From Frankia torreyi (GTDB lineage Bacteria; Actinomycetota; Actinomycetes; Frankiales; Frankiaceae): a stretch of DNA of 34,968 nucleotides. Position 1 is the first letter of the stretch. Each line of letters starts with the position of its first letter. Under the pieces are notes generated by a model, which searched no databases, was not told where the DNA came from, and saw only the letters and a program-made list of their open reading frames with translations. Positions 1-34,968 of the stretch are shown one piece after another. A program made the translations under genes and the position numbers. The stretch is from the NCBI RefSeq assembly GCF_000948395.1, contig NZ_JYFN01000003.1, positions 1 through 34,968 of the forward strand, in the 5' to 3' direction.

Positions 1-166
1 CGTGCGCAAGTCATCCTCAGGATACGGCGCCGTGGCTGCCGTGCCGACCACCCGCGATCGTTCGGTCGGACACTTCCGAGGCGAATATTCGTGTGCCTGG
101 CGATCGCTTGTGTCGGGGCGATGGTTCGGCGCGTCCTGGGCGTCGGTGATCGTCGGGTCGGTCGCC

Positions 167-294
167 GTGCACGCCGGGGGCGGCCGGACGCCCAACGCGC
201 GCAGACGCGCGCACGCGCGTTGGGGCCGTGCATGCACACCCTCGTGCACACCGGTGCACGGCGCGTTGCACGATCCGTGCACACCCTCGTGCAC
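167..294. repeat. Cluster of GTGCAC palindromes (iteron-like)
   Basis: The 6-bp palindrome GTGCAC occurs at 167, 244, 254, 277 and 289. A perfect 10-bp palindrome GTGCATGCAC lies at 228-237, and a TTGCAC variant at 266. A 23-bp stretch is repeated exactly at 233-255 and 278-300. By base composition GTGCAC should occur about once in several kb, so the cluster is not chance. It sits at the far end of the integrase region, so it could be a set of binding sites for an element-encoded repressor or replication initiator. No such protein is visible in the window. Confidence 0.6.
191..224. repeat. Perfect inverted repeat, 11-bp arms
   Basis: The left arm CCCAACGCGCG (191-201) is the exact reverse complement of CGCGCGTTGGG (214-224), with a 12-nt spacer that is itself alternating CG/CA. 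It lies inside the GTGCAC cluster. A stem-loop beside iteron-like sites is a common layout for replication origins or autoregulated promoters of mobile elements. That role is inference only. Confidence 0.6.
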
Positions 295-300
295 ACCGGT

Positions 301-1213
301 CCGGCCGGCCGATCGAGAGCCGTCACGCGCCCGGTCGGAGCACTGCCGCACATCTTGATCGTGGACTCGGCTTTCCGTGTTCAAACCATGCCTTTCGTCC
401 CGGCTCTCGGCTCTGTTATCCGATTCTCCGTAGTGGGATAATTAGGTTCGGATCGGTGTGCCCTGCCGTGCGCCGCTTCGAATGATCGTCAGTCCGGCTC
501 CTGTGAAGTGGGTGGGTATGACATCGTTGTGGATCTTCGTTGGCCGTTCGGTGCGTCGGGCGGGCGCGGCAGGTCGTGGCACGCGCCTCTCCTCGGCGAC
601 CGGCGTGCGTCGTCTTCTCGTGGTCGTGTCCGTCCCTGGAGAATCCACGAGGGTCGGGCGGAAACCCGGGTACACATGGCGCGGTGGATCACCTTAGCCG
701 GCGGGCTATTCACTCTGTGTGACGGTAGCGGGATGTCCGCTACGGGGTAGCGGCGTCGCTGACGGGTGCGACGGCCTGTCCGCCGGTCTGAGCTGGGCGG
801 ACGGGTCGGGGTAGCCGTAGCGGCCGTGGGGTCGCTGTCGGGCGCGTGCCCGCGTGGAGCGGGGGCGACGTGCCGTGGCGCGGCTACCGCTGCCCGTGCG
901 GACATCGGCATTCCTCGGATGATCCGGATCACGCGAGAGAAACGGGTATCGGCTCGTTGGAAGCGGCACGCCGTGACAAGGTTCAGATCCTCGCCGAATA
1001 TCAGCCGGAAATCAACTGCGATGACTTTGCCGCCGCGATAGTCGCCTGGGCGGACATCCTTGTCCGCGAAGGGTCGGAGAACGGTGCCGGGGGAATTCCA
1101 TCGGCCCGTACAGGAGAATCCGAGAGGCTTGGTAACGACTCGGAGAGCCGGTTTTCGTAGGGTCACGTCGTGCTATCATGCCCGCGACGATCACCACGAG
1201 AAAGGGTGTGCCC
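301..1213. other. Region without a convincing gene
   Basis: Several open frames cross this stretch on both strands (for example 846-1160 on plus and 489-1166 on minus). They overlap each other, show no recognisable domain and have mixed third-position GC. A TATCAT hexamer at 1174-1179 could be the -10 box of the recombinase that follows, with a transcript start shortly before its ribosome binding site. A small excisionase or repressor gene would be expected in this position but none could be identified. Confidence 0.4.
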
Positions 1214-2770
1214 ATGCCCCCGAAACTCATCCCGGAATCCAATGTGCCGCTGTCCGCATCGTCTTCCCGACGACTGCGGGCGATCTTTTATCTTCGGGTG
1301 TCGACGAAGTCGCAGGTTCGCACCGACTACGATCCGGAAGGCATCTCGATTCCGGCGCAACGCGTCGCCTGCGGGGCGAAAGCCGAGACGTTGAATGCCG
1401 ACATGGTGGGCGAATATGTCGAGCCGGGCGCCTCGGCGCACAAGAATCTCGAACGACGCGAAGCGTTCCGCGACATGATCGCCCGGATCGAGCGGGACCG
1501 AGACGTCGATATCGTGATCGTCTACCAGCTCAGCCGGTTTGCGCGGGACCGGTACGAGGATGCCGCTTTCACGCTGCGGCTGCGGAATCTCGGGGTTGTT
1601 CTCGTGTCCGCGACGGAGAACATCGACGAGACACCGGCCGGTGAACTCCTCCACGGCATGCTCGCCGTGATCAACCAGTATCAGTCTGCCGCCAGTGGGA
1701 AAGACATCAGCTACAAGATGCGGCAGAAAGCCGCGAACGGGGGCACCCCGGGACTTGCTCCGATCGGCTATCTCAACGTGCGGATCCGCAGTGAGGGACG
1801 GAACATCGCCGATGTCATCCTGGACGACGACCGGTGGCGACTCGTGCAATGGGCCTTCGAGCAGTTCGCCACGGGCGCATGGACGGTGGACAGCCTGACC
1901 GAGGAACTCAACCATCGTGGTCTGACCAACCGCGCCGCAGGGAAACGCCCGGAACGACCGCTACATTCCTCCCACGTTCACAAGATCCTGACGAACCGGT
2001 ACTACGTCGGCGTTGTCACCTTCGACGGGGTCGAATATCCGAACGGCCGGCATCCCACCTTCGTCGCCGAAAGAACGTTCATCAGAGTGCAGGGGCTCCT
2101 GAAATCCCGTGCGACTGCTGGCGACAAGCCACAGAAGCACTTTCATCCATTGAAGGGAAGCCTGTTCTGTGGCTACTGCGGGTCGAAGTTCGGGATCACG
2201 AACGCGACCGGCCGGCACGGCGGAACCTACCCGTACTTCTACTGCCTCGGCCGGAAACCCGGAAAGTGCCGACAGCCCTACGTGATGATCGATGTGGTGG
2301 AACAGCTCGTGGCGGACTGGTGGCGCCGCGTCGAGATCACGTCACGGCAGAAGGCGCGGATTCGTGACATCGTGCTCGACGGTGCGCAATCCCTCGTGAC
2401 GAACGGCAGCGAACAGGCCGATCGGCAGAAACGCCGCATCGGCGAACTCGAAGACGAACGGCGCTCATGCATGCGCGCCTACTACAACGGCGCCATCGGC
2501 GAGGAACTCCTGAAGGAGGAGCAGCAGCGGATCGACCGCGACCTTGGTAAGGCGCGCCATGCTCCGCGCCTGCGAAAGCGAATGGCAGTCGATCGGCGCG
2601 GTTCTCGACCGACTGTTGAGTCTGTGCGAGGACAGCCACGCCCTTTACACCACTGCCCCGGCACTCGTGAAACGCCAACTCAACCAAGCGGTTTTCAAAC
2701 GCTTCTGGATCATCGACAAGGGAATCCACGGGGCGGACCTGTTCCCGCCGCTGGCCCAACTCCTCGGTGA
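1214..2770 (+). CDS. Large serine recombinase (site-specific integrase), frame disrupted
   Basis: This enzyme class cuts and rejoins DNA at att sites through a serine nucleophile. Residues 22-30 read RAIFYLRVS, the resolvase catalytic motif with Ser30. YQLSRFARDR supplies the conserved arginines, GLAPIGY opens the recombinase domain, and a zinc ribbon follows (C319-x2-C322, C344-x7-C352). An Arg/Glu-rich coiled coil lies near residues 395-445. The ATG at 1214 is preferred over the ATG at 1178 because GAGAAAGGG (1198-1206) precedes it at good spacing. After about 2551 this frame turns into Arg/Pro-rich nonsense, while the family's normal C-terminus continues one base out of frame, so a single extra base in the GCGCGCC run at about 2549-2555 is likely. 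It is either an inactivated integrase or a sequence error. The gene looks less GC-rich than its neighbours, as expected of an acquired element, and it lies just beyond the 3' end of a tRNA gene. Confidence 0.85.
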   Translation: MPPKLIPESNVPLSASSSRRLRAIFYLRVSTKSQVRTDYDPEGISIPAQRVACGAKAETLNADMVGEYVEPGASAHKNLERREAFRDMIARIERDRDVDIVIVYQLSRFARDRYEDAAFTLRLRNLGVVLVSATENIDETPAGELLHGMLAVINQYQSAASGKDISYKMRQKAANGGTPGLAPIGYLNVRIRSEGRNIADVILDDDRWRLVQWAFEQFATGAWTVDSLTEELNHRGLTNRAAGKRPERPLHSSHVHKILTNRYYVGVVTFDGVEYPNGRHPTFVAERTFIRVQGLLKSRATAGDKPQKHFHPLKGSLFCGYCGSKFGITNATGRHGGTYPYFYCLGRKPGKCRQPYVMIDVVEQLVADWWRRVEITSRQKARIRDIVLDGAQSLVTNGSEQADRQKRRIGELEDERRSCMRAYYNGAIGEELLKEEQQRIDRDLGKARHAPRLRKRMAVDRRGSRPTVESVRGQPRPLHHCPGTRETPTQPSGFQTLLDHRQGNPRGGPVPAAGPTPR

Positions 2771-3092
2771 TGATCTTGCCGCACTGCTGAGTCAGGAGAT
2801 CCAAGATCTGATCAAGGCTCAGAACGCCACAGACCAGCCGGAAAGCCCAGACCTACATATCCCCACCAAGGGCGCACCTACGGTTGTCCACGATGACACC
2901 AGACCCCGTAGCGGGCATGCGAAAGCGCCGCTCGGCATCTATCCGAACGGCGCAACGCCCTATCAGCTCAAGAGAGGGGAAGATCATGTTTCGAACTTCA
3001 CCACTCTTGTGGAGGTGAGGGGACTCGAACCCCTGGCCTCCTCCGTGCGAGGGAGGCGCTCTACCAGGCTGAGCTACACCCCCTGGAAGTAA
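2554..3092 (+). pseudogene. Out-of-frame C-terminal part of the serine recombinase, reading into the tRNA gene
   Basis: In the +1 frame from about 2554 the translation resumes the family C-terminus: ESEWQSIGAVLDRLL, then HALYTTAPALVKRQLNQAVFKRFW and a LFPPLAQLL segment. These are typical of large serine recombinases (coiled coil followed by the RRQLNQAFF-like motif). The frame has no stop until 3090-3092, so its last residues are antisense translation of the tRNA-Ala gene (3010-3083). Such read-through is what is seen when the 3' end of an integrase gene abuts the crossover site. The natural C-terminus before integration is unknown. No separate ribosome binding site supports independent expression. 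Confidence 0.7.
3010..3083 (-). tRNA. tRNA-Ala (anticodon CGC)
   Basis: Read on the minus strand, the sequence folds as a full cloverleaf. The acceptor GGGGGTG (3077-3083) pairs with CACCTCC (3011-3017), including one G-U pair. The D arm begins AGCTCAG, the anticodon arm CCTCC/GGAGG encloses the loop CTCGCAC with anticodon CGC (3047-3049), and the T arm is AGGGG-TTCGAGT-CCCCT. The discriminator is A at 3010 and CCA is not encoded. It reads GCG alanine codons, which are common in this genome. The recombinase lies on its 3' side, the usual place for an element integrated in a tRNA gene. Confidence 0.95.
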
Positions 3093-3179
3093 CCGAAGCT
3101 TACAGGATGGCGGGGGCTGTGTGACGACCACCCCCGTCCGGAGTGCATCGCCATCCGTCCGCCAGCTCGCGGGGCGAGG

Positions 3180-3881
3180 TCAGCCGATCCGGACCGTGCG
3201 GTCGCTGTGGGCCTCGGAGCGGGCCTCGTCGCGCCTCTCGGAGCGGGCGGCGGGGAGGGCCACCTCGGTGAGGTCCGCGCGGCGGCCGGGGTGTTCCGCG
3301 GCGCCGACTGTGACGGCGGTGCCGGCCCGGCGCGGGGTGCTTGGGCGCCGGGCCGGGGAGCCTGTGCGGGCAGGCGCCACGCCGGCGCCGACGGGACGAT
3401 CGGGGGTGGTGGCCCAGCCGCCCTGGCCCCGGATGCCGAGGGCCTCCTGCGCTCCGGAGCCGACGAGGGTCGCGAGGAGGTGGTCGAACAGGTAGGCGGC
3501 GGCGGTCGGTCGCAGCAGGCCCGCCTCGTGGCGGGACCAGCCCCACGCGCGGGCGCCGTCGACGACGAGTTCCTGGTCCGGCCCGGCGTCCCCGGGGAAG
3601 GCCAGTCGCGCGTCGGCGGTCGGCGGTGGGCCGTCGAGGGGGCGGTGGGCCCACAGTTGCAGGGCCTCCTCGGGGCACCATCCCTCGTCCCGGACGGCTA
3701 CCTGCCACGCCGCCCGACCGGGCCGGTACACGGCGAGCCGGACGGACGTGCCCCGGCAACGGAAGTGCAGGCCGACTCCGTCCGGGCGGACGCCTCGTAT
3801 CTCGACCGGCACCGCGGAGCTGCCCGGGCAGACGAGGTATCCCTCGTCCCGCAGACGGGCCATCCACGCCTTGAAGGACAC
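3180..3881 (-). CDS. Protein of unknown function
   Basis: About 233 residues, not recognised. From the GTG at 3881 the protein opens SFKAWMARLRDEGYLVCPG and continues with regular alternating hydrophobic stretches (VGLHFRCRG, VRLAVYRPG, AWQVAVRDEGW). An EEALQLW segment and a C-terminal helix AAYLFDHLLATLV follow. The last 80 residues are Arg/Ala/Pro-rich and may be disordered. I chose GTG 3881 because AGGAAGG lies 11 nt upstream and the sequence before it is Arg/Pro-rich with no protein-like pattern. ATG 4034 is the alternative start. No signal peptide or membrane helix is seen. It stands alone, convergent with the recombinase and beyond the tRNA, so it is probably chromosomal. Confidence 0.55.
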   Translation of the reverse strand: MSFKAWMARLRDEGYLVCPGSSAVPVEIRGVRPDGVGLHFRCRGTSVRLAVYRPGRAAWQVAVRDEGWCPEEALQLWAHRPLDGPPPTADARLAFPGDAGPDQELVVDGARAWGWSRHEAGLLRPTAAAYLFDHLLATLVGSGAQEALGIRGQGGWATTPDRPVGAGVAPARTGSPARRPSTPRRAGTAVTVGAAEHPGRRADLTEVALPAARSERRDEARSEAHSDRTVRIG

Positions 3882-5101
3882 GGCGGATGCTGCCTTCCTG
3901 ATCGATACGCACGTCGGGGGACTCCCACCGGAGGATCGGCGAACTGCCGGCCGGACCTGGGGCCGGGACATCGCGCGCGGCAGGCCACCGGCGAGCCGAT
4001 CCGAAGCCGGATCGGTCGCCGTGGCCTGCGGCATGTCGCGAATCCTCGGCAGACGTCGGCAAACGCCGGATGCCCGCGTTCGGCGGGAGATGACGGAGCG
4101 GTGCCTCTCGCCACTGCGACCGGAGGTGGCGGTCCGTGGGCGCTGCCGGCTCGTTGCGGGGCCGGTGACCGGGACGACGGACGATCAGCGGGGGTCGGCC
4201 CGCCGGTCAGGATGGTCTTGCGCCCAGGTTCGATGCACCGAACTCCGAGGCCCCTCGCACCCGGGCCGGCCCCGAAACTATCGGGCCGACCGGCTCGTCA
4301 CGCTGGCGGCGAGCCTCAGTGGGCGCGAGGGCTGGGACAACACGGACAGCTCCCGGGACGACAGACCACTCGCCACCCCCGGTGAGGGGCGGCGCCGTGC
4401 TGCAAACGGAGCGTCACCTCTCCATTATGCATGGGGGCCGATTCGGGTGCCGACGCGCAGACACCCGGCGGGCGGTTCGGGGCTGACCGGGACGAGGCCG
4501 GCCGCGATGGTCCGGCGGCCGTGCCGGGCGTCTCCCAGTGGTCCTCCCGTAACAGCTCCCGTGAGGCATCCCGTCGGCCCGGCGAGTTCAGGCCAGGCGG
4601 TGGGGGCGGCGCGGGCGCACGCCTGTCCGCGCAGTTCCGGCGCGTGCCGCGTCCCCGCGATCCGGCGACCAGCCGCGGCCGGCGGTCAGCGGTCGGCGGC
4701 CGGCTGCGGCGGCCGGCCAGGGCGGCCAGGGCGGACCGGGCCTGGTCGCTGGCCGCGGTGGATCGGGCACGGCCGATCGCACGGTCGACCCACGCGAGGG
4801 GGTTCCCCCATGCCAGCCTGGCAAGGCGGCCGGCGTTTGGCGCCTGTCCGGCGGCCACCGCGCTCGGCGGGACCGAGACCCCGGGGCCGGACCGAGGCCG
4901 GGACCGGACCGAGACCCCGGGACCGGTCGGCCGGATGGTCCGACCAGGGGATACCGGGTTGGTAGCGGTGCTCCGCGGGCATCGGGCTCGGTGGGGCCCG
5001 ATCGGGCGGTGCGGATGTGGCCCAGGGCGGATCGAACCTGGCCTTCCCGGGAATCACGACGGCACAGACGTCCAGTCGGAACGAGGGACGGTGAGACGGT
5101 C
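3882..5101. other. Long GC-rich stretch without a convincing gene
   Basis: Long open frames exist on both strands here, but all are Arg/Pro/Gly-rich, overlap one another and match no family I recognise, as is usual for random frames in very GC-rich DNA. The stretch contains short direct repeats (see 4870-4921) and presumably the promoter of the phosphoribosyltransferase gene at its right end. No RNA gene was recognised. Confidence 0.4.
4870..4921. repeat. 16-bp direct repeat in intergenic DNA
   Basis: GGACCGAGACCCCGGG occurs at 4870-4885 and again at 4906-4921. Related GGACCGAG and GGGACCGG fragments lie between and after the copies. No function is evident. Confidence 0.6.
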
Positions 5102-6634
5102 GTGATCTTCAACACTCGGGTGGAGGCGGGCCGGCAGCTCGGCGCACGGCTGGCCCACCTGCGCGGCCAGGATGTCGTCGTCGTGGGGCTGCCCCGCGGC
5201 GGGGTCCCGGTCGGGTACGAGGTGGCGCGGGCCCTGGATGCGCCACTGGACGTGATCCTTGTCCGCAAGATCGGTGTGCCGTTCCAGCCCGAGCTCGCCA
5301 TGGGCGCGATCGCCGAGGGCGGGGTGCGGGTCGTCAACGAGGAGACCCTGCGGCTGGCCAACGTCGGTCCGGGCGCGTTCGCCGAGGTCGAGGCGCGGGA
5401 GGCGGCCGAGTTGGAGCGGCGCGCCCGGCGCTTCCGGGACGGCCGGCCGCGGATCCCCCTCGCCGGCCGCACGGTGGTCATCGTCGACGACGGGATCGCG
5501 ACCGGTTCGACGGCGCTGGCCGCCTGCCGGGTCGTCCGGGCCCAGGGGGCGGAGCGGGTCGTGCTCGCCACCCCCGTCGCCGCCCGTGACCGCGTCGACT
5601 GGCTGCGCCGGCAGGCCGACGAGGTGATCTGCGTCCAGGAGCCGGCGAGCTTCTTCGGCATCGGCGAGTTCTACGCCGACTTCGATCAGACACCGGACGA
5701 AGAGGTCACCGATCTGCTGCGCCGGGCCGCTGCCCGCCGTCCGGGGGGCGCGACCGGAAATCGCGATGCCGATCCGGTGGAGGACGCCCGTGCGGAGGCC
5801 GCCCGCGTGGAGGGTGCCCGAGCGGAGAACGCCTGCGGGGAGGCCGCCCGAGCGGAGGGTGCCCGCGGGGAGACCGCCCGAGCGGAGACCGCCTGCGGAG
5901 AGACCGCCCGAGCGGAGGGTGCCCCAGCGGAGGGTGCCTGTGACGGTGGGGGGCCCGGGACGGGCCGGGTCGTGGAGGTGTCGATTCCGGCGGATCTGGT
6001 GCGGCTCGCCGGGCGGCTGAGCGTGCCCCCGCAGCCGGGCGGGGTGGTCGTCTTCGCGCACGGCAGCGGCAGCAGCCGCATCAGCCCGCGTAACCGCTTC
6101 GTCGCCGACACCCTGGCGTCCGCGGGGCTCGCCACGCTGCTGTTCGATCTGCTGACCCCGGACGAGGAGCGCGACGTCGGGAACGTGTTCGACATCGGGC
6201 TGCTCGCCCGGCGCCTGCTTGCCGCGACCGCCTGGCTGCGGGAGGTGTCCGCGACCGCCGCCCTACCGCTGGGCTACTTCGGCGCGAGCACCGGCGCCGC
6301 GGCGGCGCTGTCCGCCGCGGCCGAGGCCGCCCAGCAACCCGCCTTCGACGTCGCCGCCGTCGTCTCCCGGGGCGGGCGGCCGGACCTGGCCTGGGATGCG
6401 CTGCCGGCGGTGCGGGCGCCGACCCTGCTCGTCGTCGGCGGGCTCGATGAACAGGTCCTCGAGCTGAACCGGCGGGCGCGGGAGCGGCTCACCGGCTGCG
6501 CGAGTCGCCTGGAGATCGTGCCGGGCGCGACGCATCTCTTCAGCGAGCCGGGCGCGCTGGAGCGGGTGGCCGCGCTCGCCCGGGACTGGTTCGTCGACCA
6601 CCTCACCCTGCTGGGCCACGCACACCAGGTCTGA
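5102..6634 (+). CDS. Phosphoribosyltransferase / alpha-beta hydrolase fusion protein
   Basis: A cytoplasmic two-domain protein of 510 residues. Residues 1 to about 215 form a type I phosphoribosyltransferase domain with the PRPP-binding loop VVIVDDGIATGSTA (about 124-137). Residues about 285-505 form a dienelactone-hydrolase-like alpha/beta hydrolase: the FAHGSGSSR turn, the nucleophile in GAS396TG, Asp449 in GGLDEQ and His478 in GATHLF, a complete Ser-Asp-His triad. The domains are joined by a low-complexity linker of ten 5-residue repeats. The GTG at 5102 is chosen because the PRTase fold begins immediately (IFNTRVEAG). GGTGAG and GAGGGA lie just upstream, although this start signal is only fair. 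The architecture matches the fused PRTase/hydrolase proteins of actinobacteria such as M. tuberculosis Rv0571c, a DosR-regulon protein. Substrates of either domain are unknown. A CBS/DUF1918 gene follows 78 bp downstream on the same strand and may be co-transcribed. Confidence 0.9.
   Translation: MIFNTRVEAGRQLGARLAHLRGQDVVVVGLPRGGVPVGYEVARALDAPLDVILVRKIGVPFQPELAMGAIAEGGVRVVNEETLRLANVGPGAFAEVEAREAAELERRARRFRDGRPRIPLAGRTVVIVDDGIATGSTALAACRVVRAQGAERVVLATPVAARDRVDWLRRQADEVICVQEPASFFGIGEFYADFDQTPDEEVTDLLRRAAARRPGGATGNRDADPVEDARAEAARVEGARAENACGEAARAEGARGETARAETACGETARAEGAPAEGACDGGGPGTGRVVEVSIPADLVRLAGRLSVPPQPGGVVVFAHGSGSSRISPRNRFVADTLASAGLATLLFDLLTPDEERDVGNVFDIGLLARRLLAATAWLREVSATAALPLGYFGASTGAAAALSAAAEAAQQPAFDVAAVVSRGGRPDLAWDALPAVRAPTLLVVGGLDEQVLELNRRARERLTGCASRLEIVPGATHLFSEPGALERVAALARDWFVDHLTLLGHAHQV
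5786..5935 (+). repeat. Ten 15-bp tandem repeats encoding the interdomain linker
   Basis: Ten in-frame 15-bp units, consensus GCC-CGA-GCG-GAG-NNN, encode a repeated Ala-Arg-Ala-Glu-x pentapeptide (residues 229-278). Some units are nearly identical, which implies recent duplication. The predicted product is a flexible or helical charged linker between the two enzyme domains. The copy number is likely to vary between strains. Confidence 0.85.
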
Positions 6635-6712
6635 CCGACCTCGTTCGTCAAGCACCTTTGCGTAATCGTGTGCGTGCTCCCCGAAATGGGGGAACGACGT
6701 CAAGGGGAGCGC

Positions 6713-7561
6713 ATGGCCCACCCGGGCGGGGCGTCGGGCGGAGAGGGGCTAGGCATGGCCTACATCGGTTCGGTGGTCAGCGGGCCGCCGGTGACCGTGG
6801 CGAGAGCCACCACGATCAGCGAGGCGGCCCGGAAGATGGGGCGAACGGGCGTCGGCGCGCTGCTCGTCGTCGACGATGACCGGCAGGCGGCGGAGCGGCA
6901 GGTCGATGACCGGCAGGCGGGGGAGCGGCAGGTCGGGGATCGACTGGTCGGCATCGTGACCGACCGTGACATCGTCCTGCGCGGGGTGGCGCGGGGGATC
7001 GGGCCGGACGGCCGGATCGACGCGCTGATGACGACCGAGGTCATCACCGTGCCCGCCGGCATGGGCGTCGAACGGGCCTACGAGATCTTCCGGGATCACG
7101 CGATTCGGCGGCTGCCGGTGCTGGACGGCCGGCGCATCGTCGGCCTGGTCTCCGTCGACGATCTGCTGATCCGCAGCGAGCGGGAGATCGCGGACCTGGT
7201 GCATCCGCTGTGCGAGGAGACGTTCGCCCCGCACCGCGAGGCGGCGGCGCCGGTCGTGACGGAACGAGTGACGACCACGACCACGACCACCACGGCGGCC
7301 GTCCGCATGGCCGATTTCGCCGCGCCCGCCCGTCGACGGACCGCGCTGCACGCGCACCCCGGAGACACCCTGGTGGTTCACAGCCACGTACCCAGGGCAC
7401 CGGACCGGCTCGGGGAGATCTTCGAGGCCCGGACGGACGCGGGTGACCCGCCGTTCGCTGTGCGCTGGTCAGACACCGGGCATGTCAGCTTCGTGTACCC
7501 CGGCCCGGACGCGGAGATCCGCCGTGGCGGCGAGCGGGCGGTCGCGGACAGCACCCGCTAG
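6713..7561 (+). CDS. CBS-pair protein with C-terminal DUF1918 domain
   Basis: About 282 residues, predicted cytoplasmic. CBS motif 1 begins IGSVVSGPPVTVARATTISEA and ends LVGIVTDRDIVLRG. CBS motif 2 runs from ALMTTEVITVPAG to IVGLVSVDDLLI. Paired CBS motifs usually bind adenosine nucleotides and act as energy or redox sensors. After a Thr-rich linker, residues about 214-275 (GDTLVVHSHVPRAP through GHVSFVYPGPDAEI) match DUF1918, a small SH3-like domain of actinobacteria. ATG 6713 has AAGGGGAG four bases upstream. ATG 6755 has a second good site (GGAGAGGGG) and starts directly at the CBS fold, so either could be used. A 30-bp duplication inserts DDRQAxERQV twice into the first CBS motif. DosR-regulon proteins of mycobacteria include CBS-pair (Rv2626c) and DUF1918 (Rv0569) members. 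The fusion of the two beside a PRTase/hydrolase suggests a stress-response role. Confidence 0.88.
   Translation: MAHPGGASGGEGLGMAYIGSVVSGPPVTVARATTISEAARKMGRTGVGALLVVDDDRQAAERQVDDRQAGERQVGDRLVGIVTDRDIVLRGVARGIGPDGRIDALMTTEVITVPAGMGVERAYEIFRDHAIRRLPVLDGRRIVGLVSVDDLLIRSEREIADLVHPLCEETFAPHREAAAPVVTERVTTTTTTTTAAVRMADFAAPARRRTALHAHPGDTLVVHSHVPRAPDRLGEIFEARTDAGDPPFAVRWSDTGHVSFVYPGPDAEIRRGGERAVADSTR
6875..6934 (+). repeat. 30-bp tandem duplication inside the first CBS motif
   Basis: The 30-bp unit at 6875-6904 is repeated at 6905-6934 with one mismatch (C to G). It adds a second DDRQAGERQV segment in the loop after the VVDD strand of CBS motif 1. The duplication keeps frame and falls where a loop can tolerate insertion. 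Confidence 0.85.
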
Positions 7562-7596
7562 GGTCACGAGCTCGCCGACCGGCACCCGCCGCGGGG

Positions 7597-8331
7597 TCAG
7601 GCCGCGGTGTCCACCACGTGGCCGCCCTCGAAGGCGATCGTGCGGTCGGCGAGGACCTCGGCGTCGGTCGGGTCGTGCGTGACGATCAGTACGGGTGCGG
7701 ACAGCGTCGGCAGGACCGTGCGCAGGAACGCCCGGACCTCCCCCCGGGTGGTGGTGTCCAGTGCGGCCAGCGGCTCGTCGAGCAGCAGCAGGCGAGGCTC
7801 CGTGGCCAGCGCGCGGGCGAGCGCCACCCGTTGGCTCTGGCCGCCGGACAGAGCCCCGGGGCGGCGGTCGCCGAGCTCGCCGATCCCGAACCGCTCCAGC
7901 CACGAATCCGCCCGTTCGCGCGCGTGCCGGCGGCCCTGGCCGAGGCGGGCCCGCACCCCGAACGCCACGTTGTCGCGGGCGCGCAGGTGCGGGAACAGCA
8001 GGTAGTCCTGGAACACGACGCCCACCGGGCGGCGCTCGGACGGGACGAAGCGGTGTTGCGTGGGGTCGTCGAGGACCTGTCCGGCCAGCGTGATCCGTCC
8101 CTCGTCGAGCGGGAGCAGCCCGGCCAGCGTGCGCAGCAGGGTGCTCTTGCCGGCACCGCTGCGGCCGAGAACGGCGACCGTCTCCCCCCGGGCGACCTGG
8201 ACGTCGACGGCGAGGACGAACTGGCCGCGGCGCACCGTCACGCGGGCATCGAGGCCGCCCGTCTCCGACGCCGGTTCGGGCCCGGGCTTGGACGGGTCGG
8301 ACTGCGTGCTCCCCGGCGTGCCGGCGCTCAC
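7597..8331 (-). CDS. modC: Molybdate ABC transporter ATP-binding protein (ModC-like, lacks TOBE domain)
   Basis: A 244-residue ABC ATPase that would power molybdate (or tungstate/sulfate-type oxyanion) uptake with the adjacent permease. It has Walker A GRSGAGKST, Q-loop FQDYLLFPHL, signature LSGGQSQR, Walker B RLLLLDEP and the switch histidine in VTHD. The sequence ends about 20 residues after the ATPase fold, whereas classical ModC is near 350 residues with a C-terminal molybdate-binding TOBE/Mop domain. Here that domain is found only in the separate helix-turn-helix gene upstream. The GTG start overlaps the modB stop by four bases (GTGA, 8328-8331), a sign of translational coupling. It converges with the CBS gene, whose stop is 35 bp away. 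Assignment to molybdate rests on the ModB-type permease and the Mop-domain neighbour. Confidence 0.85.
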   Translation of the reverse strand: MSAGTPGSTQSDPSKPGPEPASETGGLDARVTVRRGQFVLAVDVQVARGETVAVLGRSGAGKSTLLRTLAGLLPLDEGRITLAGQVLDDPTQHRFVPSERRPVGVVFQDYLLFPHLRARDNVAFGVRARLGQGRRHARERADSWLERFGIGELGDRRPGALSGGQSQRVALARALATEPRLLLLDEPLAALDTTTRGEVRAFLRTVLPTLSAPVLIVTHDPTDAEVLADRTIAFEGGHVVDTAA

Positions 8332-9392
8332 CCGAGTCCTCCCTCAGGGCCGACGGCCACCGGTGTCGGGCGGGATGCCCGGCCCCGTAGCAGCCGCCGG
8401 GCGCCCGGGAACCACCGCGCGCGCAGCGCCACCAGCACCGCGACGCAGACGGCGAGCAGGACGAGGGACAGCGCGATGGCGGCGTCGGTGTCCGTCTCCA
8501 GCGCCAGGTAGACGGCCAGTGGCATCGTCGTGGTGGTGCCGGGGAAGTTGCCGGCGAAGGTGATCGTCGCGCCGAACTCGCCGAGGGCGCGGGCCCAGCA
8601 CAACGCGGCCCCGGCGGCGACGGCGGGCGCGACCAGCGGGACGGTCACCCGGCGGAACGTGGTCCAGGGGCCCGCGCCGAGGGTGGCGGCGGCGTCCTCG
8701 AAGCGGCGATCGGCGCTGTTCAGCGCGCCCTCGACCGAGACGACGAGGAAGGGCATCGCCACGAAGGTCTGCGCGATCACCACTCCGGCGGTGGTGAAGG
8801 GCAGGGTGATCCCGAACCAGTCGTCCAGGCGCTGCCCGACAATGCCGCGCCGGCCCAGGGCCAGCAGCAGCGCCACGCCGCCGACGACGGGCGGCAGCAC
8901 CAGCGGCAGCGTGACCAGCGCCCGTAGCAGGGAGCGACCCGGGAACCTGGTCCGGGCCAGCAGCCAGGCGAGCGGAATGCCGAACACCAGCGACAACGCC
9001 GTCGCCGCGGTGGCGGTCTCCAACGACAGCAACAGTGCCTCGCGGACGCTGTGCTTGGTGATCAGATCGGGTAGCCCGGACCAGGGGGCCCGGACGAGCA
9101 GGCCGACGAGCGGCAGGAGCAGGAACAACGCGGCGACCGCCCCGGGCACCCACAGCGCCCACGGCGCCCGGCGGCGGGTCTCCCGGCGGGCGGTACGGCC
9201 CATCGCCCGCGGGCGGGGTCGCCGGTCCGGATCGCGATCCAGGCCGCGATCCGGACCGGCTACCAGGCTCTCCGGTGCGCCCGCGGAGCCGCCCCTCGAC
9301 CGGTTTCGCGCGCGCAGTGCTAGCCGCCAACCGGTCACGGCCCGCTGCGCCGGAGCGGCCCACGGGAGCGAGGCATCGCCTGGACTCGTCAT
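8328..9392 (-). CDS. modB: Molybdate ABC transporter permease (ModB-like)
   Basis: An integral membrane permease with about six helices in the last 260 residues (for example WVPGAVAALFLLLPLVGLLV, ALVTLPLVLPPVVGGVALLLAL, and the C-terminal ALSLVLLAVCVAVLVAL). It carries the ABC-permease coupling loop, DAAATLGAGPWTTFRRVTVP in the usual EAA position, and ARALGEFGATITFAGNFPG typical of ModB/CysT permeases. ATG 9392 has GGGAGAGGGG (9404-9413) upstream. ATG 9203 (MGRTARRETRR) lies just before the first helix but has no visible ribosome site, so the extra N-terminal 63 residues, low in complexity and Arg/Asp-rich, may or may not be translated. No substrate-binding protein gene (modA) adjoins it. Confidence 0.88.
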   Translation of the reverse strand: MTSPGDASLPWAAPAQRAVTGWRLALRARNRSRGGSAGAPESLVAGPDRGLDRDPDRRPRPRAMGRTARRETRRRAPWALWVPGAVAALFLLLPLVGLLVRAPWSGLPDLITKHSVREALLLSLETATAATALSLVFGIPLAWLLARTRFPGRSLLRALVTLPLVLPPVVGGVALLLALGRRGIVGQRLDDWFGITLPFTTAGVVIAQTFVAMPFLVVSVEGALNSADRRFEDAAATLGAGPWTTFRRVTVPLVAPAVAAGAALCWARALGEFGATITFAGNFPGTTTTMPLAVYLALETDTDAAIALSLVLLAVCVAVLVALRARWFPGARRLLRGRASRPTPVAVGPEGGLG

Positions 9393-9424
9393 CGCCGGCG
9401 GGGCCCCTCTCCCTGGTGACTCTG

Positions 9425-9480
9425 GTGATCCGTTGCAGCACAGGTGATCCGTTGCGGAGCAGGTGAGTGATCCGTTGCAG
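9425..9480. repeat. Three 14-bp direct repeats upstream of modB
   Basis: GTGATCCGTTGCAG occurs at 9425-9438 and 9467-9480, and with one change (GCGG) at 9444-9457. The starts are 19 and 23 bp apart. They fill much of the 123-bp gap between the Mop-domain regulator and modB, in the probable promoter or leader of modBC. They could be an operator array for the regulator, or slippage repeats left where modA once stood. They do not resemble the enterobacterial ModE box. Confidence 0.6.
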
Positions 9481-9515
9481 AGCGGGCCACCCGCGGGACC
9501 CGGGCCGCCGGACGG

Positions 9516-9923
9516 TCAGCGGCGGTCGGGCATCTCGATGACGACGTTGGTCGACTTCACCGCGCCGACCGCGAGGACGCCGGGTTCGAGCCCGAGCTCG
9601 TCGGCGGCCTCCCGGCTCATCAGGGAGACCAGCCGGTGCGGGCCGGCCTGGATCTCGACCTGGGCCATCACCGTGTCCCGGGTGACCCGGGTGATGATCC
9701 CGGGGAATCGGTTGCGGGCGGACTCGGCGACGACGGGCGTCGCTGTACTGGTCTGGTCTCCTGCCATATCCTTGGCGAACTCGGCCAGGTTGGCGCCCTC
9801 GATCGCTCGGCGACCGGCGTCGTCCAGGACGGTAGGCAGTCGGCCGCTGTCCGCCCATCGGCGGATGGTGTCGTCGCTGACACCGAGCAGCGCTGCCGCC
9901 TCACTGATCCGGAATCTCGGCAT
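9516..9923 (-). CDS. Helix-turn-helix protein with molybdate-binding TOBE/Mop domain
   Basis: A 135-residue protein. The N-terminus PRFRISEAAALLGVSDDTIRRWADSG is a MerR/excisionase-type winged helix. Residues about 68-131 (NRFPGIITRVTRDTVMAQVEI to GAVKSTNVVIEMP) form a TOBE/Mop domain, the fold that binds molybdate in ModE, ModC and Mop proteins. Similar small HTH-Mop proteins accompany molybdate transporters in actinobacteria. It is the first gene before modBC on the same strand, so it probably senses molybdate and controls or buffers the transport genes. The ATG at 9923 is chosen because the HTH begins immediately. The ribosome binding site is weak. It is divergent from the Nudix-like gene. 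Confidence 0.85.
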   Translation of the reverse strand: MPRFRISEAAALLGVSDDTIRRWADSGRLPTVLDDAGRRAIEGANLAEFAKDMAGDQTSTATPVVAESARNRFPGIITRVTRDTVMAQVEIQAGPHRLVSLMSREAADELGLEPGVLAVGAVKSTNVVIEMPDRR

Positions 9924-10116
9924 GCTTGTGATGGTAGCCCGGTAGCTTCGGCGAGTTCGACGCGCATAACCCGAATTTGCGGTGATTTTGGCGGCGTTTC
10001 TTCCGCTTACGCGGAGCTCCTCCGGTGCGGCGGGGTCGGCCCGTTCGTGGCCTCGGCCGGCCCGTCCCCGGCGGGATGACCGGTTGGCGCCCAAGCATCC
10101 GCCCCGACGGGGCACC

Positions 10117-10674
10117 ATGCGGATGTTGCCCCGTCCGCCGATCCCCGTCCCTGGAGCGCCCGTGACACCGTCCGCTCGCCCGTTAGCCACCGCCACCGCC
10201 AGCACCGCCGACGGCCCGGCCGTCGACCCCACGGATCCGGTCGCGGCGCCGGTGCGGATCAACGTCCGCGCGCTGCTGGTCGAGGGTGACCGGATCCTGC
10301 TCGCCAACGAACGCGGCCAGACGTGGTTCCACCTGCTCGGTGGCCGGGTCGAGGCCGGGGAGACGGTGCAGGGGGCGTTGCGCCGCCTGCTCGATGAGCA
10401 GGCCGGCATCGAACTCGACCATCTCACGTTCGCCGGCTGCCTCGAGGGAACTGCGATCGAGCGCGGAGAGCGGGTCCGGGTGCTTGACGTCGTCTTCGCG
10501 GTCGACCGGTCCTGGGCCGGCGAGTTCGGCACCAGGCTCGACGACCTGGACATCGTCTCGGCGTCCCTCGTGAGCCTCCCCGACCTGGATCTGCGCCCCG
10601 CCACCCTGCGCCAGCTCATCCCCGAGTGGCTGCTGCACGCCCGACCGGCCTGGTACGGGGCGAGCGGCCGCTGA
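10117..10674 (+). CDS. Nudix-fold protein with degenerate Nudix box
   Basis: About 185 residues. After a 45-residue Pro/Ala/Thr-rich leader the Nudix fold begins (VRINVRALLVEGDRILLAN). The Nudix box GX5EX7REUXEEXGU aligns at residues 76-98. Gly76, Glu82, Arg90, Glu94, Gly97 and Ile98 fit, but the Glu after Arg is Leu91 and the second Glu of the EE pair is Gln95. Two metal-binding glutamates are therefore absent, which would weaken or abolish pyrophosphohydrolase activity. It may be a binding protein, or its substrate set may be altered. ATG 10117 is followed by ATG 10123. Only a weak GGGG stretch precedes it, so the start could lie further downstream. It is divergent from the Mop-domain regulator. 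No close functional partner is evident. Confidence 0.75.
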   Translation: MRMLPRPPIPVPGAPVTPSARPLATATASTADGPAVDPTDPVAAPVRINVRALLVEGDRILLANERGQTWFHLLGGRVEAGETVQGALRRLLDEQAGIELDHLTFAGCLEGTAIERGERVRVLDVVFAVDRSWAGEFGTRLDDLDIVSASLVSLPDLDLRPATLRQLIPEWLLHARPAWYGASGR

Positions 10675-10798
10675 CCGCCGAGGCGTGGCCGACCGCCGAG
10701 GCATGGCCGACCGCAAGGCGTGGCCGGCATCACGGCGTGGTTGACCGCAAGGCGTGGTCGGTCTCACCGAGTAGGTGACCTCGCGGCGTGGTTGACCT
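10672..10798. repeat. Degenerate tandem repeats between genes
   Basis: Imperfect units of about 15-20 bp with the core GGCGTGGCCGACCGC or GGCGTGGTTGACC recur about six times between the Nudix-like stop and the leader of the oxidoreductase. Copies differ by small substitutions and spacing changes. They are not part of a recognisable gene, and no terminator-like hairpin stands out. Confidence 0.6.
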
Positions 10799-10906
10799 CA
10801 ATCCGACTTCAGGTTCTAGCGTTCGGTCACGGGCCGGCGCCGCCTCGTGGGCACATCGGCGCGGCCCGTGGCCACCCGGCCCCGACCGCGACCTGGAGGA
10901 CGGATC

Positions 10907-11887
10907 ATGTACGCAGTCCGGCTGCACGAGTTCGGCCCGGCGGGCAATCTCCGCTACGAGCAGGTCGACGATCCGGTGCCGGCGGCCGGCCAGGTGCGCG
11001 TCGCGGTGGCCGCGGCCGGCGTTCACCTGGTCGACACCATCCTGCGGCAGGGCTCGGCCGGTGGCCCGTTCCAGCGCCCCGAGCTGCCGACCATCCCAGG
11101 GCGGGAGGTCGCCGGCACGGTCGACGCCGTCGGGCCGGGCGTCGACGAGGGGTGGCTCGGCCGGCGTGTCGTCGCCCATCTCGGCCTGACCGGCCAGGGA
11201 TACGCCCAGCTTGCCGTCCGCGAGGTGGACAGCATCCATCCCATCCCGCCCGGCCTCGACGCCCCCGCCGCCGTGGCGATGATCGGCACCGGTCGCACCA
11301 CGATCGGCATCCTCGACGTCGCCGAGCTGACCGCCGAGGACGTCGTCCTGATCACCGCCGCGGCCGGCGGCATCGGCAGCCTGCTCGTCCAGGCGGCCCG
11401 CGGCGTCGGGGCGACCGCCGTCGCCATCGCCGGGGGAGCCGCGAAGGTCGCCGCGGCGCGCCGCCTCGGCGCCGACATCGCCGTCGACTACACCCTCCCC
11501 GACTGGCCGGACGCCGTCCGGGCCGCCCTCGACGGCCGCACCGTGACCGTGACGCTGGACGGGGTGGGTGGCGCCGCCGGCCGCGCCGCCCTGGAGCTGA
11601 TCGGACCGGCCGGCCGTTACTACACGTTCGGCTGGTCGGCCGGGTCGCCCACCGCCATCACCACCGAGGACGTGACGGAACGTGGCCTGCTGGTCGCCTC
11701 CGTCCTCGGCCCGCGGATGTTCCGCCGGCCCGGTGGGCTGGCGGCGCTGGAGGAGGCCGCGCTCGCCGCCGCGGCCGCCGGCACCCTGGTACCAGCCGTG
11801 CAGACCTTCCCGCTGGCCGAGGCGGCGGCCGCCCATGCCGCCCTGGAAACCCGCGCGACGACCGGCAAGGTCGTCCTGATCCCCTGA
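10907..11887 (+). CDS. Zinc-independent MDR-family quinone oxidoreductase-like protein
   Basis: A cytoplasmic medium-chain dehydrogenase/reductase of 326 residues. The N-terminal catalytic fold (MYAVRLHEFGPAGNLRYEQV) resembles quinone reductases. PGREVAGTVDAVG is the substrate-domain motif. The nucleotide-binding motif AAAGGIGSLLVQAARG matches the AxxGxxG form of NADPH:quinone oxidoreductases. The cysteine/histidine zinc ligands of alcohol dehydrogenases are absent, which fits a quinone or enone reductase. The ATG at 10907 has GGAGGA six bases upstream. It is followed by the DNA glycosylase-like gene 56 bp downstream on the same strand, possibly co-transcribed. The exact electron acceptor cannot be told from sequence. 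Confidence 0.88.
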   Translation: MYAVRLHEFGPAGNLRYEQVDDPVPAAGQVRVAVAAAGVHLVDTILRQGSAGGPFQRPELPTIPGREVAGTVDAVGPGVDEGWLGRRVVAHLGLTGQGYAQLAVREVDSIHPIPPGLDAPAAVAMIGTGRTTIGILDVAELTAEDVVLITAAAGGIGSLLVQAARGVGATAVAIAGGAAKVAAARRLGADIAVDYTLPDWPDAVRAALDGRTVTVTLDGVGGAAGRAALELIGPAGRYYTFGWSAGSPTAITTEDVTERGLLVASVLGPRMFRRPGGLAALEEAALAAAAAGTLVPAVQTFPLAEAAAAHAALETRATTGKVVLIP

Positions 11888-11943
11888 TCCCCACCGAGCC
11901 CCCCTGAGCCCCGGGCGGAGCGGGCGGGGATCGTAGTGTTGCG

Positions 11944-13368
11944 GTGGTGGCGGTTCGAGGGACGGGCGACGCGCTGGTGCTGCTGACCGGATCCCAGGCG
12001 CGCCGGGCGGCCCTCGCGGCTCAGGGGCTGGCTCGTCCACGGCCGACCGGCCGGCTCGATCGTCGGCACCTGCGGGCCCTGTTCGCCCAGGTCGGGGTCG
12101 TGCAGATCGACTCGGTGAACGTGCTGGCCCGGGCGCACTACCTTCCCGGCTGGTCGCGGTTGGGACCGTACTCTCGGGAGATGTTCGACCGGCTCGTCCA
12201 GGTCGAGCGGTACGCCTACGAGTACTGGGCGCACGAGGCCTCGCTCGTCCCGGTCGCCTGGGAGCCGCTGTTCCGCTGGCGGGCGGCGGCGGCGCTGGCC
12301 GGCGAGGGCCTGTGGCGGGGGGTCGCCGCGTTCGGCCGGGAGCGCGCCGACTACGTGGCCGACGCGCTGGCCCAGGTCCGTGACCGCGGCCCGCTCGCCG
12401 CCGCCGACCTGGCCGAACCCGGCCGCGGCGGTGGGGGCTGGTGGGGATGGGCGGACGGCAAGCGGGCCCTGGAGTACCTCATGTGGACGGGCCAACTCTG
12501 CGTCGCCGGCCGCCGCGCATCCTTCGAACGGCTCTACGACCTGCCGGAGCGAGTGATCCCACCGGCCGTTCTCGGCCTGCCGACCCCCGACCCGCACGAG
12601 GCCGTCCGGATCCTGCTCGGCCACGCCGCCGACCGCCTCGGGGTGGCGACCGCAGGTGACCTCGCCGACTACTTCCGGCTGCCCGCCGCGGTGGCGAGGC
12701 CCCGCCTCGCCGAGGTGGTGGAGAACGGGGAGCTGGTGGAGGTGGGGGTGGCCGGCTGGTCCGGGCGGGCGTACGCCCGCCCGGAGCTCACCGTCGCCCG
12801 CCGGGCCGCCGCTCGTGCCCTGCTGTCCCCCTTCGACCCGCTGGTCTGGGAACGTGCCCGCACCCGTCGCCTGTTCGGGATGGATCTGGTCCTGGAGCTC
12901 TACACACCCGCGCCGAAGCGGCGGTACGGCTACTACGTACTGCCTTTCCTGCTCGGGGATCGACTCGCGGCCCGGGTCGACCTCAAGGCAGACCGGGCGG
13001 CGAGGGTCCTGCGGGTCGCGGCGGCCTGGCACGAACCCGATCCCGGCTCGGACATCCCGGCCCCGCGCCGTTCGGTTCGGCCAGGTCGGGCAGGTCAGCC
13101 GTCGGTCGTCGCGGCCGGTCGGGATCTGGCCGGTCGGGATCTGGCCGGTCGGGATCTGGCCGGTCGGGATCTGGGCGGTTCGGATCCGGCCGGCTCAGCG
13201 TCGGACGGTCCGGATCCGGGCAGTCCGGCGACGGTCGCCGGCGAGCTCGCCGCCGAACTCGCCGCGCTCGCCGGCTGGCTGGGCCTCGACCGTATCGAGG
13301 TCGTCGCGAACGGGACGTTGGCCCCCGCACTGACCCGAGCGGTCGCGGCCCTCGGCGCGGCCGGCTGA
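11944..13368 (+). CDS. YcaQ/AlkZ-like winged-helix DNA glycosylase (HTH_42 family)
   Basis: A 474-residue protein of the winged-helix family that includes E. coli YcaQ, which unhooks DNA interstrand crosslinks, and AlkZ, the azinomycin self-resistance glycosylase. It shows the LFAQVGVVQIDSVNVLARAHYLP signature, with Gln54-Ile55-Asp56 at the catalytic QxD position. The Asp places it with YcaQ-like rather than AlkZ-like (QxQ) enzymes. Further family blocks are YAYEYWAHEASLVP, ALEYLMWTGQLCVAGR, LLSPFDPLVWERARTRRLFGMD and KRRYGYYVLPFLLGDRL. GTG 11944 (or the next codon, GTG 11947) is the likely start, and the ribosome site is weak. Residues about 375-430 are a low-complexity insertion with four GRDLA repeats, followed by the conserved C-terminal helix. 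Its predicted role is repair of bulky alkyl or crosslink lesions. No biosynthetic cluster adjoins it. Confidence 0.9.
   Translation: MVAVRGTGDALVLLTGSQARRAALAAQGLARPRPTGRLDRRHLRALFAQVGVVQIDSVNVLARAHYLPGWSRLGPYSREMFDRLVQVERYAYEYWAHEASLVPVAWEPLFRWRAAAALAGEGLWRGVAAFGRERADYVADALAQVRDRGPLAAADLAEPGRGGGGWWGWADGKRALEYLMWTGQLCVAGRRASFERLYDLPERVIPPAVLGLPTPDPHEAVRILLGHAADRLGVATAGDLADYFRLPAAVARPRLAEVVENGELVEVGVAGWSGRAYARPELTVARRAAARALLSPFDPLVWERARTRRLFGMDLVLELYTPAPKRRYGYYVLPFLLGDRLAARVDLKADRAARVLRVAAAWHEPDPGSDIPAPRRSVRPGRAGQPSVVAAGRDLAGRDLAGRDLAGRDLGGSDPAGSASDGPDPGSPATVAGELAAELAALAGWLGLDRIEVVANGTLAPALTRAVAALGAAG
13117..13176 (+). repeat. Four 15-bp tandem repeats inside the glycosylase gene
   Basis: GGTCGGGATCTGGCC is repeated four times head to tail (the last copy ends GGC), encoding GRDLA pentapeptides at residues 392-411. 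The array sits in a loop between the last beta strand and the C-terminal helix of the domain. Confidence 0.9.
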
Positions 13369-13387
13369 GCGCGCCGGTCCACCCGGC

Positions 13388-13528
13388 GGCTTTGGCAGCG
13401 CGCCTTTGGGATCACGGCTTTGGGATCACGGCTTTGGCAGCGTGGCTTTGGCCGCGCGGCCTTGGGAGCGCGGCCGGCGCCGCTACTTTGCAAGAGTGGC
13501 CCTCGATGCCGATGCCGATGCCGATGCC
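13388..13528. repeat. Two tandem-repeat arrays between genes
   Basis: From 13388 to about 13472, six imperfect 14-15-bp units start with GGCTTTGG or a close variant (GGCTTTGGGATCAC is the clearest). From 13505 to 13528, GATGCC is repeated four times exactly. The arrays fill most of the 219-bp gap before the SLOG-like gene. No promoter could be assigned with confidence. Confidence 0.75.
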
Positions 13529-13587
13529 GACCGGCGCGAACCGGTTCGCGGACTGCTCACGCGGCCGTCGCCGGGAGGGGTGACGGT

Positions 13588-14091
13588 GTGGTCGTCGTCG
13601 GCGTGACGGGCCACCGGGGGCTCACCGGGGATCAGGCCCGCTACGTGGCCGCGCAGGCGCGCCGGCTGCTCACGCCCCTCGCCGACGCCGGTTTCGCCGG
13701 GATGACCTGCCTCGCCGAGGGCGCGGACACCATCGTCGCCGACGTCGTGCTCGCTCTCGGCGGCCGGCTGATCTCCGTGATCCCGGCGGACGGGTACCGC
13801 GACTTCCAACCCGCCGCGCATCGCCGGGACTTCGACCGCCTGCTGCGCTGCTCCGCCGAGGTTCGTCGGCAGGACCGCCCGACCCCGGACCTGGCCAGCC
13901 TGATGGCGGCGAGCCGGGTTCTCGTCGACGCCTCAGACCGGATCATCGCGGTCTGGGACGGTCTGCCGGCCCGCGGCTACGGGGGTACGGCTGACGTCGT
14001 CGATTACGCCCGGCTACGGCGCCGGCCCGTAGAGATCATCTGGCCGGCTGGTGCCGTGCGTCGCTCGGCGAGACCCGACGCCGAGGACTGA
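13588..14091 (+). CDS. SLOG/LOG-like Rossmannoid nucleotide-binding protein
   Basis: A 167-residue single-domain protein. The first strand and loop VVVVGVTGHRGL, the second segment MTCLAEGADTIVADVVLALGGRLISVIPAD and the late loop ARGYGGTADVVDYAR fit the DprA/LOG (SLOG) superfamily, which binds nucleotides or their derivatives. The classical LOG cytokinin-activation motif PGGxGTxxE is not present, so a cytokinin role is not supported. The GTG at 13588 has GGGAGGGG (13573-13580) seven bases upstream. The gene is convergent with the pseudokinase gene (28-bp gap). SLOG proteins occur both in housekeeping roles and in bacterial immune systems, but no effector gene adjoins this one. Confidence 0.7.
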   Translation: MVVVGVTGHRGLTGDQARYVAAQARRLLTPLADAGFAGMTCLAEGADTIVADVVLALGGRLISVIPADGYRDFQPAAHRRDFDRLLRCSAEVRRQDRPTPDLASLMAASRVLVDASDRIIAVWDGLPARGYGGTADVVDYARLRRRPVEIIWPAGAVRRSARPDAED

Positions 14092-14119
14092 CAGCGCCGG
14101 CCAGCCGGCGGCCGGACCG

Positions 14120-16630
14120 TCAGCGGGGAGTGAGCGGGACGATGCCCACCTGGACCGGGGTGAGACCGCTCTTGGGCGCGGCCGAGGTGCCGGCGGTCCC
14201 CGCGGCCGGAGGCTGCGCCTGGGCTGGGGCCTGTGCCTGGGCTGGAGCCTGCGCCTGGGTCTGGGTCTGGGTGCGCGCCGGCGCCTGGCTCTGACTCTGC
14301 GGTTGGCTCTGACTCTGCGGCTGGCTCTGGGCCTGGGTTCGGGGGGGTGCTTGCTGGGCCTGGGCCGGCCGGGCAGCCGGGGCCGCACCGCCGCTCGCGG
14401 CCGGCAGCCCCGCCGCGGCGGCCACGGGCGCCGCCGGAACGCGGTCCGTGCCGGCCGTGCCCGGCGTGATCGTGCCGGGCTGCCCCGTCGGTGCGGTGAC
14501 CCGGGACGCCGGAGGCTGCGCGGCGGGCCGTTCGGTCGGCGTGAGGGGGGTGACGAGGAGCCCCTGGGGCGCCTGGACGGCCGGGTTCGGGGCGCTCACC
14601 GGGGCCTGCCCGGCGCCTTGCGCGGGATGACGATCGGCCGAGACCAGTGGCGCGCCAGCCGCACCGGCGTCCCCGGCACGGCTGGCCGCGGCGAGCCGCA
14701 ACGTGTGCAGCGCGAAATCCTCGGCGGCGAGATCCTCCTGCTGCTCGTACTCGGTCGGGGCGAGCGCCGCCCCGCCGCCGGGGCTGGTCGGGGCGCCGGT
14801 GGCCGCGTCGCCGGGATCGGTCGGGGCGGCGGGATCGGTGGAGTCCGTGGAGTCGGCGGAGCCCGCCGGCGCGGGCGCCGCGGACGGGTGCGCCGGCGCC
14901 GGCGCGACCCGGTCTGCGGACCGGCTCCCGGCCGTGCCGTCCCCGGCGCGATTCTCGTGCAGGGGGGCCTGCGCGCCGGTGGTCACGTCGTCGCTGGAGC
15001 CACCCAGCCCCGCGGCGGTCGCGGCCGCCGCGACCGCGGCCGCCGCCGCCACCGCGAGCACGGCGACCGGGCGGGCCCGGGGACGGCGCCGACGCTCCTC
15101 CTCCGGGTCCGGCGAGTTCGGTGGCAACCGCCGCACCCCCGCCGCGGCCGCCGAACGTTCGGACGGGGTGGACTGGCCGCCCACCGTGGCGCCCTGGCCG
15201 GGCGGGAGGATCAGCGTCGGGTGCGTGCGGCTGGCACTCTGCTCCGAGCGGTCTGCCGCGGCGGACCGGCGGGGGCCGGGCCCCGCCGGCCGCTGCGACG
15301 GCGTCGGCGGCGGGGGGAGCACCGGCGGCGGTGGCAGGGTCGGCAACGGGGGCAGCGTGAGGCTGACCTCGGGTAGGTGGGGCAGGTCCGGTAGGCCGCC
15401 CCCGGCCGCGTCTCCCCGCCGTCCGGCATCCTCCCGCCGTCCGGCATCCTCCCGCCGTCCGGCATCCCCTCGCCGCTCGGCGGAGCGGGCTCGTCCGAAC
15501 GGGTCGGCCCGCCTGATCGCCCGGCCGAGGCCGTTCCCGGCGCCGCGACCGTCCCCGCCACTGGTCTGCGTGTCGCTACTGGTCTGCGTGCCGCTACGAG
15601 TCTGCGTGCCCCCGTGGCTGGTCGCGCGGGCGGTGCTGTGGCGACCACCGCTGGCCGGCCTGACCTCCCCACTCCCACCGTCGGAGCGGGACGGCGGCGG
15701 AGTGAGTCGCGCGGTGACGGCCTGCTGGCGGGAGATCGCGCGGGAGCGGTCGCGCCCGGCGCGACCCGAACGAGGGCGTGGACCGGCAAGCAGGGCCAGT
15801 AGTTCGGAGACGTCGGGCAACGAGGCACCGTCGGCCTGTCGCACCCGGGCCAGCGCGCGGGCCACCCCGGGGCTGGTCGGGCTGTCCTGCTCGGGCCGTT
15901 GCGCGCGCCGCCAGCCGCCGCGGCCCGCCGGCTCCACCGAACCGGACGCCTTGCCCGTGGCGGCCAGGTCGACGATGCCGGCCCAGGCCACGATGTCGGC
16001 GGCCGGCCCGTCCCAGCCGCCCGCCGCCGGCCCGTAGCCGTACCCGGGCACGTAGCCGCCGCCGGCCGCAGGCACGGTCGCGGCCCCCTGCCCGGCGGCG
16101 GCCGTGGACAGTAGCAGCGGGCGCAGGGCGGCGGCGATCCCCAGGTCGACCAGGCGAGGACCGACGACGGACAGGACGACGTCCGTGGCCGTCAGGTCGC
16201 CCAGGGCGCCGACCGTGTGGTGGGCCGCGTCGATGGTTTCGAGCAGGGTGCGGGCGAGCCGGTCGATCTCGTCGGCGGACAGCGGTCCCCGCTCGGTGAG
16301 CTCGCGCGCCAGGGTCGGCCCGCCGACGAACTCGGTGACCACGTATGGGCGGTCCGCGTCGGGCGCGGCGTCGAGCACGCCGCAGGTGTGCGGACCGGAC
16401 AGCACGCTGGCCCGGTCGACGGCCGCCGCGAAACGGGCCCGCATGTCGGCGCGCAGGGCGTCGCCCGGATGCAGCGCACGGATCGCCACCTGGCCGCCGC
16501 CCGGCGCCCGGCCCAGGTAGACGATGCCCGTGATGCCCGCGTCGAGGCGGCCGAGCAGCGGATAAGGCCCGAGCGCCGAGGATTCGCCGGCGGCGAGCGG
16601 TGCGACGTGGCGAGGTAGTCGAGCGGTCAT
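14120..16630 (-). CDS. Membrane-anchored pseudokinase-like protein with Gln/Pro-rich tail
   Basis: 836 residues. Residues about 20-290 follow the fold of actinobacterial Ser/Thr kinases, but key residues are missing. The glycine loop is poor (LDAGITGIVYLG). The VAIK lysine is Arg51. The HRDLKPxN loop reads LGDLTATDV at 143-151, keeping Asp145 but losing the Lys and Asn. DFG is DLG at 162-164. It is therefore probably a binding or scaffold domain, not an active kinase. A long disordered Arg/Ser/Thr region follows, with 6-residue repeats (GRREDA, GTQTSS). One Ala/Val-rich membrane helix lies at about 515-540, and the extracytoplasmic tail ends in Gln-Ser/Gln-Pro repeats (about 770-815). ATG 16630 begins the fold directly. 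It is the only gene in its unit on this strand. Function unknown. PASTA domains are absent. Confidence 0.8.
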   Translation of the reverse strand: MTARLPRHVAPLAAGESSALGPYPLLGRLDAGITGIVYLGRAPGGGQVAIRALHPGDALRADMRARFAAAVDRASVLSGPHTCGVLDAAPDADRPYVVTEFVGGPTLARELTERGPLSADEIDRLARTLLETIDAAHHTVGALGDLTATDVVLSVVGPRLVDLGIAAALRPLLLSTAAAGQGAATVPAAGGGYVPGYGYGPAAGGWDGPAADIVAWAGIVDLAATGKASGSVEPAGRGGWRRAQRPEQDSPTSPGVARALARVRQADGASLPDVSELLALLAGPRPRSGRAGRDRSRAISRQQAVTARLTPPPSRSDGGSGEVRPASGGRHSTARATSHGGTQTRSGTQTSSDTQTSGGDGRGAGNGLGRAIRRADPFGRARSAERRGDAGRREDAGRREDAGRRGDAAGGGLPDLPHLPEVSLTLPPLPTLPPPPVLPPPPTPSQRPAGPGPRRSAAADRSEQSASRTHPTLILPPGQGATVGGQSTPSERSAAAAGVRRLPPNSPDPEEERRRRPRARPVAVLAVAAAAAVAAAATAAGLGGSSDDVTTGAQAPLHENRAGDGTAGSRSADRVAPAPAHPSAAPAPAGSADSTDSTDPAAPTDPGDAATGAPTSPGGGAALAPTEYEQQEDLAAEDFALHTLRLAAASRAGDAGAAGAPLVSADRHPAQGAGQAPVSAPNPAVQAPQGLLVTPLTPTERPAAQPPASRVTAPTGQPGTITPGTAGTDRVPAAPVAAAAGLPAASGGAAPAARPAQAQQAPPRTQAQSQPQSQSQPQSQSQAPARTQTQTQAQAPAQAQAPAQAQPPAAGTAGTSAAPKSGLTPVQVGIVPLTPR
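14215..14345 (-). repeat. Gln/Ala/Pro-coding repeats in the pseudokinase tail
   Basis: Short units of the type CTGGGC and CTGACTCTGCGG recur across this stretch and encode alternating Gln-Ser, Gln-Pro, Gln-Thr and Gln-Ala in the C-terminal, predicted extracytoplasmic tail. Two further 18-bp tandem arrays in the same gene lie at about 15417-15475 and 15555-15610. Confidence 0.8.
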
Positions 16631-16717
16631 GGTGGGTGCCCCGAATGCGACTCGCGGATGGCCGGCGGCGTGCGACCTCTCCGACGGTAGCTACTCAGGT
16701 CGTGTCCGTGAAGGCCG

Positions 16718-17551
16718 CTACGCCCCCTTCTTCGGATGCATCCGGGTCGTGGCCGCCGTGCCCACGAGGTCCGGGGTCGGCGTGGCCGCCTCGACGGGGC
16801 GCGGGGGCGCCGGCCGGGCGCCCGGATGAGCGGCCTCGATCCCGTCGAGCAGCCAGCCCAGGGCCTGCTCGAAGCGGGGCGTCAACAGCCGGCAGCCGGC
16901 CGTCCGCAGCGACTGCAGCCGGGGCAGCTCCTCGGCGGCGACGATCGCGTCGAAACCCGGTTGCGGTTCCAGCATCGGCGCAGGATCATCGTTATGGTCG
17001 CCCGCGGGTTCGTCCGGGTCGCGGTACGCCTGGCCGCTGAGCTCCCGCAGCGTGCAGCCGACGACCAGATCGCTGACGGAGTGGATGATCCGCAACTGCT
17101 CGTCCGGATCGTCGGTGATGCGCGACGCGACGGTGAGGTACTGCTCGAGGTAGCGCAGCTTGTTGGGGCCGAGCGCGGGGCGGACCGCGACGCCCAGCGC
17201 CCACGGGTGGCGCTGGAAGGACTGCCTGATCCGCCGGGCGATCTCGGTCAGCGCCGTGCGCCAGTCGGCGGGGATGTCGTCGAGCAGGTGCCCGCCGAGA
17301 AACTCGTTCCACATCAGGTCGAGGAGCTCGTCCTTGTCGCGCACGTGGTAGTAGAGCGTCATCGTCCCGACGCCCAGGCTCGCGGCGAGCCGGCGCATCG
17401 ACACGGCCGCCAACCCCTCGGCGTCGGCGAGCTCGATGGCCGCCAGCGCGAGCCGCTCGGGGCTCAGGCTGGACCGGCACCCCGGTGGGGGACCCTGTCC
17501 CGCCCGGCGCCTCCCGCCCGGCCCGACGGCCGGTTCCGTCGGCGCGGCCAT
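16718..17551 (-). CDS. TetR-family transcriptional repressor
   Basis: About 277 residues. The N-terminal helix-turn-helix is clear: LALAAIELADAEGLAAVSMRRLAASLGVGTMTLYYHVRDKDELLDLM, the TetR type ending in the TLYYHV recognition helix. The remaining 190 residues are the ligand-binding and dimerisation domain, similar to the TetR_C class found beside drug pumps. ATG 17551 is chosen because GGAGGT (17561-17566) lies nine bases upstream. An upstream in-frame ATG at 17605 falls within the operator and has no ribosome site. It is divergent from the exporter gene and probably represses both through the paired palindromes at 17600-17647. The inducer is unknown, presumably a substrate of the exporter. 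Confidence 0.92.
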   Translation of the reverse strand: MAAPTEPAVGPGGRRRAGQGPPPGCRSSLSPERLALAAIELADAEGLAAVSMRRLAASLGVGTMTLYYHVRDKDELLDLMWNEFLGGHLLDDIPADWRTALTEIARRIRQSFQRHPWALGVAVRPALGPNKLRYLEQYLTVASRITDDPDEQLRIIHSVSDLVVGCTLRELSGQAYRDPDEPAGDHNDDPAPMLEPQPGFDAIVAAEELPRLQSLRTAGCRLLTPRFEQALGWLLDGIEAAHPGARPAPPRPVEAATPTPDLVGTAATTRMHPKKGA

Positions 17552-17590
17552 GACCTCGTCACCTCCGAACACGCAGCCGAACAGCAGTTT

Positions 17591-17647
17591 TTGCCGTTGG
17601 TACATCGTACGGCGTAGGGTGGCCCCTAGTCCTCGTACGGTGTACGA
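17591..17647. promoter_or_regulatory. Promoter with two TetR-type operators
   Basis: Two palindromes of the form GTAC-N3-GTAC lie between the divergent genes: GTAC-ATC-GTAC at 17600-17610 and the longer TCGTAC-GGT-GTACGA at 17633-17647. Their centres are 35 bp apart. TTGCCG (17591-17596) and TAGGGT (17615-17620), 18 bp apart, look like the -35 and -10 boxes of the exporter promoter. Operator 1 would then lie in the spacer and operator 2 just downstream, a classic repression layout. Confidence 0.75.
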
Positions 17648-17672
17648 CGGCTGCTAGGAGGGGATGTTGGGA

Positions 17673-19298
17673 ATGGCACATTCGGAGGGAACAGGCGCAA
17701 GCGGCGTCGGCGGTCCCGATCAGGTGGCGGCGGGGGTGCCCGGGGGCACCGCGTCCGTCGAGGCCTCCGTCGGGGGTGGTCGGGGCGCGGCCGGTTCGGC
17801 GCCGCCGGCCCCCCGGGCGAAGTGGGCCGTGCTGGCGGTGTGCTGCCTGGCCCAGTTCATGGTGGTGCTCGACATCTCGATCGTGAACGTCGCGCTGCCG
17901 GCGATGCAGACCGATCTCGGCATGTCGGCCGGCGGTCTGCAGTGGGTGGTGAACGCCTACACCCTCGCCTTCGCCGGGCTGCTGCTGTTCGGCGGCCGGG
18001 CGGCGGACTTGTTCGGTCGGCGCCGGGTCTTCGTGTTCGGGCTGGGGCTGTTCACGCTGGCGAGCCTCGCCGGTGGCCTCGCCCAGTCCGAGACGCAGCT
18101 CATCATCGCCCGGGCGGTGCAGGGTCTCGGCGGCGCCGTGCTGGCCCCGGCGACGTTGAGCCTGCTGATGACCTCGTTCGCGGAGGGCCGGGAGCGGACC
18201 AGGGCGCTCGGCGCCTGGGGTGCCACGGCGGCCAGCGGCGGTGCCTTCGGAACGGTCGTCGGCGGGATCCTCACCGACGTCGCCGACTGGCGGTGGGTGC
18301 TGTTCGTCAACGTGCCGATCGGGGTGGCGCTCGTGGCCGCAGCCCGCGTGGTGCTCGTGGAGTCGCGGGGGCAGGTCAGCCGCCTGCGCGACCTCGACGC
18401 GCCGGGCACGCTGACCGTGACGGGCGGCCTGGTTCTGCTGGTCTACGCGATCGTCCGCACGGAGACCTCCTCCTGGGGCTCGCCGGTGACGATCGGGTTG
18501 CTGGTCGGTGCGGTCGTGCTCCTCGGTGCCTTCGTCGCGATCGAGGCCACCACGGCCAATCCGCTGGTGCCGCTGAACATCTTCCGCTATCCGGGGATCG
18601 CGGTCGCCAACGTGGTCGCGGCGCTCCTCGGCGCGGCGATGTTCGCGGTGTTCTTCTTCCTCACCCTGTTCCTGCAGCGGGTCGAGGACTACAGCCCGCT
18701 GCGGGCGGGGCTGTCGATGCTGCCGATGCCACTGATGATCATTTTGGCGTCGCAGCTCGTCACGCGGACGATCGGTCGGCTCGGCCCACGGCCGATCATC
18801 ATCTTCGGCGCCGCCGTGGGCTCGTCGGGCCTGCTGTGGCTGTCGGCGATCACGGTGGGCGGCTCGTACTGGACGCATGTGTTCGGCCCGCTCGCGGTAA
18901 TGGGCTTCGGCATGGGAACCACGATGGTCTCGATGGTCTCCGCGGCCACCGCGGGTGTGCCGATGCGGCTCGCCGGGCTCGCCTCCGGGCTTATCAACAC
19001 CGGGCGGCAGATCGGGGCGGCCGTCGGTCTCGCCGCCGTGACGACGATCGCCACGCATCACACCGACAGTCGGCTCCGCCATGGGATCGCGCCGCCCGAG
19101 GCGCTGACCTCCGGGTACTCGCTCGGCCTGTTCATCAGCGGCTGCGTCTTCGCCGTGGGAGTCCCTGTGGCGTTCCTGCTGCCGCGGCTGCGCCGGCCCG
19201 AGCCGGCTGCCGCCGGGCCGCCGGCACCGGCCCAGCTCGCCGACGCCCAGCTCGCCGACGCCGACGAGCAGGCAGTCGCCCACACCGCCGAGATCTGA
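17673..19298 (+). CDS. Drug exporter of the major facilitator superfamily (DHA2, 14-helix type)
   Basis: An inner-membrane proton-driven exporter of 541 residues, of the EmrB/QacA group. It shows motif D1 LDISIVNVALPAM in helix 1, motif A GGRAADLFGRRR between helices 2 and 3, and motif C-like TAASGGAFGTVVGGIL in helix 5. About 14 hydrophobic segments are present, which fits DHA2. The N-terminus carries about 45 Gly/Ala-rich residues before helix 1. ATG 17673 is preferred because AGGAGGGG (17656-17663) lies nine bases upstream. ATG 17664 touches that site and is unlikely. It is divergent from its probable repressor (TetR family) and followed by a double hairpin. The substrate is not predictable beyond a lipophilic drug or metabolite. 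Confidence 0.93.
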   Translation: MAHSEGTGASGVGGPDQVAAGVPGGTASVEASVGGGRGAAGSAPPAPRAKWAVLAVCCLAQFMVVLDISIVNVALPAMQTDLGMSAGGLQWVVNAYTLAFAGLLLFGGRAADLFGRRRVFVFGLGLFTLASLAGGLAQSETQLIIARAVQGLGGAVLAPATLSLLMTSFAEGRERTRALGAWGATAASGGAFGTVVGGILTDVADWRWVLFVNVPIGVALVAAARVVLVESRGQVSRLRDLDAPGTLTVTGGLVLLVYAIVRTETSSWGSPVTIGLLVGAVVLLGAFVAIEATTANPLVPLNIFRYPGIAVANVVAALLGAAMFAVFFFLTLFLQRVEDYSPLRAGLSMLPMPLMIILASQLVTRTIGRLGPRPIIIFGAAVGSSGLLWLSAITVGGSYWTHVFGPLAVMGFGMGTTMVSMVSAATAGVPMRLAGLASGLINTGRQIGAAVGLAAVTTIATHHTDSRLRHGIAPPEALTSGYSLGLFISGCVFAVGVPVAFLLPRLRRPEPAAAGPPAPAQLADAQLADADEQAVAHTAEI

Positions 19299-19313
19299 CC
19301 TCGGGTCGAGCTG

Positions 19314-19366
19314 CCTGGTCTTTCCAGAGGGATGGACCGGACACGGAACCCTCTGGAAAGACCAGG
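19314..19366. terminator. Perfect 18-bp inverted repeat, likely bidirectional terminator
   Basis: CCTGGTCTTTCCAGAGGG (19314-19331) and its exact reverse complement (19349-19366) form an 18-bp stem with a 17-nt loop, starting 15 bp after the exporter stop. The two neighbouring genes are convergent, so the hairpin can serve both. No U-tract is present, as is usual in actinomycetes. Confidence 0.8.
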
Positions 19367-19368
19367 AA

Positions 19369-19400
19369 CTCCGACGCCCCGCCGCGGCGGGGCGTCGGAG
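19369..19400. terminator. Perfect 32-bp palindrome, second hairpin
   Basis: The sequence from CTCCGACGCCCC to GGGGCGTCGGAG is a perfect 32-bp palindrome with no spacer, two bases after the first inverted repeat and 16 bp before the thioesterase stop. Together the two structures make an unusually strong insulator between convergent genes. Confidence 0.75.
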
Positions 19401-19416
19401 CCGGCGGGACGTGACG

Positions 19417-20307
19417 TCAGGGGCGGGCCGAGCGCAGCAGTCCGACGACCTCGGCGGCGGCCCGCTGCACCCCGTCCGGGCCGAAGATCTCGATGCGGCC
19501 GACCGCGCGGCCGTGACCGGCGTGCACCGTGCGGACCTGGAACAGGTGCCAGTCCCGGACGTCCAGGTCATCGAGGAACGTGACGGTCTGGGACAGCACC
19601 GCTGCGGCGACCTGCGGCCGTTCTCCGGGCAGGGGCGGGATCCCCGCGGCCGCGAGCAGATCAGCCAGAGGTAGCAACTCGCAGGAATGTGCCAGCAGGG
19701 CCCGCCAGATCGTCGGGTCCTCGCCCGCGTCGGGGATCCGCTGCCACTGGTCGAGCCGGTGCGGCTCCGCCCGCGGCAGCACCCTGACCTCCCACGGCAT
19801 CATCGGCCGATCCGGGCGCGGCAGCCCCGCCTCCGGCCCCGGCAGGTCCACTCGGCTCGTCTGCACGCTGAGGAAGTCGGCCTCCGCGGCCCGCAGCATC
19901 ACGTCCGCCCGGCAGATGTGCAGCGAGCCCTGCCGGAAGGACAGCGCCAGCGCGTCGATCGAACCGCCGTGCGCGAGACGTTCGACGTCGACCCAGAGCG
20001 GCTGCCGGCAGTCCCCGGGGCGGGAGAAGATCGTGTGCAGCGAGTGCACCGTCTTGCCCGGCGCCATGCGTTCCGCGAGGACGATCTGCTGACCGAGCAA
20101 CTGCGCACCGAGGATCCCGCCGTGCGCGCTCACCAGACATCGGGCCGGCACCGGAGGGACGTCCCCGCCCAGGTCCAGCACCGCCAGCAGGTCGCTCAGC
20201 GTAAGCCTGCCAGGCGCCGGGGCGTTGACCGGTACCAGCGACTTGGGCCGTGCGGATTCCGAACCGTCCCGCTGGGGATCGATGGTCTCCACGGACCGTC
20301 CACCCAC
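19417..20307 (-). CDS. Acyl-CoA thioesterase, TesB/4HBT-like double hotdog
   Basis: A 296-residue cytoplasmic protein. The N-terminal hotdog includes GGILGAQLLGQQIVLAERMAPGKTVHSLHTIFSRPGD, the TesB signature in which the central helix (GAQLLGQ) and the HSLH strand recur in all members. The second hotdog includes LSQTVTFLDDLDVRDWHLFQVRTVHAGHGRAVGRIEIFG. The predicted activity is hydrolysis of medium or long acyl-CoA thioesters, substrate not defined. GTG 20307 is the likely start: GAGAAGGGG (20314-20322) lies six bases upstream, and longer open frame beyond it is Arg-rich and featureless. It stands alone, divergent from the isochorismatase-like operon by 490 bp and convergent with the exporter. 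Confidence 0.85.
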   Translation of the reverse strand: MGGRSVETIDPQRDGSESARPKSLVPVNAPAPGRLTLSDLLAVLDLGGDVPPVPARCLVSAHGGILGAQLLGQQIVLAERMAPGKTVHSLHTIFSRPGDCRQPLWVDVERLAHGGSIDALALSFRQGSLHICRADVMLRAAEADFLSVQTSRVDLPGPEAGLPRPDRPMMPWEVRVLPRAEPHRLDQWQRIPDAGEDPTIWRALLAHSCELLPLADLLAAAGIPPLPGERPQVAAAVLSQTVTFLDDLDVRDWHLFQVRTVHAGHGRAVGRIEIFGPDGVQRAAAEVVGLLRSARP

Positions 20308-20797
20308 ATCGCACCCCTTCTCTCGCGACGGCCGACGGCCGGTGCCGCGAGGGACGCGATCGCTGCGCGCCGCGGCTCGGCGCGGGCAGGTGACCGGTCG
20401 CCGCGCCTGCCGACGGTCCGTCGCGCGTGGATCACGACTCCGCCCGGCGCGGAGCCTCGCGGGCCAATATCGACCCGTTCGGCGCTGTGAGTGGCTCGCA
20501 GTGGCGTACGCCACGTCCCCACGAACCGCCGACCAGCACAAAAGCCGCTAAACGCCAGATCGACCGTTCTCATGATCTGTATACGAATTCGGATACGGGA
20601 CGGGATACAGAGTTTATCGACGCGTTACGTGCCGGGCGGTGATCTGAAACGACACCCCCTGACCCTCGTCTCCAGACCCGACGGGGGAGGCACCGGACGA
20701 CCGGGCCGGGCGTGGCGAGCTCCCTCGACGCACTCCAGACGCGCGGATCCGACCTGCGCGGACCCGAAACCCGTGGACTCCGATGGCGAGAGCTGGC
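20308..20797. other. 490-bp divergent intergenic region with inverted repeat
   Basis: No gene is recognised. From 20560 to 20640 the DNA is clearly richer in A+T than the surroundings. It contains CTGTAT (20577-20582) and ATACAG (20605-20610) as inverted arms, with GGATAC directly repeated at 20591 and 20603. This is a plausible regulator site for the isochorismatase/permease operon. I looked for ykkC-type and purine riboswitch cores and saw none. Confidence 0.4.
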
Positions 20798-21544
20798 ATG
20801 AGCGAAACCGCAACGACCCCGACCGCGCCCCTGACCGTGAGCGCCCGACCGTACGACTTCACCTTCGACCCCGCAACCACCGCACTCGTCGTCATCGACA
20901 TGCAGCGCGACTTCCTCGAACCGGGTGGCTTCGGGGAGAGCCTCGGCAACGATGTCAGCCAACTGCGCAGCACGATCGAACCGCTGCAGGCCGTGCTGGC
21001 GGCCGTGCGGGCCGCGGGGCTGACCGTCATCCACACCCGCGAGGGCCACCTGCCCGACCTGTCCGACCTCCCGCCGGCGAAGCTGCACCGCGGCGACGCC
21101 GCGCTGCGCATCGGCGACCTCGGTCCCAAGGGCCGCATCCTCATCCGGGGTGAGTACGGGCAGGACATCATCGACGAGCTCGCGCCGGTCGACGGCGAGT
21201 ACGTCATCGACAAGCCCGGCAAGGGTGCCTTCTACGCCACCGCCTTCGGCGACGTCCTCGCCGAGAAGGGGATCACCAGCCTCGTCGTCGCCGGGGTGAC
21301 GACCGAGGTCTGCGTGCACACGACCGTCCGCGAGGCCAACGACCGCGGCTTCGAGTGCCTGGTGCTCAGTGACTGCGTGGGCTCCTACTTCCCCGAGTTC
21401 CAGCGGATGGCGCTGGAGATGGTCGCCGCCCAGGGCGGGATCTTCGGCTGGGTCGCCCCCTCCGCCGACTTCCTCGCCGCGCTCGCCTCCTCGGCCCCCG
21501 CGGCCGACTCCACCGTGCCCGCACCCGCCGTCACGGCCTCCTGA
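20798..21544 (+). CDS. Isochorismatase-like cysteine amidohydrolase
   Basis: A 248-residue cytoplasmic hydrolase. It carries the family triad: Asp34 in LVVIDMQRDF, a Lys in DKPGKGAFYATAF (Lys139 or Lys142) and Cys172 in GVTTEVCVHTTVREAND. The KGxFYAT and VCVHTT blocks are characteristic of the amide-cleaving branch (biuret hydrolase, N-carbamoylsarcosine amidase, ureidoacrylate amidase), not of true isochorismatase. ATG 20798 follows GCGAGAG. ATG 20783 is the alternative start. It lies 18 bp before a purine-type permease on the same strand, so the pair probably imports and hydrolyses a small nitrogen-rich compound such as biuret or a ureido/carbamoyl derivative. That substrate is an inference from family and context only. 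Confidence 0.88.
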   Translation: MSETATTPTAPLTVSARPYDFTFDPATTALVVIDMQRDFLEPGGFGESLGNDVSQLRSTIEPLQAVLAAVRAAGLTVIHTREGHLPDLSDLPPAKLHRGDAALRIGDLGPKGRILIRGEYGQDIIDELAPVDGEYVIDKPGKGAFYATAFGDVLAEKGITSLVVAGVTTEVCVHTTVREANDRGFECLVLSDCVGSYFPEFQRMALEMVAAQGGIFGWVAPSADFLAALASSAPAADSTVPAPAVTAS

Positions 21545-21562
21545 AAGAGGACGGGTCCCACC

Positions 21563-23335
21563 ATGGTCAAGATCGGGAATCGGCCTGCGTCGTCCGCGCC
21601 GGCCCTGCCCTACTGGACGAAGGGCGACACCAACGCCTTCTTCGGCCTGGGCGTCAACGTGCTGGTCAACGTCATCGTCCTGAGCTCGCTGTGCCTGTTC
21701 GTCGTCAACATCCCCTCCGCCGACGTCTTCGGCGCGATCCTGCCCGCGCTCGGGATCGCGATGCTGCTCGGCAACCTGTTCTACGCCTACCTGGGTCGCC
21801 GGCTGGCGGCGAAGGAGGGCCGTGACGACGTCACGGCGATGCCGTACGGGCCGAGCGTCCCGCACATGTTCATCGTCGTGTTCGTCATCATGCTGCCGAT
21901 CTACCTGAAGACGAAGAACCCGGTCGAGGCGTGGCAGGCCGGCCTCGCCTGGGCATTCATCATCGGCATCATCGTCGTGATCGGTGCGTTCGTCGGGCCG
22001 ATGATCCGCAAGTACGCGCCGCGGGCGGCCATGCTCGGCACGCTGGCCGGCATCTCGATCGCGTTCATCTCCATGCGGCCCGCCGCGCAGATGTGGGACG
22101 CCGCCTGGATCGCGCTGCCCGTCTTCGGCCTGCTGCTCGTCGGCCTGCTCACCGACCTGAAGCTGCCGTGGAACCTGCCGATCGGCGCGGTCGCGCTGGC
22201 GCTGGGCACCGCCATCGGCTGGATCGGCGGGTTCATGGACACCCCGGCGGTGTCGGAGGCGGCCAAGGACATCGCGGTGTCGCTGCCGACCTTCCACTTC
22301 GACAAGCTGTTCCACGGCCTGTCCGACATCTCGCCGCTGCTGGCCACGGCCATCCCGCTCGGCGTCTACAACTTCACCGAGGGCATGTCCAACGTGGAGA
22401 GCGCCGCGTCCGCCGGGGACAACTACAACCTGCGGCCGATCCTGCTCGCCGACGGCTTCGGCGCCATCATCGGCTCGGCGCTCGGCTCGCCGTTCCCGCC
22501 CGCCGTCTACATCGGCCACCCGGGCTGGAAGGCCGCCGGTGGTCGCACCGGCTACTCCCTGGCCACCGGCATCGTCATCGCGGTCCTGTGCTTCCTCGGC
22601 CTGTTCGGCCTGCTCAACGCCGTGCTACCGCTGCCGGCGATCGTGCCGATCCTGCTCTACATCGGGCTGCTCATCGGCGCCCAGGCCTTCCAGGCCTCGC
22701 CGAAGGCGCACGGCGCCGCCGTCATCGCCGCGATCATCCCGAACATCGCCTCCTGGGCGGCCGGGCAGATCGACAACACGGTGACGACAGCCGTCGGCGT
22801 GGCGTCGAAGCTGAACCCGGCGGTCAACCTGAACGTCACCGACGCCGACCTCGAGGGCAACAGCGTGCTGCTGCATGGCCTGCACCTGCTCGGGGACGGC
22901 GCGGTGTTGGCCGGCCTGGTGCTCGGCTCCATCGTCGCGTTCATCATCGACAAACGGTTCATCTCGGCCGCGATCGCCTCGGCCGCCGGTGCGGTGTTGT
23001 CCTTCGTGGGGCTGATCCACGCGGAGAAGGTCGAGTGGGACGCGGGCGGCGGCCAGGTTGCCCTGGGGTACCTGTTCCTCACGCTGGTCTGCGTGGCCTG
23101 GGCGCTGACCAGGCCCGCACCGCGGGTACCGGACGCCGAGGAGATCGCGCTGGAGCGGGAGCACGGCATCCCGTCGCAGACGCGGCGGAGCACTCCCGAC
23201 GAGGCCTCGCCGGCCGCCGACGCCGCCCGCCCGCCCGTCGCGGACCCGGTCTCGGCCCCGGACACCCCGGCCAGCACCTCGGCGACCGGCCCCAAGCCGA
23301 CGACCTCGGCACCTGCGGGCGCCGGAACCGTCTGA
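21563..23335 (+). CDS. Purine/xanthine-type permease (NCS2/AzgA-like)
   Basis: A polytopic inner-membrane protein of 590 residues with about 12-14 hydrophobic segments (for example VNVLVNVIVLSSLCLFVVNI, FIIGIIVVIGAFVGPMI, GIVIAVLCFLGLFGLLNAVLPLPAIVPILLYIGLLIG). ALGSPFPPAVYIGHPGWKAAGGRTGYSLATG and IPLGVYNFTEGMSNVESAASAGDNYN correspond to substrate-site regions of the nucleobase permease fold. The last 70 residues are a Pro/Ala/Thr-rich cytoplasmic tail. ATG 21563 has GAAAGAGG about 11 bases upstream. It is second in a two-gene operon after the isochorismatase-like amidohydrolase, which suggests it imports that enzyme's substrate. A strong hairpin follows 56 bp after the stop. Confidence 0.85.
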   Translation: MVKIGNRPASSAPALPYWTKGDTNAFFGLGVNVLVNVIVLSSLCLFVVNIPSADVFGAILPALGIAMLLGNLFYAYLGRRLAAKEGRDDVTAMPYGPSVPHMFIVVFVIMLPIYLKTKNPVEAWQAGLAWAFIIGIIVVIGAFVGPMIRKYAPRAAMLGTLAGISIAFISMRPAAQMWDAAWIALPVFGLLLVGLLTDLKLPWNLPIGAVALALGTAIGWIGGFMDTPAVSEAAKDIAVSLPTFHFDKLFHGLSDISPLLATAIPLGVYNFTEGMSNVESAASAGDNYNLRPILLADGFGAIIGSALGSPFPPAVYIGHPGWKAAGGRTGYSLATGIVIAVLCFLGLFGLLNAVLPLPAIVPILLYIGLLIGAQAFQASPKAHGAAVIAAIIPNIASWAAGQIDNTVTTAVGVASKLNPAVNLNVTDADLEGNSVLLHGLHLLGDGAVLAGLVLGSIVAFIIDKRFISAAIASAAGAVLSFVGLIHAEKVEWDAGGGQVALGYLFLTLVCVAWALTRPAPRVPDAEEIALEREHGIPSQTRRSTPDEASPAADAARPPVADPVSAPDTPASTSATGPKPTTSAPAGAGTV

Positions 23336-23391
23336 CCGGTCGCCTCAGCGAGGGGCGGATCTTCGCCACGCCGCCCGAGGCGCAGCCTTCG

Positions 23392-23428
23392 CCGCGCCGC
23401 CGGTCACCCACCCCGACCGGCGGCGCGG
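23392..23428 (+). terminator. Strong hairpin terminator after the permease operon
   Basis: CCGCGCCGCCGGTC (23392-23405) pairs perfectly with GACCGGCGGCGCGG (23415-23428) around the 9-nt loop ACCCACCCC, followed by TTCTCGTTCG. This is a 14-bp GC stem with a weak T-rich tail, placed between convergent genes. Confidence 0.75.
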
Positions 23429-23574
23429 TTCTCGTTCGTGACCGGTGACGCGCATGCCGTACGGTCCGGTCGACGTGTGGCGGCCTGGTTGCATTACGCA
23501 ACTTTGCCCTTCCGAAGCGCTTCGTGTCCGTTTCGTCTCTCTGGAAGGGCAGGGGAAGGGCAGGGGAGGGGCGG

Positions 23575-24330
23575 TCAGGGGCTGGCGGTGGTGGCGGGGG
23601 CCGCGGCGGAGCGGGTGAAGATCAGGGAGACCTCCATGATCCCGTGATCCTCCGTGGAGACGCCGGGGAAGCTCGGGTTCGGGACGTCGTAGTCGGCGAA
23701 GACGATCGGGAGCTGGCCGACGGTACGGATCGAGGTGCCGTCCCAGCGGGACTGCAGCGTCATCGTGACCCGCCTGGTCTTGCCCCGCAGGGTCAGGTCA
23801 CCCTTCGCCGTGACGGCCCGGGTGGTCTTCGAGTCGGTGGGGACGGCGCCGATGTCGACCGGTTCGGCGAGGGTGAAGGTGGCGGTCGGGAAGGTGTCCG
23901 TGTCCATGATCCGGCCGCGGAACTGGCTGTCCCGGCGGCTCTCGTCGCTGGTCACCGTGGCCATCTGCACGGTGAAGGACGCCTTCGAGGCCCGCGAGCC
24001 GTCGATGGTGAGCGAGCCGGACACCTGCTTCGTCCGCCCCGCCGCCGTCGTGTCCTGGCCGAACAGGTTCTCCTTCACTCGGTAGCCGACCTCCGAGCCC
24101 GGCGCGATCGCCCAGGAGCCGGCCAGCGAGCCGGTCGGCGCCACCGTCTCGCTGCCGCCCGGCTGGGCCAGGGAGAACTCCTCCGGGGCGTCTTTCTTGA
24201 TCACGTTGATGTAGAGGGCGGTGCCGCCGACGACCAGGATCGCCAGCACCACGACGGCGCCGATCAGGACGACGAGCAGCCGCGGCCGCCGACGTCGGGG
24301 CCGCGGGCCCGGTGCCTCGGGTTCGGTCAT
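23575..24330 (-). CDS. Membrane-anchored YceI-family protein
   Basis: 251 residues. An Arg-rich N-terminus (about 12-17) is followed by one membrane helix (about 18-41, LLVVLIGAVVVLAILVVGGTALYI), so the body is extracytoplasmic. Residues about 68-240 are a YceI domain: GSWAIAPGSEVGYRVKENLFG, then SFTVQMATVTSDESRRDSQFRGRIMDTDTFPTATF, GDLTLRGKTRRVTMTL and a C-terminal FADYDVPNPSFPGVSTEDHGIMEVSLIF. YceI proteins are lipocalin-like barrels that bind polyisoprenoid or other long lipids. ATG 24330 directly precedes the basic N-terminus, and GAGAGGGA lies upstream. It is downstream of the GH43-like gene on the same strand, with a 103-bp gap that carries an operator-like inverted repeat. Confidence 0.88.
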   Translation of the reverse strand: MTEPEAPGPRPRRRRPRLLVVLIGAVVVLAILVVGGTALYINVIKKDAPEEFSLAQPGGSETVAPTGSLAGSWAIAPGSEVGYRVKENLFGQDTTAAGRTKQVSGSLTIDGSRASKASFTVQMATVTSDESRRDSQFRGRIMDTDTFPTATFTLAEPVDIGAVPTDSKTTRAVTAKGDLTLRGKTRRVTMTLQSRWDGTSIRTVGQLPIVFADYDVPNPSFPGVSTEDHGIMEVSLIFTRSAAAPATTASP

Positions 24331-24394
24331 CGGAAGATCGTCCCTCTCGACGTGGGGGCTCGGAGACGGGCGTCGCCGAGGTTCGTTGCTGTTA

Positions 24395-24408
24395 GTTGTC
24401 CAGACAAC
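24395..24408. promoter_or_regulatory. Operator-like inverted repeat upstream of the YceI gene
   Basis: GTTGTC-CA-GACAAC is a 6-bp-arm inverted repeat 65 bp upstream of the YceI start, in a locally AT-richer stretch. TTGT-N-ACAA palindromes are typical of GntR/FadR-type operators. No regulator gene of that class is in the window. Confidence 0.45.
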
Positions 24409-24433
24409 GATGTTGAGAGGGTCATTGTGCCTG

Positions 24434-25627
24434 TCACCCGCCGGCGGCCGTCCCCGGGCCGGCGTGAGCGCCGCTGTCGGCGGCGTCCTGCTCGCGGGCG
24501 TGGTCGCCACGGTCACGGGTCTCGTGGCGGCGGGTCTCGTGGTCACGGGTCTCGTGGCGACGGGTCTCGTGGTCGCGCGGGTGGGAGCCGTGCTGCTCGG
24601 GCGGGCGGACTCGGCCCTGGGTGAGCGACTTGACCTGTACGGACAGCCCGTCGTCGCGCACCCGCAGGGGGACCACGACGAACCGCCCGGTCGGCAGGTA
24701 GGCGCCCGCCGGCGGTGAGTCCCAGCCGTGCAGGCCCAGCCACCAGCGATGACGGGAGTCGGTGAAGGCGTGGGCGCCTCCGGGGCCGAAGCCGACCTTC
24801 CCACCCGTCAGCATCGGCTTCGGTGCCGGGCGGCAGGGCCCGAGCGGGCCGGTGCACGACGCGCTGGCCACCACCTGGCGCCCGTTGAGCTCCGGTGCGG
24901 CCGAGTACACCAGGTGGTCGCGCCCCTGTTCGACGATCATCGAGGGGCTCGCGACCCGCTTCTGCTGCCAGGGCAGGCTGGGGCGCAGCAGTACCGCCGG
25001 CTCGCCGGTGAGCACCAGCCCGTCCGAGCGCAGCCGCTGGGCCCACAGCGTCGGGCCCGCGCCGCCGGGCCGTCCCGGGCTGCTCCAGGCCAGGTAGGCG
25101 CGCCCGGCGTCGTCCACGAAGGGGCTCGGGTCGGTGCTGCCGCCGTCCGCGGTCTGGCAGACGAACGGGGCCTGCGAGGTGTCCACGAACGGCTCGTCGA
25201 GGTGCTCCGAGGTCGCCGCCGAGATGCAGCGAATGCCGAGCTCGTGCCAGATCGTCGTGTAATAGAGGACGTACGAGCCGTCGAACGCGCCGATCGCCGC
25301 CGGCCCCAGCCCGCCGCCCGGGTCGGCCCAGTCCGGTGGCGCCTTCAGGGCGTCGGGCTGGGTGGTCCAGCTCCGGCGGTCCCGGCTGGAGAGCAGGCTG
25401 ATCGTGCCGGGGGTACGCGGGTCCACGCCGACGGCGTAGGTCGTCCGGTTGCGGGTCAGCAGGGACGGCGCCGGGAAGTCGACGCCGGGGACGAGGATGG
25501 CCCGGGTCGAGGCGCCCGAGCTCGCCTTGGACAGGTACAACCCGGCGATGACGATGACGATGACGACCACGGCCGGCTGGCGTCGGGCGAAGTCGACCAG
25601 ACCACCGGTAAGGCCCTTCTCGCCCAT
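24434..25627 (-). CDS. GH43-like five-blade beta-propeller protein, membrane anchored
   Basis: 397 residues. A single uncleaved-type helix (about 18-32, PAVVVIVIVIAGLYL) puts the propeller outside the membrane. Blade motifs of glycoside hydrolase family 43 (arabinanase/xylosidase) are seen: the putative base Asp50 in GVDFPAPS, GSYVLYYTT, Asp166 in GGSTDPSPFVDDAGRAYLAW, and SPSMIVEQGRDHLVYSA. In GH43 enzymes the general acid Glu normally precedes the Pro of that last motif (EAPxM or EGPxM). Here the aligned position appears to be Ala226, so catalysis is doubtful. The last 45 residues are charged HETRD repeats. ATG 25627 has AGGATGG upstream. It is followed by the YceI gene and preceded by the SulP gene, all on the minus strand. 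Confidence 0.8.
   Translation of the reverse strand: MGEKGLTGGLVDFARRQPAVVVIVIVIAGLYLSKASSGASTRAILVPGVDFPAPSLLTRNRTTYAVGVDPRTPGTISLLSSRDRRSWTTQPDALKAPPDWADPGGGLGPAAIGAFDGSYVLYYTTIWHELGIRCISAATSEHLDEPFVDTSQAPFVCQTADGGSTDPSPFVDDAGRAYLAWSSPGRPGGAGPTLWAQRLRSDGLVLTGEPAVLLRPSLPWQQKRVASPSMIVEQGRDHLVYSAAPELNGRQVVASASCTGPLGPCRPAPKPMLTGGKVGFGPGGAHAFTDSRHRWWLGLHGWDSPPAGAYLPTGRFVVVPLRVRDDGLSVQVKSLTQGRVRPPEQHGSHPRDHETRRHETRDHETRRHETRDRGDHAREQDAADSGAHAGPGTAAGG
24515..24574 (-). repeat. Four 15-bp tandem repeats in the GH43-like tail
   Basis: ACGGGTCTCGTGGCG / ACGGGTCTCGTGGTC units alternate four times, giving a 30-bp higher-order period. On the minus strand they encode DHETR and RHETR pentapeptides at the protein C-terminus. 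Confidence 0.88.
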
Positions 25628-25693
25628 GCCGCCACCATCCTCATTGTGAGTATCTGATGGCGGAGTGTATTCACGGTGGGGTGAAGTTGGGCG

Positions 25694-27355
25694 TCAATCG
25701 ACTCGTCGGACACTCCCTGTCGCCTCGGTGGTTGTTTCAGTAGTTGTCTCGGTGGTTGTCTTGAGGGGCGGCTCGAGGGGCGGCTCGGCGGTCGTCTCGG
25801 GGGGCGGCTCGGTGGTCGTCTCGGGGGGCGGCTCGACAGACAGCCCCCGCAGCAGGGCGGCGCTGCGCGGATTCAGCCCGACGATGGTCACCTCCGTGCC
25901 ACGTTCGCGGTACTTCGTGCGGACGTCGTCGAGGGCGGCGACCGCGGCGGAGTCGAGGACGTCGGCCTTGGACAGGTCGATGACGACGCGGGCCGGGTCG
26001 CGGCCGTAGGCGAAGGCGTCGACCAGGTCCCCCGTCGAGGCGAAGAACAACGTGCCCTGGACGGCGTAGATCCGTTCGCCGCCCTCCGGGTCGAGCACGC
26101 TGGTCACCAGGGCCAGGCGGGCGACCTGGCGGGTGAACAGCAGGGCGGCCAGGACGACGCCGACGGCCACCCCGTACGCAAGGTTGTGGGTGGGCACCAC
26201 GACGGCGACCGTCACGACCATGACCGCGGTCTCGCCGCGGGGCATCCGGCGCAGGGTGGACGGCGCGACGCTGCGCCACTCGAAGGTCATCACCGAGACC
26301 AGGATCATCACCGCGACCAGCGCGGACATGGGGATGTGTCGGACGAGGTCGCGCAGCGGCACGACAAGCATCAGCAGGAAGCCGCCGGCGGCGAAGGTCG
26401 ACAGCCGGCCGCGACCGCCGGAGTTGACGTTGACGATGGTCTGGCCGATCATCGCGCAGCCACCCATCCCGCCGAAGAAGCCGTTGACGACGTTGGCGAT
26501 GCCCAGGCCCCAGGCCTCGCGGTTCGGGTCGTGGGTGGAGTCGGTCATCCGGTCGACGATCTGGGCGGTCAGCAGCGTCTCCAGCAGGCCCACCGCGGTC
26601 AGCGCGACCACGTACGGGGCGATGATCTGCAGGGTCTGCCAGGTGAGCGGGACGTCGGGGAGGCCGGGCACCGGCAGGGAGCTGGGCAGCCGGCCCTCGT
26701 CCCCGACCGTCGGCACCGAGACGTGGAAACCGCACGTGACCAGCGTCAGGATCGCCACCGCGACGAGCGGCGCCGGGATCGCCGTCGTGACCCGGGGGAC
26801 CGTCAGCAGGATCGCCAGGCCCCCCGCGACCAGAACGTAGACCTTCCACGACTCGCCGATGACGTGCGGCATCTGGGCGGTGAAGATCAGGATGGCCAGC
26901 GCGTTGACGAAGCCGATCATCACGGTGCGCGGCACGAAGCGCATCAGCCGCGCGACCCCGAGCACGCCGAGGACACCCATCAGCAACCCGACCCCGACGG
27001 TGGTCGCGAGCAGGTAGTTCAGCCCGTGCTCGCGGACCAGCGGCGCGGCCACGAGGGCCATCGAGCCCGCGGCGGCGGAGATCATCGCCGGCCGGCCGCC
27101 GGTGAACGCGATGATCACCGAGATGGTGAACGACGCGAACAGGCCGACCTTCGGGTCGACCCCGGCCACCACCGAGAACGAGATCGTCTCCGGGATCAGC
27201 GCGAGCGCCGTCACCAGGCCCGCGAGCAGCTCCACCCGGACGTGGCGCGCGCCGGGCCAGTGTCGGGCCAGCACGGGCAGGCGCAGTCCCCCGACGACCG
27301 CACGACGGCTCCCGGCCGCCACGCCGGCGGCCTCGCGGGCGGAAACACCTGTCAT
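25694..27355 (-). CDS. SulP-family anion transporter with STAS domain
   Basis: 553 residues. Residues about 35-415 form the SulP membrane domain: ELLAGLVTALALIPETISFSVVAGVDPKVGLFASF is the SLC26/SulP signature in helices 1-2, and more than ten hydrophobic segments follow. The cytoplasmic STAS domain (about 430-520) contains YAVQGTLFFASTGDLVDAF and RVVIDLSKADVLDSAAVAALDDV. SulP proteins transport sulfate, bicarbonate or other anions. The variant VNVNSGGRGRLSTFAAGGFLLM fits the bacterial bicarbonate/sulfate branch, but the substrate cannot be decided from sequence. The C-terminus is an acidic PPPETTTE / TTTET repeat tail not found in the family core. The ATG at 27355 has GAGGTCC upstream. Confidence 0.9.
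   Translation of the reverse strand: MTGVSAREAAGVAAGSRRAVVGGLRLPVLARHWPGARHVRVELLAGLVTALALIPETISFSVVAGVDPKVGLFASFTISVIIAFTGGRPAMISAAAGSMALVAAPLVREHGLNYLLATTVGVGLLMGVLGVLGVARLMRFVPRTVMIGFVNALAILIFTAQMPHVIGESWKVYVLVAGGLAILLTVPRVTTAIPAPLVAVAILTLVTCGFHVSVPTVGDEGRLPSSLPVPGLPDVPLTWQTLQIIAPYVVALTAVGLLETLLTAQIVDRMTDSTHDPNREAWGLGIANVVNGFFGGMGGCAMIGQTIVNVNSGGRGRLSTFAAGGFLLMLVVPLRDLVRHIPMSALVAVMILVSVMTFEWRSVAPSTLRRMPRGETAVMVVTVAVVVPTHNLAYGVAVGVVLAALLFTRQVARLALVTSVLDPEGGERIYAVQGTLFFASTGDLVDAFAYGRDPARVVIDLSKADVLDSAAVAALDDVRTKYRERGTEVTIVGLNPRSAALLRGLSVEPPPETTTEPPPETTAEPPLEPPLKTTTETTTETTTEATGSVRRVD
25727..25840 (-). repeat. Repeats encoding the Pro/Glu/Thr tail of the SulP protein
   Basis: Units GGGGGCGGCTCGGTGGTCGTCTC and GGTGGTTGTCTC recur, encoding EPPPETTT and ETTT on the minus strand. 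The tail is about 37 residues and lies after the STAS domain. Confidence 0.8.
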
Positions 27356-27675
27356 GGAAGCGGACCTCGAGGATCGACGGCGGCGTCGGCGCAGCGCCGA
27401 AGCCGCCGTGGCGGGACCGGACCCCTACTCGCCCGCCGCCTGTCGCCACCACGCGACGCATCGATCAGACGGCGACGCATGGATCGGGGGACGGCGCCCC
27501 GTGGGGAGACGCGACGGATCCCCGGGAGAGCGCAGCGTGGCGGCATCATCGCCCTGGGAACGACTGCGGGGCAGCGTTCCCCACGCCTCGGGTGCACGAC
27601 CGGCGGTACGGTCCGGTTAGACGGATCTGACGATACAAAGTCAGCTTCGGTGAGGCGACGGCCGGGTTCGGCCGG
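27356..27675. other. 320-bp gap between the SulP and DUF305 genes
   Basis: Nothing recognised beyond the upstream region of the SulP gene. Open frames here are Arg-rich and inconsistent. A short AT-richer patch (27618-27648, TTAGACGGATCTGACGATACAAAG) may hold a promoter. Confidence 0.35.
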
Positions 27676-28545
27676 TCATGCCCGGGGTGCCCCGAGCCGG
27701 GCGAGGGCCTCCTGCATCTGGTCGACCTCGATCGACTGGTTGAGCACCATCGCCCTGGCCAGGCTGCGCGTGCGGTCCGCATCGGCGTGCTGCGCCGCGT
27801 ACTGCGCCATCGCCAGCCCCCCACGATGGTGGTGCACCATCAGGGTGAGGAACAGGACGTCGAGGTCGCGGCCGTGGATTGTCGCGAGCCGCCGCAGCTC
27901 GTTCGGGGTCGCCATGCCCGGCATCCGGGCGGTGTCGCCGGCCGACGCGGCGCCGCCGGCGGTGCCGTTCATACCCGGCATGTCGGTCATGGTCGCCGAG
28001 CCGGTGTCGCCGTGCCCCTCGTGCCCGGTGCCGGCCGCCGCGCCCGTGCCGCCCATCCAGCGCATCGGCGCGCCGGCGGCGGTCTGGGTCCGCCCCCAGC
28101 CCGACAGCCACGCCGACATGATGCCGATCTCCCGCTGCTGGGTCAGCGCGATGTCCTGCGCGACGCTGCGGGTCGACGTGTCGCCGCCGCGGTCGAACTC
28201 GATCATCGCCATCTGCACGGCCTGCGCGTGGTGCTCGGACATGTCGCGGGCGAAGCCGACGTCGACGGAGCTCTCGCCGGGCGGGCGGTCGAGCAGGTCG
28301 CCCAGCGCCGCGCCGGCGGCCAGCAGCCCGGCCACCAGCACCACGACGACCGGGGTCCACCACAGGGCCGCCCGGCCCCGGCGACGGCGACGCGGGGCAC
28401 CGGCCTCGCCCGGCCGGGCTCTGGCGGTGCCGGGCTCGTCTCGCGCGGGCCGGTCGTCCTGCCTGCGCGGCTCGGCTGGGGCGTCTGCGGGCGCGGTGGG
28501 GGAGGCGGGCAGGCCGCCCCCGGCGCGCAGCTCTGAATCGCTCAT
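27676..28545 (-). CDS. DUF305 family protein, membrane anchored, Met/His-rich
   Basis: 289 residues. A charged N-terminus (about 60 residues) precedes one membrane helix (WWTPVVVVLVAGLLAAGAAL), so the rest is extracytoplasmic. Two DUF305 modules are visible, FARDMSEHHAQAVQMAMIEFD and LDVLFLTLMVHHHRGGLAMAQYAA, each a helix pair with conserved His. Between them lies a Met/Gly/His-rich loop (HEGHGDTGSATMTDMPGMNG, RMPGMATP). DUF305 is a ferritin-like helical family often linked to copper handling, and the Met/His loop supports metal binding. ATG 28545 begins SDSELRAGG. The ribosome site is weak (GACGGA). It is upstream of SulP on the same strand with a 320-bp gap and is probably a separate unit. 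Confidence 0.88.
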   Translation of the reverse strand: MSDSELRAGGGLPASPTAPADAPAEPRRQDDRPARDEPGTARARPGEAGAPRRRRRGRAALWWTPVVVVLVAGLLAAGAALGDLLDRPPGESSVDVGFARDMSEHHAQAVQMAMIEFDRGGDTSTRSVAQDIALTQQREIGIMSAWLSGWGRTQTAAGAPMRWMGGTGAAAGTGHEGHGDTGSATMTDMPGMNGTAGGAASAGDTARMPGMATPNELRRLATIHGRDLDVLFLTLMVHHHRGGLAMAQYAAQHADADRTRSLARAMVLNQSIEVDQMQEALARLGAPRA

Positions 28546-28625
28546 CGTCCGTCAAGTCTGACGTAGGTGCCGACGTTTCGCGCGCCACCCCCCGCGAGCC
28601 TCCCCGTTTCGGCCGCGGGGACCAG

Positions 28626-28669
28626 GGTCAGCCGCGGGCGGTGGGGTCGGCCGCGGGCGGTGGGGTCAG
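28626..28669. repeat. 19-bp tandem repeat at the FHA gene end
   Basis: GGTCAGCCGCGGGCGGTGG is followed by a near-identical copy 19 bp on and by the first bases of a third copy, which provide the TCA (28666-28668) that is the stop codon of the FHA gene on the minus strand. Confidence 0.75.
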
Positions 28670-30186
28670 ACGTGCAGGTGTGAGTTGAAGACGAAGGTCC
28701 GCTTGCCGACCTGGACGCGGGTGCCGGGCACCAACGGGGCGGGCTGGTGCGGGTTGAGGGGGGTCCACACGGTCGCCTCGGGCGGCGCGATGTAGGTGCC
28801 GTTGGCCGAACCCTGGTCGGTGATCACCGCGTCCCAGCCGGCCAGGGTGATCACGGCGTGTACCCGGGAGACGGCGCTCTCGCCGTCCTCGACTGGCAGC
28901 GCCCGCGCCTTGCCGGCCCGGACGGCGTCGTCCCGGTCGGGCTGGCGGCCGATGACCAGATCCATGTCGACGTCCATCGTCTGCCCGTCGTCGAACACGA
29001 GCACCCCGACGGTCGGCCGCGGGCCCCACACCGTGCGGGAGCCCTGCTGGGCCAGCGACAGGCCGCACTCGGCGCAGTACGGCGCCTGCGGGTGGTTGAA
29101 GTGCCCGTTCGCGCACAGCACCCCCTCGACCTGGGGCTCGGAGCCGCTGGGCAGCATCGTCGGGGCCTCGTCGTCCTCGATGAGGTCGGAGACGGTGAAG
29201 GTCTGCCCGGGCAACTGGGTCATGGCGTCGTGCTCGTCGTCGGTGAGGTCGTCGCCGAGCCCGTCGTCGAGGCCGTCCGACAGGGGCTCGGCATGGCCGC
29301 CGAGCTGGCCGAGGCGGCCGAGCTGGCCGAGCTGGCCGCCGGGGCCGGAGTCGACAGCGGCGTGGCCGATCACCTCGCGCCCGGCGAGCTCGGTCGGCGG
29401 GTCCTCGTCGAGTTCGTCGAGTTCGTCGAGGTCGGCGGCCTGGGTGGGCTCCGCCGCCGCCCGGCGACGGTGGGCCTCCTCCTCCTCGCTGAGCAGCGGG
29501 GCCAGCGCCGGCGGGGTGGTCGACATCGGGTCCGGGGCGCGCGAGCCGGGCGTGGGGATCGCCGCGGCGCCGGTCATCGGGTCGCGCAGCGGATCGAAGC
29601 CGGCGAGCAACTGGTCGGCCGACGCCTTGGGGGCGGGCAGCGCGGGCGCGTCGCTGAGCAGCAGGCTCACGCCGATCCCGGGCACCGCGCCGATCCGCAG
29701 GTCGAGGGGGAAGCCGAGGTCGCCGAGGCCGCCGGGGAAGCCGGTCGGGCCGACGATGCCGGTCGGCCCGACGTCGATCCGGGCGATCTCCGTCGGCAGC
29801 AGCCGGTCGACCCAGGTGGCCGAGTCCACGCCGGACAGCGTCACCCCGGACGTCCCGGACGCCACGACGTCCATCGCCCCGTGGACGAGCGCCGCGACGC
29901 GGTCGTTGACGGTGGTCAGCAGGCTGAAGTCGGGCACCCGGTCCGGGTCGGCGTCGGCGAGGACCCCGGCGACCCGGCGCACGAGCCGGCGACCCATGGT
30001 CGACGCGGTCGTGCCCACCTCCGCGGCCACCTCGGCGCACAGCCCGAGCAGCCTGCTGGTGATCTCGGCGGTCTCGGGCCGGCCGGCCCGGGCGACGATG
30101 AGCGCGCCGGGCAGCCGGACGACCACCCCGGTCCGATCCGGGTGCCCGGACTCCACGACCACCCGGAAATGGTCCAGTCCCGCCAT
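28666..30186 (-). CDS. FHA-domain protein with zinc ribbon
   Basis: 506 residues, predicted cytoplasmic. Residues 1 to about 230 are a globular region beginning [32 protein letters not shown], with domain identity unknown. A disordered acidic region follows with [10 protein letters not shown] and [14 protein letters not shown] repeats. A zinc ribbon ([18 protein letters not shown]) precedes the C-terminal FHA domain ([32 protein letters not shown]), which has the Gly-Arg, Ser-x-x-His and Asn-Gly residues needed to bind phosphothreonine. This ribbon-FHA pairing is common in actinobacteria near secretion or stress loci. ATG 30186 is chosen because GAGGGGCGAGG lies upstream and the fold starts there. 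Partner kinase unknown. The only kinase-like gene in the window is the pseudokinase. Confidence 0.88.
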
Positions 30187-30421
30187 GACCTCGCCCCTCG
30201 TCCCCACACCCCGCGCCGCGCCGGTCATCACCGCCGGCAGCCTCGTGGCACATCCTCGCCGCTCGGTGCGGCCCGTCCGGTACGGTCCTATCCTGCCGTG
30301 CCCACGGGTCGGCTGGTACCGCCTTACCGTCACCGCGGCCGGTGATGTCCGGGGCCCGACAGGCGAGCGCGCGCCGCGGGCGCGTCACCCGCCCGCCGGG
30401 TGGTCGAGGGCGGGGCGGCGG

Positions 30422-32206
30422 TTACCCCAGGGCCCGGTCCAGGTTGATCGCCGCGCTGATCAGCGCCAGGTGGGTGAACGCCTGCGGGAAGTTGCCGAGC
30501 GCCTCGCCGGAGGAGCCGATCTCCTCGGCGTAGAGGCCCACATGGTTGGCGTAGGTGAGCATCTTCTCGAAGACCATCCGGGCCTCGCTCACCCGGCCGG
30601 CCCGGGTCAGCGCCTCCACGTACCAGAACGAGCACAGGTTGAACGTGCCCTCGTCGCCGGTCAGCCCGTCGCTGCCGTCGGCGGCGTAACGGCGCACCAG
30701 GCTGTCGCTGACGAGGTCCTCGCCGAACCGGTCCAGCGTCGAGAGGAACCGCGGATCGGTGGGTCCGGAGAACTTCACCAGCGGCATGCACAGCAGGGAC
30801 GCGTCCAGCCGCGGTGAGCCGGGGAACTCCATGTAGGCGCCGCGGGTGGGATTCCACGCCTCGTTCTGCACGAACCGGTACGCCTGACCGGCGTAGTCCT
30901 TCCAGTCGTTCGTCGGGCCGGGCAGGCCCCGCTGGCGCGAGATGCGGCAGGCCCGCTCGAAGGCGACCCAGGTCATCAGCGCCGAGTAGGTGAAGCGCTG
31001 GCGCCCGCCGCGGGTCTCCCAGATCCCCTCGTCCGGGGTGTCCCAGTGCTTGGCCAGCCAGTCGAGCTGGCGGCCGAGGGCCTCCCAGAGCTGGAAGGAG
31101 ATCGGAACCTTCTTGTTGTACAGGTAGACCGAGTCCATCAGCTCGCCGTAGATGTCGAGCTGGAGCTGCTCGGCGGCGGCGTTGCCGATGCGCACCGGCT
31201 TCGAACCGCGGTAGCCGGCGAGATGGTCCAGGACGATCTCGTCCAGGTGGGCGTTGCCGTCGACGCTGTACAGCACGTACAGCCCGGAATCCTTCGGTGC
31301 CTCGTGGCAGCGCTGCTCCAGCCAGTCCATGAACGCGGCGGCCTCGTCGGTGAAACCCAGGGCCATCAAGGCGTAGGTGGTGAACGCCGCGTCCCGGATC
31401 CAGGTGTAGCGGTAGTCCCAGTTGCGCACGCCGCCGAGCTCCTCCGGCAGCGAGGTGGTCGGCGCCGCCACCAGCGCGCCGGTGGGCCGGTAGACCAGCA
31501 GCTTCAGCACCAGTGCGCTGCGTAGGACCATTTCTCGCCAGCGGCCGTGGTAACGACTGCGCCGCAGCCACGCCTGCCAGTAGTTCAGCGTCCGGGTGAA
31601 CAGCGTGTCCGCCTCGCCGGTGATCAGCGGACGGATCGTCGAGTTCCATTCGAGCACGATGTCGGCGGTCTCACCCATGGGCAGGTCGAACTCCGCGAAC
31701 ACGGCGGTGCCGTCGACCCGCAGCGGCAGCGCGGTGCGCAGCACGAGGGTGCCCTTCACCGATTCGAACACCGCCCCCGAGCCGGGGACCAGCGTCACCG
31801 TGTGCGCGGCGCGCCCGTAGTCGAACCGCGGGTCGCAGCGCAGCCGGAACGTCGCCGTCCCGCGCACGGCGCGGGCCTGGCGGACGACGACGTGCGGCGT
31901 CTCCGCGACGTCGCTGTCCACCGGGACCATGAAGTCGACGACCTCGCCGACCGCCCGTGGGGTGAGGAAACGGGTCATCAGGATGTTCGAGTCGGGCAGG
32001 TAAAGCTGCTTCGCCCGCGAGTCCGGACAGTGGATGCGGAACGATCCGCCGCGATCGGCGTCGAGCAGGCTCGCGAAGACCGACGGCGCATCGAAGCGTT
32101 GCGGGCAGTACCAGTCGATCGTGCCATCCGTGGCGACCAGGGCCACGGTACGCAGGTCGCCGATGACCGCGTGCTCCTCGATGGGCGGGTAGTCGGTGTC
32201 GGGCAT
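30422..32206 (-). CDS. Glycoside hydrolase family 15 protein (glucoamylase/trehalase-like)
   Basis: 594 residues, cytoplasmic (no signal peptide). The N-terminal beta-sandwich begins PIEEHAVIGDLRTVALVATDGTIDWYCPQRFDAPSVFASLLD, the signature of actinobacterial GH15 trehalase-like enzymes. The (alpha/alpha)6 barrel contains LGGVRNWDYRYTWIRDAAFT, the putative general acid in DEGIWETRGG (about residue 397), and the putative general base region EEIGSSGEALGN (Glu561-Glu568). Family members hydrolyse trehalose or alpha-glucans, and mycobacterial homologues are trehalases. ATG 32206 is chosen because it opens directly at the conserved start, with GGAGC upstream. It is downstream of a 415-bp divergent region and upstream of the FHA gene (235-bp gap). 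Confidence 0.92.
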   Translation of the reverse strand: MPDTDYPPIEEHAVIGDLRTVALVATDGTIDWYCPQRFDAPSVFASLLDADRGGSFRIHCPDSRAKQLYLPDSNILMTRFLTPRAVGEVVDFMVPVDSDVAETPHVVVRQARAVRGTATFRLRCDPRFDYGRAAHTVTLVPGSGAVFESVKGTLVLRTALPLRVDGTAVFAEFDLPMGETADIVLEWNSTIRPLITGEADTLFTRTLNYWQAWLRRSRYHGRWREMVLRSALVLKLLVYRPTGALVAAPTTSLPEELGGVRNWDYRYTWIRDAAFTTYALMALGFTDEAAAFMDWLEQRCHEAPKDSGLYVLYSVDGNAHLDEIVLDHLAGYRGSKPVRIGNAAAEQLQLDIYGELMDSVYLYNKKVPISFQLWEALGRQLDWLAKHWDTPDEGIWETRGGRQRFTYSALMTWVAFERACRISRQRGLPGPTNDWKDYAGQAYRFVQNEAWNPTRGAYMEFPGSPRLDASLLCMPLVKFSGPTDPRFLSTLDRFGEDLVSDSLVRRYAADGSDGLTGDEGTFNLCSFWYVEALTRAGRVSEARMVFEKMLTYANHVGLYAEEIGSSGEALGNFPQAFTHLALISAAINLDRALG

Positions 32207-32621
32207 TCGTAGGCTCCGCGAGGCGTGATTGGCCGAGGATCCGACCAGGGATTCTGCGGGGGACGGAGAGGGAGGACGCCACCGCGCGAGCACAACCCGA
32301 CGCCGAGCCGCTCGCGTCCTCCCGGCCGCCGCCGGTCGCCACCCGAGCGATGGCAACCAGGCGAAGGTAACCCGCCGGGACGGTCCACGCCCATCACTGC
32401 CGACAAGCCGAAAAACGGGCCCAACCCGCCGTGTGAAATCGCGGTGTCGGCGATGCGTCGGCGCCGGGTCCGCGCCGCGTCTGTGGAGGTCACCGGGTCG
32501 GTGGAACCCTCGTCGCTACTGGCGGTCCGGGGCGGTCGCGGGCGGTGGCGGGGGCGGCGTTCGCACCCCGGTGGGGGGTCTCGCCGCGCGGGCGTCCGAG
32601 GTCGCCACCTACGATCACGCC
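32207..32621. other. 415-bp divergent intergenic region
   Basis: Lies between the GH15 gene and the unknown plus-strand gene. It must hold both promoters, but no clear -35/-10 pair or palindrome was found. Open frames here are Arg-rich and not credible. Confidence 0.35.
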
Positions 32622-33185
32622 ATGGCCGCCCACCCTCCGACTGCCGAGGACGGTCGTGCCGCGCTGGTGATGTTCGCTCGGGGCGACCGGGTCTTCCCGG
32701 TCGACGACCTCGGTGGCGGGATCTGGTCGCGGCGCGGCACCGTGCTGGCCGTGCACGCGGCCGGGCGCCGCGAGCCGGCCGAGCAGCCCGGGCCGGTACG
32801 CGTCGAGTCGACCCGCAGCGCGGCACCGGTCACCGCGCGGGCGACGGTCCTCTGGGACGACGGCAGCGCCGAGGTGCTGGCCGAGGATCAGCTCTGCCTC
32901 GTCTACGACCAGGAGGCCCCCGTCGGCATGCGGGTCGTCACCCTGCCGATGGACGAGCCGGTGGATGTGGTGCAGCACGGCGGGCACGTCGTGCTGGTGC
33001 TGCGCGACGGCCTGGTCTCGCCCGCGGTCGTGGAGTCGCTGCGCGACAAGCTGCGGCGGGTGCGGGCGGCGCTGACTCCGGCGCGGCCGGATCCCGCCTC
33101 CGCGGCCGAGCTGCGTCGGCGGGACCTCGACCTGCTGCGGGCCTTGATCGCACAGCTCACCGGGGGCGCGCCCGAGCCCCGCTGA
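32622..33185 (+). CDS. Protein of unknown function
   Basis: 187 residues, not recognised. Clear protein-like pattern: FARGDRVFPVDDLGGGIWSRRGTVLAVH, ATVLWDDGSAEVLAEDQLCLVYDQEAP, VVQHGGHVVLVLRDGLVSPAVVESLRDKLRRVR and a helical C-terminus (AAELRRRDLDLLRALIAQL). The first half resembles a small beta barrel, and WDDGS is reminiscent of Tudor/SH3-like folds. No signal peptide or membrane helix. ATG 32622 has no clear ribosome site but the fold starts close to it. Convergent with the small gene at 33318-33518. Function unknown. Confidence 0.65.
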   Translation: MAAHPPTAEDGRAALVMFARGDRVFPVDDLGGGIWSRRGTVLAVHAAGRREPAEQPGPVRVESTRSAAPVTARATVLWDDGSAEVLAEDQLCLVYDQEAPVGMRVVTLPMDEPVDVVQHGGHVVLVLRDGLVSPAVVESLRDKLRRVRAALTPARPDPASAAELRRRDLDLLRALIAQLTGGAPEPR

Positions 33186-33257
33186 CGAGTGCCTACAGGT
33201 GCTGGGTGCCCGCGGGTGCCGAGTGGCCGGCGGATGCTGGGTGCCGATGGGTACCCG

Positions 33258-33281
33258 CGGCCGGGCGGGGCGCCCCGGCCG
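33258..33281. terminator. GC-rich hairpin between convergent genes
   Basis: CGGCCGGG (33258-33265) pairs with CCCGGCCG (33274-33281) around an 8-nt loop. It is placed between two convergent genes and could end both transcripts. No U-tract. Confidence 0.5.
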
Positions 33282-33283
33282 CC

Positions 33284-33313
33284 GCCGTCGCGATGTCCGC
33301 CGTCGCGATGTCC
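33284..33313. repeat. 15-bp tandem duplication
   Basis: GCCGTCGCGATGTCC is repeated exactly twice, next to the hairpin at 33258-33281 and just before the end of the small minus-strand gene. Confidence 0.85.
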
Positions 33314-33317
33314 GCGG

Positions 33318-33518
33318 TCAGGACGTCGAGTACGGCCCGGGGCGCACTCCGCCCGGGCCGTAGGCGTTGCCGTTCATCCCGGCCCGCGGCTGCTCGGTCA
33401 TCGCCTGGCTCACCTTCGACGCGATCGCCTCGGTGAGTCGGATCGCCTGCGTGAGGGACAGGTTCAGCACGATCTCGCTGTCATCGGTCATCGCGAAGCG
33501 CACCGACACATCGGCCAT
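33318..33518 (-). CDS. Small protein of unknown function (66 residues)
   Basis: ADVSVRFAMTDDSEIVLNLSLTQAIRLTEAIASKVSQAM forms two short strands and a helix, followed by a Gly/Pro/Asn-rich tail (MNGNAYGPGGVRPGPYSTS). Start ATG 33518 has a strong GGGAGGA site about nine bases upstream, good support that it is translated. No family recognised. It may be a small regulatory or structural protein. It has no partner in the window other than the convergent unknown gene. Confidence 0.65.
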   Translation of the reverse strand: MADVSVRFAMTDDSEIVLNLSLTQAIRLTEAIASKVSQAMTEQPRAGMNGNAYGPGGVRPGPYSTS

Positions 33519-33897
33519 GGTGGTTCCTCCCAGTCTCGGTCCGCCCGACACCCGGCTCCGGTGGTTGGAGGTCGGAGGGAGACCCGCACGGGCGCTACCT
33601 GCCGTGCGGCCTCGGGGCATGGTGACCGCCCCACCATCCCCGATGGGGATCTCACGCCGTACGTGACCCCCCCTGTCGCCCCCACCGATGAGACTGCTAG
33701 CGGCGTGTTGCTTCGACTCTGGGTGATCAGTCAACTGCGATAGCCCCCGTGTCTGCGCGCCAACCCGGACGGGAGTGTCCTTTTGTGAGGATGGCATCGC
33801 TTTCGGTGGTCGCGTGGGGCATCGGGGCGGATCGAGTGAGAGAGCTCACATCGAGCCCACGCCGCCGGGTCGGCGCGCCGTGTGGGGGTTCCCCGGT
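33519..33897. other. Intergenic region before the mannosyltransferase
   Basis: 379 bp without a gene. The PMT-type gene ends into it. GGTTCCCCGG (33887-33896) and CCGGGGAACC (33908-33917) make a 10-bp stem around an 11-nt loop that overlaps the mannosyltransferase stop codon (33898-33900). It may terminate that transcript, although no U-tract is seen. Confidence 0.4.
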
Positions 33898-34968
33898 TCA
33901 GATCCAGCCGGGGAACCACATCCTGGCCCGCCACGAGGAGTAGGGGATCACCTGCGCGGCGAGGATCGGGTAGAAGTACGCGAACAGCAGGACGACGACG
34001 ATCGTGTAGACGCCGACCGTCAACGCGCCGGTGAGCCGGCGGGCGTCGGAGGCCTCCCGCGGGCCGAGCGCGAGCCCCGCCAGCGCCGTGATCCCGAGGA
34101 CGAGGAACGGCAGGCACGGCAGCGCGTAGAAGAAGAACATCGTGCGGTTCGGGAACAGCAGCCACGGCAGGAAGGCCGAGCCGAAACCGACCAGCACCAG
34201 GGCCGCCCGCCAGTCCCGCCGGGTCACCCACCAGGCGAGCATCCCCACCAGGCAGGCGGTGCCCACCCACCACACCGCCGGGTTGCCCAGCGCCAGGACC
34301 TCCCGGGAGCAGCCGGCCGGGTCGTGGCAGCCGGACGTCCCGTAGGCGGGCGACGAGTAGTAGTACGCCACCGGCCGGGCCATCACCAGCCAGCTCATCG
34401 GGTGCGAGGCGAAGGCATGCCCCTGGTCGAGGCCCTCGTGGAACTTCAGCACCGCCATCTGGTACTTCCACCAGCCGTGCCACGCCGCGCCGAACCCGTC
34501 GCCGTAGAAGTGCCGGTAGTAGCCGCCGTCGGTGACGAACCAGCCCGTCCAGGTGGCCAGGAACGTCACGATCGGGACGATCACGAACATCGCGGCCCAG
34601 GCGGGCAGGTCCCGTCGCAGCGCCCCCAGCACGGGCCGCTGCGCACCGCCGGTGCGCCGGGCGCCGATGTCCCAGGCGATCGCGAGCGCCGCGAAGCCGA
34701 TGATCGTGTACAGCGCGCTCCACTTCACGCCCATCGACAGGCCGAGCGCCACCCCGCAGGCCAGTCGCCACCGGCGGAATCCCAGCCGGGGCCCGTACAG
34801 CTCGCGCAGCCGATCCTGACGGCCGGCCGCGGCGCCTGAGTCGGCTGTCGCCGCCGATTTCGCCGTAGCTACGGAGTTCGCCGCGGCCGTCGAGTCTGCT
34901 GTGGTGGCGGAGCCTGCCGAGTCCATGCCCGCGCCGTCCGCGCCTGGCGAGCCGGCGACCGGCGGGGG
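33898..34968 (-). CDS. Protein O-mannosyltransferase (PMT/GT39 family), 5' end outside window
   Basis: Partial: the frame stays open to the right edge, so the N-terminal half with the catalytic Asp-Glu region is missing. What is present is the C-terminal part of the family: LGLSMGVKWSALYTIIGFAALAI, the lumenal/periplasmic loop GWFVTDGGYYRHFYGDGFGAAWHGWWKYQMAVLKFHEGL, HPMSWLVMARPVAYYYSS, and helices ending YPILAAQVIPYSSWRARMWFPGWI. The enzyme is an integral membrane protein that moves mannose from a polyprenyl phosphate to secreted proteins. An Ala/Ser/Thr-rich stretch (about TADSTAAANSVATAKSAATADS) lies between membrane segments and may be a repeat-expanded loop. The ATG at 34926 is internal, not the start. 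Confidence 0.88.
   Translation of the reverse strand, partial: PPPVAGSPGADGAGMDSAGSATTADSTAAANSVATAKSAATADSGAAAGRQDRLRELYGPRLGFRRWRLACGVALGLSMGVKWSALYTIIGFAALAIAWDIGARRTGGAQRPVLGALRRDLPAWAAMFVIVPIVTFLATWTGWFVTDGGYYRHFYGDGFGAAWHGWWKYQMAVLKFHEGLDQGHAFASHPMSWLVMARPVAYYYSSPAYGTSGCHDPAGCSREVLALGNPAVWWVGTACLVGMLAWWVTRRDWRAALVLVGFGSAFLPWLLFPNRTMFFFYALPCLPFLVLGITALAGLALGPREASDARRLTGALTVGVYTIVVVLLFAYFYPILAAQVIPYSSWRARMWFPGWI

Follow-up and report, generated by a model that had tools for sequence, protein, structure and literature searches.

A repeat cassette of Frankia mobile elements as a candidate clt-type docking site for TraB

TraB of Streptomyces plasmids recognizes 8-bp clt repeats through a C-terminal helix (PMC4170104, PMC3583192). 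The proven clt of pJV1 consists of nine 9-bp repeats, CCGCACA[CG][CG], and pIJ101 has different clt repeats, located elsewhere than after tra (PMC3583192). In our examination of pJV1, nine CCGCACA units were found directly after tra, five of them at steps of 12, 12, 11, and 13 bp. Some of the tRNA-associated integrative elements described in Frankia are without tra or rep and were regarded as possible remnant or mobilizable elements; one element, Faln2929, carries a serine recombinase gene convergent with tra and rep (PMC3218068). TraB hijacking has been posed as an open question (PMC9513070).

The DNA analyzed here (the window) comprises 34,968 nucleotides and forms the left end of contig C66 in the 7.62-Mb genome of Frankia torreyi. 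A cluster of short repeats lies about 0.9 kb ahead of a serine recombinase gene. The features referred to below are as follows.

163..300, plus strand: cassette whose copies were compared by alignment and profile search
167..172, plus strand: outer GTGCAC site, separated from the palindrome to its right by about 20 nt
191..224, no strand: GC-rich palindrome with perfect 11-bp arms (191-201 and 214-224)
228..237, no strand: GTGCATGCAC, two overlapping units that head the array
229..300, plus strand: array of TGCA-core units, candidate TraB recognition sequences, with units from 229, 233, 245, 255, 267, 278, and 290
846..1160, plus strand: small conserved open reading frame (ORF) upstream of the integrase, from alignment; no Pfam match at 0.01
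1178..2770, plus strand: large serine recombinase (integrase); Pfam Resolvase, Recombinase, and Zn_ribbon_recom
3009..3083, minus strand: tRNA-Ala (CGC); its 3' end borders the element on the right

The repeats reported in an earlier note on this DNA were all located. Five GTGCAC sites fall within 134 bp (at 167, 244, 254, 277, and 289), together with GTGCATGCAC at 228-237, an exact 23-bp direct repeat within the array (233-255 and 278-300), and an inverted repeat with perfect 11-bp arms, the palindrome listed above. We found one more unit than the note had listed, TTGCAC at 266-271. The steps between array units are 4, 12, 10, 12, 11, and 12 bp. The note had also judged the cluster to be far beyond chance, in accord with our simulations: Markov models of order 1, 2, and 3 were used to generate 300 windows each (900 in all), and no 134-bp stretch contained more than 3 GTGCAC sites, as opposed to the 5 observed. 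Over the entire window, GTGCAC was not enriched (12 observed versus 13.1 expected). It is the clustering, and not the overall count of GTGCAC, that stands out. As single-stranded DNA, the palindrome of the window folded at -16 kcal/mol (z, -1.6), and the folds of two other copies did not surpass those of shuffles, the pFQ12 stretch covering only part of the palindrome. An RNA function is not argued here: the RNAalifold consensus was weak (25 pairs, 2 of them with double changes), and tRNA was the sole match in an Rfam scan.

The arrangement is conserved as a cassette. In an alignment of 12 copies, an outer GTGCAC is separated by about 20 nt from a GC-rich palindrome, after which come CC-GTGCATGCAC and a TGCAC array, the units of which are mostly 10 to 12 bp apart. 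The outer GTGCAC is almost invariant across the alignment, and a TGCA-core site is found 55 to 66 bp ahead of the first array unit in 12 of the 15 cassettes listed. The palindrome reads CCAACG..CGTTGG in the window and CCTA(C/T)G..CGTAGG in four of the five copies linked to traB. The cassettes of the window and of G004 show 81% identity, as opposed to 52% (positions 20 to 160) and 61% (301 to 440) for the flanks. In the closer QA3, the values are 89% for the cassette, 78% and 92% for the flanks, and 98% over positions 441 to 900, so that this comparison does not single the cassette out.

A 161-bp query produced five matches in its own genome and matches in 19 of 97 related genomes. All strong matches were within Frankia, and those outside the genus were 25 to 38 bp long. 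A sequence model of the cassette was positive in 9 of 13 Frankia genomes and, at an E value of 1e-4, in none of 22 other genomes of the order. In a class-wide scan of 393 genomes, carried out with stricter filters, nine were positive at 1e-6, all of them Frankia, and the 380 others were negative. Among the genomes searched, the cassette is restricted to Frankia. Arrays spread over the chromosome with no link to mobile elements, the pattern that the earlier note had set against its own proposal, were not seen: positive genomes contained one to four copies each at 1e-6. The eleven best copies (E value of 5e-22 or better) are on plasmid contigs or have traB or integrase genes as neighbors, and the contexts of four weaker ones (G007:C40, G007:C363, G001:C118, and G001:C342) are less clear.

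Two sets of matches were discarded. An exact-core scan of genome contigs returned six matches, three in Frankia and three in metagenome-assembled genomes of other phyla; the latter have no array, the count of TGCAC/GTGCA being three in 400 bp, and were attributed to chance. A phage origin was rejected, as the phage collection gave no match and the exact core pattern was found in none of the viral contigs.

Some of the weaker copies have neighbors of their own. The divergent cassettes of G001:C342 (L091) and G007:C363 (L042) lie near Tn3-family transposase or resolvase genes, and the former is upstream of a Prim-Pol gene. On G001:C118 (L090), an 8-kb contig, the cassette lies at the edge, and the TIR-TPR and TIR-STAND-WD40 proteins encoded there may represent a defense cargo.

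As the earlier note had proposed to check, the motif is also present on further elements that have serine recombinases. The window-type (type A) integrase elements are carried by the window, QA3 (G003), AiPs1 (G012), and G004. In the latter three, the cassette is flanked by an XRE gene on one side and a large serine integrase gene on the other. The XRE side of the window element is cut off by the contig edge, and a repressor-like XRE gene is found in the relatives just left of the position matching that edge. Of the replication or repressor gene that the note had suggested seeking left of the window, a repressor candidate is thus present in the relatives, whereas no replication protein was recognized on the small window-type elements. 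The ORF at 846..1160 probably belongs to the same element as the integrase, and the tRNA-Ala (CGC) gene is the presumed attachment site. Type A elements of the relatives are located at Ile(GAT) twice and at Ala(GGC). At all three tRNA genes used by these closely related serine integrases, the tRNA gene has TCCAC at its 3' end, and the element end that comes next reads AGAGTGG. Three different tRNA genes represent an unusual target choice for a serine integrase.

The type A elements are small. The boundary of the QA3 element, set by alignment to G006, gave a length of at most 7.4 kb, the distance from the tRNA at which the chromosome common to both resumes. The AiPs1 element spans at most 5.8 kb, since the chromosome that it has in common with QA3 stops 5.8 kb from the tRNA. 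At the left end of QA3, a search at 14 bp for an exact direct repeat derived from the tRNA gave none that was convincing. A six-frame search of the QA3 and AiPs1 elements found no TraB, the three TraB-family matches of QA3 lying elsewhere than the window-type element, and no replication families were present among the ORFs scanned on the two elements. Actinomycete integrative and conjugative elements (AICEs) combine tra, rep, and int modules; QA3 and AiPs1 have int and XRE only. The window element has its own serine integrase, at a tRNA gene, and would work like integrative and mobilizable elements (IMEs). Because the left side of the window element is missing, we infer its lack of traB from the relatives. 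The assemblies of G003, G004, and G012, the three other genomes with window-type elements, contain no TraB of the type B described below, so no such helper is resident in them, which counts against the transfer-site reading given below.

Two peculiarities of the integrase region were noted in passing. The frame of the window integrase appears to change near 2.55 kb relative to L036 and L037, and QA3 is open throughout; the window copy may be inactive or may contain a sequencing error. The end of contig G000:C67 (L051) of the same genome carries a second copy of the region, which is 85.6% identical over 1,647 bp, abuts a tRNA-Ile gene, and extends as far as the end of the contig. The presence of two such integrase elements may have broken the assembly.

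Type B elements are carried by contig C32 of the same genome as the window and by G002, G001, G009, and G011. In all five, 22 to 36 bp separate the stop codon of an FtsK-type, TraB-like gene from the start of the array, and these five traB genes are the only close matches in the genus. Their products score 130 to 148 bits against NF041214, below the model cut-off of 800. The sequence on the array side of these copies is the traB gene itself, with 25 to 34% A+T. In G001 and G009, a serine integrase gene is convergent with traB, so no promoter would be expected at the array.

Within the presumed recognition helix, GRxRxWV is found in pJV1 Tra and in four of the five type B TraBs, and SRSRRWV in the fifth; pIJ101 Tra differs from all of these in that segment. 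The C terminus of the Frankia gtarii TraB was modeled as a winged helix, with pLDDT values above 90 in that part. A Foldseek search with this model gave general winged-helix matches, none below an E value of 1e-3, and no FtsK gamma domain among the matches listed; hence, the fold speaks for a winged helix only.

In a modest set, the repeats were shown to covary with the C-terminal helix of TraB. The Frankia helix (G/S)R(S/P)RRWVYY pairs with TGCAC. GMSRRWVYYRL of G041 also pairs with a TGCAC array after traB; a frameshift precedes the helix in this traB, and the helix sequence given is from the frame in which the homology continues. Other helices pair with other repeats: GMSRATLYRRL of G286 with GTCTCA, RKRSWIY and RKKSWLY of L128 and L130 with GTCCA(A/G)ACC, and GRDRSWVSKQM of pJV1 with CCGCACACC. 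The pairs are few and are partly due to common descent. Additional arrays after traB consist of GTCTAA (G369), CGGACG (G272), CGGACA/ATCC (G020), and, in Frankia, GTGCA/GTGCG (G007:C40 and C126), and the tra-like gene of pFQ12 has a GACGCAA array of its own.

The frequency of such arrays was estimated from the commonest 6-mer in 160 bp, compared with shuffles at a threshold of p = 0.05 in 33 TraB/FtsK genes; L115 and L121, which have no downstream sequence, were left out. Values below 0.05 were obtained after the stop codon in 12 of the 33 genes and in the control, the last 160 bp of the gene, in 4 of 33, with two genes below 0.05 in both. Two of the five type B genes fell below 0.05, and G369 and G272 did not. 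By these counts, arrays after traB are common for one TraB branch and not universal.

In the genus of G286 (g114), the GTCTCA array after traB recurs at 93 to 100% identity in five of seven genomes. Eight further GTCTCA matches were weaker; of the four inspected, one follows a traB paralogue (L176). Near three orphan arrays, no TraB match was found in stretches of 14 to 17 kb. One of these arrays lies beside a tyrosine integrase gene and tRNA-Pro (G286:C62), another beside an XRE gene (G393:C2), and the third near parA (G397:C10). The carriers in g114 are much the same as the Frankia set, with a different repeat.

The cassette is also present on plasmid contigs. Contig C139 has a terminal overlap of 583 bp and measures 22,437 bp once closed; 22,194 of 22,384 31-mers are common to it and pFQ12 of Frankia sp. 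CpI1 (AY027524). The TGCAC cassette of pFQ12 lies far from its own tra-like gene, a weak family match (Pfam FtsK_SpoIIIE at an E value of 0.003, below cut-off, and NF041214 at 28 bits). Given the separate array after that gene, the TGCAC cassette is a second site. A gene for a NikA-like mobilization protein (L045, 4079-4612) is found about 0.6 kb from this cassette. The GTCAAC palindromes GTCAACggCGTTGAC and GTTGACattGTCAAC adjoin the cassette on both plasmids, pFQ12 and C16 (L045, around 3680; L007, around 7235).

Contig C16 is 8,550 bp long, and no terminal overlap was found. We take it to be, probably, the strain's small plasmid, of the pFQ11 type (pFQ11/pFQ31, 8551 bp). It carries one good and one degenerate copy of the cassette, in inverted orientation, and gave no match to TraB. 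In C16 (L007), positions 2815-3620 form a run of five distinct palindromic arrays, and more are found at 6340-6660. Three of the C16 arrays have counterparts at the 3' ends of tra genes, each in a different kind of element. When the post-tra array of pFQ12 was searched across the genus, it matched pFQ12, C16:3480-3617 (78%; 3.4e-24), and, weakly, one site in G005. C16:2974-3075 matches the post-traB array of G007:C40 (80%; 9e-20) and part of that of C126 (89% over 54 bp), and C16:7293-7426 is 73 to 77% identical to the type B arrays. No partner has been found so far for arrays a, c, d, and g; a, c, and d had only short, weak matches outside C16 when 14 candidates were scored in each of 35 genomes of the order. 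In the plasmid collection, positions 2800-3460 of C16 had no match, and 6140-7440 matched the pFQ12 cassette only. A megablast search of the whole of C16 against that collection recovered only the 138-bp cassette on pFQ12, and the GntR-type regulators of the two plasmids are distant relatives (32%). An array like array b of C16 is present on G013:C72 (L169), a 4.2-kb contig of another genus, whose ORFs resemble, by eye, those of the small Frankia plasmid. The original papers on pFQ11 and pFQ12 may describe some of these repeats. We read C16 as a plasmid with a putative battery of clt mimics.

The earlier note had proposed a replication origin or a control region of the integrated element. That the cluster is a cis-acting site of such an element is very likely. 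As to its kind, an origin is not the best-supported reading, because five elements have the cassette immediately 3' of traB, the corresponding position is taken by other repeats in several TraB relatives, and the small window-type elements yielded no recognizable replication protein. In place, the Frankia arrays agree with the clt of pJV1, to which they are also similar in spacing and related in unit; this points to a transfer site. To judge from these sequence comparisons, the cluster is likely to be a clt-type docking array for TraB, of which elements with no traB would keep a mimic for mobilization in trans. The home context of the array would be the 3' side of traB in type B, a Frankia mobile element family. 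There, a TraB recognition array beside a GC-rich palindrome would let the hexameric, FtsK-like TraB select double-stranded DNA for conjugation. The window element, which to judge from its relatives has neither TraB nor a recognizable replication protein, would act as a clt mimic; it would be excised and then moved in trans by the TraB of a coresident element. The comparisons establish the conservation of the cassette, its position after traB, the spacing of the repeats, their covariation with TraB in a modest set, the restriction to Frankia among the genomes searched, and the lack of traB matches near the orphan copies examined; binding by TraB, excision, and transfer in trans are what we infer. 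Orphan copies are those of the window, QA3, AiPs1, and G004 elements, pFQ12 (far from its tra), and C16.

The closest competitor is an iteron-type origin, in which a Rep protein would bind the TGCAC units, the palindrome would extrude, and an AT-richer block would melt, integrated copies being used after excision with Rep supplied in trans. Iterons, the palindrome, and the presence of the cassette on plasmid contigs speak for such an origin. An AT-richer block of 100 bp (41 to 49% A+T, at +200) lies beside the array in seven of eight profiled copies that are not next to tra (the four type A copies, pFQ12, C16, and G007:C40, the exception being G007:C363). This block and the Prim-Pol gene downstream of the divergent G001:C342 cassette suit an origin and weaken the transfer-site reading. 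However, the block is absent from all five traB-linked copies, and the repeats found at the post-traB place track TraB. In all-against-all BLASTP (1e-4/1e-3), no protein family was common to type A, type B, pFQ12, and C16. Family scans of the ORFs given named no Rep, Prim-Pol occurring only beside the divergent copy, and the loci searched had no other match to the candidate winged helix-turn-helix protein of C16. No DnaA box was found within one mismatch of the consensus on pFQ12 or C16. Finally, four contigs of one strain carry the cassette, which an origin that causes incompatibility should not favor. We therefore regard an origin as unlikely.

If the cassette were an operator array through which the XRE-family regulator encoded just to its left governs the divergent XRE and integrase genes, this would account for its position between these genes in QA3, AiPs1, and G004 and for the orphan g114 array beside an XRE gene. 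The type A XRE protein, however, matched nothing on the type B, pFQ12, or C16 loci, and in two type B elements the cassette lies between convergent 3' ends, which makes such operators quite improbable. A parS-like partition site for plasmid ParA systems appears highly improbable: ParA or ParA-like proteins are encoded on pFQ12 (by Pfam), on C16 and G007:C40 (by similarity), and near one orphan g114 array, but the type A and type B loci gave no match to ParA queries, and parA of pFQ12 is about 9 kb from the cassette. Least credible of all is an accessory recombination site (enhancer or res-like) for serine recombinases, whose genes are nearby in the window, QA3, AiPs1, G004, G001, G009, and G007:C363 but differ in type and position, while pFQ12 and C16 gave no match to integrase or resolvase queries and one g114 orphan has a tyrosine integrase instead.

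If the transfer-site reading is carried one step further, double-stranded TraB conjugation would have its pirates: tra-less plasmids and mini-integrative elements equipped with one or several clt mimics fitted to different TraB proteins, with C16, which has at least six distinct arrays, as the extreme case. We lean toward this broader view, with somewhat less assurance than toward the reading of the cluster itself. The transfer-site reading suggests a route of spread for tra-less actinobacterial plasmids and small integrative elements. If it is true, clt arrays would often be predictable from the 3' ends of traB, helper and client could be matched by sequence, and the question would come down to a simple mating test. 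It would also provide a transfer handle for Frankia, a genus with a complete lack of genetic tools (PMC3218068).

How does the Frankia cassette compare with the systems already described? Like the clt of pJV1, and like the pWTY27 clt and the pSVH1 TRS, it comprises short repeats 3' of a tra stop codon along with inverted repeats (PMC3583192). The pJV1 repeats have a GCACA(C/G)(C/G) core and steps of 11 to 13 bp, and pJV1 Tra, like type B TraB, ends in a winged-helix-like segment. Unlike the pJV1 site, the Frankia cassette has the unit TGCAC(A), with the array on one side of a long GC palindrome, and it is also found on elements with no known tra gene. With the Frankia AICEs of Ghinet et al. 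(2011), the window-type elements share the association of integrative elements with tRNA genes (PMC3218068). The accessible text of that paper mentions clt only in general terms and gives no Frankia clt sequence. Unlike the elements described there, those of the window type (at most 5.8 to 7.4 kb) show neither tra nor rep and carry the cassette. Like IMEs, they have their own integrase and would borrow transfer functions (PMC5704250), the borrowing being our proposal in the Frankia case. The IMEs treated in the accessible part of that source use relaxases and type IV secretion helpers, TraB transfer is presented as a separate mechanism, and no TraB-dependent IME is named there. The matches listed in our literature searches, in the text available, held no report of clt mimics on tra-less elements or of TraB hijacking. 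The arrays of C16 have a parallel of another kind. Several oriT mimics may be found on one staphylococcal plasmid. In the pWBG749 system (PMC8136818, PMC4652767), nonconjugative plasmids bear copies of transfer sites from several conjugative families, and specificity is set by a DNA-binding protein of the helper (PMC8136818). These mimics serve a relaxase and type IV secretion and are transferred as single strands, whereas the Frankia site would serve a double-stranded, TraB/FtsK-like system. Thus, clt sites as such are already known, and the nearest principle to the one proposed here is the staphylococcal oriT mimic, with a different transfer mechanism.
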